From: a bacterium
GTDB taxonomy: Bacteria > Sysuimicrobiota > Sysuimicrobiia > Sysuimicrobiales > Segetimicrobiaceae
Assembly (NCBI GenBank): GCA_035295165.1
Contig: DATGJN010000035.1
Location: 1 to 64,000 of the forward strand
DNA: 64,000 nucleotides
Direction: 5' to 3'
Made by a program: the position numbers and the translations under genes. The notes under the pieces were generated by a model. The model had not been told where the DNA came from. It made no database searches and saw only the letters and a program-made list of their open reading frames with translations. Positions 1 to 64,000 of the stretch are shown here, one piece after another; position 1 is the stretch's first letter; every line of letters begins with the position of its first letter.

Positions 1-779
1 GGACCCACTCGCCCGTTCGGGGGGCCGGGACAGCCGGAGCGCATGCCCGCGCATTACGTCACTCACCGATGCCCCCGTAGCGGGACGTGTGTCTCCGCAA
101 CCCCTGAGGATATCGTCAGCAACGGTTCTGCTTCGCTCGGAGCGCGCCGGCGTCGGGCCGACACGGAACAGCATGCGCGTCCGCGGTTCGCGCCCGGGCG
201 CGTTGCGCGCCCGAACGGTGCGTCAATCGGGTCCGGTCTTGGGACGAACGGCCCCGCTCCAACAGCGCATACTACTGCGCGGAGAAGCGTGCCACCTCCA
301 GGCCGAGACCCCGCCCCCCGATGCCGTACGCGGCGATTCTAACGATTGGCTGGCGCCCTTGTCAACGAACTCAGGCGCCAGATTTGCAACTACCCGTATC
401 CTGGGTGCTTTAGCGGTGCAGGACAGGCCGTGAAACCGCGCGGTGCGGGCCGCGTCGCTCCGAAGTCGGCGCCGAGCACCCAGCCGGAGGGGCGTGTCTT
501 CATGCCGATGACCGGCCGTCGGCACGGCGCACGTCCCCTGACGGAGACGGCGTGCACGAACAGCAGCTTTCCGCGGAGCCGGGCGGCACCGATCGGCAAG
601 GTGCTCCTCGCTGATCGGACTATTTCGTCCGCCACTTGCTCGGCGTACAACCGCCGGCCGGATCGGCGGTGACGCCGGGCGGCGACGGGGATCGCCTCTG
701 ACCCGACGGTGCGGTTCGTTGATGGGTCGCGGTGGGGCGCCATGGCGGTCCCGCGCCCGGGCCGTCCCGGATTCCCGAC
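1..779. other. Leading stretch with no supportable gene
   Basis: About 780 bases before the stop of the first clear gene. Open frames exist on both strands, the longest being a 186-codon minus frame, but their products are Arg/Pro/Ala-rich. They overlap one another and show no domain, signal peptide or credible ribosome binding site, which is what chance frames look like in GC-rich DNA. It may be intergenic sequence or a decayed gene. I see no tRNA or repeat array in it. Confidence 0.5.
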
Positions 780-2534
780 TCACCAGCCGGCGGCGTAACT
801 CTCGCGGCGGGGATCGGCCCCACCTTCAAGCACACCGCCGTCGCGGCGTCGAATCGCGCAGACTGCGGCTGCCACCGGCGTGAAGTCGGGCAGCACGTGA
901 ACGGTATGACCGCGCACGGCGAGGTGTTCTCGTACGCTCGGCGGAATTCGGCCCTCGACGCGCACCACGCCCGGCTCGTACCCATGGGGATGAAAGGACG
1001 AAGGGAAACTCGCCGAAATGACGCGAGGCGCCTCGATGGCGGCCTGCGCGTTCATCTCAAAGTCCAGGACGTTTGAGATCACTTGGACCATCGCCTGGAC
1101 CTGCGCATCACCGCCGGGACAGCCGACGGGCATGACCGCCCGCCCCGACCGCATGAGCATGGCGGGATTGGGCGTCAGCCGCGGGCGCTTGCCGGGCGCG
1201 ATCGCGGAGGGGTGCCCCGGCGTTGCCCACAGCTGCGCCCCGCGCGTCGAGATGATCATGCCCAGATCGTCAACGAGCGGAGCGCTCAAGCCGGGGTCGG
1301 ACGGGGTCGCGCAGAAGGCATGGCCTTCCGCGTCCATCGCGCACACGAAGGACGTGTCGGGTTGCGGCGACCCGGCGACCGGCGCCGGAACGTACCCTGC
1401 GGGGCCCGAGCGGCCTTCGTACCGCCACGGATCTCCGGGCAGCGGAAGCCGCGGACACGCGGACGTCGAATCGATGAGGCGTCGCCGCTCGTCCGCGTAC
1501 TCCGGATTGAGCAGCCCCGCGATCGGCACATCGACGTGGTTGGGATCCCCGAAGAAGCCCTCGCGGTCGGCGCAGGCGATCTTGATCGACTCGATGACGT
1601 AGTGCAGGTAGGGACCGCTTCCGCGACCGAGCTCGCGCATGTTTGCGCCTTGCAGCAAGTTCAAGACCATTGGCAGGAGCGGGCCTTGCGACCAGGGACC
1701 GCAGGCGTGTACCTCCACGTCGCGGTACGTCGACGAGACTGATGGCTCCACGGCGACGTGGTAGGCGGCCAAGTCTTCCGCGTCCAACTCGCTTCCCGTG
1801 CGCTCGGCGTGAGCGACGATCGCGCGGGCAATCGCGCCGCGGTAGACGTCGTCCCGGGCCGCCATGATGGCCGCCTCACGCCCGCTCGGTTTGGCACCGT
1901 GTTCGATCTCGATGAGTCGGGCGAACAGGGCCCCCAGGTCTCGCTGCACCAAGACGTCGCCGGTTTGCGGCGGCCGGCCGTTGGGCAGGAACACCCGCGC
2001 GCTCGCGGGCCACTCGCGCAATCGCGGGGCCAAGCTCGCGATCGTACGCGCGAGGCGGTCGAACACCGGAAATCCTTCGCACAGTTCACACGCCGGTCGC
2101 AGCACCTCGCCCAGCGTCAGGCGCCCGTATCGCGCCAGCGCGGTCAGCCACGCATCCGGCGCCGCCGGCGTGACGTAGCGCGGCGCGCCAATCGGCATGT
2201 CCGTTTCGTAGCGCTCGAGATACCGCCGAAGGGTGAGCCGTCGCGGCCAGCACCCGACGCCCGCCAAGGTCTCGGGCCGCGTCATCCCCGGCCGAAAGAA
2301 CATGACTGGCGCGACGCCGCCAAAATCGGTCAGGTGGCGCTCGAGGACGTTGAGCGCAATGCCGGCGGCCACACCCGCGTCCGCGGCATTTCCGCCCAAC
2401 GCGAACATGCGCAGGCCGGCCATGGTGGCGAGATAGTGGCTCGAACTGACCACGTGCTTCGTGGCCAGAAATGCCGGCCTGCCCTGCGTCACGCCAATGG
2501 CCGGGCCGACCGTGTCTGTCGCAATGTCGAGCAT
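780..2534 (-). CDS. ggt: Gamma-glutamyltransferase family protein
   Basis: An Ntn-hydrolase of the GGT family, which cleaves or transfers gamma-glutamyl groups (glutathione and related amides) after self-processing into large and small subunits. The processing/nucleophile threonine is visible in PDTSF, about residue 394 from the chosen start, and is followed by the family-like MDAEGHAF segment and a C-terminal GGDAQVQAM glycine motif. The frame extends 17 codons upstream to a GTG. I prefer the ATG at 2534 because GAGG lies about 7 nt before it. No signal peptide is seen, so the enzyme is probably cytoplasmic, unlike periplasmic E. coli Ggt. Substrate is not assignable; cephalosporin-acylase-like members share the fold. 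Confidence 0.88.
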   Translation of the reverse strand: MLDIATDTVGPAIGVTQGRPAFLATKHVVSSSHYLATMAGLRMFALGGNAADAGVAAGIALNVLERHLTDFGGVAPVMFFRPGMTRPETLAGVGCWPRRLTLRRYLERYETDMPIGAPRYVTPAAPDAWLTALARYGRLTLGEVLRPACELCEGFPVFDRLARTIASLAPRLREWPASARVFLPNGRPPQTGDVLVQRDLGALFARLIEIEHGAKPSGREAAIMAARDDVYRGAIARAIVAHAERTGSELDAEDLAAYHVAVEPSVSSTYRDVEVHACGPWSQGPLLPMVLNLLQGANMRELGRGSGPYLHYVIESIKIACADREGFFGDPNHVDVPIAGLLNPEYADERRRLIDSTSACPRLPLPGDPWRYEGRSGPAGYVPAPVAGSPQPDTSFVCAMDAEGHAFCATPSDPGLSAPLVDDLGMIISTRGAQLWATPGHPSAIAPGKRPRLTPNPAMLMRSGRAVMPVGCPGGDAQVQAMVQVISNVLDFEMNAQAAIEAPRVISASFPSSFHPHGYEPGVVRVEGRIPPSVREHLAVRGHTVHVLPDFTPVAAAVCAIRRRDGGVLEGGADPRRESYAAGW

Positions 2535-2818
2535 GGCGCACCTCGTCGAGGGACGATTGCTGTCCCCGTGATCGCAAGCGTTCACGCGGTCGCCCTTAGG
2601 CGCCGTCGCTTGCGGGGTCGATAGGTGGAGGCGAATGCGTCGGCCGGCATGCCCTTCGGTTGGCCCGCAGCACCCGCACGGTCGTGCGGTCGTCCCGTGA
2701 GGAGGGGGCGTGTATGGCGGGCGCGCCCATCCTCATCACCCTTGCGGTGCACGACGCGGGCGACCTGCTGCCGCCGCGCATCGAAGAGGCGTCCGCACAT
2801 GGCCGCCGACCGCGACGA

Positions 2819-3664
2819 TCAGTCGGTCGTCGAGGCAACTTTCCGTGCCACGGCGTCGAGGCGGGCGAACCGGGCGCCCAGTGCGGAGAGCGCCTGCACG
2901 AGACGATCGAGAAAGAGCATACGATGCCCGCGGCCGATTGCCTGCGGATGGAACGTGTACGTCAGCACCCCGCACGCTGTCGTCTGGATTAGGTAGCGAA
3001 CGTCGTCGACCCAGTTGTCCAACACGTCAGAAGACCGGCGGAGCCCGGGCGTCACAAACGGGGGGCCGTTGACGAACTCAAAGTGCTGGTAGTCCGACAA
3101 CGACCAACTGACCGGCATCTCGATCAGATCGGTCGTTTCACCGAACTCAAGCAGGGCGTCCACGGCGACCGTGTCGCCACGGCGCGCGCGGTAGGGCTGG
3201 TGATCGTGGGCCATCATGCTGCTGTCATAGAGGAAGCCATGTCGGATCAAGAGATCGATCGTGTGCGGGCTCAGATCCCACCCGGGCGATCGGTATCCCG
3301 AAGGGCTGGCTCCTGTGACGCGGCGGATCGCGTCGCTGCCCTTGACGAGCGCGGCCTCTTCTTGCTCCGCCGACACCGCCGTCGGCCGCTCGTGCAGATA
3401 TCCGTGATTCGCAATCTCGTGGCCTTCCGCGTGAACTCGCGCACACATCTCGGGATACGTGTCCAGCGTGTGCCCCGGGATGAACCACGTGCTTGCGATT
3501 TCGTACCGCTTCAACAACTGAAGGATCCGCTGAGCGCCGACAACACCGAACTCCCCGCGCGAGATCGGCGTAGGAGTGACCATGCCGCGCGAGATCCACG
3601 TCGAGATCGCGTCGAAATCGAACGTGAGACAGACGACGTGGCCGGTTCTCGCTGACGTCGCCAC
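2819..3664 (-). CDS. Polysaccharide deacetylase family (NodB-fold) protein
   Basis: A carbohydrate esterase 4/PuuE-like NodB-fold hydrolase of about 281 residues, expected to remove N- or O-acetyl groups or to open an amide. The metal site is readable: TFDFD (Asp16, Asp18) and an H-x3-H pair in NHGYLHE (His87, His91), then GYRSPGW. The open frame runs about 92 codons further upstream, but that part is low-complexity and Arg-rich. The GTG at 3664 has a GGGGGG run 4 nt upstream and gives a length close to the paralog at 10349. No signal peptide follows this start, so a cytoplasmic role is likely. It stands alone on the minus strand. Confidence 0.82.
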   Translation of the reverse strand: MATSARTGHVVCLTFDFDAISTWISRGMVTPTPISRGEFGVVGAQRILQLLKRYEIASTWFIPGHTLDTYPEMCARVHAEGHEIANHGYLHERPTAVSAEQEEAALVKGSDAIRRVTGASPSGYRSPGWDLSPHTIDLLIRHGFLYDSSMMAHDHQPYRARRGDTVAVDALLEFGETTDLIEMPVSWSLSDYQHFEFVNGPPFVTPGLRRSSDVLDNWVDDVRYLIQTTACGVLTYTFHPQAIGRGHRMLFLDRLVQALSALGARFARLDAVARKVASTTD

Positions 3665-4033
3665 TCGCCCCCCAGTGTGCCAGATGGTCTCCGAGCGTGA
3701 ACACGCGATCGGGCGATGACTCCTCCGAGGCACTCGGGGCGGAGACGTCGCCCCCATCGGCGCGCCGTCGCACGCGTCGGCCGCAGTGCCGTTCGCGTGG
3801 CGCCCATACTTCTCGTGCAGCGGGGCAAGACCCTGCACGAGGAAAGTGCGACCCGTGCGCGGGCCCCGCCGATCCCCCGGCGCCTCCAGGACTCTTGCAA
3901 GATTCACAAGTTCTTCATCGATCTTCGAAGAGTTCTTCAACGGGTCGAGGTATCGTCAGGGTGACGGCATCGAGCGAGACTGGAATCTCAACGGTCGAGC
4001 CCGTGAGCCAGAAAAATGCCGGAGGTGAAGAGG
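3665..4033. other. Divergent intergenic region
   Basis: This region separates the minus-strand deacetylase from the plus-strand secreted protein. The deacetylase frame stays open through most of it, but that extension looks non-coding. The last 130 bases are poorer in GC and carry phased TCTTC repeats (described separately). Promoters for both flanking genes probably lie here, although I could not identify clear -10 boxes. Confidence 0.5.
3909..3942 (+). promoter_or_regulatory. Direct repeat AGTTCTTCA(T/A)CG, 22-bp period
   Basis: Two copies of a 12-base element, AGTTCTTCATCG at 3909 and AGTTCTTCAACG at 3931, start exactly 22 bp apart and match at 11 of 12 bases. A third TCTTC core sits between them, so cores begin at 3912, 3922 and 3934, roughly one helical turn apart. 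Same-face direct repeats of this kind are typical of OmpR/PhoB-type regulator sites. It lies about 90-125 bp before the secreted protein gene at 4034. The sequence is directly visible; the function is inferred. Confidence 0.4.
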
Positions 4034-4420
4034 ATGCTACCTTTCAAGGGACGGATCGCACGACTGGTGGTGCTGGGCACAACGTTTGTCGCACTGAGCG
4101 GGCTTCCCGCGTATGCGGCGCCGGCGTGGAGCAACGGAAATCATCAGGGGTGGGGCAATCGCGATCAGGCCCAGAATAGCTGCAACGGCAACTTCCGTCG
4201 CCAGGGACGCCCGCAGGACCAATCGTGCGGCTGGAACGGGAATCAGAACGGCAACCAGTGGAACGGCGGGGGGTCCTGGAATGAGGGCGCGTATCCTCCG
4301 GGGCAGGTCAATGGCATGTCCTGGCAGGCCGCAGGATACTCCCCCGCGCAGGCGTGGGCAGTGTACAGCGGTCCGGGCGGAGGATCGCAAAACGGGTACA
4401 CCGCCCAGCCGAACCCATAG
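4034..4420 (+). CDS. Small secreted Asn/Gly/Gln-rich protein
   Basis: A 128-residue protein with a clear Sec signal peptide: basic start, hydrophobic core LVVLGTTFVALSGL, and a likely cut after AYA near residue 29. The mature part is rich in Asn, Gly, Gln and Trp (WGNRDQAQN, NGNQNGNQWNGG) and has no recognised domain. The start is set by a strong GGAGGTG at 4021 with 7-nt spacing; an ATG six codons earlier lacks this. Low complexity suggests a surface, matrix or cell-wall structural role, but nothing more specific can be claimed. The upstream phased repeats hint at regulated expression. It is convergent with the ligase gene. Confidence 0.75.
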   Translation: MLPFKGRIARLVVLGTTFVALSGLPAYAAPAWSNGNHQGWGNRDQAQNSCNGNFRRQGRPQDQSCGWNGNQNGNQWNGGGSWNEGAYPPGQVNGMSWQAAGYSPAQAWAVYSGPGGGSQNGYTAQPNP

Positions 4421-4466
4421 CCGAGTCGCGGTGGGGACGGGGACCGGGGTGGATGACGCGCACTGA

Positions 4467-4519
4467 GGCGGGCTTCCGGCGGTGCCACGCTAACTCGAGG
4501 GTGCCCCGGGAAGCCCGCC
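4467..4519. terminator. Bidirectional terminator candidate
   Basis: An 11-bp perfect inverted repeat, GGCGGGCTTCC (4467-4477) and GGAAGCCCGCC (4509-4519), encloses a 31-nt loop. It lies between the convergent secreted-protein and ligase genes and ends one base before the ligase stop codon. There is no clear U-run on either side, so termination is inferred from position and stem strength. Confidence 0.5.
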
Positions 4520-4520
4520 G

Positions 4521-5633
4521 TTAGGCTCGGCGCACGGCACGAGGGGTTTTGTCCGGACGCAGCGCCTTCAGCGCGGCGTGGCGGAGCCCGTCCTCCAACC
4601 GCTCTCGGTATTCGACTTCGACGACGAGCGTGGGCTTCACCCACTGTGGCCGTAAGTCGGTGCGCATCTCGCCCCAATGATCCCTCAGCGTGGGAACCGA
4701 GCGAAATGGCGAGACTGCGGTGACCATCGTCTTCAGTTGTTCGAGGATCGCCTTGCGCGCCCCGACCGAGAGCCCGCCGCCGACGAGGCCCGCGTAGGCG
4801 AGCTTCTCCTTGCGGTCATACTGTCCGAGAATCAGTGCGCTGAGACGGTTCGGCGCCGATGACAGATACCCGCCGACGACAAACTCTTCCCGTCGGTGGA
4901 ACGCCATCTTGCGCCAATCCTTCGACCGCTTGCCGGGGCGATACGTGCTCGCGAGCCGCTTGGCCACGACGCCTTCCAGCCCTTGCCGCTGGCACTCCTC
5001 ATAGACGAAGGTGCCCAGTGCACCCGGAAACGGGTCGGTCACGCGCACGAAGTCGCTAGTGAGCACGGGCTTCAACGCGGCCAAGACATCTTGCCGTTCT
5101 TTCAGGGGACGGTCGCGAAGTGTGTGTCCGTCCACGTAGAGGCAGTCGAACACAACATAGGATACGTGGCCGGTGCGCGGCCGGCTTCCTGGGCGCAGCC
5201 ATTGTTGCAGCGCGCCAAAGTCAGGGAGCCCGTCCGCGCCTACCGCCACGACCTCTCCGTCCAGTACGACCGGAACGGTGATCGATTTCAGCGAATCAGC
5301 GACCGGGGCGAACAGGCCTGTGTAGTTCTCGAGGTTCCGAGACCACAGACGAACCCGATCTTGTTGGACGTGCGCGAGAATCCGGATGCCGTCCCATTTC
5401 GGTTCGTAGGTCCATTCGGGGCTGTCGAACGCTGCCTTCCCAGCTTCGGCCAGCATGGGCGGAAAGGGCTTGGGGAATCGCGTCGACCCGGGCTTGTCAA
5501 GCCCGAGCCGTGCAAGTGCCCGTCGCGTTGTTGCCGTCCACCTCACGCGGGGGAAAGACACGCGGGGGATTAGAACAGGGGCGTGCGTAAATCCTTCCCG
5601 GTCGGTTCGAGCCCTGCAATGTCCATCCGTCAA
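4521..5633 (-). CDS. Stand-alone ATP-dependent DNA ligase (LigD ligase-domain type)
   Basis: An ATP-dependent DNA ligase matching the ligase module of bacterial LigD. Visible motifs are the adenylation lysine in EPKWDGIR (Lys79 of the longest frame), DGEVVA (motif III), EGVVAKR (motif IV) and KDWRKM (motif V), followed by an OB-fold domain. The primase-polymerase and 3'-phosphoesterase modules of full LigD are absent, and no ku gene is nearby. The true start is uncertain. The first 45-55 residues look poorly conserved, but the conserved PMLAEA begins at residue 59, so translation must start upstream of the ATG at 5456. Likely roles are nick sealing or end joining with separately encoded partners. 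Confidence 0.85.
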   Translation of the reverse strand: MTDGHCRARTDREGFTHAPVLIPRVSFPRVRWTATTRRALARLGLDKPGSTRFPKPFPPMLAEAGKAAFDSPEWTYEPKWDGIRILAHVQQDRVRLWSRNLENYTGLFAPVADSLKSITVPVVLDGEVVAVGADGLPDFGALQQWLRPGSRPRTGHVSYVVFDCLYVDGHTLRDRPLKERQDVLAALKPVLTSDFVRVTDPFPGALGTFVYEECQRQGLEGVVAKRLASTYRPGKRSKDWRKMAFHRREEFVVGGYLSSAPNRLSALILGQYDRKEKLAYAGLVGGGLSVGARKAILEQLKTMVTAVSPFRSVPTLRDHWGEMRTDLRPQWVKPTLVVEVEYRERLEDGLRHAALKALRPDKTPRAVRRA

Positions 5634-5837
5634 GAAGACTCCGCAGTCGCTTCTGACCGCGGATGCAGCAGCGCATCAAGAGGTCAACGATGTCGGTCGG
5701 GGGACGCTGATCGGGTCTGCCACGGACGCAGACGGTAACGTCCTCGGGCTGATTCAGTCGTCGTAGTTGCAGCACCCTGCGCGCGTCCTTCCCGGAGCGA
5801 CAGGGCATCCAACGCGCGGGTTGACGTCTTCGGTGGT

Positions 5838-7382
5838 TCAGTCGCGGATAATTGCCAGCGCGGACCGCCCGAACGGGGACGGCGAAGGCGACGCGAGGCG
5901 CGCCGGAGCCGCCGCCGTGCCCGGGTCCGCGGCGTGCCGCAGATGGTTCGCGAGTGCGGTCACGGTCGACCCGTCATATTCGCTTCCCGCGCGCTCCTGC
6001 AGCTCGGCCACCGCGGTGGCTGTCGACGACGCGCTGCGGTACGGCCTCGCCGACGTCATCGCGTCGTACGTGTCCGCCACCGCAACAATGCGGGCTTCCA
6101 GGGGGATCGCCTCGCCCTTCAAGCCGTCAGGATACCCCGAGCCGTCGAGCCGTTCGTGGTGCCAACGGATGCCGGGACGCGCGAAGGCGAGCGGCGGAAT
6201 GCGGCGGATCAAGTCGTCCCCAACGGTGGTGTGGGACGCGACGAGCGCGAACTCGCCCGGCGTCAGCTTCCCGGGTTTGTTGAGGATGACGTCGGGCACG
6301 ACGATCTTGCCCACGTCGTGCAGGAGCGCCGTTTGATGGAGCGCGCGCAGCCGCTCGGGGGACAACCCCAGTTCCTCACCGATGCGCGTCGAGAGCCGGG
6401 CCACGCGGGCAGAGTGCCCGTGCGTGTCCGCGTGCCGCGCCTCGACGATGTCCACGAAGGCCTGTAACACCTCCGCGTAACTGTGTTCGAGCTTGCCGAC
6501 GGTGTCCCCGACGAGCAGGGTGGCGAACACTTCCGAGACGCTGTTGCGTCGCGCCGCCTCCCGCAGCACGGCGAGGAGGATCACGCCGAGCCCCGCAAGG
6601 AGGAGCACATGATATTCCCACCAGCGTACGTGCCACGTCGCGGATGTGGCGAACGCGACGGCCGACACCTGCAGGATGAGCAAGCCCGTGACCATGGCAT
6701 GAGGAAACGGGAGCCCCGTCAGCCGGAAGTCGCGGTAGTACGGGACGGTTGCGGCGGCCAGTGCAGCGAACGCCAGCAGGCTTCCGCCCGCGACGATGAG
6801 CATGTTGACGCTCTCATATCCTTCCTCGGACGACGGGGCACCGCCGAGCGCGAGAAACGCAGGATAGCGGACGGCCGCTAGCGCGGCTAGGAGCGCGACC
6901 GCCATCACCACGAGGAACAGGTACGGTCCGACGCGGGTGATGGTCTGCTGCGTGGGAGGGGAGTACCGATAGCTGCTGGCCGCCAGCAACACGCTGCACA
7001 GCAGAAAGCCGAGGATCAGGGTCCATTCCGTCCCGGTCGTGGCGATCGGGAGCAGGGTCTCTGGGGTCAGCAGCGCGTGCACCACGAGGAAGACGCCCAT
7101 CGCGTGGAACGCAAGGGCGAGGATGATGATTCGGGCGTTCTCCGTTTTGGCGGCGACGCGGGCGAGGAGCGTCGCGAGGACGATCCCGACGACCCCGGCC
7201 GCGCTCACGAGAACCAGGTGCGCCCAGGAGAGCTCCCATTGGACGTCCAAGGCCGGATGCTGCGCAAGGATGCCGAGCGCGACGCTCGGGATCGACACGT
7301 AGAGAAACCACCGAACCATCTGCGTGCTCGGGAGCGGCACGGTCCGCCTACGATCGTGGCCACGCTGGGACTGCCGATGCAT
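5838..7382 (-). CDS. Membrane-anchored HD-GYP phosphodiesterase
   Basis: About 514 residues. Roughly seven hydrophobic segments fill the N-terminal half (about residues 25-272) and act as a membrane sensor or anchor. A short linker leads to an HD-GYP domain with LLHDVGKI (His355/Asp356, with the lysine intact) and [13 protein letters not shown] (GYP at 416-418). This is the canonical signature of cyclic-di-GMP (or cGAMP) phosphodiesterases. The ATG at 7382 has GGAG 8 nt upstream; the frame extends 28 low-complexity codons further. A Pro/Ser/Ala-rich tail ends the protein. It is one of three HD-GYP proteins in the window and the one with the most canonical active site. The signal sensed is unknown. 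Confidence 0.88.
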
Positions 7383-7636
7383 TTCCGGTGCTCCGCGAAG
7401 CGAAAGTCGTTCCCTTGAGAGGTGCCCATCCCGCGTGCCGCTTAGACCACCCCGGGGCGCTCGCATCGGGGGCCGAGGATCCGGAGCCGTCGAAGCAGGT
7501 GCCGTCGGTGTGCCCGCGTCGCGGCGCGTCTCAAGTCGGCCGAGGGGTACCGCCGCGACTGCAGACAGGGTGGAGGAGCCCGATGCACGAGCACGCTCGA
7601 GGCGAGGCGCCGGACGGCCGCGCGTTGAGGCGATGG

Positions 7637-8179
7637 CTACTGCGCGAAGTCTTCCGTGATCACGAGCTCTTCGTTCCCGGCGGTCGTGATCCCGATCCCC
7701 ACGTATCGGAACGCGGGATACAGCATCACGGTGCGATGCACGGGACTCGCGAGGAACGCCCGGTTCGCCTCTTCGACGGTGGGTACCAATCCCACGTTCT
7801 CCCCGACCATCGTGCCAGGCCGCATCTCCGCGGACAGCCGCTGGAGCAGGGTTGCTCCCGATGAGGAGACGTGCCCCAGGAAGCCATGAAGGGCCATGTC
7901 CTGCGAGAGCGCTCTGGCCGTCGATCGGAGATGCGGGTCCATGGCCAAGGGGCTTTCGTGAACGCGCGCACGCGCGCGGTTCAGGAGCCCGAACAGTTCC
8001 ACCTCCGCACGAGGGACGAGCCTGGGGTTCGAGGTCGCCAGCCCGGCGGGGACCGTGATCACGCCCCCCGCCGCCGGCGCCGACAGCACCATCCCGGTGA
8101 CCAACGCCGAGAGCACGGCGGCGCCGCCGACCACCGCAACTACCCGCTGCCAGCTCATCGCATTGGCGCCTTTCACCAT
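7637..8179 (-). CDS. Secreted CAP/SCP-domain protein
   Basis: A 180-residue protein with an N-terminal signal or anchor segment ([20 protein letters not shown], about residues 13-32) followed by a CAP (SCP/PR1-like) domain. Diagnostic pieces are LLNRARA near residue 65, the HGFLGH segment with the CAP histidine, GENVGL, and SPVHRTVML leading into YVGIGI. Bacterial members (YkwD-like) are exported and act at the cell surface or spore coat; the biochemical activity is unsettled. The internal ATG at codon 8 could also be the start. The next gene on the same strand (HD-GYP) begins about 250 nt downstream, so a shared transcript is possible but not shown. Confidence 0.82.
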
Positions 8180-8540
8180 CCTACACGTGCGGAGGATCGC
8201 GCGGTATCTCGCCGGCTTACCTCCCTATCCCGATCACGAACTCGGGGAGCGCGATCCTCTAGCGCCACCAGCCCCCCTCGACGTTAGACGCGGCTTCCCG
8301 GAAACCTTCTCCCGGCGCGTCCTCACATCCTCGCGGTGCATCATGCGCTCAACGCGACCGGGCGGGTTCGGCTTGGGACAGGGCGCGTGTGCGCGGAACG
8401 CATCGACCGTGTGACGCACGGCTTAGTCCACTCGTGCCATCTATCGGCACCGGGACGAGGAGCTCTCACGGTCCCACGCCGAACAGCATGAGGCGGGCAG
8501 CGTCCGAAGGACCGCACCCAGGGACGGGAGGAGGCGTCGC
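8180..8540. other. Divergent intergenic region
   Basis: This 361-base spacer lies between the CAP-domain gene (minus) and the creatininase-family gene (plus). It contains a small inverted repeat, CCGTG-TGACG-CACGG, at 8407-8421. No conserved coding frame is apparent, and I could not assign convincing -10/-35 boxes. Promoters for both neighbours must lie here or nearby. Confidence 0.45.
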
Positions 8541-9311
8541 GTGAAAGACACGGTATTGCTGGAGGAGATGTCGTGGCCCGAGGTGCAGGCGGCGCTCGAG
8601 CGCGGCGTGCGGACGATTGTGATCGTGGCCGCGTCGATCGAGCAGCACGGTCCGCACCTACCCACCATGACCGACACCGCGATCGGGCGCGCGGTCGGCG
8701 AATTGGTGGCGCGGAAGCTCGGCAAGGCCCTGCTGGCCCCGGTGATCCGGCCGGGGTGCTCCGACCACCACCTTGCGTTTCCCGGAAGCATCTCGATCCC
8801 TCACGAGGTCATGATCGCGACGGTCACGGCGTACGTCCGGTCCCTCGCGCCCCACGGATTCGATACCTTTGTGCTGCTGTCGTCCCACGGAGGGAACTTC
8901 GACGTCCTGGAGACCGCGGCGCGGCGATTGCGTGACGAGTACGCGTCGGGCGGCGTGCGGATCGTCGGTGCGTTCGGACGCGAAGCGTTGTTGGAAATGT
9001 CGCGCGTGATGGTCGCGGCCGCGGCTGCCCACGGCGCCGCGCAGGACGTCGACGCGATCCACGCCGACGCGACCGAGACGTCGGTGATGATGGTGCGGCA
9101 CCCGGACCTGGTGGCCGCCGATCGGCTCGAGCGGGGCCTCCTCGGCCGCATCAATCCCGATGAAGTATTTCGGCGAGGGCTGCGGGCGATGACGCCGAAC
9201 GGCATCTTCGGCGACGCGACGCTGGCCGCGCCGGAGATCGGGATCACCGTGCTTGAGCGACTGTCCGACCATCTGGTCGAGGTGGTGCGCCGCCAACTCG
9301 CCGCCGGGTGA
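8541..9311 (+). CDS. Creatininase-family amidohydrolase
   Basis: A 256-residue member of the creatininase superfamily of metal-dependent amidohydrolases (creatininase, FAPy deformylase, mycofactocin protein MftE). Metal ligands are readable: Glu34 and His36 in SIEQHGPH, Asp45, His116 in SSHGGNF and Glu179 in DATETS, matching the usual Zn/Mn set. An SD-like GGGAGGAGG lies upstream of the GTG start. No mycofactocin genes are visible here, so MftE function is unsupported, and the substrate cannot be assigned. It is followed within 10 nt by a cis-prenyltransferase gene, implying co-transcription. Confidence 0.86.
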   Translation: MKDTVLLEEMSWPEVQAALERGVRTIVIVAASIEQHGPHLPTMTDTAIGRAVGELVARKLGKALLAPVIRPGCSDHHLAFPGSISIPHEVMIATVTAYVRSLAPHGFDTFVLLSSHGGNFDVLETAARRLRDEYASGGVRIVGAFGREALLEMSRVMVAAAAAHGAAQDVDAIHADATETSVMMVRHPDLVAADRLERGLLGRINPDEVFRRGLRAMTPNGIFGDATLAAPEIGITVLERLSDHLVEVVRRQLAAG

Positions 9312-9318
9312 GCGCGGC

Positions 9319-10116
9319 GTGTCCGAGGGACTGCGACCCGTCGTGCTGACCGGTGTGCTCTACCGGATCTACGAGACGCGACTCCTGCGGACGCTGCTGG
9401 GCGGTCCGCTGCCCAGGCACCTCGGGTTGATCCTTGACGGAAACCGACGCTACGCTCAGCACACGGGTTTGACCGCCCGAGACGGCTACCTCCGTGGCGC
9501 CGGTAAGGTCGACGAGATCCTTGAGTGGTGCGAGGCGCTCAGGATCCCCCAGGTCACGATCTGGGTCTTGTCCATGGAGAACCTCGATCGGTCGCCGGAA
9601 GAGCTCGGCTCGTTGCTGGACGTTCTGGTGCGGAAGATCCGCGATCTTGCCCGTCATCCGGCGACGGCGCGCACCCGGCGGCGCATCCGGGCCGTCGGCC
9701 GGCTCGACGCGCTGCCGCGTCCGCTCCGGGAGGCGGTCGCCGACGCGGAGCGCGAAACGGCCGCGTACGACGGCTGTCTCTTGAACATCGCGGTCGGGTA
9801 CAGCGGGCGTCAGGAGATTGCCGACGCCGTTGCCGCGCTGGTGCGCGCGCGGTTCCGTCCCGGGATGACGGCGGACGAACTCGCGGCGTGCGTCACCCCC
9901 GAGGAGATCGGCAGGCACGTGTACGCGGGCGGCGACGAAGATCCCGATCTGATCATCCGGACGAGCGGCGAGATCCGGCTGAGCGGGTTCCTCCTCTGGC
10001 AAAGCGTGTACAGCGAGTACTACTTCTGCGACGTGTATTGGCCAGCGTTCCGGCGCGTCGACTTCCTGCGGGCGCTCCGCAGCTACCAGCAGCGTCAGCG
10101 GCGGTTCGGCCGGTAG
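9319..10116 (+). CDS. uppS: Cis-prenyltransferase (isoprenyl/undecaprenyl diphosphate synthase family)
   Basis: A 265-residue (Z)-prenyltransferase that condenses isopentenyl diphosphate onto an allylic primer. The catalytic aspartate lies in LILDGNRRYA (Asp40), and the C-terminal RTSGE...GFLLWQ...SEYYF block binds substrate. The N-terminal RIYETRL, the LSMENLDRS motif (not FSSENWNRP) and the RVDFLRALRSY ending resemble, from memory, the mycobacterial Rv1086 short-chain synthase more than E. coli UppS. Product length (C15 or C50-55) is therefore open. The GTG at 9319 is preferred because it starts 7 nt after the creatininase stop; the longer frame overlaps that gene by 59 nt. Confidence 0.87.
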   Translation: MSEGLRPVVLTGVLYRIYETRLLRTLLGGPLPRHLGLILDGNRRYAQHTGLTARDGYLRGAGKVDEILEWCEALRIPQVTIWVLSMENLDRSPEELGSLLDVLVRKIRDLARHPATARTRRRIRAVGRLDALPRPLREAVADAERETAAYDGCLLNIAVGYSGRQEIADAVAALVRARFRPGMTADELAACVTPEEIGRHVYAGGDEDPDLIIRTSGEIRLSGFLLWQSVYSEYYFCDVYWPAFRRVDFLRALRSYQQRQRRFGR

Positions 10117-10348
10117 CGCCCCGCCAACCATCGCGCACGCCATCACGCGGGCTGCGGCGGCGCTGGCGGATCACGTCATCGGCGCGTCGCTGTCCCACGT
10201 GATGCCGGCGAGGGTGTTCGTGCCGATCGTCGCGAACGCGCCGATGCGCGGGGGAGTGGGCCGCCATGCCGCCGAAGCCATGAGACGTTGGCGGACTGGC
10301 ATGCCGGAACGCGGCACGCCGATGATGAGACGATGAAGGGATGGTGCG
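10117..10348. other. Intergenic gap with a short unassigned frame
   Basis: These 232 bases separate the prenyltransferase from the next deacetylase. One plus frame stays open from inside the gap to a TGA near 10335 and could encode about 53 residues from an internal ATG (MPARVFVPIV...). It resembles no family I know and lacks a clear SD, so I do not call it a gene. Confidence 0.35.
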
Positions 10349-11176
10349 GTGGAACCCACGGTGCGCTACGAGTGGCCCGGCGGGCGTCGGTGCGCGGTGG
10401 CCCTGACGTTCGACACCGACGCGGAGGCCGGGCACGTGTTCCAGGACCCCCAGCGAGCCGCACGCCAACTCGCGGACATGGAGGAGCGCCGGTTCGGTGT
10501 CCGGACGGGCGTGCCGAGGATTCTCCGGTTGCTCGACCGTTACGGACTGCGGGGCACGTTCTACGTGCCGGGGTGGACGATCGAGCACCACACCGCCGCC
10601 ATCCGCACGATCCGTGACGCCGGGCACGAGATGGGGGCCCACGGGAACGTGCACGAGCGACTCGACACGCTGTCGCCGGATCGAGAGCGCGAGGTCCTCG
10701 AGGCGCAGCTTGCGATCTGGCAATCATGCTTGGGCGTGCGTCCGACCGGGTACCGGGCGCCGGCGTGGGAGCTGAACGTCGGAACGCCGGCGCTCCTCAA
10801 GCGCTACGGGTTTGTCTACGACAGCTCGCTGATGGGCGATGATATCCCGTACGACCTGGAGACCCCGGACGGACCGCTCGTGGAGGTGCCGGTGCAATGG
10901 CTGCTCGACGATGCGCCGCTCTACCGCTACGCGCCGCGTACGAGCAACGGCATCGCGGACCCGGACCGGGTGATCCGCATGTGGGCCCAGGAGTTCGACG
11001 GGATGTACCACGAGAACGGCTGTTTTGTGCTGACGATGCACCCGTGGACATCGGGACGGGCGGGGCGATTGCTGGGCTTGGAGCAGCTCATCCATCACAT
11101 GCGGACGCGGCCCGGTGTCTGGTTCGCTACGGTCGGCGAGATCGCGAGCTGGGCGGTGTCCAGGCGCGGCGGGTGA
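10349..11176 (+). CDS. Polysaccharide deacetylase family (NodB-fold) protein
   Basis: A 275-residue NodB-fold hydrolase and paralog of the gene at 2819-3664. Metal-site residues are Asp22 and Asp24 in TFDTD and the H-x3-H pair in GAHGNVHE (His98, His102), followed by GYRAPAW. No signal peptide is present, which favours the cytoplasmic PuuE/HpPgdA-like group over exported peptidoglycan deacetylases. The GTG start has GAAGGGATG upstream. Its stop is followed by 1 nt and then the maf start, so the two are translationally linked. Substrate unknown; an imide or amide substrate is as plausible as a polysaccharide. Confidence 0.85.
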   Translation: MEPTVRYEWPGGRRCAVALTFDTDAEAGHVFQDPQRAARQLADMEERRFGVRTGVPRILRLLDRYGLRGTFYVPGWTIEHHTAAIRTIRDAGHEMGAHGNVHERLDTLSPDREREVLEAQLAIWQSCLGVRPTGYRAPAWELNVGTPALLKRYGFVYDSSLMGDDIPYDLETPDGPLVEVPVQWLLDDAPLYRYAPRTSNGIADPDRVIRMWAQEFDGMYHENGCFVLTMHPWTSGRAGRLLGLEQLIHHMRTRPGVWFATVGEIASWAVSRRGG

Positions 11177-11177
11177 G

Positions 11178-11762
11178 ATGCGCATCATCGACACCATCGT
11201 GCTCGCGTCGGCGTCTCCGCGCCGCGCGGCGCTCCTGGCGTCCGCCGGCGTGCGCGTGACGGTCCTGCCCAGCGGGATCGGCGAGTCGCGCCGGCCGGGA
11301 GAGCCCCCCGAACGATACGTCAGACGGCTGGCCGGGGCCAAGGCGCGCGACGCCGCGTCGAAGGCGCACGCCCGGTTCTTCATCGGCGCCGACACGATCG
11401 TCCTCGCCGGCGGGGCGGTGCTCGAGAAGCCGGCGGACGTGGAGGAGGCGGCGCGGATGCTGCGCCGGCTCTCCGGACAGGTCCACGACGTGCTCACGGG
11501 GTACGAAGTCTACGACCGGACCGAAGACCGCGCGGTCGGTGGCGCCGTCTCCACGCGCGTCCGGTTTAAGGCGCTCAGCGACGAAGAGATCGAGGCGTAC
11601 GTGGCCACCGGCGAACCGCTGGACAAGGCTGGCGCCTACGGGGTGCAGGAAGGCGCGGCGTACATGGTGGAGCAGATTGACGGGTCGTACACCAACGTGG
11701 TGGGGCTGCCGCTGACCGAGGTGGTCGAGGCGTTGGTGCGGCTCGGCGCGGTGGCGTGGTGA
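11178..11762 (+). CDS. maf: Maf-family nucleotide pyrophosphatase
   Basis: A 194-residue Maf/YhdE protein, a house-cleaning nucleoside triphosphate pyrophosphatase (dTTP/UTP or modified nucleotides) in the cytoplasm. The signature LASASPRRAALL at the N-terminus, the catalytic aspartate region GADTIV and the TGYEVYD strand are all present. The ATG at 11178 sits 1 nt after the TGA of the deacetylase; the open frame extends 21 codons upstream but only as an overlap. Maf genes often sit near cell-shape or envelope genes, and here the neighbours are a prenyltransferase and a deacetylase. Confidence 0.92.
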   Translation: MRIIDTIVLASASPRRAALLASAGVRVTVLPSGIGESRRPGEPPERYVRRLAGAKARDAASKAHARFFIGADTIVLAGGAVLEKPADVEEAARMLRRLSGQVHDVLTGYEVYDRTEDRAVGGAVSTRVRFKALSDEEIEAYVATGEPLDKAGAYGVQEGAAYMVEQIDGSYTNVVGLPLTEVVEALVRLGAVAW

Positions 11763-11800
11763 CGCGCGCCTCCGACCGATACCCTTGGGTGAGGTGATCG

Positions 11801-12826
11801 ATGGACAAGGTGTGCGTGCTGATCGCATCCTACCTAGAGCCCGAGCACGTCGACCGCATCGCGGCGACGCCCGGGATCGAGGTAATCTACGAGCCGGCGT
11901 TGCTGCCGAAACCCCGCTATCAGGCCGACCATCATGGTGCTCCGCTCCGCCGGACGCCCGAGGACGAGCGGCGGTGGCGCGGGTACCTCGCGCAGGCCGA
12001 GGTGCTCTTCGACTTCGACTTCACGAACCTCGAGTCGTTGCTCGAACTTGCGCCGAACGTGCGGTGGGTCCAGGCTACGAGCGCGGGCATCGGGCAGCTC
12101 ATGGTGCGAACCGGGTTCGTGCGCAGTTCGGTGGTGTTCACAACCGCGAGCGGCATCCACGCGACGCCGCTCGCCGAGTTCTGCCTGTGGGCGATGCTGG
12201 GGTTTGCGAAAGACGCCCCCCGATTGGCCCGCGAGCAGGCCGCGCACCATTGGGAGCGGTACTGTGGCCGGGAGTTGCGCGGCACGACCGTGGGGATCAT
12301 CGGGCTCGGTCAAGTCGGGCGGGAGGTCGCGCGGCTGAGCCGTGCCGTTGGGATGCGCGTGATCGCGACGAGGAGGACGGCTCCGTCCGGCCGCGACGCG
12401 GACGCCGACGAGTGGGTGCCGGCCTCCGAACTGACGAGGCTGCTGAGGGTGTCTGACACGGTGGTGGTGTGCACCCCGCAGACTCCCGAAACCGAGGGGC
12501 TGCTCGGCGAGCGTGAGCTCCGGAGCATGAAACCGGGGGCATTGTTCATCAACATCGGTCGGGGCGTGGTGGTCGACGAACCGGCCCTGATCGCGGCGCT
12601 GCGCGACGGGCACCTTGTGGGCGCGGCGCTCGACGTCTTCGCCCAGGAGCCGCTGCCGGCGACGAGCCCGCTGTGGGACATGCCCAACGTGATCGTGAGC
12701 CCCCATTCGGCGAGCACCGCGGACAGCGAGAATGCGAAGTTGACCGATCTCTTTTGCGAGAACCTCAGGCGGTACGTGCAGCGCGAGCCCCTGCTGAACG
12801 TGTTCGACCGGGAACGGCTCTATTAG
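11801..12826 (+). CDS. D-2-hydroxyacid dehydrogenase
   Basis: A 341-residue NAD(P)-dependent D-isomer-specific 2-hydroxyacid dehydrogenase. The Rossmann motif GLGQVG is at 168-173 and the catalytic triad is Arg254 (NIGRG), Glu283 (AQEPLP) and His302 (SPHSA). The pair Arg191-Arg192 right after the second beta strand suggests NADP(H) over NAD(H), as in glyoxylate/hydroxypyruvate reductases of the GhrA type. It lies 38 nt after maf with AGGTGATCG before the ATG. The substrate (hydroxypyruvate, glyoxylate or another 2-oxoacid) is not resolved by sequence. Confidence 0.88.
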   Translation: MDKVCVLIASYLEPEHVDRIAATPGIEVIYEPALLPKPRYQADHHGAPLRRTPEDERRWRGYLAQAEVLFDFDFTNLESLLELAPNVRWVQATSAGIGQLMVRTGFVRSSVVFTTASGIHATPLAEFCLWAMLGFAKDAPRLAREQAAHHWERYCGRELRGTTVGIIGLGQVGREVARLSRAVGMRVIATRRTAPSGRDADADEWVPASELTRLLRVSDTVVVCTPQTPETEGLLGERELRSMKPGALFINIGRGVVVDEPALIAALRDGHLVGAALDVFAQEPLPATSPLWDMPNVIVSPHSASTADSENAKLTDLFCENLRRYVQREPLLNVFDRERLY

Positions 12827-12883
12827 GACTCGCGAACGGTGCGGTGCAGCATTGGGGAGGGCGCGGGCCGCTCGCCGTCGGGC

Positions 12884-13426
12884 CTAGGGCACGTCGATCT
12901 GCACCGCCTGCGGGATCGTCGTCGTGGCGACCGCGCCGGCCGGGGCTTCGACCTGGCCGCCGTGCGCCAGCGCCCCGCCGAGGAACCCAATCGGCCACAA
13001 CAGGACGATCCCTGCGAAGCCGGATCCAGCGGCCCGGCTGGCGCCTTGGATCCGCGGGACGGTGTCGGGCGTGACATCCACGGATGCGAGCTGAACCGGC
13101 CGGCCGTCGACTGCGGTGACTTGAATGCTGTCGATGCGCACGCGGGCGCCCTTGCCGAACAGGCCAGGCTGCGCGACCTCCGTGGCGATCCCCTGGGCCG
13201 CGGCGCCGGCGCGGAGGATGACGGATCGGTCCACCAGCACGTCGGACGCCACCTCGAACTTCACAATCGCGCCCTGCTTCGTCGTCGAAGAGTCTACCGG
13301 GGTGTCAAACTTGAGCAGTACCTCCGTGCCGGCCGGCGCTTCAACCGGCGTGCTTCCTAGGGCGGCGGGTAGCACGGCCAGCGAAGCGGCGAGCGCTACC
13401 GCGGCGAACCCAACGAGTCGGTGCAT
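12884..13426 (-). CDS. Secreted protein, tandem paralog 1
   Basis: A 180-residue exported protein with a Sec signal peptide (MHRLVGFAAVALAASLAVLPAALG, probable cut near residue 25). The mature part is beta-rich: VLLKFDTPVDSS, then a block with VKFEVASDVLVD and a GARVRID strand, ending in a Gly/Ala-rich hydrophobic stretch (FAGIVLLWPIGFLGGAL, about 144-160) that could insert in a membrane. The start has AAGGGGG 8 nt upstream. It is clearly homologous to the next gene upstream on the same strand. I do not recognise the family and assign no function. Confidence 0.78.
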   Translation of the reverse strand: MHRLVGFAAVALAASLAVLPAALGSTPVEAPAGTEVLLKFDTPVDSSTTKQGAIVKFEVASDVLVDRSVILRAGAAAQGIATEVAQPGLFGKGARVRIDSIQVTAVDGRPVQLASVDVTPDTVPRIQGASRAAGSGFAGIVLLWPIGFLGGALAHGGQVEAPAGAVATTTIPQAVQIDVP

Positions 13427-13521
13427 ACCGATCGCCCCCTTCTGTCCCCGGCGCGGCGTCCGGTCGGGCCAAGGGTTCGGGAGAGCGCCGGGCCGCTCCT
13501 TCAAGGTTCCGGCGGCAGCCC

Positions 13522-13555
13522 GCGGGCGCGTCGCGCTCCCGGGCGTCGCGCCCGC
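13522..13555 (-). terminator. Hairpin downstream of paralog 2
   Basis: GCGGGCGCG (13522-13530) and CGCGCCCGC (13547-13555) form a 9-bp GC-only stem with a 16-nt loop. It lies 15 nt past the stop of the minus-strand gene at 13570-14115 and before the start of its tandem paralog. There is no U-run, so it may attenuate rather than fully terminate. Confidence 0.45.
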
Positions 13556-13569
13556 GCCTTCTGACGCGC

Positions 13570-14115
13570 CTACGGGACCTGAATCCGGAGCGTCTCCGGG
13601 ACCTCTGTCGTGCCGACCGCGCCGGCCGGCACCTTCACGTCGCCACCGTGTATCAACACGCCTGCCGCCAATCCGATCGGTCCAAGCAGGATCGCACCCG
13701 CGAGGCTGGACCCGGCCGCGCCGCCGACGTCCTGGACCTGACGCACGGTCTCCGGGGTGACGTCCAACGGAGAGAGTCGCACGGGGCGGCCGTCCACCGC
13801 GGTTGCCTGGATATAGGAGATGTGGACGCGGGCGTTCTTGCCGAAGATGCCGGGTTTGGAGACATCGGTCACGACACCCTGCGCGGGCGCTCCCAGGCGG
13901 AAAATCACGTACCGGTCCACCAGCACGTCCGACGCGACCTCGAACTTCACTGCGGCCCCTTCCGTGATCGTGGACGAGTCCACCGGCGTGGTGAACTTGA
14001 GCAGGACCTTCGTACCCATCGGCACCGTGATGGCGGTGCCCGCGAGCGCCGGGGCCAGACCGGTTAGGGAAGCGGCGAGCGCGAGTGCGGCGGCGAGCGC
14101 GGTGATGCGGCGCAT
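13570..14115 (-). CDS. Secreted protein, tandem paralog 2
   Basis: A 181-residue exported protein with a Sec signal (MRRITALAAALALAASLTGLAPALAG). It is colinear with paralog 1 and shares TPVDSS, VKFEVASDVLVDR, TAVDGRPV and a C-terminal Gly/Ala hydrophobic segment (LAGAILLGPIGLAAGVL). It starts at 14115 with AAGGGGGAA about 9 nt upstream. The frame continues open far upstream, but only as GC-rich noise. The beta-rich shared module looks like a stress- or envelope-associated surface domain; no function is established. It is divergent from the HU gene. Confidence 0.78.
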   Translation of the reverse strand: MRRITALAAALALAASLTGLAPALAGTAITVPMGTKVLLKFTTPVDSSTITEGAAVKFEVASDVLVDRYVIFRLGAPAQGVVTDVSKPGIFGKNARVHISYIQATAVDGRPVRLSPLDVTPETVRQVQDVGGAAGSSLAGAILLGPIGLAAGVLIHGGDVKVPAGAVGTTEVPETLRIQVP

Positions 14116-14390
14116 GCAAAGGTTCCCCCTTGAGTCCGTTGATGGGACGCGTGCCTCCGTGGGCGCAGGTGGGATTCTGGAGCCGGCGGAGGTTCCCCTC
14201 CGTCGCGCGTTCGGATGTGCGTCGGAGGGGTGAGCCGCCTCGGACGTCGAGACCGGACCGTTCGCCCGCTCCCCCGCAAAACCCGGCAAAATAAGGCAGA
14301 TCGACCCGCACGGCGGAAGGAAACGGCGAGCGGTCCCCGAACACCCTACACCCGAGATTGGTCCGACAACGACGAGAGCGGGAGGGACGT

Positions 14391-14678
14391 ATGACGAAAG
14401 CACAGTTCGCGGCGCGGCTCGCCGAGAAGCTGTCTTCGAGAGACAAGACGGTCAGCAAGGCGGAAGCCGGGCGCATTGTGGACGAGATCACGGGTCTCGT
14501 GACGACGGTCCTCAAGAAGGGCGACAAGGTCCGGTTCCCAGGGTTTGGGAGCTTCCGCGTGTCCAAGCGGAAGGCGCGGATCGCCCGAAACCCGCAGACC
14601 GGCGAACCCGTGCGTGTGCCCGCGCGGACCGTGCCCCGCTTCACGGCGGCGAAAGAGTTGAAGGCGGCCATCAAGTAG
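14391..14678 (+). CDS. hup: HU-family DNA-binding protein
   Basis: A 95-residue histone-like protein that bends and compacts DNA as a dimer. It opens with MTKAQFAARLAEKL and carries the family body VRFPGFGSFRVSKRKAR followed by the beta-arm region with the NPQTGEPV motif and intercalating proline. The length is typical of HU (about 90-95). The ATG at 14391 has GGGAGGGACGT immediately upstream; an 11-codon in-frame extension lacks this. It is monocistronic, with a strong hairpin directly after its stop. Confidence 0.95.
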   Translation: MTKAQFAARLAEKLSSRDKTVSKAEAGRIVDEITGLVTTVLKKGDKVRFPGFGSFRVSKRKARIARNPQTGEPVRVPARTVPRFTAAKELKAAIK

Positions 14679-14693
14679 CCGACTCGACGTGAT

Positions 14694-14723
14694 CGGGCCG
14701 CAGGGCGGACGCCCTGCGGCCCG
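14694..14723 (+). terminator. Perfect 13-bp hairpin after the HU gene
   Basis: CGGGCCGCAGGGC (14694-14706) pairs without mismatch with GCCCTGCGGCCCG (14711-14723) around a GGAC loop. It starts 15 nt after the HU stop. The downstream tract is TTGCTG rather than a U-run, but the stem is strong enough for transcript release or 3'-end protection. Confidence 0.65.
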
Positions 14724-14803
14724 TTGCTGTGCGTCCCCCGACCGGCGCCGTTCCGCCGGGTGGAGACGGGACGTCCCTGTACCGCTCCGCCGGCGATAGA
14801 CGA

Positions 14804-14834
14804 TTCGACCGTCTCCGTGTTAACATTATATGTT
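14804..14834 (+). promoter_or_regulatory. Probable korAB promoter with overlapping palindrome
   Basis: A short AT-rich island in GC-rich DNA. TTCGAC (14804-14809) and TTATAT (14826-14831) are spaced 16 bp apart, like -35 and -10 elements. The inverted repeat AACAT-TAT-ATGTT (14822-14834) covers the -10 and could be an operator. It lies about 90 bp before the korA start. The boxes are weak matches, so the call rests mainly on composition and position. Confidence 0.4.
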
Positions 14835-14921
14835 GTAGTCTGGACAGTAGGCTCGGGCCGCGACGCTCGGGCGTAACCCGCCGTGGTGCGCCCCGCGCGT
14901 CCCCAGGAGGCAAGGTTCGGA

Positions 14922-16796
14922 ATGACTGTCAACCAAATGAAGCTGCTGGTCGGCGGCGTGCAGCTTCGCGATGGCGTGTCCACGGTCGCCGACCTCATCG
15001 GTCGAATCCTCACCCGTGCTGGACTGTGCGTGCTCGGCGTTGAACGGGGTTTCGCCTCGACGATCTACGGCGCGCATCAGTACGATCCGTTGATGATCTC
15101 GGCGACGCCCCCGGTCTCGTGGGGCGACCAAGCCGTCGACGTGCTCGTCGGCCTCGACTACGACAGCAATCCGGACGTGGCTCAACAACCCAACCGCGAT
15201 ACGATTTCACAGCATGGCCGGCAACTGGTCGGCGGCGGGGTGCTGCTCTACGACAGTTCGGGCGCTCCGGTGCCGACGGACGCCCTCCAAGCGCGCGGGG
15301 TGCACGTTTTTGCGATCCCGGCCCGCGACATCGCGGTGCGCGACCTTAGGAAGGAAGTCGTCAAGAATATCATCATGACCGGCGCGCTGTTCCGTCTGCT
15401 TGAGTTCGATGAAGACGAGCGATGGTTGCGGCAGCTGCTCGAGCAGCGGTTCGGGCGCAAAGGTCCGGCGGTCGTGAACCTGAACCTCGAAGCGGCGCGC
15501 CGCGGACGGGCGCTCGTCGAGGAGATCTTGAAGGAGCGCGGACATGACTCCGTCGGCTACCGTCTGGAGCCGGTTCCCGGCGCGCGCCCGGCGGTCTACA
15601 TCAGCGGCAACGAGGCGCTGTCGATCGCGGCGATCCAAGCGGGCATCCGGTTCTACGCGGGGTATCCGATTACACCGGCGTCGGGCATCCTGGAGTACAT
15701 GGGTGCACACCTGCCGGACTACGGCGGCCGGGTGCTGCAGGGTGCCAACGAGCGCGAGTCGATCCGGGCGGCGCTCGGCGCCAGCGCGACCGGGGTGCTG
15801 AGCATGATCGGAACGAGCGGTCCCGGCCTCTCGCTGAAGGTCGAGGAGATCGGCGCGTCCGGGACGACGGAGACCCCGCTCGTAATCGTCGACGCCATGC
15901 GCGCCGGGCCGTCGACCGGGATGCCGACGAAGAGCGAGCAGGGCGACCTGGCGCTTGTCACGGGCGGCGGCCACGGGGAGATTCCGCGGATCGTGCTCGC
16001 GCCGTCGACCATCGACGAGTGCTACACGCTCATGCACGAAGCGGTGCGGCTCTCCGACCGATACCAGTGTCCGGTGTTTTTCCTGACCGATCTCAACCTC
16101 AGCGAAGGCCTCATGACGGTGCCGGAGTCGGTGTTCCGGCAGACGTCCGGCCCGGTCGAGCGCCACGTGGCCGCGGAGGCCGACGTCCGCAGGGAGCGCT
16201 ACCTACGCTACCGGCTCACGGAGACCGGAATTTCGCCGCGCCTGGTTCCGGGGCAGCGTGGAGGCATCTCCAAGATCAGCAGCACCGAGCACGACGAGTT
16301 CGGATTTGTGACGACCGATCCGGCGATGCGCGTGGCCCAGATGGACAAACGGATGCGCAAGCTGCAGACGTATCTGCGGGAGGACGTGAAGCCGCCGCAG
16401 GTGTACGGTGAGCTCGGGCGCGGGCCGACCCTCGTCGGCTGGGGCGGCACCAAGCTCGTGCTGCTGGATGCGCGCAATCGGCTCCGGGCGGAGGGGGTCG
16501 ATGCCGCGGTCGTCCATTTCACGCACCTCTGGCCGTTCCCGACGTACCTCGCCAAACCCCTGCTCGATACTGGTCACCCGGTCGTGGTCTGCGAGCACAA
16601 CTACACGGGGCAGTTTGCCGACGTGATTCAGGCGCACTGCCTGGTGCCGGTCCGGCGCGTGCTCAAGTACAACGGCCGTGCGCTCTATCCCTCGGAGATC
16701 GTCCGTGCCGTGCGGGAGGTCACCCACAACGGTGCGGTTGCGGTCCGGCTCGGCGGCAAGGAGCCGGTGATGGTCGAGGTGAGCATCGATGCCTGA
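14922..16796 (+). CDS. korA: 2-oxoacid:ferredoxin oxidoreductase, fused gamma-alpha subunit
   Basis: A 624-residue KorA-type subunit. Residues 1-190 form the gamma domain (GGVQLRDGVSTVADLIG, ERGFASTIYG) and the rest the pyrimidine-binding alpha domain (GYPITPAS near 250, then GATGV-like ATGVLSMIGTSGPG). With KorB it oxidatively decarboxylates a 2-oxoacid (2-oxoglutarate, or branched/pyruvate-type) to acyl-CoA, reducing ferredoxin. The ATG at 14922 is preceded by AGGAGG at a long 11-nt spacing. It overlaps korB by 8 nt. No delta ferredoxin subunit is encoded, so an external ferredoxin is needed, such as the 7Fe protein at 32190. Substrate class cannot be fixed from sequence. Confidence 0.92.
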   Translation: MTVNQMKLLVGGVQLRDGVSTVADLIGRILTRAGLCVLGVERGFASTIYGAHQYDPLMISATPPVSWGDQAVDVLVGLDYDSNPDVAQQPNRDTISQHGRQLVGGGVLLYDSSGAPVPTDALQARGVHVFAIPARDIAVRDLRKEVVKNIIMTGALFRLLEFDEDERWLRQLLEQRFGRKGPAVVNLNLEAARRGRALVEEILKERGHDSVGYRLEPVPGARPAVYISGNEALSIAAIQAGIRFYAGYPITPASGILEYMGAHLPDYGGRVLQGANERESIRAALGASATGVLSMIGTSGPGLSLKVEEIGASGTTETPLVIVDAMRAGPSTGMPTKSEQGDLALVTGGGHGEIPRIVLAPSTIDECYTLMHEAVRLSDRYQCPVFFLTDLNLSEGLMTVPESVFRQTSGPVERHVAAEADVRRERYLRYRLTETGISPRLVPGQRGGISKISSTEHDEFGFVTTDPAMRVAQMDKRMRKLQTYLREDVKPPQVYGELGRGPTLVGWGGTKLVLLDARNRLRAEGVDAAVVHFTHLWPFPTYLAKPLLDTGHPVVVCEHNYTGQFADVIQAHCLVPVRRVLKYNGRALYPSEIVRAVREVTHNGAVAVRLGGKEPVMVEVSIDA

Positions 16797-17664
16797 CGCG
16801 ACCAAACCCCAACCAGCGAAGTCCATCTGGGAGCAAAACGCCGCCCCGCGACACCGCATCCAATGGTGCCCCGGCTGCGGTGACTACGCAGTGCTGAACG
16901 CGGTGAAGGCCGCGGTCACGGCGCTGGAGCTGACGCCGCCTGAGCTGTTGCTGGTCGGCGGCATCGGTTGCTCAGGGCAGATCCGCAACTATCTGAACGG
17001 CAACTCGTTCTACGGCACCCACGGCGGCGCGCTCGCGTATGCGCTCGGGGCGAAGATGGCGAATCCGGAGCTGACGGTCGTGGTGATGGCCGGTGACGGG
17101 GACACGTTGGCGATCGGGATCGAGAACTTCGTGCACGTCTGCCGTCGCGATCCCGATATCACCCTCGTGATCATGAACAACGGCGTGTACGGTCTGACGA
17201 AAGGGCAGGACTCCCCGTCGGCGGGGCTCGGCCAGGCCGACTGGAAGCCGTCGGAGGAGCACCCGCCGTTCATCGACCCCGTGGAAGTGGCGCTGACCTC
17301 CGGAGCGACGTTCATCGCGCAGTCCTTTTCTGGCGATCCCAAGCACGCGGCGCAGATGATGGTGGAGGGCGTGCGGCACCGCGGCTTTGCGGTGGTGAAC
17401 GACTTCTCTCCGTGCGTCACGTACAACAAGTTCAACACGTACGACTGGTTCCGCGCGCACGTCGAACCGGTGCCGGCGAACCACGATCCGTCCAGCAAAG
17501 ATGCGGCGTGGGACGTGATCCGGGACTTCCAGCGGCGCGGGAAGCTGCCGGTGGGAATCGTGTACCGCCAGCCGCGCGTGAAGGGGGAGGCAAAGCGCCT
17601 CCCGATGTGGCCGCAGGAACTCGCGCAGGCCGAGATCGAGCCGCTGCTCAAGCGGTTGCGCTGA
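16789..17664 (+). CDS. korB: 2-oxoacid:ferredoxin oxidoreductase, beta subunit
   Basis: A 291-residue thiamine-diphosphate and 4Fe-4S subunit. WCPGCGDY near residue 27 carries two cluster cysteines, with CSG near 61 and the later Cys in FSPCVTY as further ligands. The TPP motif runs from GDGDTLAIG to IMNNGVYGLTKGQ. The C-terminal RLPMWPQELAQAEIEPLLKRL is typical of KorB. Translation is coupled to korA by an 8-nt overlap. A double hairpin follows the stop, ending the korAB transcript. Confidence 0.94.
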   Translation: MPDATKPQPAKSIWEQNAAPRHRIQWCPGCGDYAVLNAVKAAVTALELTPPELLLVGGIGCSGQIRNYLNGNSFYGTHGGALAYALGAKMANPELTVVVMAGDGDTLAIGIENFVHVCRRDPDITLVIMNNGVYGLTKGQDSPSAGLGQADWKPSEEHPPFIDPVEVALTSGATFIAQSFSGDPKHAAQMMVEGVRHRGFAVVNDFSPCVTYNKFNTYDWFRAHVEPVPANHDPSSKDAAWDVIRDFQRRGKLPVGIVYRQPRVKGEAKRLPMWPQELAQAEIEPLLKRLR

Positions 17665-17670
17665 TCGCCA

Positions 17671-17728
17671 GGGCGCGACGCGCCCGAGAGGCGTGCCGAC
17701 GGCCGTGCCCTGACGGGTGCGGCCGTCG
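17671..17728. terminator. Double hairpin between convergent korB and HD-GYP/MFS genes
   Basis: Two stems lie in the 67-base gap. GGGCGC-GAC-GCGCCC occupies 17671-17685. CGACGGCCG (17697-17705) pairs with CGGCCGTCG (17720-17728), and CCC/GGG inside the loop lengthens that stem. Both are perfect and symmetric enough to act on either strand. Confidence 0.6.
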
Positions 17729-17731
17729 CGC

Positions 17732-20332
17732 TTACGGCGGGCGTGCGGCCGCCGGATCGGCGGGCACGTCGACGCGCGCGGCGACGGACGTTGGTTCAAC
17801 CGGCGCGCGGAAGACCGGCGGGGGAGGGGGGGCGGCGCCGGGCAGATCCCGCCCGGCGACGATCCAGACGATCAGCACGCCCAGGACGGAGATCACGCCG
17901 AGCAGGACGACCGAGACCTGCGGGCCCGCGACGTCCGCGAGTCGGCCGAACACCAGCATGCCGAGCAGCGTCGTGGCGGCGATGAACACCTGCCGGCTGG
18001 CCATCAGCCGTCCGACGATCCACGACGGCGCGTTCGCGAGCGAGATTGCGACGTTCGCGATGTTCGTCGCGATGTTCCCGGCGCCGAAGAGGAACGCAGC
18101 GACGAGCAGGACCGGATACGCCGTCGTGACCCCGAACAACGCGACGGCTGCGCCCGTCAGCAGGAACGTCACCATGACGAAGGGGATGTTCACCCACCGG
18201 CGACCGGTCGCCGCAAGGGTCACGGCGGAGGCCAGCTTGCCGACCCCGATAACACTGTTGATGATGCCGTAGGCGACGACCGGCAGCCCCGCGGCTTTGA
18301 TGATCATCGGGGCGCGGAGCGCCGGAAAGGCGAGCGTCAGGTACCCGGGCACGATGAGGAGCGCGAGCACCAGGTGGATGGGGGTGTTTCGGATGTACGC
18401 GAGCCCCTCGCCGATCTCGGTGACGAGATGCTTGGGTGCGTTCGTGGCGAGGCCAACCCGCCACGCGATGGGCATGAGCCCGACGCACACGGCGCTGACG
18501 ACAAAGCTCAGTGCATCGAGATAGAACACCATGTGGTAGCCAAGCGTAAGCACGATCGCGCCGCCGAGCACGCCGCCGATGATCTCCGCGACCCGCTCGG
18601 TCGTTTGCAACAGCGCCGTGCCCGTCGGCAGGACGTCCTCGGGGACGACCGCCGGGATCAGGCCGTACACGGCGGACCGGAAGAACACGGTGCCCACGTT
18701 CAACACGACGAGCACGACGAAACCCGCCGGGAGCGATCGGAGCAGCACGAAGGGGAGCACCGCCACGAGCGCCGCGCGCCCGAGGTCGGACGCGATCATG
18801 AGGCCGCGCCGGTCCATACGATCTGCGAGCGCGCCGGCGAGGAGGCCGAGCAACCCCTGCCCGACCGTCGCGGTGATGAGCGTCAGCGCCAGGACCGTGG
18901 CGGAGCCGGTGAGTTGGTACACCCACAGCGTCAGCGCGATGAAGAAGATCTCGTCACCGAGGAAGCTCACGAGCTGCCCGGTCCACAGTAGCGCGAACGC
19001 CGGCTGCCGGAACAGCGCGACCCAGGTCGGCTCGCGACGGGCGCTCGGCTCAGGTTCGCGCTCGCCGGCCGCCGGGCGCGCTCGCCGGCCCCGAGCGTAC
19101 CCCAGGGCGGCGCGAAACGCCGCGACAACCCGGGGATCAAACTGGGTGCCGGCGTGCGCCTCGAGTTCTTGGATCGCCGCGTCAGACGATCGGGCCGCCC
19201 GATACGGGCGATTCGTCGTGAGGGCGTTGTACGCGTCCACCACGAGGTTGATGCGGGAGCTCAGCGGGATCTTGTCGCCCGCGATCTTCGACGGATATCC
19301 GGTGCCGTTGAAGTTCTCGTGGCTCCCCGCCACGAGCGGGGCGATCTCCGCCAACCCGCTGATGGATTCCACGATTCGCACGCCGGCTTCGACGTGCGAC
19401 TGCATGATCCGCCACTCCTCGTTCGTCAGCTTGCCCGGTTTGAGGAGGATCTCCAGCGGGATGACCGTCTTGCCGACGTCGTGCAATAGTCCCGTGAGAT
19501 AGACGCGGTGGACCTCGGGTTCGTCGAGGTCGAGGATCCGCGCGACGCGGCGCGACAGGTCCGCGACGGCTGCGGAGTGATCGGCCGTATACGGGTCCCG
19601 CGCGTCGACGGCTGCCGCCAGGACCGAGACCGCGGCCAGCGCGCGGCGTTGCTCCTGGCCGCGCAGGATGCGCGGCAGATACAGCTGCAGCGTCAGCGTG
19701 GCGGCGAGCGGCGGCACGAGCAGGCGGTCCGCCAGCGACGGGCTGTTGCTCACGGCCCACACGGCGACTGCCGCTGCGGCCGTGAAGGCGGCCATATGGA
19801 ACGTGGTCGCCGAGATCTGGAAGCGGATCGCGCGCGGCCACGTGATGGCCTCTTCGATGTGCAAGTGCGCCGAGGACAGCACCAAGCGAACCACCGCATA
19901 GCCCGCGCCGGCGAGGAGCACGTCCGAGACGTTCGCTCCGGTCGGCGGGGCGACGTACGCGACGAGCCCGCCCGCGCTGAGCGCCAGGAGTTGGTCCCCG
20001 CCGTTGCCCAACACATCCCGGACGGGGCGGCGGAAAAAGCTGATCGCAATGCCGGCAGCGGTGCCGATCAGGGTGGGGGCCCATCCGAACAGCACAACGG
20101 TCGCAACCGTGATGACCGGAGTCAACGGAAGTTCCCCGGTCGGATCGAGGTGAATCGGGTAGTGATCCAGGAGCGCCGTCGTCAGCGCGATCACGAGCAC
20201 TGCTGGGATTTCGGGGATCGCAATGATGCGCAGCCCAGAAATCAGCAGGACCGCGGATGCAGCGGCGATGCCCCACGTCAACGCCCCGATCCGCGCTGGC
20301 GGCTGCCGCAAGGGAGTCTGGGGCGTGTTCAA
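17732..20332 (-). CDS. HD-GYP phosphodiesterase fused to an MFS transporter
   Basis: One uninterrupted 866-codon frame with two complete modules. Residues 15-220 are six or seven hydrophobic segments; 225-410 are an HD-GYP domain with LLHDVGKT (His284/Asp285, Lys288) and SHENFNGTGYP (GYP 345-347, with one His of the usual HH pair replaced by Ser). An Arg/Pro/Glu-rich linker (412-435) leads to an MFS_3/EntS-like transporter from 436 (FLGDEIFFIAL, then the loop motif ALADRMDRRG at 501-510) with about 12 membrane segments and a Pro/Ala tail. The TTG start overlaps the TGA of the upstream HD-GYP gene, implying coupling. Known: HD-GYP domains hydrolyse cyclic dinucleotides. Inferred: the transporter may be controlled by, or move, such a ligand. 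Confidence 0.85.
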   Translation of the reverse strand: MNTPQTPLRQPPARIGALTWGIAAASAVLLISGLRIIAIPEIPAVLVIALTTALLDHYPIHLDPTGELPLTPVITVATVVLFGWAPTLIGTAAGIAISFFRRPVRDVLGNGGDQLLALSAGGLVAYVAPPTGANVSDVLLAGAGYAVVRLVLSSAHLHIEEAITWPRAIRFQISATTFHMAAFTAAAAVAVWAVSNSPSLADRLLVPPLAATLTLQLYLPRILRGQEQRRALAAVSVLAAAVDARDPYTADHSAAVADLSRRVARILDLDEPEVHRVYLTGLLHDVGKTVIPLEILLKPGKLTNEEWRIMQSHVEAGVRIVESISGLAEIAPLVAGSHENFNGTGYPSKIAGDKIPLSSRINLVVDAYNALTTNRPYRAARSSDAAIQELEAHAGTQFDPRVVAAFRAALGYARGRRARPAAGEREPEPSARREPTWVALFRQPAFALLWTGQLVSFLGDEIFFIALTLWVYQLTGSATVLALTLITATVGQGLLGLLAGALADRMDRRGLMIASDLGRAALVAVLPFVLLRSLPAGFVVLVVLNVGTVFFRSAVYGLIPAVVPEDVLPTGTALLQTTERVAEIIGGVLGGAIVLTLGYHMVFYLDALSFVVSAVCVGLMPIAWRVGLATNAPKHLVTEIGEGLAYIRNTPIHLVLALLIVPGYLTLAFPALRAPMIIKAAGLPVVAYGIINSVIGVGKLASAVTLAATGRRWVNIPFVMVTFLLTGAAVALFGVTTAYPVLLVAAFLFGAGNIATNIANVAISLANAPSWIVGRLMASRQVFIAATTLLGMLVFGRLADVAGPQVSVVLLGVISVLGVLIVWIVAGRDLPGAAPPPPPVFRAPVEPTSVAARVDVPADPAAARPP

Positions 20333-21564
20333 CGCGCGGCCACCGGTTCCGCGCGCGTCTCACCAAGCACCGCGACCAGGGCCTCCACGACGCTGGGATC
20401 GAGGGTGCTCCCGGCGAGCGTCCGGAGGTGCGCCACTGCGTCGCGCTGGGAGTGGGCGACGCCGTCGTACGCGCCGTGGCAGATTTCATCGTACGTCTCA
20501 ACCGCCGTGAGGATACGGGTCGCGAGCGGGATCCTCCGTCCTCGTTTCCCGGTCGGGATCCCGGTGCCATCCCATCGCTCATGATGTGCCTCGACAATCC
20601 TCGCGACGAGAGGGTCCGGGAATCGGGCGAGGATCCGGCTACCAGCCGTGACGTGATGATCCCGCGATTCCGCTCCCTCCTGTCCAGCCAGCAGACCGAC
20701 GTCGTGTAGCTGCGCGGCGAGACTCATGCTGCGGATGCGCTCCTCCGACATCCGGAAACGCCGTCCGACCTCGGCGGCGAGGGCGCCTATCCGATCGCCA
20801 TGAGCCCTGGCGTCGGGATCTACGCCTTCGAGCACGCGTACGACCGCCTCTACAATCTCGGCCACGGCCTGTTGGGAACGATGGTAATAGGCGAGTTCCT
20901 GGCGAGGGATCGGCAGAGCAACGGCGGAGACCGCGGTGAGCCCCAGCGAGAGCCACACGTTCTGGAGACGGATGGCGGTTCCCGCCAGAATGATGGCCAT
21001 GGGTGCCGCGAGAATTTGGCTTGCCCACTGGTCCAAGACGTTTTGGCGCCAGGTCGCGACGAACGGAAACCCGAGCCGCTGATATCGGTAGATAGAAAAG
21101 ATCCCCTCGTTCACAACTCGGTTCGTCACGACGATCGCGATCGCGGCCACGATGAGGCGCAGCAAGCCGGGCGCGAACTGCGAGGCGACAACTTGTCCGG
21201 CGAACGCCGCCGCAGTCGTGGCGAGACCCCAACCAGCTCCGTTGTTCGAGGCCCGCCAGAGTTCATTCTTGCGGAAGACGAGGAGCCCGAGGAAAGATCC
21301 GATCCCCACGCCCAGCAGGACATCCGGGGCGGACCAGATGAGCGCGGCCACGATCTTGACGCTGTTGTTCGGAAAGATGCTGCCGCCCGACGGATTGGGG
21401 ATGGGCCGGACGAGCGACGCACCGACAAAGACGGCCGTGAGGCCTGCGACCACGAGAAGGTGGCTGTGCGGGAATGCCCATCCCGCAAGGCTGAGATACA
21501 CCAACGGAAGTGCGATCGAGAACTTCTGGGTAGAGGATGGGAGATTGCGAAAGCTCTCTCGCAT
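20329..21564 (-). CDS. Membrane HD-GYP-like protein with degenerate signature
   Basis: About 411 residues. Five to six hydrophobic segments span residues 15-220, and the cytoplasmic domain follows. The HD motif is LHDVGLL (His287/Asp288), where the conserved lysine after HDxG is Leu, and the GYP triplet is GIP (335-337) within HHERWDGTGIPTG. Metal-ligand histidines appear retained, so it may be an altered phosphodiesterase or a sensor. The ATG at 21564 has ACAGGT upstream; a TTG at 21579 is the alternative. Its stop overlaps the start of the HD-GYP/MFS fusion by two bases, making the pair a bicistronic unit. The fold call is firm; activity is uncertain. Confidence 0.8.
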   Translation of the reverse strand: MRESFRNLPSSTQKFSIALPLVYLSLAGWAFPHSHLLVVAGLTAVFVGASLVRPIPNPSGGSIFPNNSVKIVAALIWSAPDVLLGVGIGSFLGLLVFRKNELWRASNNGAGWGLATTAAAFAGQVVASQFAPGLLRLIVAAIAIVVTNRVVNEGIFSIYRYQRLGFPFVATWRQNVLDQWASQILAAPMAIILAGTAIRLQNVWLSLGLTAVSAVALPIPRQELAYYHRSQQAVAEIVEAVVRVLEGVDPDARAHGDRIGALAAEVGRRFRMSEERIRSMSLAAQLHDVGLLAGQEGAESRDHHVTAGSRILARFPDPLVARIVEAHHERWDGTGIPTGKRGRRIPLATRILTAVETYDEICHGAYDGVAHSQRDAVAHLRTLAGSTLDPSVVEALVAVLGETRAEPVAAR

Positions 21565-21701
21565 GCGCGACCTGTTCAAACGCGGTCCGAGCGGCGCCGT
21601 GCCCTACCTAGCAGCCACCGTCGCCAGCCATGTCCGTAGTTCTCGGGCGATGCTCCGTGCATCTGCATCCATGCACACTTGCGATTCACCCGCTCATAGG
21701 G

Positions 21702-21739
21702 TGCTGACCGTGCCAATCGGAGATGGCGAGGGGTCAGCA
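21702..21739. repeat. Inverted repeat TGCTGACC / GGTCAGCA
   Basis: Perfect 8-bp arms at 21702-21709 and 21732-21739 with a 22-bp gap, about 140-175 bp upstream of the HD-GYP pair start. The spacing suits a looped operator or a paired RNA stem; neither is proven. Confidence 0.4.
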
Positions 21740-21753
21740 TCGTTAACCCTGCT

Positions 21754-21786
21754 TCCCGCATCGACGGTTCGTCGATGCCTGCGGGA
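21754..21786. other. Bulged 12-bp stem-loop
   Basis: TCCCGCA (21754-21760) pairs with TGCGGGA (21780-21786), and inside it TCGAC (61-65) pairs with GTCGA (71-75) around a GGTTC loop, leaving a TGCC bulge. An alternative inner pairing GCATCGAC/GTCGATGC is also perfect. It is not followed by a U-run on either strand and is far from any stop codon, so it is more likely a structured leader or an element remnant than a terminator. Confidence 0.4.
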
Positions 21787-22244
21787 GGTATCTCGCGGCG
21801 TGGCATGCCGCTGTGCGTTCGCGCCGCCCGGACCGTTCTTAATATGTTGTTGTCGGTTGCCCCTTCAGTTCCTCCTAACGAGGCTCTGGCATAATCCTTC
21901 GTTTCCCCCCGGCGAGAACCTCGAGGGTGCCAGGTCTTCGCACACACCCGCAGAACCACCGATCTGTGATTCCTCATCAAGGACCGCTATGCTTCGTCGC
22001 AGGGTAACGACCTCCTGCTAAAAGCTGACGGTTCGCCGAGTTTCAGCGAGAGTGTGTCGCGTGCAACCTGCCAAAACCTACGCAGTCCCTCCATACCTAC
22101 TATCCAACTGTGACGATGCAATGACTGCCTTTTTCCCATGAATATCACGGAGCCCAGTGTCAACGGCACACGTCGCGTGCCCGATGTTGAGGTTCGGTGG
22201 TCCGCCCATAGATGGCGTTTGTGCTGGTTGTTGCGTTCGACGGG

Positions 22245-22829
22245 CTATCTGCGTTGATCCGCGCGGTCCCGGCGATAGCGGGCGCGCCCCTCGTCGTACG
22301 CGTCGCCGCCCCGCACATCGTTGACGACGATCAGGGGAAAGCGCTCGACGACGAGGCGGTGGATCGCCTCCGGGCCCAGGTCGGAGAACGCCACGACGCT
22401 CGCCTGCGTGACGCGCGCACCGAGCAGCGCGGCGGTGCCTTCCACCGCGCCGAAGTAGACCGCGTGGCACTGCCTCATCGCGGCGCGCACCTCGGCGGAC
22501 CGCTTCCCTTTGCCGATCATCCCCCGCACTCCGGTCGTCTCGAGCAGCAACGGGGTGTACGCGTCCATCCTGGACGCCGTGGTCGGACCGGCCGACCCGA
22601 TCGGCCGGCCGGGGCGGGCCGGTGTGGGGCCGCAATAGTAGATGATCTGATCGCGCAGGTCGACCGGCAGCGGTCGATGGGCCGCGATCAGCTCGGCGAG
22701 CCGCGCGTGGGCGGCGTCGCGCGCGGTATAGATGATCCCGGACAGGAGGACCGCGTCGCCCGCGCGGAGCGCGTCGGCCTGCGCCGCGCCGAACGGCGTG
22801 GTCACCTCGATCGGTCGGTCGTCCGTCAC
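22245..22829 (-). CDS. Class I (Fe-S) hydro-lyase beta subunit, fumarase/tartrate dehydratase type
   Basis: A 194-residue small subunit of two-subunit class I fumarase-like hydratases (Fum-beta/TtdB, residues equivalent to the C-terminal part of E. coli FumA). Family features are GDAVLLSGIIYTARD near residue 24, YYCGPTPA, the SAGPTTASRMD substrate-binding segment, and MIGKGKRS. Together with the alpha subunit it adds or removes water on fumarate, mesaconate or tartrate. Its start overlaps the alpha stop (GTGA-type overlap of 4 nt). Given the CoA-transferase and PrpD genes in the same operon, mesaconate/citramalate is as likely a substrate as fumarate. Confidence 0.88.
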   Translation of the reverse strand: MTDDRPIEVTTPFGAAQADALRAGDAVLLSGIIYTARDAAHARLAELIAAHRPLPVDLRDQIIYYCGPTPARPGRPIGSAGPTTASRMDAYTPLLLETTGVRGMIGKGKRSAEVRAAMRQCHAVYFGAVEGTAALLGARVTQASVVAFSDLGPEAIHRLVVERFPLIVVNDVRGGDAYDEGRARYRRDRADQRR

Positions 22830-23668
22830 AGCACCGCGCGCCCGGCGCGATGCGAGTGACAGTCCAGGTTGACGGCGACCGGCAGGCTGGCGATATGGGT
22901 GGCGCGGCTCTCGACGTGGACGGCCAGCGCGGTGACGCGCCCGCCGAATCCCCCGGGGCCGATGCCGAGGTCGTTAATGCGCCCCAGGAGCTCGGCCTCA
23001 AACGCCGCAAGCCGCGGATCGGGGCTCGGCTCCCCGACCGCTCGTAGCAGCGCGCGTTTGCTGAGCAGCGCCGCCTGTTCGAACGTGCCGCCCATGCCCA
23101 CGCCGACGAGCAGGGGCGGGCTCGGGTTCGGGCCGGCTTCGGAGATCGCCCGGACCACGAACCGCAGCGCCCCGTCGCGGCCGTCCGACGGCGTCAACAT
23201 CGCAAGCCGGCTCATGTTGTCGCACCCGGCGCCCTTGGCGAGAAGGCCCAGCGCGATCCGATCGCCCGGCACGATGCGCGTGTACACGATCGCCGGGGTG
23301 TTGTCCCCGGTGTTAACGCGGTCGATCGGCTGCTCGACGACCGAGGGCCGGAGATATCCGTCGCGGTATCCTTGGCGCACGCCTTCGTCGATCGCGGCGT
23401 CGAGATCGGCCCCGGCAACGTGGACGTCCTGGCCGAGGTCGACGAAGATCACGGCCTGCCCCGTGTCCTGGCAGATCGGGTACCATTGCTCGCGCGCGAC
23501 CCGCGCGTTCTCCAGCAACCGTTCGAGCACGTGCCGGCCGACGTCGCTTTCCTCGATCTCGAGCGCGCGCCGGAGCGCGGCGAGCATGTCCTCGCCCATC
23601 CGGTGGTTCACGGAGATGCAGAGTTCGCGGACCGCGGCGGTGACGTCGCTAGCCGCGATCGTTCGCAT
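22826..23668 (-). CDS. Class I (Fe-S) hydro-lyase alpha subunit, fumarase/tartrate dehydratase type
   Basis: A 280-residue subunit binding the oxygen-sensitive 4Fe-4S cluster. Cluster cysteines appear in PICQDTGQ, KGAGCDNMS and the C-terminal LDCHSHR. GVGMGGTFEQAALLSKRALLR is the family core (here cited only by its ends, GVGMGGT and SKRALLR). Two starts are possible. ATG 23668 aligns with relatives and has GGGG 7 nt upstream; ATG 23695 has GAGG and would lengthen the overlap with the PrpD gene from 20 to 47 nt. It works with the adjacent beta subunit. Confidence 0.88.
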   Translation of the reverse strand: MRTIAASDVTAAVRELCISVNHRMGEDMLAALRRALEIEESDVGRHVLERLLENARVAREQWYPICQDTGQAVIFVDLGQDVHVAGADLDAAIDEGVRQGYRDGYLRPSVVEQPIDRVNTGDNTPAIVYTRIVPGDRIALGLLAKGAGCDNMSRLAMLTPSDGRDGALRFVVRAISEAGPNPSPPLLVGVGMGGTFEQAALLSKRALLRAVGEPSPDPRLAAFEAELLGRINDLGIGPGGFGGRVTALAVHVESRATHIASLPVAVNLDCHSHRAGRAVL

Positions 23669-25106
23669 CGCTGCCCCACGCGATCGCCGCGACATCCGGC
23701 GCCTCGGCCAGGTGATCGACCGCGTCCACGAGCGCGTCCCGGCGCGCGCGGTCGAGCCGTCCGTCGCACAAGCCCGCGAACTTGTCCCGCAGTTCGTCGC
23801 GCGACGCTGGGTTCTGCGGGGTGCCCCGCGGGGCCTCGACGCGCACCGTCTCGCGGCGTCCGTTCGTCCGGGTGACGGTCACCGTGGCCTGCCACCGGCC
23901 GGGGAACGCGCGGTTGCACGCCGCCTCTTCGACCAGCGACACGCGGTCGGCCAGGGCGCGCAGATCCGGATCGCCAATCGCCGCCTCCGTGAACTCGCCG
24001 AGTCCGACCCGGCCGCGCGCAAGTGCGAGCGCCACGCAGAACGGCAGGCTGAACTTCGCCTGATAAGGGTTCCGCGGGTCCCGGATCGCCGTGACCTCGA
24101 TCGCCGTCCGGAACGTGCCGACGCGGATCGCGGCGATCTCCGACGGCCTCACGCCGAGCCGGCGGAGCTCGAGCGCCGCGTCCACCGCGGGGTGGGTGTG
24201 GCCGCACGCGGCGTGCAGCTTGAACGAGTTCTCGTCAATCCGCAGCGCGCCTCCGAGCCGAGCCGTCAGGTGTTCGGGGCGGCCGCCGCCCGCCATCGAT
24301 CTGAGCACGCCTTTCTCGCCCTCAAGGATCGCCGACGCGCCGGTGAAGCCGTCCCGTGCGAGCAGCGCGCATAACACGCCCGTCTCGGCGGCGCGACCCG
24401 CGTGCAGCGTCTTGCTCATCGCGCCGTCGGCGAGAAACTCCCACAGACCCGCGCACAGGGTGCCGGCGTTGCCGAGCGCGTGCAGCGTGGCGTCCGGGGA
24501 GAGGCGGAGTACCACCGCGCCGGCGGCCGCGGCAGCGAACGTCCCCGCGGTCCCCGTCGTGTGCCAGAAGTGGTAGTGTGGCTGGCCGAGCGCCTCGCCG
24601 ACCCGCGCCCCGACCTCGTAGCCGCAAACGATCGCGTCCAGCAGACACCGGCCCGAGATTCGCTCCCGCTCGCCGAGCGCGAGGGCCGCCGGAATCGTGA
24701 CCACCGCGAGATGCATCACCGAGGCCCGGTGTAGATCGTCCATCTCGATTGCGTGCGACGCGACGCCATTGGCGAGGGCGGCGCCCGTCGCCGCCACGCG
24801 CCCGCCGGCCAAGAGCGTGGACTCCGCGGGGCCCCCCATTTGGCGCGCGATCCGGGCGGCGATCCGCGCCGCAGGCCGGTCCGCGCCGGCGATCCCGGCA
24901 CCGAGCCAGTCGAGCACGCACCGTTGGGCCATCGCGATCGTGGCGTCCGGGAACGCGTGGCCGGCCGCGACCCATTCCGCGAGCATGCGGGTGGCGCCGG
25001 TGCCCGACGGCGGGGCCGCGGGACGGGTCGGGCGTACCCCGCGCCGCCGGGGAGCGCCTCCCGCGCTCCTCCGCGATCGGGATTCGATGCGACGGGCTCG
25101 CGCCAT
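23649..25106 (-). CDS. MmgE/PrpD family protein
   Basis: A 485-residue member of the 2-methylcitrate dehydratase/aconitate decarboxylase family, which dehydrates or decarboxylates tricarboxylic acids or isomerises related substrates. Recognisable parts are the N-terminal helical MmgE/PrpD domain with HAIEMDDLHR, GNAGTLCAGLWEF, LHAGRAAETGVL and KLHAACGHTHPAVDA. The first 40 residues are Arg/Pro-rich and may not be conserved, but GAGGAGGT stands 8 nt before the ATG at 25106, overlapping the end of the CoA-transferase gene 1 nt away. Context suggests C5/C6 acid metabolism (methylcitrate, citramalate or itaconate type). The exact reaction is not decided. Confidence 0.85.
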   Translation of the reverse strand: MARARRIESRSRRSAGGAPRRRGVRPTRPAAPPSGTGATRMLAEWVAAGHAFPDATIAMAQRCVLDWLGAGIAGADRPAARIAARIARQMGGPAESTLLAGGRVAATGAALANGVASHAIEMDDLHRASVMHLAVVTIPAALALGERERISGRCLLDAIVCGYEVGARVGEALGQPHYHFWHTTGTAGTFAAAAAGAVVLRLSPDATLHALGNAGTLCAGLWEFLADGAMSKTLHAGRAAETGVLCALLARDGFTGASAILEGEKGVLRSMAGGGRPEHLTARLGGALRIDENSFKLHAACGHTHPAVDAALELRRLGVRPSEIAAIRVGTFRTAIEVTAIRDPRNPYQAKFSLPFCVALALARGRVGLGEFTEAAIGDPDLRALADRVSLVEEAACNRAFPGRWQATVTVTRTNGRRETVRVEAPRGTPQNPASRDELRDKFAGLCDGRLDRARRDALVDAVDHLAEAPDVAAIAWGSDANDRG

Positions 25107-25107
25107 C

Positions 25108-26307
25108 TCAGATGACCTCCTCGTCCGTCAGCCGGGCGATCTCGTCGTCGGTGAGCCCGAGCCACCCGCCGTAGATCTCGCGATTGTGCTCGCCGAGCGC
25201 GGGGCCGGTTGTGTGGACCGCACCGGGCGTCTCGGAGAACTTCGGCACGATGCCGATCATCGTCAGGGCGCCGACGTCGGCATCGGGGACCGCGATGACG
25301 TTCCCGCGGGCGGCGATGTGCGGGTCCGCGAGGATGCGCGGGACGTCGTACACCGGTCCGGCGACGGCGCCGCTTTCCTCGAGCCGGGCCAGCACCTCTT
25401 CCTGCGTGCGCCCGCCTATCCACTCGGCGATGATCGCGTCGAGCGCCTCGCGGTGTCGCACCCGGGACGTGTTGTCAGCAAAGCGGGGATCCTCGGTCAG
25501 GTCCGGCCGACCGATCGCCGAGGCGAGTCGCTCGAACACGCGCTGGCTCGTGGCGGAGAGCGCAATCCACGTGCCGTCGTTGGCGCGGTAGAGGTTGCGG
25601 GGCGCGGCGTCGGGGAACGCGTTGCCGGTGCGCCGCGCTTCAATCCCCAATGCCCGGTACTGCGTGATGTGGGGGATGAGCATTCGGAACAGCGGTTCGT
25701 AGAGACTGACGTCCACGACCTGGCCGCGCCCCGTCGCCTGGCGGTGGTGGACCGCCATCAGCGCGGCCATCGCTCCCGTCAACCCCGCGACCTCGTCGGC
25801 GAGCGGAATCGGCGGCACGAGCGGCGGCGATTCCGGAAACCCGCTGATCGCGACGAGCCCGCTCATCGCCTCCGCGATCGTGCCGAACCCTGGCCGATGC
25901 CGGTACGGCCCAGTCTGGCCGAATCCGGAGATGCGCAGCACGATCAGCTTCGGCGCCCGCTCGTGCAGCCGCTCGGGCCCGAGTCCCCACCGTTCGAGCG
26001 TGCCTGGCCGAAAGTTCTCGACGAGGACGTCGGCACGCTCCGCGAGCCGGACCAGGATCTCTTGGCCGCGCGGCCGGCTGAGATTGAGGGTGACGGACCG
26101 CTTGTTTCTCGAGACGATCTTCCACCATATGGAGCAGCCGTGGGCGAACGGGCCCCACGAGCGAAGGGGATCGCCGGCCCTTGGGTGTTCGACCTTGATC
26201 ACCCGGGCGCCGAAGTCCGCGAGCATGGAGGTCGCGGTCCCCCCTGAAACGATCGTCGAGAGGTCGAGTACCGTGAGATCGGCGAGCGGACCGGTTGCAG
26301 TCGTCAT
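25108..26307 (-). CDS. Family III (CaiB/BaiF) CoA-transferase
   Basis: A 399-residue family III CoA-transferase, which moves CoA between an acyl-CoA and a free acid. The N-terminal VLDLSTIVSGG, the fixed pattern ARVIKVEHP, NKRSVTLNL, VENFRPGT and the catalytic-aspartate segment PLADEVAG (about residue 170) are all present. It is the first gene of a minus-strand operon with PrpD and the class I hydratase subunits. That set fits activation or de-activation of a dicarboxylate such as mesaconate, citramalate, itaconate or a benzylsuccinate-like acid. Substrate remains inferred from neighbours only. Confidence 0.88.
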   Translation of the reverse strand: MTTATGPLADLTVLDLSTIVSGGTATSMLADFGARVIKVEHPRAGDPLRSWGPFAHGCSIWWKIVSRNKRSVTLNLSRPRGQEILVRLAERADVLVENFRPGTLERWGLGPERLHERAPKLIVLRISGFGQTGPYRHRPGFGTIAEAMSGLVAISGFPESPPLVPPIPLADEVAGLTGAMAALMAVHHRQATGRGQVVDVSLYEPLFRMLIPHITQYRALGIEARRTGNAFPDAAPRNLYRANDGTWIALSATSQRVFERLASAIGRPDLTEDPRFADNTSRVRHREALDAIIAEWIGGRTQEEVLARLEESGAVAGPVYDVPRILADPHIAARGNVIAVPDADVGALTMIGIVPKFSETPGAVHTTGPALGEHNREIYGGWLGLTDDEIARLTDEEVI

Positions 26308-26371
26308 CGCGGCTGTGTGAGCGTAGCGCTCCCGGGAAGGGATTCCGCCGCCGCGCCGGGGGTCCCTGCCG

Positions 26372-28675
26372 CTACACGATCGGGGGGCGAAGGAGTGCCG
26401 CCCGTCCGTCGCGCGCGAACGGCGCGAGCGGGTGGCCCGGTAAATCCTCCAATTGGGCGAGAATCTCCGCGGCCTGCCACACGAGGCGCTGCAGGTCGCC
26501 GTCCGGAATGTGATGGCGCGCGGTGATGCTCCCCCAGGGCCGTTCCTCGGCCCACGCGCCCACGGCCGACGCGCGCCACGCCGCCTGGGCCGCTTGGGTG
26601 CCGATCGCGGTCAACTCGTCTTCCAGCGGATCCGCCGGCAGGCTCGCGTCCCGTCGAGCGGCGTTGATGCGCGCGACCACGCGCCGCAGACCGATGAGCG
26701 ACTTCCGCACCTCCTCCGAGGTGGGGCCAGGTTCCCATCCGGGGCCGCCGGGCCGGCCCGGGCCGCCCGGCGGCCTGCCGGGCCGCGCGAGCGTGCGGAC
26801 ACGCGGGACGACGAGGCGCTCGGTGCCGAGCGCCCCCGCGACGGCGGCGAGGGCGGAGGGCTTCTGCGGAAGGATCCGGCCGCGGATCGCCTCGGCGAGC
26901 ACGAGCATCCTCGGGTGGCGGATGCGCGCGGCCGTGCGGCCCGCGTCGGTGGGCCGTTGGCCGGCATCAAGGTAGCCGAGGTCGCGGAGGATCGCGGCGC
27001 GGGCCCGAAACTCCGCCACCTCCGGCTGGTCGAGGGCGGCGAGGTCCCGCGTCACGGTGCGGCGTTCCCGCTCGAGCGTGGCGAGGTCGGCGAGACTCTT
27101 CAGGCACCGATCGACGACGCCGCATCCGGTACAGGGCATCTCGACCACGGCCTGGCCGAGGCGCGCGACCTGCTCGGCAGCGTCCTCCCGGTGGCGGGCG
27201 CGCCGCAGTCGGCCGAGCAGGTCGTCGAATTTCGCTCTGGTCGCGAGACGGTCTCGACACGGTCGTTCGACAAGCGGATCGGCGGGAATGGCAGCGAGCC
27301 GGGCGCGCATCGCGGCCACCTCGGGCGCCCGCAGAAACGCGGCGAACGACCGCCGCATCATGCTGTCGGCATCAGCGGCCGATCCCCGTACGAGCAGGTT
27401 GAGGACCTGCGCGTCGGACGGTGTGAACGTCGAGACGACGGGATCCGATGCGGCCGAGGCGAGGGCGAGGCCTTCGCGGGCGTCGTTGGCGGTCTCGGCC
27501 GCCACGATCACGATCCCGAGGGTGTCGCGACCACGCCGCCCGGCCCGGCCGGTCATCTGATGGAACTCCGTCGGGGTCAGCGGTTCGACGCCGGTGGGGC
27601 CGTGCCGGTGGAGCGTGGAGAGGACCACGGTGCGGGCGGGGACGTCCAGGCCGGCGGCGAGCGTCGTGGTGGCGCAGACGAGACGCACCAGGCCGGCCTC
27701 CAGGAGCTCCTCCACGCAGAGGCGCCAGCCCGTCAGATGGCCCGCGTGGTGCGACGCGACCCCGGCTCGGCGAAGCGCGGTGAGGAGGGGATGCGCGGCG
27801 AGCTGAGGCGTCCGAGCGAGCCAGTCCTGGATCCGCCTCGCGCGATCTGCTTCCCCGGGCGCGGGCCGCCCGCCCAGGAGCCGCGCGGCCTCATCGCATT
27901 CCCGGCGGCTCGGGAAGAACATGATCGCCGGGGTCAGGCGATGCCGGTCGAGGGCCTCCGTGACGGTCGTCAGCCAGCGGGGGTGCTTCGCGCGCGGGCG
28001 GATCTGGTCCGCGGCATCGCCCGGCAGCAACTGTCCCGCGCCGTCGGCCAGCAGGAATGCGAGCGGTACCGGCCGGGTCTCGAGTGTGATCACCTCGGGC
28101 GCCCGCCCCCGCAGCGTCTTCATCCATGCCGCGAGGGCGGCGGCGTTCGGAACTGTCGCCGAGAGCAGCAGAAGGCGGGCCTCACGCGGCGCCAACAGGA
28201 TGATCTCCTCCCATGCCGTCCCGCGTTCCGGATCGGACAGGTAGTGGGCCTCGTCAAGCACAACCGCGGCGGGCGGCGTTTCCCCGCCGCGCGCGTCGTA
28301 GAGGACGTTCCGCAAGATCTCCGTCGTCGCCACCAGTACCGGCGCGCGCGCGTTGACGCGGCGCTCGCCGGTGAGCAGGCCGACGGCGGCGTCGCCGAAG
28401 AGGGTTTGGAACTTTCGGAACTTCTGGTTCGACAGGGCCTTGAGCGGCGTTGTGTACCAGACCCGGGACGGCGCGACCCCGGCCGTAGCGGCGTTGCCGA
28501 GCGTCTCTGCGACGTACTGCTCGGCGATCCATGTCTTGCCGCTGCCGGTTGGCGCGGACACGAGGACGTCGCCCCGCGCCATCGCCGAGAGCGCGTCGCG
28601 CTGGAAAGGCGCGGGCGCAAACGGCACCTGGGGCGCCTCGCCAACGTGCCTGAGGATTTCGTGTAGCGTCGTCAC
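26372..28675 (-). CDS. Ski2-like DEAD/DEAH-box helicase
   Basis: A 767-residue superfamily 2 helicase. Motif I is SAPTGSGKTW (about 40-49), motif II is LDEAHYLSD, motif III SAT, motif VI QMTGRAGRRGRD; ATTTLAAGLDVPA precedes motif VI. This arrangement is that of Ski2/Mtr4-type RNA helicases rather than RecQ or RecG. A cysteine cluster CTGCGVVDRC near 520 could bind metal, and the C-terminal 200 residues carry a Gly/Pro-rich linker and a helical DSHCT-like end. The start is GTG. Probably acts in RNA turnover, though DNA substrates cannot be excluded. Confidence 0.85.
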   Translation of the reverse strand: MTTLHEILRHVGEAPQVPFAPAPFQRDALSAMARGDVLVSAPTGSGKTWIAEQYVAETLGNAATAGVAPSRVWYTTPLKALSNQKFRKFQTLFGDAAVGLLTGERRVNARAPVLVATTEILRNVLYDARGGETPPAAVVLDEAHYLSDPERGTAWEEIILLAPREARLLLLSATVPNAAALAAWMKTLRGRAPEVITLETRPVPLAFLLADGAGQLLPGDAADQIRPRAKHPRWLTTVTEALDRHRLTPAIMFFPSRRECDEAARLLGGRPAPGEADRARRIQDWLARTPQLAAHPLLTALRRAGVASHHAGHLTGWRLCVEELLEAGLVRLVCATTTLAAGLDVPARTVVLSTLHRHGPTGVEPLTPTEFHQMTGRAGRRGRDTLGIVIVAAETANDAREGLALASAASDPVVSTFTPSDAQVLNLLVRGSAADADSMMRRSFAAFLRAPEVAAMRARLAAIPADPLVERPCRDRLATRAKFDDLLGRLRRARHREDAAEQVARLGQAVVEMPCTGCGVVDRCLKSLADLATLERERRTVTRDLAALDQPEVAEFRARAAILRDLGYLDAGQRPTDAGRTAARIRHPRMLVLAEAIRGRILPQKPSALAAVAGALGTERLVVPRVRTLARPGRPPGGPGRPGGPGWEPGPTSEEVRKSLIGLRRVVARINAARRDASLPADPLEDELTAIGTQAAQAAWRASAVGAWAEERPWGSITARHHIPDGDLQRLVWQAAEILAQLEDLPGHPLAPFARDGRAALLRPPIV

Positions 28676-28753
28676 GGGCGCCCTGCCCCACAGGAGCCCC
28701 GTTGAGTCGCGTCGAAGGCCAAGGCACGTAGGTCGTTCACGCTCGAGGGGCCG

Positions 28754-29194
28754 GTGCCGAAGCAGACGAAAGGGTTCACGACATACGAGAAGCGGTTCTT
28801 GGCGAGCCTGATCCGCCAGGTGTGGCGGGCGTGCCAGGGATTCGTTGCCGTGGTCGTCGAGCGCGGTCCGGGAGAAGCCATCTACGCCCTCGACGACCTG
28901 GCGGAGTGGTCCACGGCCCAGAGCGCGCGGCTTCGCTCGACGGCGGGTCGGTCACCGACCGTGGGAGACGTCACGCGGCGCGTCGCGACCGAACTCCTCC
29001 GCGACGTCCGTACGTTCTGCGGCGGGCTCGGCGACCTGCTCGGCAACGCCCAACAGTCATCGCTCGATCCCGACGAGGTCGAGGACGAGGCGCTCACCAT
29101 GGTCGAGGGATTTCTCTCGTGGACCGCGCTGATGGCCACCCAGCTCGGGATCTCCCGAAACCTCCGCCCGCAGACCCTCTGGTACGAGCGATAG
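28754..29194 (+). CDS. Conserved-looking hypothetical protein
   Basis: A 146-residue cytoplasmic protein of mixed, non-repetitive composition (FTTYEKRFLASLIRQVWRAC at the start, DDLAEWSTAQSARLRS mid, LSWTALMATQLGISRN at the end), likely mainly alpha-helical. No known domain is recognised. The GTG start has GAGGGG just upstream, with unusually short spacing. It is divergent from the helicase and convergent with the UPF0173 hydrolase. Amino-acid balance with acidic, basic and aromatic residues argues that it is a real gene rather than a chance frame. Confidence 0.65.
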   Translation: MPKQTKGFTTYEKRFLASLIRQVWRACQGFVAVVVERGPGEAIYALDDLAEWSTAQSARLRSTAGRSPTVGDVTRRVATELLRDVRTFCGGLGDLLGNAQQSSLDPDEVEDEALTMVEGFLSWTALMATQLGISRNLRPQTLWYER

Positions 29195-29222
29195 GCCGCC
29201 AGCGTCGCGCTCCGGCTCGCGA

Positions 29223-29906
29223 TTAACGGATCTCGAAGCGTTCCCCCGGCTTCAAGACCGCGACGGTCGATTCCGTGGACGACTCGACCAGGCGCTTGAA
29301 CTGCTGTGGGTCCTGCGCGATAATCGGCCACGTGTTGTAGTGCTGCGGGATCACCGTGCGGGCGCCCAGGAACTTCGCGGCTTTGGCCGCGTCCTCCGGT
29401 CCCATCGTGAAGTTATCGCCGATCGGCAGCAGCGCCACGTCCAACCCGTTCTCGCCGATCAGGCGCATGTCGGAGAACAATGCCGTGTCCCCGGCGTCGT
29501 ATACGCGTTTCCCCTCAACCTCGAACAGGACGCCCGCGGGCATCCCGCCGTATGTGCCGTCAGGAAACGACGAACCGTGGAATGCCACGGTCAGTTTCAC
29601 CCGGCCGAACGGGAACGTGTGGGCGCCTCCGATGTGCAGCGGGTGGGCGTTCGCCACGCCCTGCTTCTGCGCGTAGTTGACCATCTCGAAGTTGGCGATC
29701 ACCGTGACGCCGGTGCGCTTAGCCAGCTCGACCGTGTCGCCGTAGTGATCGCCGTGCGCGTGCGTCAACACGATGAAAGACGGGCGGAGGTCGGTCGCAG
29801 CGACGGGGGCGAGGGAGTTGCCCGTGAGAAACGGATCGATGAGCACTGTGGTCCCCTTGGTCTCGAGTGCCCATGCGGAGTGCCCGTAGTAGGTGAGCGT
29901 CGCCAC
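29223..29906 (-). CDS. UPF0173 metal-dependent hydrolase (beta-lactamase fold)
   Basis: A 227-residue metallo-beta-lactamase-fold protein of the UPF0173 group. The metal motif THAHGDHYGD is at about 48-57, followed by a GDTAL strand with the bridging aspartate and PQHYNTWP near the C-terminus. The GTG at 29906 has GGAGGGAC 7 nt upstream and gives the family's usual length; a longer frame adds 34 Gly/Pro-rich codons. It lies 53 nt downstream of the SufR-like regulator on the same strand and may be co-transcribed. Substrate unknown. Confidence 0.88.
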   Translation of the reverse strand: MATLTYYGHSAWALETKGTTVLIDPFLTGNSLAPVAATDLRPSFIVLTHAHGDHYGDTVELAKRTGVTVIANFEMVNYAQKQGVANAHPLHIGGAHTFPFGRVKLTVAFHGSSFPDGTYGGMPAGVLFEVEGKRVYDAGDTALFSDMRLIGENGLDVALLPIGDNFTMGPEDAAKAAKFLGARTVIPQHYNTWPIIAQDPQQFKRLVESSTESTVAVLKPGERFEIR

Positions 29907-29959
29907 GGCTGTCCCTCCGTTCCGATGTCGGTCCCTACCGCCCGGGTGCCCGGGCGGCG

Positions 29960-30598
29960 TCATGTCTTTCGTCGAGGCTCCCGGGGCCTCGTGATCACGT
30001 ACCGGCACCGCGGCGCCCCCGCGAGAATGTGTTCGGTCCGTGTCGTGTCAGCGCCGAGCGCCTCGGAGAACAGGGCCAGCTCGCACGCGCACACCTGCCG
30101 ATGCGCGTCCGCGACGAGGCGGATCGGGCAGTTGTGCTCGATGAGCACGAACGTGTCTTTGTCGAGCTCCTCGCACTCCGCGAGATAGCCTTCCTCGTCA
30201 CGGACCTTTGCGAGGACGGTCACGCGGTCCCGCAGGTCCTTGCCCGCCATCAGGGCGCGGTACTGCTCGAGCTCGCGCTTGCGCCGCCGCTCGAACAGCG
30301 CGTCGATCTTGGCGTCACCGTCGAGGACACGGACATCTTCGAGGAGGGAGGTTGCAACTTCCTCGTACGTGCGGGGAAACACTTTGTCGCCTTCCAGGGT
30401 GATGCTGTATACGCGGCTGGGTCGACCCTGACCGCGTCGGATCCCGTCGGACCGCAGCTGCCCGTCGCGCTCGAGGATCGCCAAATGTTGGCGCACGCCC
30501 ATCGGCGTGATCCCAAGCCGCCGGCTGAGCTCTTGCACGGTCAGGGGACCGTGCCGCTTGATCAACGAGAGAATCTCACTCCGCGTTGTTGAGGTCAT
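29960..30598 (-). CDS. SufR-like ArsR/DeoR-type winged-helix regulator with C-terminal cysteines
   Basis: A 212-residue transcription factor. The winged helix-turn-helix is at the N-terminus (LTVQELSRRLGITPMGVRQHL, here given by its ends LTVQELS and GVRQHL), followed by a helical dimer region. The C-terminal sensor domain has four cysteines in HNCPIRL, VCACELAL and PRCRYVI, the pattern of SufR-type Fe-S-cluster-sensing repressors of suf genes. No suf genes lie here, so its targets may be elsewhere; the UPF0173 gene follows it. The ATG at 30598 is chosen, with GAGG 9 nt upstream. An AT-rich region with inverted repeats lies just before it and may be its own operator. Confidence 0.82.
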   Translation of the reverse strand: MTSTTRSEILSLIKRHGPLTVQELSRRLGITPMGVRQHLAILERDGQLRSDGIRRGQGRPSRVYSITLEGDKVFPRTYEEVATSLLEDVRVLDGDAKIDALFERRRKRELEQYRALMAGKDLRDRVTVLAKVRDEEGYLAECEELDKDTFVLIEHNCPIRLVADAHRQVCACELALFSEALGADTTRTEHILAGAPRCRYVITRPREPRRKT

Positions 30599-31032
30599 GG
30601 GCGGCCGCCTCGCACAGCATTGTAGCAAAGGGTTTCCGACTTGGCAAAGAAATCACAGTTCATAGTGTACTATTAGACCTTACTATGGATGAAGGGGGAT
30701 GAAGGGCCGCCTCCGGAATCGCGGCCAGGGTGCCGGACCGCAGAACCCTCTCATGGTCGACCCTCCACGTTCACCAGGCCGTCGTCGTCGGGGCTCCCAG
30801 GCGCACTGTCAGCGGGAGGTGTCGCCCTCGGGCATGGAGAAACCGCGGACCGGGAGTCCGTTCGAGGCGGGCGCCGTTTATTTCCGGGCGGCCCCGCGCT
30901 CGCGATCGGGGAACGTCTCGCGCGCGGACCGCCGGGAGCGCAGGCGAGCGTCATCCCCGGGACGGGCGTCGCCCGGGCCACCCGAGGTGCGCGATCCCTC
31001 GGCGAGGTTGATCGAGCGACAAGGAGGCAGGC
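30599..31032. other. Divergent intergenic region with long leader
   Basis: 434 bases lie between the regulator (minus) and threonine aldolase (plus). The first 90 are AT-rich and promoter-like. The remaining 340 are GC-rich with small hairpins, such as GGGCG-T-CGCCC (30964-30974) and CCGAGG/CCTCGG (30982-31002) shortly before the aldolase SD. If transcription starts in the AT-rich part, threonine aldolase mRNA carries a leader of over 300 nt. I found no match to T-box or glycine-riboswitch cores. Confidence 0.45.
30661..30687. promoter_or_regulatory. Inverted repeats upstream of the SufR-like regulator
   Basis: ATAGT-GT-ACTAT (30662-30673) is a compact inverted repeat, and CATAGT (30661-30666) also pairs with ACTATG (30682-30687). 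These sit in the only AT-rich patch of the divergent region, about 65-90 bp from the regulator start. Autoregulation by the adjacent cysteine-rich regulator is a reasonable inference. Confidence 0.4.
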
Positions 31033-32094
31033 GTGACGACGTTGATCGATCTTTCCAGTGACACCGCGACCCGCCCGTCGGCGGCGATGCGGGCGTTCAT
31101 GGCGCAGGCGCCGGTGGGCGACGAGCAACGGCAGGAAGACCCGACCGTGAACCTCCTCCAAGAACGCGTGGCCGCGCTCCTCGGCAAGGAGGCGGCGCTG
31201 TATCTCCCGTCGGCCACGATGGCCAACGCGATCGCGGTGAAGATGCACACGAAGCCCGGCGACGAGGTCGTGCTCGAGCGAACAGCCCACATCATGACGT
31301 CCGAGGTGGGAGGGACGGCGTTGCTGTCGGCGGCGATGGTGTACCCTCTCGACGGCGTGCGCGGGGTGTTTACGGAGCAGCAGGTCGTCAACGCGATCCG
31401 CAAGGACGATCCGCACTGTGCCCGTACCCGCCTCGTCTGCGTCGAACAGACCGCGAACTTCGGCGGCGGGACGGTGTGGCCGCTCGAACGGCTCCGCGCC
31501 GTCGCCGAGACGGCGCACCGCCACAACCTGCGCACCCACCTGGACGGCGCGCGCATCATGAACGCAGCGGCGGCGACGGGAGTCCCGGCGCACGAACACG
31601 CGCGCGGCTACGACTCCGTCACGTTCTGTCTGACCAAGGGCCTCGGCTGTCCGGTCGGCGCGCTCGTCGCGGGCGACCGCGAGTTCATCAAGGAGGCTCG
31701 CCGCTACAAGCACCTGTTCGGCGGCGCCATGAGGCAGGCGGGGATCATCGCCGCCGCGGGCGTGTACGCACTGGACCACAACGTCGAGCGACTGCCCGAG
31801 GATCACACGAACGCGAAGATCCTGGCGCGGGGACTCGCGGAGATCCCGGGTGTTGCGATCGACATCGCGCACGTGGAGACCAATCTCGTGTTCTTCGACG
31901 TGGCGGCGACCGGGCTCACCGCGAAGGAGGTCGTTGACCGGTTACTGGCGCGCGGCGTCCGGATGGGGGCAAGCACGCGCACGCGCATTCGCGCGGTTAC
32001 CCATCTGGACGTCAGCCAGGCGGACGTGGAGCGGGCGGTTGCGATCGCACGGGAAGTCCTCGCGACGGCGCGCGCCGGGGCAGCGGGACAGTAG
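31033..32094 (+). CDS. ltaE: Threonine aldolase / beta-eliminating lyase family PLP enzyme
   Basis: A 353-residue fold-type I PLP enzyme expected to cleave L-threonine or allo-threonine to glycine and acetaldehyde. The PLP lysine is Lys202 in CLTKGLG, the cofactor-pairing aspartate is Asp171 in HLDGAR, and LSSDTATRP at the start is characteristic. A GTG start is preceded by AAGGAGG at 5-nt spacing, an excellent SD. It is monocistronic, followed by a 19-bp hairpin. Related beta-eliminating lyases share the motifs, so substrate preference is inferred. Confidence 0.9.
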   Translation: MTTLIDLSSDTATRPSAAMRAFMAQAPVGDEQRQEDPTVNLLQERVAALLGKEAALYLPSATMANAIAVKMHTKPGDEVVLERTAHIMTSEVGGTALLSAAMVYPLDGVRGVFTEQQVVNAIRKDDPHCARTRLVCVEQTANFGGGTVWPLERLRAVAETAHRHNLRTHLDGARIMNAAAATGVPAHEHARGYDSVTFCLTKGLGCPVGALVAGDREFIKEARRYKHLFGGAMRQAGIIAAAGVYALDHNVERLPEDHTNAKILARGLAEIPGVAIDIAHVETNLVFFDVAATGLTAKEVVDRLLARGVRMGASTRTRIRAVTHLDVSQADVERAVAIAREVLATARAGAAGQ

Positions 32095-32126
32095 CGCGGA
32101 TCCGCGGCCATCGGCACGAAGCGGCA

Positions 32127-32169
32127 CACGTGAAGCGGGGGTCCCACTGAGGGGCCCCCGCTTCACGTG
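32127..32169. terminator. Very strong bidirectional hairpin
   Basis: CACGTGAAGCGGGGG (32127-32141) pairs perfectly with CCCCCGCTTCACGTG (32155-32169). The inner TCCC/GGGG adds four pairs (one G-U), leaving an ACTGA loop: a 19-bp stem. It lies between the convergent threonine aldolase and ferredoxin genes and serves both strands; no U-run follows. Confidence 0.7.
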
Positions 32170-32189
32170 CGCGCAAAACCGGCCGGGCG

Positions 32190-32480
32190 TTAGACGTGCC
32201 CGTGTTTCGCCTGGAACTCTTCCTTGCTCAACTTGTAGTGGTCGGCGCCCTCTTCAACGTACGTCTTGTACTGGTCGGGCACGTCGCCCTCCGCGAAGAT
32301 CGCCGTGACCGGACACACCGACTCGCACGCGCCGCAGTCGATGCACTCCTCCGGGTTGATGTACAGATGGGTCTCCCCCTGATCCTCATCGGCTTTGGGG
32401 TGAATGCAGTCGACGGGGCAGACCTCGACGCACGAGCGGTCTTTCGTGCCGATGCACGGCTCCGTGATGACGTAAGTCAT
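32190..32480 (-). CDS. fdxA: Seven-iron ferredoxin (3Fe-4S/4Fe-4S)
   Basis: A 96-residue electron carrier. Cysteines at 9, 17, 21 and 25 and at 46, 49, 52 and 56 follow the Azotobacter FdI spacing, with C-x7-C-x3-CP in the first half and [12 protein letters not shown] in the second. That predicts one 3Fe-4S and one 4Fe-4S cluster. A 10-residue acidic insertion precedes the second motif, and an acidic C-terminal tail follows. It is a plausible electron partner for KorAB in this organism, though not adjacent to it. The start is ATG at 32480, with a GGAGGC SD upstream. Confidence 0.93.
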
Positions 32481-32601
32481 TCTCGCGTGCCTCCTTCAAC
32501 GAACTCGAAACCCCCGTCATTATACGCTATAGCGCGGGCGAGTTCCTCTCCACGGCCGGGCCGCGGACGCGTGGCGCATCGGGTTCGACCCGCATCGCGT
32601 G

Positions 32602-32610
32602 TGGTATGAT
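32602..32610 (+). promoter_or_regulatory. Extended -10 promoter of the NUDIX gene
   Basis: TGGTATGAT fits an extended -10 (TGn followed by TATGAT, 5 of 6 to consensus) and lies 22 bp before the chosen GTG start at 32632. A TTCGAC at 32584 is a weak -35 with 15-bp spacing. Confidence 0.45.
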
Positions 32611-32631
32611 GGCATCGTTCGGGAGGTGTTC

Positions 32632-33279
32632 GTGACGGGATCGCGAGAGCAGCCGGTGCGGGTGCAGGACGTGTTGCATGATCCGGAGATGTTTCGGGCG
32701 CACGTCCGGAAGACGCTCGCGCACCGGGAGGCCCGGCGCGGAACGCCCCAGCCCGGCACCCGCCGTGCCGCCGTCCTCATGCCGTTGGTCGCCTCGCCCG
32801 ACGGTGCGGCCATACTCCTGACCAAGCGCACCGACACGCTCGAGCGCCACGGCGGACAGATCTCGTTTCCGGGCGGCGGCCTCGAGGAAGGCGAGACCCC
32901 GCTCGAAGCCGCGCTGCGCGAGACGTTCGAGGAGATCGGGGTGCCTGCCGCGGACGTCGACGTCCTCGGTCGTCTCGACGAGGAAGTGATCACCGTGTCT
33001 GGGTTTGCGGTCACCCCGTTCGCTGGCGTCATCGCGTCTCCGAGCCGGTTGCGCCTGAGCGCGCGCGAGGTACGGGCGGTGCTTCAAGTGCCGATCGAAG
33101 TGCTGTTGGATCCCCACACCACGCGGACCGAGGTCTGGGAGCGGAGCGGGCGGTCTCGAGTCGTCCACTTTTACGCGGTCGGAGGCGAGGCGGTGTGGGG
33201 CGCCACGGCCCGCATCATTGCAAGGTTCCTGCAGGCGGTGTTCGACGCGCCGTCGAGGGGCGCGGGGGACGTTATCTAG
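32632..33279 (+). CDS. NUDIX hydrolase, CoA-pyrophosphatase type
   Basis: A 215-residue NUDIX hydrolase. The NUDIX box runs GGGLEEGETPLEAALRETF...EEIGV (about residues 82-104; only parts cited), matching GX5EX7REUXEEXGU. The preceding LLTKRTDTL...GGQISFPGG is the extra signature of CoA-diphosphatases (NudL/YeaB). Such enzymes split CoA or acyl-CoA into 3',5'-ADP and phosphopantetheine. The GTG at 32632 has GGGAGG 5 nt upstream; an 11-codon extension is possible. The phosphoesterase gene follows 18 nt later. Confidence 0.88.
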   Translation: MTGSREQPVRVQDVLHDPEMFRAHVRKTLAHREARRGTPQPGTRRAAVLMPLVASPDGAAILLTKRTDTLERHGGQISFPGGGLEEGETPLEAALRETFEEIGVPAADVDVLGRLDEEVITVSGFAVTPFAGVIASPSRLRLSAREVRAVLQVPIEVLLDPHTTRTEVWERSGRSRVVHFYAVGGEAVWGATARIIARFLQAVFDAPSRGAGDVI

Positions 33280-33297
33280 TTGGGGAGGGCTGGCCCG

Positions 33298-34011
33298 ATG
33301 CGTGTTGCGATCATCTCCGATGTCCACGGCAACGTCCGCGCCCTGGAGGCCGTGTTGGCGGCTGTGCGCGCGCGCGGGCCGTTCGACGAGATCGTCAACG
33401 GAGGGGACCTCGCGCTCGGTGGGCCACGGCCGCGAGAGGCGATGGAGGCGCTGCGGGCGCTCGGCTATCCCACCGTCGTGGGCAACACGGACCAGTGGCT
33501 CGTCGGAGGGGTCGACGCGCTCGAAGCGCCGCCGCCTCTCCACGCGGTCCGGGATTGGGCGCGTCGTCGCTTGGGAAGCGAGGACCTCGCGTATCTGCGA
33601 GTCCTGCCGATGTCCCACCGCATCGAGCCGGCCGGGGGACCGCCGCTCGTGATCGTTCACGCGACGCCCACGAGCACCATGGTGTCGGTCAATCCCGACG
33701 CGCCCGCGGAGATGCTGGCCGACATGTTGGCGCAGGCGCAGACGCGCGCTCTCGCCTACGGCCATATCCACAAGGCATATGTGCGCGAGGTCGGCGACGC
33801 CGTGGTCGTCAATGTCGGGAGCGTGGGGCTCCCGTTCGACGGCGTGGCGAAACCTGCGTGGGCCATGCTCACGCTGCGGGACGGCCGCTGGCAGGGCGAG
33901 ATCGTGCGCGTGCCCTACGACACCGAGGCCGTCGCGCGGGATCTGCTGCAGAGCGATCATCCCGCCGCCGCGACGTTCGCGGGCCGCGTGCGGACCGCCC
34001 GCGCGGACTAG
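33298..34011 (+). CDS. Calcineurin-like metallophosphoesterase (YfcE/MJ0936 type)
   Basis: A 237-residue phosphoesterase of the YfcE/MJ0936 group. Metal ligands occur in order: SDVHGN at the N-terminus, GGDLAL, GNTD (Asn with Thr where GNHD is usual), VHATP and GHIHKAY. The GNTD variant is common in this subgroup. ATG 33298 has GGGGAGGG 8 nt upstream. It sits between a NUDIX hydrolase and a PHP phosphatase, all with short gaps, so an operon of small phosphohydrolases is likely. Substrate unassigned (phosphodiesters in characterised relatives). Confidence 0.88.
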   Translation: MRVAIISDVHGNVRALEAVLAAVRARGPFDEIVNGGDLALGGPRPREAMEALRALGYPTVVGNTDQWLVGGVDALEAPPPLHAVRDWARRRLGSEDLAYLRVLPMSHRIEPAGGPPLVIVHATPTSTMVSVNPDAPAEMLADMLAQAQTRALAYGHIHKAYVREVGDAVVVNVGSVGLPFDGVAKPAWAMLTLRDGRWQGEIVRVPYDTEAVARDLLQSDHPAAATFAGRVRTARAD

Positions 34012-34036
34012 GCGCGGGCTACCAGGAGGGCGTGTC

Positions 34037-34879
34037 GTGCGTGCCGACTACCACATGCATCTCGAACGCGGTCCGTGGACGCTCGAGTGGCTTGGCCGGT
34101 TCGTGGAGCAGGCGCGCGCGTCCGGGTTGAGCGAGATCGGGTTCAGTGAGCATCCGCACCGCTTCAGGGAGTGCCGGAAGATGTACCCTCCGCGCGGGGT
34201 TGTGGACGGGTGGATCGACGAGCAGTGCACCGAGCACTTGGAGAGTTACATCCGGCTGATCGAGAGCGCCCGGTCCGCCGGTTTGCCGGTCAAGATCGGG
34301 TTGGAGTGGGATTTCCTCCCGGGGTATGAGCGCGAGCTCGAGCGGCTGCTGCGGACGTACCCGTGGGACTACGCGATCGGATCCGTGCATTGGCTGCCCC
34401 CCGCGGATGGCGCGGGGGCCTGGTGGGGGTTCGACAACCTGTCCCGAGCCGACGAATGGCAACGGCATGACGTCCTGGGCGCCTACCGTCAATACTTCCA
34501 GCTCATCGCGCAGGCTGCGGAAACCGGCTTGTTCGATTTCATCGGGCATGCGGACGTCATCAAGGTGTGCGGCTTTCGGCCGTCCGCCGATATCGGCGAC
34601 CTCTACATGGCCGCGGCGTCCGCGTTCGCCAAGGCTGGCGTGTGCGCAGAGATCAACACCGCCGGATGGCGAAAGCCGGTGGGCGAGATCTATCCCGCGC
34701 CGGAGTTTCTTCGCGCGTGCCGGCGCGCGGGCGTCCCGACGCTCATCAACTCCGACGCCCACGTCCCCGAGGACGTCGGTAAGGATTTCGATCGCGCCGC
34801 GGCGATCGCCAGGGCGGCGGGGTACGCCGAGGTCGCGACCTTCGCCGGCCGCGTCAGGACGATGACGCCGCTGCCGTGA
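34037..34879 (+). CDS. PHP-domain histidinol-phosphatase-like protein
   Basis: A 280-residue PHP-fold metal-dependent phosphatase resembling HisJ/HisK histidinol-phosphatase. The motifs run DYHMHLE, GFSEHP, GLEWDF, GSVHW, FIGHADVIK and INSDAH, covering the three-metal site. GTG 34037 has AGGAGGG 6 nt upstream; the longer frame is an overlap with the preceding gene. No other histidine genes are present, so the function may be histidinol phosphate or another phosphomonoester. It starts 25 nt after the phosphoesterase stop. Confidence 0.85.
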   Translation: MRADYHMHLERGPWTLEWLGRFVEQARASGLSEIGFSEHPHRFRECRKMYPPRGVVDGWIDEQCTEHLESYIRLIESARSAGLPVKIGLEWDFLPGYERELERLLRTYPWDYAIGSVHWLPPADGAGAWWGFDNLSRADEWQRHDVLGAYRQYFQLIAQAAETGLFDFIGHADVIKVCGFRPSADIGDLYMAAASAFAKAGVCAEINTAGWRKPVGEIYPAPEFLRACRRAGVPTLINSDAHVPEDVGKDFDRAAAIARAAGYAEVATFAGRVRTMTPLP

Positions 34880-34913
34880 GCGCGCCGGGGACCCCTCCGA
34901 GCGCGAACCAGCC

Positions 34914-35681
34914 GTGAGCGGCGACACCCGGCGCACGAACGAGGCGCGGTTCACGCAGACCGCGGCGCAGTACGCCGCGAGCCGGATCGGCGCGCGCCAG
35001 ACGCAGAACGAGGCGCTGTTGCGGCTCACGGCGCCGCGATCCCACGAGCGCGCGCTCGACGTGGCGTGTGGGCCGGGCGCCCTGCTCGCGGCTCTCGCGA
35101 CTCACGTCCGGTTGGCGGTCGGGCTCGATTTGACGATGGCGATGCTGCGCGAGGCCCGCCGTCGGATCGGTCCGAACGGCACCGTGTCGATGGTGCAAGG
35201 CGCCGCGGAGCGGTTGCCGTTTCCGGACGGGACATTTTCGCTCGTCACGTGCACGTCGGCGCTCCACCACTTCGGCGAGCCCGCGCAGGTGCTCGGCGAG
35301 ATGGCCCGCGTCACCGCGCACGGCGGGCGCGTGGCGCTCGGCGACCTGGTCGGTGCCGAGGACGACGCGGTGCGGGCACGGCAGAACGCGATCGAGCGGC
35401 TGCGCGACCCCGCCCACGTCGAACTCCATAGCCCGAGCGGCCTCCGGGCACTCCTGGTGGCGGCCGGGTTGCAGCCCGTCGCCGTGGAGGGTGGCACGGA
35501 GCCTCGAGAGTTTGCCGAGTGGTGTCGGCTCTCCGGTACTCCCCCCGACGTCGCCCGGCAGGTTCGGGAGATGCTCGTCGCCTCCCAGCCGGGTGACCTC
35601 GCCGGAATGTCGCCGGCGATCGTCGACGGGCAGGTGCGATTTGTCCACCGTTGGGTCATCGTCAGGGCCGATCGCCTCTGA
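34914..35681 (+). CDS. Class I SAM-dependent methyltransferase
   Basis: A 255-residue methyltransferase of the UbiE/Methyltransf_11 type. SAM motif I is DVACGPGALLAAL (about 45-57), the acidic loop is GLDLTMAML, motif II is LPFPDGTFSLV and the post-motif reads SALHHFGEP. Quinone or small-molecule methylation is typical for the group. No SD stands out before the GTG at 34914, which lies 34 nt after the PHP gene, so it may belong to the same transcript. Substrate unknown. Confidence 0.85.
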   Translation: MSGDTRRTNEARFTQTAAQYAASRIGARQTQNEALLRLTAPRSHERALDVACGPGALLAALATHVRLAVGLDLTMAMLREARRRIGPNGTVSMVQGAAERLPFPDGTFSLVTCTSALHHFGEPAQVLGEMARVTAHGGRVALGDLVGAEDDAVRARQNAIERLRDPAHVELHSPSGLRALLVAAGLQPVAVEGGTEPREFAEWCRLSGTPPDVARQVREMLVASQPGDLAGMSPAIVDGQVRFVHRWVIVRADRL

Positions 35682-35778
35682 CCGCGTGGGACGGGCCGGC
35701 CGCGCCCGAGGGTCCATCGGGCGCCCTGGGGCCGGCATCGACCGAATCGACTGAACGATACCCCGGCTCCGTGCCGAT

Positions 35779-35787
35779 TGCTATACT
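35779..35787 (+). promoter_or_regulatory. Extended -10 promoter upstream of MerR-like gene and nuo
   Basis: TGCTATACT is an extended -10 (TGn plus TATACT, 5 of 6 to consensus) with no matching -35, 37 bp before the MerR-like ATG. It is the last clear promoter-like element before the nuo operon, which begins about 530 bp downstream. Confidence 0.4.
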
Positions 35788-35823
35788 CGTGTTGCCCGGT
35801 CCACTCAGTGCTGGAGGCCTTCA

Positions 35824-36210
35824 ATGCGTGACCTGGAGTCGCCGGTGCTCCCGCGGGCGATTGTCTCGCGGCTCACCGGGTTGTCCTTCGGAACGCTTGC
35901 ACGCTGGCGGGCGTCGGGCATCGCCCCGCGCCGCGGACGCCGTGGCGCCCGCGCCCTCTATTCATGGGACGACGTGGAACGACTCCAGCGCGCCGCCCAC
36001 CTCGTCAGAACTCGACGTCTCCCCCTGGCAGACGTCAAACGGCTGCTCGCCCGCCGTGCCCCGGCTGCATCGAGCCCGAAGTGGGTCGTCGCCAGGCCGA
36101 AGCCGGCGCCGCGGCGGCGGCGCCGCGTCGTCGCGTTCGCGCTGCCGCGCAGCGCAACACGACGCCCCCGACGGAGGTCCAGGGTCCGCGCCACGTCGTT
36201 GACACGGTGA
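35824..36210 (+). CDS. Short MerR-type helix-turn-helix protein
   Basis: A 128-residue protein. The first 75 residues are a MerR-family winged helix (IVSRLTGLSFGTLARWRASGI, here given by LTGLSFGTLARW, then ARALYSWDDVERL and a second helix pair). There is no effector domain. Instead the C-terminus is an Arg/Pro-rich basic tail (PAPRRRRRVVAFALPRS). It lies 106 nt upstream of nuoA on the same strand, so it may regulate or be co-transcribed with nuo. The basic tail could aid non-specific DNA binding. It has CTGGAGG before the ATG. Confidence 0.75.
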   Translation: MRDLESPVLPRAIVSRLTGLSFGTLARWRASGIAPRRGRRGARALYSWDDVERLQRAAHLVRTRRLPLADVKRLLARRAPAASSPKWVVARPKPAPRRRRRVVAFALPRSATRRPRRRSRVRATSLTR

Positions 36211-36316
36211 GGCCCTTCTGCAATCATTGATGGAGTGAGCAGGAGCGGCCGGCTGCGCGCGGATTTCGGGGCCGCAGGCGGGGCGGCCGTGTGCGGCTAC
36301 CGTTCGAGAGGGTGAC

Positions 36317-36670
36317 ATGTCGGGATACGTCCCCGTACTCGTCCATTTGGTGCTCGCCGTCTTGCTCGCCGCCACGGTGCTCGGGCTGCACTTGCTCCTG
36401 GGGCCGCGGCGGCCGAGCCTGGAGAAATCGCTCCCCTACGAGTCCGGCGTCTGGCCGGTGGGGAGCGCGCACGAACGGGTCCCGAGCCGCTACTACGTCG
36501 TTGCGATGCTGTTCATCCTGTTCGACGTCGAGGTCGTGTTCGTGTACCCCTGGGCCGTTCTGGTCCGGGAACTCGGGCGTCTCGGCCTGGGTGAGATGTT
36601 CGCGTTCCTTGCAATCCTCGTCGTTGGGTACCTGTACGTCGTCAGGCGGGGGGCGCTGCAATGGGAATGA
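36317..36670 (+). CDS. nuoA: NADH-quinone oxidoreductase subunit A
   Basis: A 117-residue, three-helix membrane subunit of complex I. Conserved loop YESGVWPVG and the acidic membrane residues in [15 protein letters not shown] are intact. It is the first gene of a complete nuoA-N operon, with GAGAGGGTGAC before the ATG. It overlaps nuoB by 10 nt. Confidence 0.95.
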
Positions 36671-37152
36671 TCGCCTCCGAACGGGACGTCGAGCGCAACG
36701 TGCTCACGACCACCGTGAACAAGCTGATCGCGTGGGCGCGCGGCAACTCGGTGTGGCCGGCCCAGTTCGGGCTGGCGTGCTGCGCGATCGAGATGATGTG
36801 CGCGGCCGCTCCGCGGTTCGACATCTCCCGGTTTGGCTCTGAGCTCTTTCGGGCGTCCCCGAGGCAGTCCGACCTTATGATCGTTGCCGGCCGGGTCAGC
36901 CAGAAGATGGCGCCGGTGCTCCGCCACATCTACGACCAAATGCTGGAGCCCAAGTGGGTCATCTCGATGGGCGACTGTGCGAGCTCGGGCGGCTTGTACA
37001 ATAACTACGCGGTGGTACAAGGCGTGGACAAGATCGTGCCGGTGGACGTCTACGTCGCCGGTTGCCCACCCCGGCCCGAGGCGCTGCTCCACGGCCTGCA
37101 GCTTCTCCAACGGAAGATTCAGCAGAGCGGCGCCGCGGCGCGCGTAACCTAG
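36661..37152 (+). CDS. nuoB: NADH-quinone oxidoreductase subunit B
   Basis: A 163-residue peripheral-arm subunit carrying cluster N2, the last electron carrier before quinone. The cluster ligands are visible in [17 protein letters not shown] and VAGCPPRPE. An N-terminal extension (about 25 residues) precedes the core. The start overlaps nuoA by 10 nt. Confidence 0.96.
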
Positions 37153-37165
37153 GCCGGCGATCTCC

Positions 37166-37726
37166 GTGGGTGAGACGTCGATTCTCGACCGGTTGCGCAA
37201 CCACGTGCCGTGGGACCGGGTGACCGCCCACGAGGAGCGGGGGCGCGCGGTCGTGCTGGTGCCTGCCGAGTTGCTGCTGGAGGTGCTGCGCGTCGCGCGC
37301 GACCGCCTGGGGCTCGACACCTGCGTGGACGTCACCGCGTGGGACCGCCTGCCGACGGAGCCTCGGTTCGAGGTCCTGTACCTGCTCGGCCGCGCGGGCG
37401 GCGCCGATCGCCTCACCGTGAAGGCGCGCGCCGCCGGCGACCCGCCACGCCTGCCGAGTGCGGCCGCGATCTACCCCGGCGCCGGGTTTCCCGAGCGCGA
37501 GGTCTACGACATGTACGGGGTCGTGTTCGACGGCCACCCCGATCTGCGCCGGATCCTGATGCCGGACGACTGGGAGGGGCACCCGCTCCGGCGGGATTAC
37601 GCGCTGTTCGAGGAGCCGGTGCAGTTCAAGGGTCACACGCCGAAGGTGCCGAGCGAGATCATTCCCTACTTCCCGCCCGGAAGTCCGTCGGGGTCCGGCG
37701 GCGAGACGCCGCCCGTGCCCGGGTGA
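37166..37726 (+). CDS. nuoC: NADH-quinone oxidoreductase subunit C
   Basis: A 186-residue subunit (30-kDa type), not fused to NuoD. The family signature spans [26 protein letters not shown] and EGHPLRRDY. The C-terminal tail is Pro/Gly/Ser-rich. GTG start, 13 nt after nuoB. Confidence 0.95.
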
Positions 37727-37730
37727 CGAG

Positions 37731-38903
37731 TTGACGACGACCGAGACGCTGACGATCAACATGGGCCCGCAGCACCCCAGCACGCACGGCGTGCTGCGGC
37801 TGGTGCTCGAGCTCGAAGGCGAGATCGTCCGCAAGTGCACGCCCGTGATGGGATATCTCCACACCGGGATCGAGAAGGAGATGGAGACCCGTACCTACCA
37901 CCAGAACGTCACCCTGGTGGATCGGATCGAGTACCTGGCCAACTACAACGAGGAGATGGCGCTGTACCAGTCGGTGGAGCGCCTGTTCGGGATCGAGCCG
38001 CCGCCTCGGGCGCGGTACATCCGGATCTTGATGTGCGAGATGAACCGGATCGCGAGCCACCTGATCTACCTCGGCGCGGGCGGGATGGATCTCAACCTCA
38101 GCAGCGTCTTCCTCTACTGCATTCAAGATCGCGAGCATTTCCTTGATCTGTCGGAGATGATCTCGGGACAGCGCATGATGCCAGGGTACTTCCGGGTCGG
38201 TGGCGTCGCCGAGGACATCCCCGACGGGTTTGAGGCTGCGGCGCGGAAATGGGTCGACGGGATCGCCGCCCGGCTGGACGAGTACGACCGTCTGCTCACG
38301 GACAACCTGATCTGGCGCGGGCGCCTCGAGGGGGTGGCGCTTCTCTCGCGCGAGGACGCGATCGCGCTTGGGGGGACCGGGCCGGTGCTCCGCGGCTCCG
38401 GCGTGGCGCACGACATCCGCAAGGTCCTGCCGTACGGCGGGTACGACGAGTTCGAGTTCGACGTGCCGGTGCAGACCGGGTGTGACGCGTTCGCCCGCTA
38501 CCTGGTACGGATGGAGGAGATGCGCCAGGCCCGGCGCATCGCGCTGCAGGCGCTGGACCGTCTGCCGGACGGGCCGGTGATCGTGAACGACCGCAAGGTC
38601 GCGCTGCCCCCGCGCGCAGAGCTCGCGCGGAGCATGGAGGCGGTGATCCACCAGTTCAAGCTCGTCAGCGAAGGGATGCACCCCCCGGCTGGCGAGAGCT
38701 ACGTGGCCACGGAGTCGCCCCGCGGCGAGAAGGGCTACTTCGTCGTCAGCGACGGGAGCAACAAGCCCGTGCGCGTGCACGTGCGCGCGCCGTCGTTCTA
38801 CAATCTGCAGACACTGCCGGCCATGGTCGTAGGACGGCCGCTCGCGGACGTCGTCGTCGCGATCGCCAGTATCGACATCGTGCTGGGAGACATCGACCGG
38901 TGA
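37731..38903 (+). CDS. nuoD: NADH-quinone oxidoreductase subunit D
   Basis: A 390-residue subunit (49-kDa type) that forms the quinone-binding cavity with NuoB. NMGPQHPSTHGVLR is at the N-terminus with the quinone-site histidine and tyrosine region, and the C-terminus ends in the standard DIVLGDIDR. The start is TTG, 4 nt after nuoC, with only weak SD pairing, so it may rely on coupling. It overlaps nuoE by 4 nt. Confidence 0.96.
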   Translation: MTTTETLTINMGPQHPSTHGVLRLVLELEGEIVRKCTPVMGYLHTGIEKEMETRTYHQNVTLVDRIEYLANYNEEMALYQSVERLFGIEPPPRARYIRILMCEMNRIASHLIYLGAGGMDLNLSSVFLYCIQDREHFLDLSEMISGQRMMPGYFRVGGVAEDIPDGFEAAARKWVDGIAARLDEYDRLLTDNLIWRGRLEGVALLSREDAIALGGTGPVLRGSGVAHDIRKVLPYGGYDEFEFDVPVQTGCDAFARYLVRMEEMRQARRIALQALDRLPDGPVIVNDRKVALPPRAELARSMEAVIHQFKLVSEGMHPPAGESYVATESPRGEKGYFVVSDGSNKPVRVHVRAPSFYNLQTLPAMVVGRPLADVVVAIASIDIVLGDIDR

Positions 38904-39376
38904 CTGTGCGCGTGCTCTCGGGCGAGACGCTTGCGGAGATCGCGCGGCTGCGCGGGCTGTATCCGCGCGCCCAATCGGCGCTGCTGCCCGCGCTCCACGC
39001 GGCGCAGGACCAGGTCGGCTACCTCACCCCGGAGGCGATGGAGGACGTCGCCGACGCCCTCGGTCTGACGACGACCGAGGTGACCTCTGTCGCCAGCTAC
39101 TACACGATGTTCTTCACCAAGCCGGTGGGCCGGCACAAGGTGCGCGTCTGCACGAATCTGTCGTGTTACCTAAACGGCGCCGAGGAGGTACTGCATCACC
39201 TGTGTCAGCGGCTGGGCGTGACGCCCGGGGAGACGACGGCGGACGGGCGGGTGCTTGTCGAGGGCGTGGAGTGCCTCGGGGCGTGCGAGGAGGCGCCGGT
39301 GCTGCTGGCCGACACGACCCGGCACCCCCGTGTGACCGCGGCCGCGATCGACGAGCTGCTCGAGAGGCTGCGCTGA
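38900..39376 (+). CDS. nuoE: NADH-quinone oxidoreductase subunit E
   Basis: A 158-residue thioredoxin-fold subunit (24-kDa type) with the 2Fe-2S cluster N1a. Ligands are in VCTNLSCYL and CLGACEEAP. With NuoF and NuoG it forms the NADH-oxidising module, so this complex I uses NADH rather than only ferredoxin or F420. GTG start overlaps the nuoD stop. Confidence 0.95.
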   Translation: MTVRVLSGETLAEIARLRGLYPRAQSALLPALHAAQDQVGYLTPEAMEDVADALGLTTTEVTSVASYYTMFFTKPVGRHKVRVCTNLSCYLNGAEEVLHHLCQRLGVTPGETTADGRVLVEGVECLGACEEAPVLLADTTRHPRVTAAAIDELLERLR

Positions 39377-39377
39377 G

Positions 39378-40661
39378 ATGCCGGCACCGCTGCTCATGAG
39401 GTACGTTGGACAGCCAGGCCGCGAGGCCGTCGAGGCGTACTTGGCGACGGGCGGGTACGCGGGTGCGACGCGGGCGCTCAAGGAGCTGACGCCCGACGAC
39501 ATCGTGGCGCTGGTCGAGGGCTCCGGGCTGCGCGGCCGCGGCGGTGCCGGCTTCCCAACCGGCCGCAAGTGGAGGCTCACACCCAAGCGTGAGGGCGAGG
39601 TGCGCTACCTCGTGGTGAACGCCGACGAGGGCGAGCCCGGCACGTTCAAAGACCGCACGCTGATCGAAGGCGATCCCCACCAGATCCTCGAGGGCGTGTT
39701 GATCTCCTCGTACGCCAACGGGGTGCACAAGGCGTTCATCTACGTCCGCGGCGAGATGTTCCTCGGGCACGCCCGGCTGAGCCGGGCGCTCGCCGAGGCG
39801 TACGGCCGCGGCTTCTTCGGCAAGAACATCCTCGGGACCGGGTTCGATCTGGACGTTGTGATCCACCGGGGCGCCGGGTCCTACGAGTGCGGGGAGGAGA
39901 CCGCGTTGCTCGAGAGCCTCGAGGGACGCCGGGGCGAGCCGCGGGTCAAGCCGCCGTACTACCCGGCCGTGCGCGGGCTGTACGACCGGCCGACCGTGCT
40001 CAACAACGCGGAGACGATGGCCCACATCCCGCACATCGTGCGGCTCGGGGTGGACGGGTACAAGGCCTACGGCCCGCCGATCCTGTACTCGGTGTCGGGG
40101 CACGTGACGCGGCCCGGGGTGAAGGAGCTGCCGATCGGGACGCCGCTTCGGGAGATCATCTTCGAACACGCTGGCGGGATGCGTCCTGGGCGGACCTTTA
40201 AGGCGGTGTTCCCCGGCGGGTCGTCGGCCGCGATCCTGACCGCGGAACACCTCGACACGCCGGCGGACTTCGACTCGCTGGCCAAGTTGGGGTCGATGCT
40301 CGGCTCGAGCGCGATCATCGTGATGGACGACACCACGTGCATCCCCGCGGTGATCCGGCGGACGATCGAATTCTACCGGGACGAATCATGCGGCAAGTGT
40401 ACGCCATGCCGGGAGGGGACGATCTGGCTGAGTCAGATCCTGGACCGCATCCTTGAGGGGCACGGCCGCATGGAAGACCTGGAGCTGATGGACAACGTCG
40501 CCCAGCAGATGACGGGCATCTGTCTGTGCGCGCTCGGCGAGAGCGTGCCGCCGGCTCTTCGTGCGTCGCTCCGGTACTTCCGCGACGAGTACGTCCAGCA
40601 CATTAGGACCGGGACCTGCGACGTCGCGCCCGCACCGGTCGCGGCCGGCGGGTCCGCGTGA
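39378..40661 (+). CDS. nuoF: NADH-quinone oxidoreductase subunit F
   Basis: A 427-residue NADH- and FMN-binding subunit (51-kDa type). RGRGGAGFPTGRKW is the NADH/FMN glycine motif, NADEGEPGTFKDR binds FMN, and ESCGKCTPCREG supplies three of the N3 4Fe-4S ligands, with the fourth in ICLCALGE. It starts 1 nt after nuoE. Confidence 0.97.
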   Translation: MPAPLLMRYVGQPGREAVEAYLATGGYAGATRALKELTPDDIVALVEGSGLRGRGGAGFPTGRKWRLTPKREGEVRYLVVNADEGEPGTFKDRTLIEGDPHQILEGVLISSYANGVHKAFIYVRGEMFLGHARLSRALAEAYGRGFFGKNILGTGFDLDVVIHRGAGSYECGEETALLESLEGRRGEPRVKPPYYPAVRGLYDRPTVLNNAETMAHIPHIVRLGVDGYKAYGPPILYSVSGHVTRPGVKELPIGTPLREIIFEHAGGMRPGRTFKAVFPGGSSAAILTAEHLDTPADFDSLAKLGSMLGSSAIIVMDDTTCIPAVIRRTIEFYRDESCGKCTPCREGTIWLSQILDRILEGHGRMEDLELMDNVAQQMTGICLCALGESVPPALRASLRYFRDEYVQHIRTGTCDVAPAPVAAGGSA

Positions 40662-40683
40662 CGGACGGAAAGGAGCCTTCCCG

Positions 40684-43158
40684 ATGAGCAGCGCACCTCC
40701 GGTGACGACGGTTCGCCTGACGATCGATGGGCGCGAGGTCGTCGTGCCGAAGGGGACCACCATCTACACGGCGGCCAAGCAGGCCGGCATCGAGATCCCG
40801 ACGTTCTGTTACCATGACCGGATGGCGCCGCTGGGCGCGTGCCGGGTCTGCCTCGTCGAGGTTGAGAAGATGCCGAAGCTCGCCACCTCGTGCACGCAGG
40901 AGGCGGGCGACGGGATGGTCGTCCACACCGTCTCCGAGAAGGCGCGGGCCGGACAACGGTCGATTCTGGAGCTGCTGCTGATCAACCACCCGCTCGACTG
41001 TCCGATCTGCGACAAGGGCGGGGAGTGCCCGCTGCAAGACAACACGCTCAAGTTCGGGTCGGGGCAGAGCCGGTTCGTCGAGGTCAAGCGGACGTACCGC
41101 AAACATCTTCGGATGGGGCCGACCCTGGTGCTCGATCGCGAGCGGTGCATCCTCTGCTGGCGCTGCGTCCGCTTCGGCGAGATCGTCGCCGGCGACGACG
41201 CGCTCCAGGGTTTCGAGCGGGGGTACCACAGCCAGATCGCAACACCCCAGATGGCGCCGGTCCAGAGCAAGTTCATCGGGAACACCATCGAGATCTGCCC
41301 GGTCGGAGCGCTGACGAGCGCCACGTACCGGTTCCGGTCGCGGCCGTGGGACAACCGTGCGGTCAAGAGCATCTGCCCGCACTGTGGGTGCGGGTGCGCC
41401 ACGACCCTGAACGTGCGCGACAACACCGTCGACCGGACCCGGTCCCGGGAGCATCCGGAGGTCAACGACGTCTGGCTGTGCGACAAGGGGTTCTTCGGGT
41501 ACGAGTTCGTCCACAGCCCCGAGCGCCTGACGGCGCCGCTCGTGCGCGACGACGGTGCGCTCCGCGAGGCGACGTGGGAGGAAGCGCTCGACCGCATCGC
41601 CGGCGCATTGCGGGAGACCCCTGCGGACGCGGTCGGCGTGATCGGCGGTGCGCGGTCCACGAACGAGGACAACTACCTGCTGCTCCGGTTGTTCCGGGGT
41701 CTCGTCGGTACCAACACGATCGATTTCCGCACGGACACGGCCGACCCGTTGCCGGTGTCGTCTGCCCCCTGGGGGCTGCCCGGGTCGATCGCGGACGTCG
41801 AGCGTGCGGACGCGATCGTGCTCGTCGGCTGCGATCTCACCGAGGAATACCCGATCGTGTGGCTGCGCGTCAAGAAGGCGGTGGATCGCGGCGCGCGCCT
41901 CGTGATTCTGAACCCGTGGGAGCTGGAGGTCGCCCGCTGGGCGACCCACTCGCTGACGCACCGGTGGGGCGCCGAAGCCGCCCTGCTCGGAGCGCTGGCG
42001 GGGCGGCGGGACGCGGCGGAAGTAGCCGCGAGGTCGGGCGCACCGGCCGGTCGTCTCCGAGAAGCGGCCGAGGCGCTCGCGAAGGCATCGCGGCCGCTGG
42101 TCCTGCTCGGCCGTACGGCCGTGGAGCGGCCCGACGGCGCAGCGGTGCTGGCGGCGGCCGAGGCGCTCCGCGACACGTTCCCCGCGGTTCAGATCGGGCT
42201 GCTCCGTGGCGGCGCCAACAGTGGCGGGGCGCAGGTGCTCGGCCTGGTGCCGGACATGCTGCCCGGATACCGTCCGATCGGCGACGCGGACGCCCGTGCG
42301 GCGGTGGAGGCCGTATGGGGACGGCCGGTGCCCGCGGCCGCTGGGCTGACCACGCGCGGCATGCTCGAGGCTGCGCGACGCGGCGCGCTCAAGTTGCTCT
42401 ACGTGGTGGGCGCGGACCCGGCGACGGACTACCCGGACGCGCGCGCATGGGAGGAGGCCCGCCGCGGCCTCGGTCTGCTCGTCGTCCACGAGGTGTTCCT
42501 GACCCGGAGCGCCGCGTCCGCGGACGTCGTCCTCCCGGTGCTGTCGTACGCGGAGACGGCCGGTACCGTGGGCAACATCGAGGGACGGGTGCAGCGCCAG
42601 GACGCCGCAGTGAGCGCTCCCGGTACCGCCCGGTCGGACGGTCAGATTTTCTCCGCGATCGCCGAGCGGCTTGGAAGCGAGCTCACGTTCGCCTCGTGGG
42701 AGGCGGTCTCCGCGGAGATCGCCAGGCTTGTCCCCGGATGGGTTGAGGACGCGCGCCTAGCACCGCCGCGGCCGGTGCCCCTCGGGGCGCAGGCCGGCGG
42801 GCACGACGTCGCGGCGCCGGGGGCCGCGGGGAACGGCGCGCTCGCGCTCGTGGTCGGGACGCGGCTGTTCGATCGCGGCACGTTGGCGCTGCGCTGCCCG
42901 GGCATTCGGGGCCAGGCTGGCGAGCCGTTCGTCGGCCTGCACCCGGACGACGCAGCGCGCTTGGGCATCGCGGAGGGCACGGTGTGCGAGGTGCGTTCGC
43001 CGCGCGCGGCGCTCCGCCTCGCGGTCCGTGCGCTTCCCGGGCTGCACCCGGGGCACGCGTACGTGCCGCGCGGGTACGAGAGCGCGCCGGCGTCGGTGTT
43101 GCAGGACGAGCGCGGGCCGGTCGCGGTGACCCTGCGTCCGGTCGGGGGCGGCGCGTGA
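40684..43158 (+). CDS. nuoG: NADH-quinone oxidoreductase subunit G
   Basis: An 824-residue iron-sulfur subunit (75-kDa type). The N-terminal 2Fe-2S domain (FCYHDRMAPLGACRVC) is followed by the His-Cys3 4Fe-4S region (CPICDKGGECPLQD), a further 4Fe-4S site (CILCWRCVRF...ICPVGAL), and a molybdopterin-oxidoreductase-like domain opening with CPHCGCGC...WLCDKG. That last motif retains the cysteines for the extra N7 cluster found in some bacteria. ATG 40684 has AAAGGAGC upstream. Confidence 0.95.
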   Translation: MSSAPPVTTVRLTIDGREVVVPKGTTIYTAAKQAGIEIPTFCYHDRMAPLGACRVCLVEVEKMPKLATSCTQEAGDGMVVHTVSEKARAGQRSILELLLINHPLDCPICDKGGECPLQDNTLKFGSGQSRFVEVKRTYRKHLRMGPTLVLDRERCILCWRCVRFGEIVAGDDALQGFERGYHSQIATPQMAPVQSKFIGNTIEICPVGALTSATYRFRSRPWDNRAVKSICPHCGCGCATTLNVRDNTVDRTRSREHPEVNDVWLCDKGFFGYEFVHSPERLTAPLVRDDGALREATWEEALDRIAGALRETPADAVGVIGGARSTNEDNYLLLRLFRGLVGTNTIDFRTDTADPLPVSSAPWGLPGSIADVERADAIVLVGCDLTEEYPIVWLRVKKAVDRGARLVILNPWELEVARWATHSLTHRWGAEAALLGALAGRRDAAEVAARSGAPAGRLREAAEALAKASRPLVLLGRTAVERPDGAAVLAAAEALRDTFPAVQIGLLRGGANSGGAQVLGLVPDMLPGYRPIGDADARAAVEAVWGRPVPAAAGLTTRGMLEAARRGALKLLYVVGADPATDYPDARAWEEARRGLGLLVVHEVFLTRSAASADVVLPVLSYAETAGTVGNIEGRVQRQDAAVSAPGTARSDGQIFSAIAERLGSELTFASWEAVSAEIARLVPGWVEDARLAPPRPVPLGAQAGGHDVAAPGAAGNGALALVVGTRLFDRGTLALRCPGIRGQAGEPFVGLHPDDAARLGIAEGTVCEVRSPRAALRLAVRALPGLHPGHAYVPRGYESAPASVLQDERGPVAVTLRPVGGGA

Positions 43159-43180
43159 ACGGACGGCCAGGAGCGGCCGG

Positions 43181-44170
43181 ATGGCGCTGACGCTGCTGAT
43201 CGACGCGGTCCGGAGCCTCGTCTTCCTCGTGGGCGTGCTGACCGCGTTCGCGTACGTCACACTGCTGGAGCGCCGGCTGCTCGCGAAGTTCCAACTGCGC
43301 GTCGGCCCGAACCGCGTGGGCCCGCTCGGGCTGTTCCAACCGCTCGCGGACGGCATCAAGCTGATCTTCAAGGAGAACTTCATCCCGGCCGGGGCCGACC
43401 CGCTGGTCTATCAGATCGCGCCGCTCATCTCCGCCGTCGCGGCCCTGTTCGTGTATGCCGTCATCCCCGTCGCACCGCCGATCCACCTGTTCGGCCAGGA
43501 GATCGCGCTGTACGTCGCCGACGTGAATGTCGCGATCCTGCTCGTGCTCGGGGCGAGCAGCGTCGGCGTCTACGGGATCATCCTCGGCGGGTGGGCCTCC
43601 GACAACAAGTACGCGATTCTCGGCGGGCTGCGCAGCAGCGCGCAGGTGATTTCGTACGAACTGACGCTGGGCCTGGGCGTGCTCGGGGTCGTGCTCGTCG
43701 CGAACTCGCTCAGCCTCACGGACATCGTGCGCGCGCAATCCCACCTCTGGTTCATCGTCCAGCAGCCGCTCGCGTTCATCCTGTTCATGATCGCCGCATT
43801 CGCGGAGACCAACCGCGCCCCGTTCGACCTGCCGGAGTCGGAGCAGGAGCTGATCGCGGGGTTTCACACGGAGTACGGCGGGTTCAAGTTCGCGATGTTC
43901 TACCTGGCCGAGTACATCGGCATCATTACGATGAGCGCGCTCGTCACCACGTTGTTCCTCGGCGGCTGGCAGGGACCGTGGTTGCCGCCGATCCTGTGGT
44001 TTCTGATCAAGGTGTTCGTGATCGTCTGCTTCTTCATTCTGGTGCGCGCCACGCTGCCGCGGCTGCGCTATGATCAGCTGATGGGGCTGGGGTGGAAGGT
44101 GCTGATCCCGCTCGGCATCCTGAACCTCGCTCTGACGGCCGGGCTGATCGTCTGGCGGGGAGGGAGGTAG
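43181..44170 (+). CDS. nuoH: NADH-quinone oxidoreductase subunit H
   Basis: A 329-residue, eight-helix membrane subunit that joins the peripheral arm to the proton-pumping arm. LLAKFQLRVGPNRVGP and AETNRAPFDLPESEQELI(A)GF are the hallmark loops, with conserved glutamates. It starts 22 nt after nuoG. Confidence 0.96.
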   Translation: MALTLLIDAVRSLVFLVGVLTAFAYVTLLERRLLAKFQLRVGPNRVGPLGLFQPLADGIKLIFKENFIPAGADPLVYQIAPLISAVAALFVYAVIPVAPPIHLFGQEIALYVADVNVAILLVLGASSVGVYGIILGGWASDNKYAILGGLRSSAQVISYELTLGLGVLGVVLVANSLSLTDIVRAQSHLWFIVQQPLAFILFMIAAFAETNRAPFDLPESEQELIAGFHTEYGGFKFAMFYLAEYIGIITMSALVTTLFLGGWQGPWLPPILWFLIKVFVIVCFFILVRATLPRLRYDQLMGLGWKVLIPLGILNLALTAGLIVWRGGR

Positions 44171-44171
44171 C

Positions 44172-44657
44172 ATGGCGGAGACCGTGCGCCAGCGTCTCGG
44201 GCAGGCCTGGAAGATGGTGTCGGGCCTGGCCATCATCGGCCGATACTTCTTCCGTCCCGCGGTGACGATCCGGTACCCGGAGCAGAAGACGACGGTCCAG
44301 CCGCGGTTCAAGGGGCGCCACTATCTGACGCTGTTCGCGGACGGGATGGAACGGTGCGTCGGGTGCGAGTTGTGCGTGATCGTGTGCCCGAGCCAGTCGA
44401 TCTACGTCAAAGCGGCGGAGAACGACCCACTCGCGCCCCACTCGAAGGGCGATCGATACGCGGAGGACTTCCAGATCAACATGCTCCGCTGCATCTTCTG
44501 CGGGATGTGCGAGGAGGCGTGCCCGACGGGGGCGATCGTGCTGGGGCACGAGTACGAGTTGAGCGGGTACACCCGCGAGTCGCTGATCTACACGAAGGAT
44601 CGTCTGCAGGAATCGTACCCCGGCGAATCCGGCCGGGATCCGCACCGCGAGGTCTAA
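44172..44657 (+). CDS. nuoI: NADH-quinone oxidoreductase subunit I
   Basis: A 161-residue ferredoxin-like subunit with clusters N6a and N6b. The two motifs [12 protein letters not shown] and [12 protein letters not shown] are intact. It begins 1 nt after the nuoH stop. The next gene is separated by a 48-nt gap with a hairpin, unlike the otherwise tight operon. Confidence 0.96.
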
Positions 44658-44693
44658 CCCCCTCGCCGGCGTCTCGCGACGACGGCGAAGGGG
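44658..44693 (+). other. Hairpin between nuoI and nuoJ
   Basis: CCCCTCGCCG (44659-44668) pairs with CGGCGAAGGGG (44683-44693), leaving one bulged A: 6 plus 4 bp around a 14-nt loop. It begins right at the nuoI stop and divides the peripheral-arm genes (A-I) from the pump genes (J-N). It could stabilise the upstream message or attenuate the downstream one. Confidence 0.45.
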
Positions 44694-44705
44694 TCGGTCC
44701 GGACG

Positions 44706-45308
44706 GTGCAGGCACGACGCGTCACCATGGGGGGCGTGCTGGTGGAGGCGGTGCTGTTCACGATCACGGCGGTGCTCGGCGTCGCCGGCGGGGTCGGCGT
44801 CATCGCGGCACGCCAGCCTGTGCACAGCGCGTTGGCGCTGCTCCTGGTGCTGATGAGCCTGGCGGTCGACTACCTGCTGCTCGACGCCCAGTTCATTGCC
44901 GTTCTGCAGGTGATCATCTACGCTGGGGCGATCGTGGTGCTGTTCGTCTTCATCATCATGCTGCTGCGCACCGCCGGAGAGGCCCCGCGTCCGCGCGCCG
45001 CGCCGTCGATGGGGTTCGCGGCCGTGCTGGGGACGGTGATGGCGTCGGCGCTCGTGGCCGCCGCGACGATGGCGCGGGGTCCCGTCGCGCCCGTCGACGC
45101 CGCGTACGGGACCGTGCAGCAGGTCGGTCGCGCGCTGTTTCACGCCTACGCGCTCCCGTTCGAGGCGGCGTCGATCGTCCTCGTGGCCGGCATGATCGGG
45201 GCCGTGGCGCTCGGGAAGCGCGCACACGTGGTCACGGCCGCGAGCGGGGGTGCCGCCGAGCCGACGGCGGCCCGCGTCGCGGGGACGGCCGGGGGAACCC
45301 GACGGTGA
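44706..45308 (+). CDS. nuoJ: NADH-quinone oxidoreductase subunit J
   Basis: A 200-residue, five-helix membrane subunit. The central [21 protein letters not shown] helix is the conserved core (only its ends, LQVIIYAG and VLFVFIIML, are diagnostic). Start is either GTG 44706 or ATG 44727; neither has a strong SD, and I keep the longer. It overlaps nuoK by a GTGA. Confidence 0.92.
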
Positions 45309-45610
45309 CGGTGCCCGCGCCGTTCTACCTCGCCCTGAGCGCGGTGCTGTTCACCCTCGGCACCGTCGGGGTGCTCGCGCGCCGGTCGGCGTTGATCGTG
45401 TTCATGTCGGTCGAGCTGATGCTGAACGCCGTCAACCTGACGCTGGTGACGTTCGCGCGACTGCGCGGCGGGGTGGACGGTCAGGTCGTCGTGTTCTTCG
45501 TACTCGTCGTCGCCGCGGCCGAGGTGGTGATCGGCCTCGCGATCATCGTAAACATTTTTCACACCAGGGAGACGGTGGACGTTGACGACGTCGATTTGCT
45601 GCGGGGCTAG
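45305..45610 (+). CDS. nuoK: NADH-quinone oxidoreductase subunit K
   Basis: A 101-residue, three-helix subunit. The conserved buried glutamates lie in [10 protein letters not shown] and [11 protein letters not shown]. The GTG at 45305 overlaps the nuoJ TGA, and nuoL follows after 3 nt. Its length is typical. Confidence 0.95.
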
Positions 45611-45613
45611 GGC

Positions 45614-47508
<1,895 letters not shown>

Positions 47509-47512
<4 letters not shown>

Positions 47513-49110
47513 CGTGGGGGCCGCTGTCGGTGCTCGTCGTGCTCCCGCTGCTCGGGGCGGTCGCGGTGGCCGCCATCGATGCGCGCGCGGAGCGGGGTCT
47601 ACGGGCCGTCGGCTTCACCGTGATGCTGCTGGTGTTTCTCCTCGCCGCGGCGATCTGGCTGCGGTTCGTGCCGGGGACGCCGGCGCTGCAGTTCGAGGAG
47701 CGGGCCGCGTGGGTGCCGGTCGCGGGCATGACCTATCACCTCGGGGTGGACGGTCTCTCGGTGAGCCTCGTGGCCCTCGTCGCGTTCCTGTTCCCGATCG
47801 CGCTCGCCGCATCCGGCCAACAGGTGCGGGACCGTGTGAAGCCGTTCGTGGTGACCCTGCTCCTGCTCGAAGCCGGTCTGCTCGGGACGTTTCTCGCCCA
47901 GGACCTGGTGTTGTTCTACGTGTTCTGGGAGGCGATGCTCATCCCAATGTACTTCTTGATCGCGTTGTGGGGGGGACCCGGGCGCGGGCCGGCGGCGATC
48001 AAGTTCTTCCTGTACACGATGGCGGGCAGTGTGCTGATGCTGCTGGCGATCATCACGGTGTACCTGCAGTCGGGGCATCTGCCGGGCGGACCCACGTTCG
48101 ATCTCCCGTCGCTGCTCGCGCACCCGCTCGGGTTCGCCGGGAGCACGGAGACGCTTCTGTTCCTGGCGTTCGCGGTGGCGTTCGCGATCAAGATGCCGGT
48201 GTGGCCGTTGCACACATGGCTCCCCAGCGCCTACGCCGAGGCGCCGCCGGTGGTGACCGTGCTGCTGGCGGGGCTGATGGCGAAGGCCGGGGCCTACGGG
48301 CTGCTGCGGTTCTGTCTGCCGCTGTTTCCGGAGGCGTCGCGCGCGTTCGGGCCGCTCCTGTCGGGCCTCGCGGTCGTGGGAATCTTGTACGGCGGCGCGA
48401 TCGCGTGGGCGCAGCGGGATATGCGCCGCCTGCTTGCGTACGGGAGCATGAGCCACATGGGGTTCATCCTGCTCGGGATCTTCGCGCTCGACGCGACGGC
48501 GGTGCAGGGGAGCCTGATCCAGATGATCAACCACGGGGTCAGCACCGGCGCGCTGTTCATCGTAGCGGGGTTACTGCTCGACCGGACGGGACGGGCTCGG
48601 ACGGACGAGTACGGCGGGATCGCGGCGCTCGTTCCGGCGTTGAGCGCGGTTACCCTGATCGTGGTGCTCTCGTCGCTTGCGCTGCCCGCGACGAACGGGT
48701 TCATCGGCGAATTCCTGATCCTGCTCGGGACGTTCCAGGCGCGACCCGCGGCGGCCGTGGTCGCGTCGCTCGGCGTCGTGGTCGCGGTGGCGTACCTGCT
48801 CGGGTTCGTCGGTCGCGTGTTTCACGGGCCGGTGCGCGAGGAACTGCGCGGCATGCCCGACCTGCGGCTGCGGGAGTACGCCCTGTTCGTGCCGCTCGTC
48901 CTCGTGATCTTCTGGACGGGACTGTATCCGCAGCCGCTGCTCGACCGGAGTGCAGCGACCGTAAACGCCGTGCTCGGCCGCATCTCGGTCGCCGCGCCCC
49001 GCCGAGACACCGCTGCCGTGACACCGCCCGCGTCGCCCCGAGGCGGCGCCGCGTATCGTCCGGTTCCCCAGGGACAGAGCGCGCGCGGCGCGGCGGGGAC
49101 GGGGCGCTAG
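47509..49110 (+). CDS. nuoM: NADH-quinone oxidoreductase subunit M
   Basis: A 533-residue antiporter-like subunit. YVFWEAMLIPMYFLI holds the pump glutamate and MPVWPLHTWLPSAYAEAP the conserved lysine-histidine loop. The ATG at 47509 overlaps the nuoL TGA; a longer frame upstream is the shadow of nuoL. A Ser/Gly/Arg-rich tail of about 40 residues ends the protein. nuoN starts 2 nt later. Confidence 0.96.
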
Positions 49111-49112
49111 GC

Positions 49113-50546
49113 ATGTCCTGGACCGATCTCGCGGCCATCGCACCGGAACTGACGCTGACCGTGACGGCGTTCGTCGTGCTGCTCTACGACGCCGTGGTGA
49201 CCGGACCGGCGCTCGAGGCGCCGCGGGGCCGCGGACCCGTGTGGGTGTCGCTGCTCGGCGTGTGCGTCGCGCTCGTGCTGAACGCGTCCCGGCCGGCGGC
49301 CTCGGTCGCGTTTGGCGGGATGTACATCCGCGATCCGCTCACCCAGGTGGTGACGCTGGCCGCCCTGATCGCTACGGGGCTCGCGGTGCTGCTCTCATCG
49401 GTCTATATGGAACGGTTCCGGCTCCCGGCCGGCGAGTATTACGCGCTGCTGTTGTTCAGCGCGGTGGGCGCGATCCTGATGGGCGCCAGCCGGAATCTCG
49501 TGGTGCTGTTCCTCGGCCTTGAGATCCTGAGCTTTCCACTGTATACGCTGTCGGCATTCGCAACGCGGAGCCGCCGCTCCCAGGAGGCGGGACTGAAGTA
49601 CCTGCTCCTCGGCGCATTCGCTACCGCCTTCTTCGTGTACGGGATCGCGCTGGTGTACGGCGCGACCGGGACGCTCGATCTGCTGCGGCTGGCGCAGGCG
49701 CCGTTCACGCCGCTGCTCGGCGTGGGGATCGCGTTGCTTACGATCGGGCTCGGGTTCGAGGCGGCCCTCGTGCCGTTCCACGCGTGGGCGCCCGACGTCT
49801 ACGAGGGTGCGCCGATGCCGGCCACGGCGTTCATGTCGGTTGTGGCCAAGATCGGTGCGTTCGCAGGATTCCTGCGCGTCTTCCCGCTGGCGCTGCCCTC
49901 CCTCGCGAACGAGTGGGGCGCGGTCCTTGTGGCCGTAGCCATCGCGACGATGATCTGGGGCAACGTCGCCGCGCTGCTGCAGACGAACCTGAAGCGCCTG
50001 CTCGCCTACTCCGGCATCGCGCACGCGGGGTACCTCCTGATCGGGATCGCGTCGCCGGGACCGGCGGGGACGATGGGGGTGCTCTACTACCTGGTCGTGT
50101 ACACCGTCATGAACCTGGGGGCGTTTGGCGTGCTCATGCTGCTGGAACGCCGGGGTGAGGAGGCGGACGAGATCGAGGATCTCGCCGGTCTGTGGACGCG
50201 CGCGCCGTGGGCCGCCGGCATCCTCGCGCTGTGCATGGTGTCGCTTGCGGGGCTGCCGCCCACCGGCGGTTTCATCGCGAAGCTCTACCTCTTCCGCGCC
50301 GCACTCGAAGGTCACCACACGGCGTTGGCGATCATCGCGGTGTTAACGAGCGTGGTGTCCGTGTACTACTACCTCCGCGTCGTGGTGGCCGCGTTCAGCG
50401 GGTCGGTCCCCGACGCGGTCGCGGTGCGGCGGAGCGGGGTGGTCGGCGTCGCCCTCGCGCTCGCGGCCGTGGGCGTGCTCTGGCTTGGGATCCTCCCGTC
50501 CACGCTCACGACGTTCGTGCAGCAGGCCGTGCAGGCCCTGCGGTAG
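49113..50546 (+). CDS. nuoN: NADH-quinone oxidoreductase subunit N
   Basis: A 477-residue antiporter-like subunit. FLGLEILSFPLYTLSAF carries the pump glutamate and VPFHAWAPDVYEGAP the downstream loop; LKRLLAYSGIAHAGYLL is the helix with the lysine. This completes all 14 subunits. The fixC gene begins 10 nt after the stop, so transcription probably continues. Confidence 0.96.
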   Translation: MSWTDLAAIAPELTLTVTAFVVLLYDAVVTGPALEAPRGRGPVWVSLLGVCVALVLNASRPAASVAFGGMYIRDPLTQVVTLAALIATGLAVLLSSVYMERFRLPAGEYYALLLFSAVGAILMGASRNLVVLFLGLEILSFPLYTLSAFATRSRRSQEAGLKYLLLGAFATAFFVYGIALVYGATGTLDLLRLAQAPFTPLLGVGIALLTIGLGFEAALVPFHAWAPDVYEGAPMPATAFMSVVAKIGAFAGFLRVFPLALPSLANEWGAVLVAVAIATMIWGNVAALLQTNLKRLLAYSGIAHAGYLLIGIASPGPAGTMGVLYYLVVYTVMNLGAFGVLMLLERRGEEADEIEDLAGLWTRAPWAAGILALCMVSLAGLPPTGGFIAKLYLFRAALEGHHTALAIIAVLTSVVSVYYYLRVVVAAFSGSVPDAVAVRRSGVVGVALALAAVGVLWLGILPSTLTTFVQQAVQALR

Positions 50547-50556
50547 GGCCGGACGC

Positions 50557-51864
50557 GTGGGCTCGAACGAGCAGTTCGACGCGATCGTGGTCGGGGCGGG
50601 GCCCGGCGGCGTCTCGGCCGCCCTGACGATGGCCCGGGCCGGGCTCAGCGTGGTGCTGTTCGAGCGCGCCGAGCGGCCCGGTCAGAAGAACGTGATGGGC
50701 GGCGTCATGTACGGGCGTATGCTCGCCGACGTGGCGCCGGAGACGTGGCAGCACGCCCCCGTCGAACGGGTCGTCGCCGACGAGCGGATCTGGCTGACGA
50801 CCCCGGACGCCTCGGTCACGCTGGGGCACAAGCACGTGCCGCACGCGGCGCCGTCGGATCCCCCGAACGCGTTCACGGTGCTCCGCGTGCCGTTCGACGC
50901 GTGGTTCGCATCGCAGGCGGAGGCCGCCGGCGCGCTGATCGTCCCGGGCACGACCGTCGAGGACGTCATCCTTGAGCAGGGGCGCGTCGTCGGCGTGCGG
51001 ACGGGCCGCCAGGACGGCGATCTGCGTGCGTCGCTCGTGGTGATCGCCGATGGCGCGAACTCGTTTCTCGTGCAGAAGGCAGGGCTGTCGCGGCCGCTGG
51101 AGCCGCACGAGATGGCGCTCGTGGTCAAGGAGATCGTCGCACTGCCGCCCGAGACGATCGAGGATCGGTTCAATCTCGAGCCCGGCTGCGGGGCGACGAT
51201 CGAAGTGTACGGCTCGGTGACGCGCGGTATGGCCGGGTACGGGTTCATTTACACCAACAAGGAGTCGCTGTCCGTCGGGATCGGGGCGCTGATCTCGCAT
51301 TTCATGAAGACGCGCATCACGCCGTGGGACCTGCTGGAGGGGTTCAAGACACACCCGATGGTCGCGCCACTCCTGCGCGGGGGCGAGGTGCGGGAGTACC
51401 TCGCGCACGCGATTCCGGAGGGCGGGGTGCGAGCGATGCCGCGCCTCTACGGCGACGGCGTCCTCGTCGTCGGCGACGCCGCGATGATGGTCAACAACCT
51501 GCACCGGGAGGGCAGCAACCTCGCCATGGCGGCGGGGCGGATGGCGGGAGAGACCGCGATCCAGGCCAAGCGGGCGGGCGACTGGTCGGCGCGGACACTC
51601 GCGACCTACCGCGAGCTGCTGGAGGCGTCGTTCGTACTCCAAGACCTCCGCAAGTATGAGCGTCTGCCCGAACTGGTGGAACATCGCCCGGAGCTGCTGG
51701 AGACCTACCCGGCGATGCTGAGCGAGGCGGTCCACGAAATGCTCACGGTGGATGGCCAGTCCAAGCGCGACAAGCAGCGCAAGATCCTCCGGCGCCTGCT
51801 CACGCGCCGCCCTTGGTGGCGGATGCTGAAGGACGCGGCCGAGGGATGGAGGGCGATGCGATGA
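50557..51864 (+). CDS. fixC: FixC/ETF:quinone-oxidoreductase-like flavoprotein
   Basis: A 435-residue FAD-dependent oxidoreductase of the FixC/ETF-QO group, which passes electrons from electron-transfer flavoprotein to quinone. The FAD motif GAGPGGVSAALTMARAG is at about 13-29, and GDGVLVVGDAAMMVNN near 306 is the second FAD contact. GTG 50557 is 10 nt after nuoN, so the gene appears to be the operon's fifteenth. It has no N-terminal membrane helix, as is usual for FixC. No fixA/fixB (ETF) genes are in this window; the donor ETF must be encoded elsewhere. Confidence 0.9.
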   Translation: MGSNEQFDAIVVGAGPGGVSAALTMARAGLSVVLFERAERPGQKNVMGGVMYGRMLADVAPETWQHAPVERVVADERIWLTTPDASVTLGHKHVPHAAPSDPPNAFTVLRVPFDAWFASQAEAAGALIVPGTTVEDVILEQGRVVGVRTGRQDGDLRASLVVIADGANSFLVQKAGLSRPLEPHEMALVVKEIVALPPETIEDRFNLEPGCGATIEVYGSVTRGMAGYGFIYTNKESLSVGIGALISHFMKTRITPWDLLEGFKTHPMVAPLLRGGEVREYLAHAIPEGGVRAMPRLYGDGVLVVGDAAMMVNNLHREGSNLAMAAGRMAGETAIQAKRAGDWSARTLATYRELLEASFVLQDLRKYERLPELVEHRPELLETYPAMLSEAVHEMLTVDGQSKRDKQRKILRRLLTRRPWWRMLKDAAEGWRAMR

Positions 51865-52145
51865 AGATCGAGGAGAAGCTGTACACGCTCCGGTGGAAGC
51901 ACGACAAACAGACCCACATCAAAATCACCCGTGCGGACGTGTGCCTGGAACGCTGCGACGGCGAGTGGCACCGCCCGTGCACGACGTTCTGTCCTGCCAA
52001 CGTGTACGCGTGGGACGGCCAGAAGATCGCCGTGTCCTACGAGAACTGCGTCGAGTGCACGACGTGCGTCCTCGGGTGTCCGTACCGGAACATCGACTGG
52101 AAGCCTCCCCGCGGCGGGTTCGGAATCGAGTGGCAGAACGGGTAA
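51861..52145 (+). CDS. fixX: FixX-type ferredoxin-like protein
   Basis: A 94-residue ferredoxin-like protein that supplies the 4Fe-4S domain of the FixCX pair. Cysteines occur in CLERC, FCPANVY and the main motif CVECTTCVLGCPY. The ATG overlaps the fixC stop (ATGA), giving tight coupling. Together FixC and FixX equal the FAD and Fe-S halves of single-chain ETF-QO. It is the last gene of the nuo-fix operon. Confidence 0.92.
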   Translation: MKIEEKLYTLRWKHDKQTHIKITRADVCLERCDGEWHRPCTTFCPANVYAWDGQKIAVSYENCVECTTCVLGCPYRNIDWKPPRGGFGIEWQNG

Positions 52146-52233
52146 CCGCGGGACGCGCGGGACGTCCGAGGCACGGTGGAGGCCGTGACGCGGCGCCTCA
52201 TGGACGTGTGGGCTCACCTCGCGGCGTCGTTGG

Positions 52234-52779
52234 TCAGTTGCCGCGTGCCCCGAAATAGTCTGCCAGCTCGTCAGAGAACCGGTAGGGCGTGGGAGGCACG
52301 GGCATGCCGTGCTCGATCAGCGCCCGGGCGCACCCGAGCCAATCGCCGCCGTCGACCGGTTCGCTCCTGGATGCGTAGCTCAGCGTCCCCATCACGTGGT
52401 CCTGATGGCCGTGCTCCTCGCGCCAATTCGCCCCGTGCTCCAGCAGGAAGGCCGTCAGCTCGGCGTCGTCGCGAAGCACCGCGTGGTTGAGTGCGCTGGC
52501 GCTCCAATCGCCGCCCCGCACGTCGATCGGCCAACCGAACTCCACCATCGTTCTTACGGCTTCGCTGCGCCCCTGTTGGGCGAGATCCGGCAACCGGCGA
52601 AGCGCGTCGGCGGAGAGGGTGTCCAGAAGCCGGGGGTGGCCCGCCAACACGCCCGCGGCGGTCGTGCGGTCGGCGCGGGCGCACGCCCCCAGGAACGGAT
52701 CCTCGGGCGAGAGGCGCTCTTCGATTCCGCGGGCCCGAAGCGTGTCCGCCACGTCCACCAGCGTCCGGGGCCAAGTCAC
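52234..52779 (-). CDS. Ankyrin-repeat domain protein
   Basis: A 181-residue cytoplasmic protein made of ankyrin-like helices. SALNHAVLRDDAELTAFLLEHGANW is one repeat (cite ALNHAVLRDDAELTAFLLEHG at 117-137), followed by GDWLGCARALIEHGMP in the next. The start at GTG 52779 has GGGAG upstream; the frame extends 101 low-complexity codons further. Ankyrin domains mediate protein binding; partner unknown. It is convergent with fixX and divergent from the SDR gene. Confidence 0.75.
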   Translation of the reverse strand: MTWPRTLVDVADTLRARGIEERLSPEDPFLGACARADRTTAAGVLAGHPRLLDTLSADALRRLPDLAQQGRSEAVRTMVEFGWPIDVRGGDWSASALNHAVLRDDAELTAFLLEHGANWREEHGHQDHVMGTLSYASRSEPVDGGDWLGCARALIEHGMPVPPTPYRFSDELADYFGARGN

Positions 52780-52942
52780 GAGGGCTCCCGCCGCGCGTCG
52801 GGCGCCGGAGATAGGAGTAGGGCGTCCGGACGCGGAATCGGAGTGCACCACCGTGCTTGTCTCGCGTCCTGCGCCGGTCGAACCCCAGGCATCGCACGGC
52901 GCAGGCCGTCCGACCAGGCGGGGTGTCGATGGAGGGAACCGC

Positions 52943-53704
52943 ATGCCGGACGCGCACGAGGTGCCACCGAGGCTCGAGGGCAAGGTCGCGCTGGTGACAG
53001 GCGCGAGCAGCGGGGTGGGCCTCGCGACCGCCCGTCTGTTCGTCCGCGAAGGAGCCACGGTGCACGGCATCGCGCGACGCAAGCGGGAGATGCTGGCCGG
53101 CTATGACGCCGCGCTCCTCGCCGGTGGACGGATCGTGGCCCATGCCGTGGACGTATCCCGCCCGGCCGACGTCGCAGCGGCGGTCGGGACCGCGACCGCG
53201 GTTCACCCGCTGGATCTGGTGGTGCTCGCGGCGGGCCTCAACATCCCCGCGCGCGCGCTCGACGCGCTCACGCCCGAGGCGTGGGACCGGTTGATCGGCG
53301 TCAATCTGAACGGCGCTTTCTACGTGCTGCACGCGGCGCTGCCCCGGCTCGCCTCCGGGGCGACCGTGATCTTCATCGCGAGCGTCTCCGCGCGGTGGCC
53401 CGACCCGTCCGGGGCCGCCTACCAGGCGGCGAAGGCCGGCATGGTCGCGCTGGCGCAGGCGGTCGGATACGAACGGGGACGCGACGGAATTCGATTTTCC
53501 ACGATCCTTCCTGGTCTCATCGATACGCCGATGCTCGAGCATCGGCCGGTGCCGGTCCCGCGTGACGTCCTGGAGCGGGCCCTCCGGCCAGAGGATGTCG
53601 CGTCGGCCTGCCTCTACCTCGCGACCTTGCCCCCGCACGTGCTGGTCCCGGAACTGATCATGCTGCCCATTGCGTTGCAGGCGATCGGCCGAACGAACAA
53701 CTGA
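52943..53704 (+). CDS. Short-chain dehydrogenase/reductase
   Basis: A 253-residue classical SDR. NAD(P)-binding TGASSGVG is at 19-26, the NAG motif is changed to AAGLN, and the catalytic Ser147-Tyr160-Lys164 (YQAAK) is intact. Arg45-Arg46 after the second strand favours NADP(H). ATG 52943 has GGAGGG upstream. It lies 135 nt before the IclR-led cluster on the same strand and may act on a cluster intermediate. Confidence 0.87.
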   Translation: MPDAHEVPPRLEGKVALVTGASSGVGLATARLFVREGATVHGIARRKREMLAGYDAALLAGGRIVAHAVDVSRPADVAAAVGTATAVHPLDLVVLAAGLNIPARALDALTPEAWDRLIGVNLNGAFYVLHAALPRLASGATVIFIASVSARWPDPSGAAYQAAKAGMVALAQAVGYERGRDGIRFSTILPGLIDTPMLEHRPVPVPRDVLERALRPEDVASACLYLATLPPHVLVPELIMLPIALQAIGRTNN

Positions 53705-53796
53705 TTGCGGGCACCGCCGGGACCTGCCGCCGCCCGAGTGCGGCTGCGGCCGGATTCGGCGAGAGGATTTTCGGGCCGGGCGCACGAACGATCATC

Positions 53797-53820
53797 TTCC
53801 AATCGTGGAAAACTATTTCG
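53797..53820 (+). promoter_or_regulatory. Candidate IclR operator
   Basis: TTCCA-ATCG-TGGAA (53797-53810) is a clean inverted repeat, and it runs into GAAAACTATTTC, a second symmetric arrangement of GAAA and TTTC. Symmetric TGGAAA/TTTCCA half-sites are typical of IclR-family operators. It lies 30-43 bp before the IclR start in an AT-richer patch, so autoregulation is likely. Confidence 0.5.
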
Positions 53821-53839
53821 TGATTCGGATCCGCAGCTG

Positions 53840-54697
53840 ATGGCACGGCCGAGACGCCTCCCGGCCGCCAGCTATCAGGTGCGCGCCCTCCATCGCGGCC
53901 TTGCCATCCTGAAGTTGTTCAACCCGTCGCATCCGAAGATGGCACTCGCCGAGATCAGCTCCCGCCTCGAGATCCCGAAGCCCACCGCGCTGCGGTTGCT
54001 GGAGTGCCTGCGCGACGAGGGGTTTCTCGCCTGGGACGCCGAGACCGGGGCGTACTCGCTTGGACTCCGGGCGTTCCAGGTCGGCAGCGTATACCTAGCG
54101 ACGCTCCCGCTCGAGCAGGCGGCGCTGCCGTTCCTCCGCCGGCTGTCCGAAGAAACCAACCTGACCACTAACCTCGGCGTGCTGGATCGGTCCGAGGTCG
54201 TGCACCTGGCGATCGTCGAGCCGGAACGACCGCTCCGCTACCACACGCGCGTCGGCACCCGCGACTACCTGCACTGCACGGGACTCGGCAAGATCCTGCT
54301 CGCACAGTTTGACGACGCGGCCCTCGACGGTCTCGTCCGGACCGTCGGACTGCCGGCGCGCACGTCGGCGACAATCACCGACCGCGCCGCGCTGGACGTG
54401 GACCTGGCCGGGATTCGCCGTCTGGGTTACGCCGAGGACCGAGAAGAGACGATCGCCGGGTTGCGGTGCCTGGCGGTCCCGGTGCGCGCCGCCAATCACG
54501 AGGTCGTCGCCGCGTTGAGCATCTCCGGGCCGGCTGCGGACTTCGACGACGCAGGGCGTCCCGCGCTGCTGCGGGCGCTCGTCGCGGCCGCGCGAGGGAT
54601 CTCAGAGCATCTTGGGTGGTCCCCGGCGGCGGACGGCGAGCCGAGCGGCGTGCAACGCGGCGGCGCGCACGCGACCGCGCGAATCGAGGTGAGGTGA
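53840..54697 (+). CDS. IclR-family transcriptional regulator
   Basis: A 285-residue regulator. The N-terminal winged helix (HRGLAILKLFNPSH, then LAEISSRLEIPKPTALRLL shown by its ends) is followed by the IclR effector domain with YHTRVGTRDYLHCTGLGK and AVPVRAANHEVVAALSISG. IclR proteins typically repress or activate catabolic operons and bind a pathway intermediate. The stop overlaps the next gene by 1 nt (TGATG), so it is the first gene of the catabolic cluster. Confidence 0.9.
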   Translation: MARPRRLPAASYQVRALHRGLAILKLFNPSHPKMALAEISSRLEIPKPTALRLLECLRDEGFLAWDAETGAYSLGLRAFQVGSVYLATLPLEQAALPFLRRLSEETNLTTNLGVLDRSEVVHLAIVEPERPLRYHTRVGTRDYLHCTGLGKILLAQFDDAALDGLVRTVGLPARTSATITDRAALDVDLAGIRRLGYAEDREETIAGLRCLAVPVRAANHEVVAALSISGPAADFDDAGRPALLRALVAAARGISEHLGWSPAADGEPSGVQRGGAHATARIEVR

Positions 54698-55572
54698 TGG
54701 ATCTTCGCGGCTTGCTCCCTCCGGTGATCACCCCGTTCCGGAACGGAGCGGTGGACGGGGACAGCATCGCCCGGCTCGTCGAGTCGTGCGCGCCGTACCT
54801 GGATGGCCTCGTGGTCGCGGGCAGCACCGGGGAAGGCCCGAGCATGACGCTGGCGGAGCGCGTGCAGACGGTGCGGTTCTTCAGCCAGGCGATGCGCGGC
54901 CGGCTCCGCCTCATCGTCGGAGTCGCCGAGACGAACCTCGAGAACATCCGGGAGATCGTGCGCGCCGGAGACGCCGAGGGCGCCGTGGCGTATCTGGTAC
55001 CGCTCCCGTTCTACTTCAAGCACACCTCCGAGACGATCACGGCGTTCTACCGGGAGGTGTCGGGCTTCACCGACCGCGAGATCATCGTCTACGACAACCC
55101 CTACACCACGAAGACCGTTCTCACGGTCGCTGACTACGCGCGCCTCCGCGAGGTGCGCAACAACATCCGCCACGTCAAGGTGACCGACACGACCGTGGCC
55201 AAGATCGACGCCGCGAAGGCCGCCGGCGGCATGATCCTCCTGGCCGGGGACGATGGGGTCATGCAGCATCAGGTGCTCCGCGGGTGCGAGGGCGCGGTCA
55301 CGGCCGTCCTGCAGGTGTTTCCCCAGGAGTCCCGGGCCTGGTTCGACCGGACGCGCGAGGGAGACCTTGCAGCCTCGACGCGGCTGTTCGCATCGCTGCT
55401 CCCGTTCATCAACGAGCTCGCGATCGGCGCCGACGAGTACCCCGCCGTCGTCAAGTGGGCGCTCCGGCACCGCGGCGTGATCGCGTCCGACGAGATGCGT
55501 CTCCCGATCTCGCCGCTGACGGACTTCCGGCGGCGCGTGCTGGAGCGCGTCATGGCGGTGATGGCCGGGTGA
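54697..55572 (+). CDS. DapA/KDG-aldolase family class I lyase
   Basis: A 291-residue TIM-barrel lyase of the dihydrodipicolinate synthase/N-acetylneuraminate lyase superfamily. GSTGEG is at 42-47, catalytic Tyr132 in VYDNP, Schiff-base Lys161 in HVKVTDT. In sugar-acid operons such proteins act as 2-keto-3-deoxy aldolases or dehydratases. Here a mandelate-racemase-type dehydratase follows 13 nt later, supporting that role over lysine biosynthesis. The precise substrate is open. Confidence 0.85.
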   Translation: MDLRGLLPPVITPFRNGAVDGDSIARLVESCAPYLDGLVVAGSTGEGPSMTLAERVQTVRFFSQAMRGRLRLIVGVAETNLENIREIVRAGDAEGAVAYLVPLPFYFKHTSETITAFYREVSGFTDREIIVYDNPYTTKTVLTVADYARLREVRNNIRHVKVTDTTVAKIDAAKAAGGMILLAGDDGVMQHQVLRGCEGAVTAVLQVFPQESRAWFDRTREGDLAASTRLFASLLPFINELAIGADEYPAVVKWALRHRGVIASDEMRLPISPLTDFRRRVLERVMAVMAG

Positions 55573-55585
55573 ACGGGGGCGCGGC

Positions 55586-56746
55586 ATGAAGATCACGGCG
55601 GTACGGCCGCTGATCGTGGGCGCCCGGATGCGGAACTGGATCTTCGTCAAGGTCGAGACCGATGCGGGCGTCGTCGGGTGGGGCGAGTGCACCACCGAGT
55701 GGAAGACCCGCGCCGTCGCAGGGTGCGTGGAGGACCTCGTCCCGTTCGTCGTGGGGGAGGATCCGCTCCGGGTCGAGCACCTGTGGCAGGTGATGAGCCG
55801 GCAGCCGTTCTTCCGCGGCGGGATCGTGGCGATGAGCGCGATCAGCGGGATCGACCAAGCGCTGTGGGACATCGCCGGCAAGGTCAGGAACGTGCCGGTG
55901 TACCAGTTGCTCGGGGGCGCCGTGCGGAACCGGGTCCGCCTCTACGATCACCTCGGCGGCGGCGATCCCGACGCCGTGTACGAGTCGTTCACCCCGGAAC
56001 GCGTCGCCGACCATGCGCGGGCGTCCGTGGCCAAAGGGTTCACCGCGGTCAAGGCGGTGTTCGTCCCCAGAACCGGGGCGCTCGAGGGGCCCGGCCCGGT
56101 GCGGCTCGTGGACCGGCTCATGGCGGCGCTCCGAGACGCCGTCGGCGACGAGGTCGACCTCATGCTGGACTTTCACGGGCGCACGACCCCGGCGATGGGC
56201 ATCCAGTACGGGCGCGCGGTCGCTCCGTACTCGCCGCTGTTCATCGAAGAGCCGTGTCTGCCGGAGAACGTCGAGGCGATGGCGGAGGTCGCGCGGCAGC
56301 AGCCGTGTCCGGTCGCGACCGGGGAGCGCCTCGTGACCCGGTACCAGTTCCGTCCGCTCCTCGAACAGCGTGCGTGCGCGGTCGCGCAGGCGGACGTGGG
56401 GCACTGCGGGGGGCTCTCCGAACTCAAGAAGATCGCCGCGATGGCCGAGACCTACTACGTCTCGATGGCGCCGCACAACCCGGCCGGGCCGATCGCCCAG
56501 GCCGCGGCGCTGCACTTTGCCCTCTCGACGCCCAACTTCTTGATCCAGGAGCAGATGCACGCCGACGCGCCGTGGCGGGACGACGTGGTGGACGAACCTC
56601 TGCCGCGGGAGGCGGGCTACGCGCTGCCGCCGACCCGGCCCGGGCTTGGCGTCAACGTCAACGAGCGTGAGGCCGCGAGGCACCCGATGGCGCAGGAGCT
56701 GCTGATGCGGTACGTCTACGACGACGGCTCGGTCGCCGATTGGTAG
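55586..56746 (+). CDS. Enolase-superfamily dehydratase (galactonate dehydratase-like)
   Basis: A 386-residue enzyme of the mandelate racemase subgroup. Metal ligands are Asp195 (in DFHGR, with His197), Glu221 (IEEP) and Glu247 (TGERL); His297 in APHNP is the general acid/base. The DFHGR and APHNP motifs are typical of DgoD/ManD-like sugar acid dehydratases. It likely forms a 2-keto-3-deoxy product for the neighbouring DapA-family lyase. A 105-nt gap then leads to transporter genes. Confidence 0.87.
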   Translation: MKITAVRPLIVGARMRNWIFVKVETDAGVVGWGECTTEWKTRAVAGCVEDLVPFVVGEDPLRVEHLWQVMSRQPFFRGGIVAMSAISGIDQALWDIAGKVRNVPVYQLLGGAVRNRVRLYDHLGGGDPDAVYESFTPERVADHARASVAKGFTAVKAVFVPRTGALEGPGPVRLVDRLMAALRDAVGDEVDLMLDFHGRTTPAMGIQYGRAVAPYSPLFIEEPCLPENVEAMAEVARQQPCPVATGERLVTRYQFRPLLEQRACAVAQADVGHCGGLSELKKIAAMAETYYVSMAPHNPAGPIAQAAALHFALSTPNFLIQEQMHADAPWRDDVVDEPLPREAGYALPPTRPGLGVNVNEREAARHPMAQELLMRYVYDDGSVADW

Positions 56747-56851
56747 GCCGCGGGAGTTGCGGGCCCGTGCGCGAGCGTGGGGCGGTCGTCGCGGGGTCGG
56801 GAAGTCTCATGAGCGCCACGCCGACGCGGGCGGGCGAGACGGGAGGGCCGC

Positions 56852-57583
56852 ATGAGCGGAATCTTCGCGCTGTTTGACTTCCGCGGCGCGATCGAGTACC
56901 TGCCGGATTTGTTGCGGGGAGCGTTGATCAGCGTCGAGCTGACCCTCAGCGTGATGGCCCTCAGCCTGGTGTTCGGGCTGATCGTGGCGCTTGCGCGGAT
57001 GACGCGCGTCCGGCCGGTGCGGGTGGTGGCGACGGTCTACGTGGAGGTGATCCGCGGCACCCCCGCGCTGCTCCAACTGTTCTACATCTACTTCGTGCTG
57101 CCGGCGTTCGGGGTCCGGCTCCCGCCGTTTGAGGCCGGGATGATCGGGTTGACGATCAACTACGCCGCGTATCTGTCGGAGGTGTACCGCGCCGGCATCC
57201 AGGCGGTCGCGAAGGGCCAGTTGGAGGCGGCACAGGCCCTCGGGATGTCGCGCACCCTCACAATGCGGCTCGTGATTCTCCCGCAGGCGATCCGCATCGT
57301 GGTGCCGCCGCTCGGCAACTACTTCATCTCGTTGTTCAAGGACACGGCGCTGGCCTCGATCATCACCGTGAAGGAGCTGCTGTTCACCGGGCAGATCATC
57401 GCGGCCACGAACTTTCAGTACTTCACGATCTTCACGATCATCGGCGCGATCTACCTCGCGCTGTCCTACCCGGGGTCGCTTGCGGTGCAGTATCTGGAAC
57501 GCCGGATGAAGATCGGCTACCGGACGCGGCGGATCGGCCCGCTGGGCGATTCCACGCGGGGCGCGCCGCAGGGGGCCGTGTGA
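56852..57583 (+). CDS. Polar-amino-acid-type ABC transporter permease
   Basis: A 243-residue inner-membrane permease (HisM/GlnP family) with about five helices. The EAA loop, which contacts the ATPase, is [20 protein letters not shown]-like (about residues 126-145; shown by EAAQALGMS). [15 protein letters not shown] is the family hallmark. The C-terminal tail is basic. It overlaps the ATPase gene, forming an importer with the next two genes. Confidence 0.92.
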
Positions 57584-58392
57584 TGATCCGGCTGGAGCGC
57601 GTCAACAAGTCGTTCGGCCACCTGCACGTCCTGCACGACGTCACGCTGGAGGTCCAGAAGGGCGAGGTCGTCTGCATCATCGGGCCGTCCGGCGCGGGCA
57701 AGTCAACCTTGTTGCGGTGCATCAACCATCTCGAGGGGATCGACAACGGGACGATCTACATCGACGACACGCCGGTGTACCGGTTCACCCACGAGGGCAA
57801 GATGGTCGTCGACCCCGACCACCGGGTCGAGGCGCTGCGGTCGCAGGTCGGCATGGTCTTCCAGTCCTTCAACTTGTTCCCGCACCTGACGGCGCTGGAG
57901 AACATCATGATCGCGCCCGTGCACGTGCGACGGGAGCCGCGCGAAGAAGTCCGGCAGCGGGCGCTCGCGCTCCTGACGAAGGTCGGGCTGTCGGACAAAG
58001 TTCACGCGTACCCTCACGAGCTCAGCGGCGGCCAACAGCAGCGGGTTGCGATCGCGCGGGCGCTGGCGATGCAGCCCAAGGCCATGCTGTTCGATGAGGT
58101 GACCTCGGCCCTGGATCCCGAGCTGATCGGCGAAGTGCTGCGCGTCATGCGCCAACTGGCGGCCGAGGGCATGACGATGGTGATCGTGACCCACGAGATG
58201 GGGTTTGCACGGGACGTCGCCGACCGTGTCATCTTCATGGCCGACGGCATCGTGGTCGAGGAGGGCTCCCCCCAGCAGATGTTCTCCGCCCCGAGGAACG
58301 ACCGGACGAAGCAGTTTCTCCAGTCGATTCTCGAGCGGAACGCGGAGCTCGGGGACGCGACGACGGTGCCGTCCGGGCCGCTGGCGACGTGA
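57583..58392 (+). CDS. Polar-amino-acid-type ABC transporter ATPase
   Basis: A 269-residue ATP-binding subunit (GlnQ/HisP family). Walker A is GPSGAGKST (about 31-39), the Q-loop lies in [11 protein letters not shown], the signature is LSGGQQQR and Walker B is [12 protein letters not shown]. About 15 extra residues follow the family's Walker A region ([11 protein letters not shown]). Start is ATG 57583 (or GTG one codon earlier), overlapping the permease stop. Confidence 0.93.
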
Positions 58393-58563
58393 ACCCTGGT
58401 GCGCTGACGAGAGCGGCGAGCGACGATCGGGCGACCGCGCGGGCGAAAGGGGGGTGACGCGCCGCTGACGGGGTCGGGCAGCGTGTCGAAGACGGCCGGT
58501 GGAGGCCGCTGGACGTGGCGCCGTTCAGCGGGCGGGCCAGACGACGAGAGGGGGGACGGACGC

Positions 58564-59436
58564 ATGGGCAAGCTGCGGGGGATCGTGTGTCTTGTGGTGG
58601 CGGGGCTCTTTCTCGTTGGCACGTCGCTTCCGGTGCTCGCGGTCGGGAACATCCTGGGGATCAACTCGTTCACGGGCGGCGACGGCTCCTTCAAGCGCGT
58701 GCTGCGCGAAGGGATCACGATCGGCATCGCCAACGACTACCCGTTTACGTACCAGGACGAGAAGACGAAACAGTTCGACGGCTTGGACGTCCGGATCTTC
58801 AAGTTGATCACGCAGACGCTTGGGATCCAGAAGGTGTCGTGGCAGATCGTCCAGTTCGACGCGATGATCCCCGGGCTCGTCGCGAAGCGGTGGGACGTCG
58901 CCGCGGACAACATCCACGAAAACGCGAAGCGGCTCGCCGTGATCGACTTCACGAGCCCCGCGTATTGGTACGGCTCCGCGCTCGCGGTCCACAAGGGGAA
59001 CCCGAAGAACATTCACACCGCGGCCGACCTCGCCGGCAAGGTCGTCGGGGTCGTGCGCGGCAGCTTCAACCACACCTTCCTCGAGAAGCGCACGGACATC
59101 AAGGAGCTCAAGCTGTACACGACCAACGAGGCCGAGTTCGCGGATCTGATCGCCGGGCGCATCGACGTGACGATGGAAGACGACATCAAGGTCGGTCTGT
59201 TCATCAAGAATCACCCCGGCGTGCCGATCGAGTTTGCGACCGGCTACTCCCCCTCGCTCGAGGAGTACGGGTACGCCCGCTACGGCATCCGCAAGGACGA
59301 CGTGGACCTCAACTTCGCGATCTCGCGCGCGATCGACGAACTGCGCGCCCGGCGCGACGGCATCCCGAAGGTGCTCGAAGAGGGCGGCCTCAGCCTCCGG
59401 AACATGTGGTACTGGCCGGTGACCGGCTCCAAGTGA
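58564..59436 (+). CDS. ABC transporter solute-binding protein, family 3
   Basis: A 290-residue binding protein of the amino-acid (SBP_bac_3) type. A signal peptide (GIVCLVVAGLFLVGTSLPVLA) is cut near residue 27; there is no lipobox cysteine, so it is probably free or anchored by other means. Binding-domain strands include GITIGIANDYPFTYQ, GLDVRIFKLI and the domain-2 lead-in GKVVGVVRGS. It pairs with the permease/ATPase upstream, 171 nt away. Ligand unknown; sugar-acid-like context suggests a carboxylate. Confidence 0.9.
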   Translation: MGKLRGIVCLVVAGLFLVGTSLPVLAVGNILGINSFTGGDGSFKRVLREGITIGIANDYPFTYQDEKTKQFDGLDVRIFKLITQTLGIQKVSWQIVQFDAMIPGLVAKRWDVAADNIHENAKRLAVIDFTSPAYWYGSALAVHKGNPKNIHTAADLAGKVVGVVRGSFNHTFLEKRTDIKELKLYTTNEAEFADLIAGRIDVTMEDDIKVGLFIKNHPGVPIEFATGYSPSLEEYGYARYGIRKDDVDLNFAISRAIDELRARRDGIPKVLEEGGLSLRNMWYWPVTGSK

Positions 59437-59522
59437 GGCCGCAGGCGGGGACGGCGCCGCCGTCCCCGCCCGCGAGCCCGACCGAAGGGGAGAGGACTCG
59501 AGGCGCGGGTGCGGGAGGCAGC

Positions 59523-60644
59523 ATGAAGATCACGAAGGTCGAGGCGATACCGCTCCGGATCCCGGAGCTGGACTGGACGCGCGCGGACGGCATCCAGGAT
59601 GACGTGATCGTGCGTGTCCACACCGATGCGGGGATCACCGGGGTCGGGGAGGCAGATGCGTCGCCCCACGTCGTCAAGGCGCTGGTGGATGCGCCCGAGT
59701 CGTGGATGCGATCGCGCGGAGTGGCCGGGATGCTCGTCGGCGAGGACCCGCTTCACACCGAACGGCTGTGGGACAAGATGTACGAGGGCACGCTCTGGAT
59801 GGGGCGTGGCGGCGTCGCGGTCGAGGCGATCGCCGCGGTCGACCTGGCGCTGTGGGACATCAAGGGCAAGGTGCTCGGCCTGCCGGTGCACACGCTCCTC
59901 GGCGGGGCGCGCCGCGACACGATCCCCGTCTACGCGAGCATGCTGTTCGAGAAGGATCTCGGCCTCATGCGCGACACCGCGCAGCGGTACGTCGCGCAGG
60001 GCTACCGGGCGGTGAAATTCGGGTGGGGGCCGATCGGCCCCGACTTCGCGACCGACGTGATGCTGGTGCGCGAGGCCCGTGCGGCGATCGGTGACGCCGC
60101 GCTCCTCGTCGACGCGGGCGCGCCGTGGACGCTGCGGGAGGCGATCCGGCGTCTCGACGCGTTTCAAGAATACTCGCCGTTTTGGTTGGAGGAGGCGCTG
60201 GCCAGCGATGATGTGTCGGGGTGGGCGCGTCTCACCGCGGCGTCCCGGGGTACCCGGATCGCGACCGGGGAGCAGGAGACGCTCGCGGGCGCGTTCCGAG
60301 CCCTGCTCGAGATCGGCCACGTCGATGTGATCCAGCCCGACCTGGCCCGCGCCGGCGGATTCACCCAGGGACGCCGGATCGCCGATCTCGCCGCGGCGCA
60401 CCACGCGCTGCTGGTGCCGCACGCGTGGAAGTCGGGGATCCTGGTCGCCGCGTCGATGCACTTCGCCGCGACGTTGCCAGACGTGCCGTTCGTCGAGTAC
60501 ACGGTCGCCGAGTCTCCGCTGCGCCGGGATCTTGTGCGGAGCGACGTCGAGGTGACGAACGGGATCGCGCGGATCCCCCAGCGGCCCGGGCTCGGGGTCG
60601 AACTGAACGAAGAGATCGTGGAGCGCTACCGCGTCGACCGGTAG
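59523..60644 (+). CDS. Enolase-superfamily (mandelate racemase/MLE type) enzyme
   Basis: A 373-residue enzyme, second of its superfamily in the cluster and not a close copy of the first. Lys165 in AVKFGWG is a possible base, metal ligands are Asp197, Glu223/224 (LEEAL) and Glu250 (TGEQE), and His300 in VPHAW completes the site. This arrangement fits mandelate-racemase-group dehydratases or epimerases. The start is ATG 59523; the long frame upstream is only the shadow of the solute-binding gene. The substrate is unknown, presumably the imported compound or an isomer. Confidence 0.87.
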   Translation: MKITKVEAIPLRIPELDWTRADGIQDDVIVRVHTDAGITGVGEADASPHVVKALVDAPESWMRSRGVAGMLVGEDPLHTERLWDKMYEGTLWMGRGGVAVEAIAAVDLALWDIKGKVLGLPVHTLLGGARRDTIPVYASMLFEKDLGLMRDTAQRYVAQGYRAVKFGWGPIGPDFATDVMLVREARAAIGDAALLVDAGAPWTLREAIRRLDAFQEYSPFWLEEALASDDVSGWARLTAASRGTRIATGEQETLAGAFRALLEIGHVDVIQPDLARAGGFTQGRRIADLAAAHHALLVPHAWKSGILVAASMHFAATLPDVPFVEYTVAESPLRRDLVRSDVEVTNGIARIPQRPGLGVELNEEIVERYRVDR

Positions 60645-60723
60645 GACGGCACACCGGCCGCGGCCCGGGACCGACCCGGCCGCCGGGGAGGCGGCGGGCT
60701 CCGCGGGACGAGGGAGGCTGACC

Positions 60724-62070
60724 GTGGAAATTCGGGAAACCGTTCCCCATCTGTTCTTGGATTTCATGCAGATGCGGGAGTTCGCGAAAGACCCGCTGGT
60801 GTTCGTCGGCGGCGAGGGCGTTCGGCTGACCGACACCGCCGGTCGCACCTACATCGACGGGTTGTCGGGCGTGTTCGTGATGAGCCTGGGGCACGGCAAC
60901 CTGCCGGTGATCGAGGCGATGACGGCGCAGGCGCAGCAGTTGGCGTTCGCGCCACCGCTCCACAGCACGAGCCTGCCGGCGCTCAAACTCACCGAGTTGT
61001 TGCTTCGGATCGCGCCCGATGGCGTGGGCGCGGTCAAGCTGCTCAGCGGAGGGTCCGAGGCCACCGAGGCCGCGATGAAGCTCGCGCGGCAGTTTCACCA
61101 GCAGACCGGGCACCCGCGGAAGTACAAGATCATCGGGCGCTACGGCGGCTATCACGGCGCCACGATGGGGGCCCTGTCCGCCGGGGGCGGGCGGGATCGG
61201 AAGTCTCCATACGAGCCGCTCGGGGTGGGCTTCCTCCACGTCCACCCGCCGTACTGCTATCGGTGTCCGTTCGATCAAACCTACCCCGGGTGCGGACGCA
61301 CCTGCGTGTCGTTGATCGAGCGGACGATCGAGGCCGAGGATCCGGAGACGGTCGCGGCGGTGATCGTGGAACCGATCTCGCTCTCGTCCGCGGGGTTCAT
61401 CGTGCCGCCGCCCGACTACCTGCCGCGGCTGCGCGACGCGTGCACCCGTCACAACGTCGTGTTGATCTACGACGAGATCATCACGGGGTTCGGGCGGCTC
61501 GGCACGATGTTCGCGTCCCAGTACTACGAGGCGGCACCGGACATCACGTGTTGCGGCAAGGGGATGAGCGGCGGGTACGCGCCGCTTTCGGCGATTCTGA
61601 TCCGCGACCGCGTGGCGGACGCGTTCTACGGCGAGGCAGGCGAACGGCGGGAGTTTCACCACGGGCACACCTTCGGCGGGAACCCCGTGGCGTGCGCGGC
61701 GGGGGTAGCGGCGGTCACGCAGCTGATCGACCGGGACGTCGTCGGGAATGCCAAACGCCAGGGGGACCACCTCCGGCGGCGCCTCCTCGGCCTCGCGGAG
61801 CGCCACCCCATGATCGGCGACGTACGCGGCGCAGGCCTGCTGCAGGGGGTGGAGTTCGTGGCCGACCGGAAGACCGCCGCGAGGTTCCCCGGGGGCACCC
61901 GCCCGGCGAAGCTCGTCGAACGCGCCTGCCGCGAGCGCGGTCTGCTCCTCCGCTGCGGCGACGAGTTCGCCGTGCTCGCGCCTCCGCTCGTGGTGACGGC
62001 GGCCGACATCGATCAAATGTGTGACATTCTCGGCGACAGCATCGCCGTGGCCCAGGAGGCGCTTCGATGA
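60724..62070 (+). CDS. Class III PLP aminotransferase with four-cysteine insert
   Basis: A 448-residue aminotransferase. PLP lysine is Lys279 in CCGKGMSGGY, Asp250 in IYDEIITG pairs with the ring nitrogen. Between 178 and 194 is CYRCPFDQTYPGCGRTC, four cysteines spaced C-x2-C-x8-C-x3-C, which could bind Zn or an Fe-S cluster. A similar cysteine segment occurs, as I recall, in a subset of class III aminotransferases. It likely transfers amino groups to or from an omega- or 2-oxo substrate. GTG start with GAGG upstream; overlaps the next gene by 4 nt (ATGA). Confidence 0.87.
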   Translation: MEIRETVPHLFLDFMQMREFAKDPLVFVGGEGVRLTDTAGRTYIDGLSGVFVMSLGHGNLPVIEAMTAQAQQLAFAPPLHSTSLPALKLTELLLRIAPDGVGAVKLLSGGSEATEAAMKLARQFHQQTGHPRKYKIIGRYGGYHGATMGALSAGGGRDRKSPYEPLGVGFLHVHPPYCYRCPFDQTYPGCGRTCVSLIERTIEAEDPETVAAVIVEPISLSSAGFIVPPPDYLPRLRDACTRHNVVLIYDEIITGFGRLGTMFASQYYEAAPDITCCGKGMSGGYAPLSAILIRDRVADAFYGEAGERREFHHGHTFGGNPVACAAGVAAVTQLIDRDVVGNAKRQGDHLRRRLLGLAERHPMIGDVRGAGLLQGVEFVADRKTAARFPGGTRPAKLVERACRERGLLLRCGDEFAVLAPPLVVTAADIDQMCDILGDSIAVAQEALR

Positions 62071-63494
62071 CGAAGGGACAGTTCCGTGCCGGCGTCGGTC
62101 GCGCGACCATCACGCCGCCGCTCACGGTGCCCCACGCGGGGTGGGGCGCGCAGACCCATGTGTACGCCGAGGGGATCGAGACCGATCTGTGGGCGACCGT
62201 GCTGCTCCTGGACGACGGGACCGAGCGTGCGGCGATCGTCGATCTGGACCTGGTGGTCATCAATCAGCAAGAAACGGAGGCGATCGCCGCCGCGGTTGCC
62301 GGGGTGGTCGGGATCCGCCCGGCGCAAGTCCGGGTGTCGGTGACCCACAATCACACCGGGCCGCCGCCGAGCCGCTGGGACTGGTTGGACGGCACCGACG
62401 CGCTGCGACGCTACTACGAGTCGCTTCCCGAGTTCTCCGCCGGGGCGGCCCGCATCGCGCTCGCGGGTCTGCGCCCGGCGCGCGTCGGCGTGGGGACCGG
62501 GGAGAGCCGCGTCGCGGTCAACCGCCGCGAGACCGCGCCGGACGGACGCACCGTCGCCGGGGTCAACCTCGCCGGGGTGATCGATCCCCAGGTGTTCGTC
62601 CTGCGGATCGACACCACCGAACGGGAGCCGCTCGCCGTCCTCGTCGGTTACACGATGCACCCCACGACGGCGGGGCCGACGTTCCGGCGCATCACCGCCG
62701 ACTGGCCAGGCCACATGAAGCGCACGGTGGAACGGCTCACCGGGGCCACGTGCCTATTCGCGCAGGGTGCGACCGGCAACATCGGCCCGGGGGTCGACAG
62801 CTACACCGACGACGCCAGCGCGATCCGCCGGTTGGGTACGCTCGTGGGGTACGAGGCTGCCCGCGTGCACCTGGACATGCGGGTGCCGGCCGTGCAGCCT
62901 GTTCACGAGCGCGTCTGGGAGTCCGGGGCGCCGCTCGGCAAGTGGACGACCCGCCCGATCGCCGTCCCCGAGCCGATCGTGCGGAGCCGCGTGGCGACGC
63001 TCCGGCTGCCGCTCCGGCCGCAGCCCCCCGTCCCCGAGGCCGCGGCGCACCTGGTCGCGGTCCAGCGCAAACTGCGGGAGCTCGTGGACCGAGGCGCGCC
63101 GGCCGCGGAGATCGAAGCCGCGACGTTCGTCACCAAGCGCGCCAACATGACCGTGACGCGCGCGCGCACGTACGGCGGTCGGAGCGAGGACGCTGTGGAG
63201 CTGCACCTGCTCAGGATCGGCCCCGCCGTGCTCGCCGCGATCTCGTGCGAGCCGTTCGCCGAGATCGCGCTGGCGATCAAAGCGCGGTCGCCGTTTCCGC
63301 ACACGTGGTTCGGCGGGTACGTCGGTGGGTGGGGAGGATACATCCCGATCGCCGACGAGTACCCGCGCGGAGGGTACGAGGTGGAGACCTCGCCGTTCAC
63401 CCCCGAGGCAGCGGCCCGCGTGGTCGACGGCACGCTCGCCGCGCTTCAGGAGTTCCACAAGGCGACCGAGGGTTCGGAAGCGACGAAGCGGTAG
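62067..63494 (+). CDS. Neutral-ceramidase-domain protein, cytoplasmic
   Basis: A 475-residue protein of the neutral/alkaline non-lysosomal ceramidase N-terminal domain family. The metal-binding SVTHNHTGP and the second histidine in MHPTT are visible. It lacks a signal peptide. At the position of the ceramidase nucleophile (known as NLSP in Pseudomonas ceramidase, from memory) it reads GNIGPG, with Gly in place of Ser, so ceramidase activity is doubtful. It is translationally coupled to the aminotransferase, which suggests an amide or amino-sugar substrate. A confident function is not possible. Confidence 0.78.
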   Translation: MTKGQFRAGVGRATITPPLTVPHAGWGAQTHVYAEGIETDLWATVLLLDDGTERAAIVDLDLVVINQQETEAIAAAVAGVVGIRPAQVRVSVTHNHTGPPPSRWDWLDGTDALRRYYESLPEFSAGAARIALAGLRPARVGVGTGESRVAVNRRETAPDGRTVAGVNLAGVIDPQVFVLRIDTTEREPLAVLVGYTMHPTTAGPTFRRITADWPGHMKRTVERLTGATCLFAQGATGNIGPGVDSYTDDASAIRRLGTLVGYEAARVHLDMRVPAVQPVHERVWESGAPLGKWTTRPIAVPEPIVRSRVATLRLPLRPQPPVPEAAAHLVAVQRKLRELVDRGAPAAEIEAATFVTKRANMTVTRARTYGGRSEDAVELHLLRIGPAVLAAISCEPFAEIALAIKARSPFPHTWFGGYVGGWGGYIPIADEYPRGGYEVETSPFTPEAAARVVDGTLAALQEFHKATEGSEATKR

Positions 63495-63569
63495 TCAAAT
63501 CCGTGGACGGCGCCGCGTCGGGGACGACGATGCGGCGCGCCGCCACAGGGAGCGAGGGGGACGCCACGA

Positions 63570-64000
63570 TGGATGAGCACAGGCACGTGATCGATTCGAT
63601 CCTCGAGTCGCGGGGCCGAGGCCGACGCCTGACCCGCAGGGAGTTGATGCGCGCGGGTCTGGCCGTGGGCAGCGGCGTGGCCGCGGCCCGGATGCTGCAA
63701 GGTTGGCCGGTCGCTGCGGCCGCCGCTCCGGCGCCAAAGCGCGGCGGCACCGTGACGTGGGGGATGACGTCGGACCCGGTGGCGCTCGTGCCGTTCGGGG
63801 GCATCAGCGGGTCCGCGTTCGAAATCACGTCGCTCGTCTACGAGTCGCTGCTTGCGTGGGACCGTTCGCTGAAGGTCATCCCGGCGCTGGCGGCGTCCTG
63901 GCAGATTCCAGACGACAAGACGTACGTCTTCAAGCTGCGTCCCGGCGTGAAGTTCCACAGCGGCAAGACACTCGACGCCGACGACGTTAAGTACTCGCTC
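63570..64000 (+). CDS. Family 5 solute-binding protein (partial), Tat-exported
   Basis: The N-terminal 143 residues of a peptide/nickel-type (SBP_bac_5) binding protein, cut by the window end. A twin-arginine signal, TRRELMRAGLAVG, precedes a hydrophobic stretch ending near residue 52 (AAAAAPAPKRGG). Then GGTVTWGMTSDPVALVPF, YESLLAWD and FKLRPGVKFHSGK are the usual beginning of the family. GAGCGAGGGGG lies upstream of the ATG. It may belong to a second ABC importer in the same cluster, whose other genes would lie past 64000. Confidence 0.85.

Follow-up and report, generated by a model that had tools for sequence, protein, structure and literature searches.

The window (the whole stretch of 64,000 nucleotides that was analysed) encodes a membrane HD-GYP protein joined in frame to a complete major facilitator superfamily (MFS) transporter, and this fusion proved to be real, conserved and of single origin. 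We use the name HDb for the HD-GYP half of the fusion and HDa for a second, separate membrane HD-GYP protein, whose gene overlaps the start of the fusion (Table 1). An earlier sequence-only reading of this DNA described the fusion without HDa, which is part of the same unit. That the HD-GYP pair and the transporter form a unit is shown by the conserved operon of the relatives, the co-occurrence of the genes and the fusion itself. As a link both physical and genetic, the coupling of cyclic-dinucleotide signalling to transport proposed in that reading is well supported, and it is very probable that signal and pump act together. The most far-reaching reading, to which we give somewhat less than even confidence, is that a heterodimeric HD-GYP pair directly gates the MFS pump by binding a cyclic dinucleotide, as a three-part module which is widespread in one little-known, MAG-based bacterial phylum and became fused in one family.

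Table 1. Features of the fusion locus, with positions in the window and residue numbers of the proteins.
Feature	Position	Strand	Remarks
HDb::MFS fusion gene	17732..20332	(-)	single open frame, 866 codons/aa, TTG start
N-terminal membrane domain, residues 1-228	19649..20332	(-)	predicted to have 6-7 membrane helices; homologue of the HDa membrane domain
HD-GYP domain, residues 237-402	19127..19624	(-)	Pfam HD_5 match
Disordered linker, residues 414-432	19037..19093	(-)	evolves fast; lacks an in-frame start codon
MFS transporter half, residues about 436-830	17843..19027	(-)	12 helices; motif A GALADRMDRRG; closest solved fold MdfA
HDa (P0002), 416 aa	20329..21579	(-)	membrane HD-GYP protein, the second of the locus; its stop shares 4 bp with the start of the fusion
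HDb active-site residues			H252, H284-D285, K288, H313, S337 (His276 of PmGH), H338
HDb active-site residues, continued			G345-Y346-P347, D366, N369 (Asp308 of PmGH), R375

Pfam and AlphaFold2 agree on the composition of the 866-codon frame given in the sequence-only reading, i.e. membrane helices, HD-GYP domain, linker and complete transporter, and the ADRMDRR loop named there is present in the MFS half. HD_5 (PF13487) matched residues 237-402 of the fusion at 1.6e-37 over profile positions 2-170 of 170, and residues 439-823 were matched by MFS_1 (1.1e-20) and MFS_3 (2.1e-20). With a profile match spanning the whole domain and both the HDxGK and GYP motifs present, HDb is a member of the HD-GYP family; its matches to solved HD-GYP relatives had E-values between 3e-41 and 2e-22, and the distant Bd1817 was found at 0.0012. 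The AlphaFold2 model, built on an alignment of 34 relatives (mean pLDDT 84, pTM 0.56), placed a membrane bundle of 6-7 helices first, followed by a long helix leading into the HD-GYP domain, a disordered linker, the 12-helix MFS transporter and a disordered tail from residue 838. No contact between the domains was predicted in this model, in keeping with the disordered linker and the pTM value. Using the HD-GYP half as query, Foldseek found DvhD and PmGH; for the MFS half MdfA was the best solved fold, with a TM-score of 0.78 on target length.

The fusion is unbroken in eight genomes belonging to four genera (the window genome plus G001, G002, G004, G005, G006, G007 and G009; the contigs of L001 and L002 are identical with those of G001 and G002 and entered the count a single time), that is in 8 of the 12 members of the family. 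The seven other fusions, two of the same genus and the rest of three further genera, are 42-76% identical to that of the window over the whole alignment. In the linker stretch of the window (residues about 408-452) there is no in-frame ATG, GTG or TTG, and in the other fused members start codons occur in this stretch at scattered positions, thus there is no conserved internal start for a separate transporter. The linker is 21-50% identical among the fused members and its dN/dS, mostly 0.3-1.3, is mostly higher than that of the HD-GYP domain (0.05-0.33) or the MFS half (0.10-0.36); the HD-GYP domain of HDb is under purifying selection about as strong as that acting on the transporter. It was suggested in the sequence-only reading that the region 19020-19100 should be checked for an assembly frameshift, and that homologues always split in two, with a conserved start at the linker, would speak against a fusion. 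The seven intact relatives, rather than reads, settle the first point, and the second is contradicted by the unbroken fusions with their scattered start codons. The chance that a sequencing or assembly frameshift joined two genes is therefore negligible: eight separate assemblies hold the unbroken fusion, seven of them at the identities given above, and selection at the codon level persists on both sides of the linker, so that a split-gene artefact, which the start-less linker of the window also contradicts, can be ruled out.

Four other families of the phylum have the same three partners as separate genes, which in 11 of their genomes follow the order MFS-HDa-HDb, as derived from protein matches to all open frames (in one of these genomes, G041, the MFS gene runs off the contig start). 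One rearranged copy was seen in G026, where HDa and HDb are adjacent and the MFS gene lies about 4 kb off on the opposite strand. G018 has two copies of the operon (L044 and L045), the HDb of L045 being broken or frameshifted near the contig end. The flanks of the operon vary between families, with a BTAD-type regulator downstream in some and mraZ in G015. Among 43 genomes of the phylum 20 had both the MFS orthologue and HDa, 20 had neither and three had one only; at each site in these three (G035, G008 and G012) there is a contig end. Family f4 and one further locus of G015 were considered as carriers of the module and rejected, as they contain lone membrane HD-GYP genes (about 480-500 aa) with neither a pair nor an adjoining MFS orthologue. 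A second MFS orthologue, standing without the HD-GYP pair, was also found in G015 (L038, L039).

In a tree that took in 20 paralogous MFS proteins from the same genomes, the fused and the operon MFS proteins formed one clade (100/99) apart from the paralogues, with the fused proteins as a clade inside it (100/100). The single clade of the fused proteins shows that the fusion arose once, uniting partners that are operon neighbours in the sister families. A chance likeness to unrelated MFS proteins is ruled out by the tree and by a reverse search of five genomes with the fusion, each of which returned the fused MFS as its top match. Because the MFS gene is the first gene in the sister families and here constitutes the C-terminus of the last gene, the fusion is not a plain read-through of neighbours; as the transporter gene precedes HDa and HDb, merely losing a stop codon between adjacent genes cannot yield the order of the fusion, which again argues against an artefact. 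A plausible route, suggested by the duplicates in G018 and G015, is that a tandem copy of the operon arose and its outer parts were lost. The unfused MFS proteins are extended at the C-terminus by a part with about two additional hydrophobic segments, which is absent from the fused form.

The genomic linkage bears also on the view that the fusion is a tether only, i.e. that it fixes the stoichiometry or co-localisation of two proteins of one pathway with no direct allosteric control. The linker, disordered and fast-evolving in both length and sequence, would suit a passive tether, as would the fact that the MFS works unfused in the sister families. However, the operon was kept over differing flanks, the co-occurrence is near-perfect, and the transporter, once encoded by the first gene, became the C-terminal part of the last gene's product and yet stayed linked, which points to contact between the partners. 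We consider a mere tether unlikely.

The 4-bp overlap between HDa and the fusion is present in all eight fused loci, and an overlap is found in most unfused loci as well. The membrane domains of HDa and HDb are homologous to each other. In a comparison of structures the N-terminal membrane domain of HDa resembled membrane components of ECF transporters (CbiM 5x3x_M, 4huq_S), with a TM-score of about 0.57 on target length and weak E-values (0.2-1.1); it could serve as an input for small molecules. In the window HDa has HDVGL in place of HDxGK, GIP in place of GYP and Glu in place of D305, residue numbers here and below being those of PmGH (PMC4159591) mapped onto HDb and HDa, unless they refer to the fusion as in Table 1. 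All complete HDa proteins have H189, H221-D222, H276 and H277, and all but one have H250. Glu replaces D305 in every complete member, and K225 and R314 are missing everywhere. The GYP tyrosine is present in most unfused members and was lost in the fused family, where HDa, by its sequence, may not bind c-di-GMP.

The active site of HDb is altered in a different way. The HDVGK (284-288) and GYP (345-347) motifs, by which the domain had been described as intact, are indeed invariant in 8/8 fused members save for a change between HDVG and HDIG, but in the window Ser337 stands at the metal ligand His276 and Asn369 at Asp308. Serine occupies position 276 in all eight fused members, D308 is replaced by Asn or His and E185 by Tyr, Leu or Arg; retained are D183, H189, H221-D222, K225, H250, H277, the GYP tyrosine, D305 and R314, and the catalytic HD, K288, D246, the guanine-base-binding Arg and the GYP Tyr are invariant. 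Among the unfused HDb proteins two (G017 and G032) also have Ser at 276, whereas most have His. None of the other full-length HD-GYP domains of the genome carries Ser at this position, where they have retained His; H277 or D308 is missing from several of them. The activity of PmGH was essentially abolished by alanine at H276, K225, D183 or D308, whereas the E185A and D305A proteins retained part of it and mutants of GYP, R314 and K317 were little affected (PMC4159591). The serine could mean a loss of metal and substrate binding in the fused members. HDb does not have the complete set of metal ligands, the variable E185 aside, of an active phosphodiesterase (H189, H221, D222, H250, H276, H277, D305), and it also differs from a DvhD-like protein, where the metal site is lost including the HD pair: its HD and Lys are invariant and only one histidine of the shared ligands is gone. 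Since HD and Lys do not vary, HDb has probably retained the binding of metal and perhaps a slow hydrolysis. Both HD-GYP domains have been kept, under purifying selection as measured for HDb, and their active-site changes are complementary. The two partners have lost different parts of the standard site, as would suit a heterodimer for which binding is more important than turnover.

It is instructive to compare HDb with characterised HD-GYP proteins. PmGH (PDB 4MCW), PA4781 (4R8Z) and V-cGAP3 (5Z7C) have the domain and the fold in common with HDb, which shares with PmGH the HD pair, K225, H189, H250, H277, GYP, D305 and R314. HDb differs from the HD-GYP phosphodiesterases in the residues at His276 (Ser), E185 (Tyr, Leu or Arg) and D308 (Asn or His), and it carries a C-terminal transporter and has a constant partner, HDa, in which K225 is lost and D305 is changed to Glu. 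DvhD is a c-di-GMP receptor of the membrane whose HD-GYP domain is catalytically dead (PDB 9RBZ, PMC13090378), showing that degenerate HD-GYP proteins can be receptors; it is a structural match to the fusion model and, by analogy, the nearest precedent for a membrane HD-GYP protein in this role. Like DvhD, HDb has a membrane-anchored HD-GYP domain behind a stalk helix, an altered double-His motif and a good fold match. In DvhD, however, the HD pair itself is lost (SQ) and no metal was seen in the structure, whereas HDb kept both HD and Lys; moreover, DvhD includes PAS and dCache domains and acts on a protease, while HDb is joined to a transporter. For HDb we consider binding with weak or no hydrolysis as likely as an active enzyme. 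The idea of a transporter gated by phosphodiesterase state presumes an active enzyme, but a ligand essential in PmGH was lost in all fused members.

With 27 GGDEF and over 20 HD-GYP matches the genome (4.8 Mb) evidently uses c-di-GMP signalling, and the network is large for a genome of this size. We searched for a c-di-GMP riboswitch at the operon: the whole window gave no match to Rfam, and nine related loci gave none to a riboswitch of this type. In the mechanism that we favour the locus would encode a two-protein membrane complex of HDa and HDb::MFS, in which HDa and HDb would pair, as HD-GYP domains commonly do. The pair would bind a cyclic dinucleotide, most likely c-di-GMP in view of the 27 GGDEF matches, and binding, possibly with slow hydrolysis in HDb, would alter the stalk helices. 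This change would, via the tether, set the activity of the MFS half, a putative proton-driven exporter like MdfA, EntS or Mef, so that the pump would be switched by, and would report to, the local second-messenger pool. The direction of control, the ligand, the substrate and the pairing of HDa with HDb are what we infer in this scheme. We give an even chance to this scheme, in which the pair binds a cyclic dinucleotide, perhaps hydrolysing it slowly, and regulates an exporter like MdfA or EntS. Against it speak the serine at His276 in all fused members, the loss of the GYP tyrosine from HDa in the family and the result that the model predicts no contact between the domains.

Control could also run in the opposite direction, with flux through the MFS half or its substrate occupancy controlling the HD-GYP enzyme, and c-di-GMP being lowered during export. 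Transport proteins serve as inputs in other signalling systems. HD-GYP domains normally follow input domains (PMC8846402), the membrane domain of HDb is already a further input, and a pure receptor would not need the HD, K288 and D246 that are invariant in the fused members. Nevertheless, the transporter is C-terminal to the HD-GYP domain, which is the usual output position, the ligand whose loss abolished the activity of PmGH (PMC4159591) is missing, and the unfused MFS is a full transporter gene with a family of its own. A sensory transporter appears to us rather unlikely.

The MFS half, with 12 long helices in 444-827 and motif A (GALADRMDRRG at 500-510) between helices 2 and 3, has the MFS fold. 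The NCBIfam model TIGR00900 (H+ antiporter) covers residues 446-803 over its whole length at 176.6 bits, below the curated cut-off of 319.6 for a named exporter family; family similarity below such cut-offs suggests that it exports rather than imports. Exporters of the MdfA/EntS/Mef group (DHA, MFS_3) share with the fusion 12 helices, motif A and whole-domain matches to TIGR00900 and MFS_3, and they differ from it by the membrane HD-GYP protein at the N-terminus of the fused transporter. By description, MdrM and MdrT of Listeria are similar to the fusion in being MFS multidrug pumps linked to a cyclic dinucleotide; we know of no nucleotide-binding or hydrolysing domain in their chain. Their involvement in c-di-AMP secretion (PMC3933815) makes it chemically possible that the MFS half moves the nucleotide itself, as the sequence-only reading proposed as an alternative. 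It would then export a cyclic dinucleotide or what is made from it (pGpG, GMP), while the HD-GYP pair would deliver or trim this cargo, and the common operon and the fusion would be compatible with such a role. We regard this as very unlikely, since there is no sign of nucleotide specificity, the MFS half matches general drug/proton antiporter models, and it would be wasteful to place a pump dedicated to nucleotides next to a phosphodiesterase.

The statement of the sequence-only reading that HD-GYP has no described MFS partner agrees with our literature searches for a link between the two, which found none, and with the main text of a census of c-di-GMP domain architectures (PMC8846402), which contains neither 'MFS' nor 'major facilitator'. 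No single chain matched both halves in 742 genomes of four other phyla (E 1e-42 to 1e-48), a search in which the larger sets were scored on a few best candidates per genome and which is therefore weak evidence of absence. The architecture is thus absent from the searched literature and these 742 genomes, which is not proof of its absence elsewhere. If direct gating is true, the module, previously undescribed, would connect an MFS transporter physically and directly to a cyclic-di-GMP domain. Known outputs of cyclic-di-GMP are mostly transcription, motility, adhesins and polysaccharide synthesis, and a major-facilitator pump under the control of a domain of its own chain would represent a novel type of output (or input). 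The operon of the sister families is independent, testable evidence that the pump and the HD-GYP pair cooperate. The HDa/HDb pair is also a natural experiment in the loss or reshaping of HD-GYP catalysis, because different active-site residues were lost in each partner.

Some further observations concern the surroundings of these loci and the other HD-GYP domains. Between the fusion and a 2-oxoacid oxidoreductase-like pair, two fused relatives have a gene of the fumarylacetoacetate hydrolase family (L034:6907-7803 and L033:9935-10840), which is absent from the window. At four loci of family f6 (L041, L043, L046 and L048) the unfused MFS gene is preceded, at a distance of about 1.3-1.4 kb, by the gene for RNase P RNA. 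The window contains a further HD-GYP match at 5838-7466 (-), with the domain at 5967-6461. Finally, six or seven of the genome's HD-GYP domains (set L092-L111 of G000) have Gln in place of the metal ligand H277, and they possibly represent a further subfamily with changed metal chemistry.
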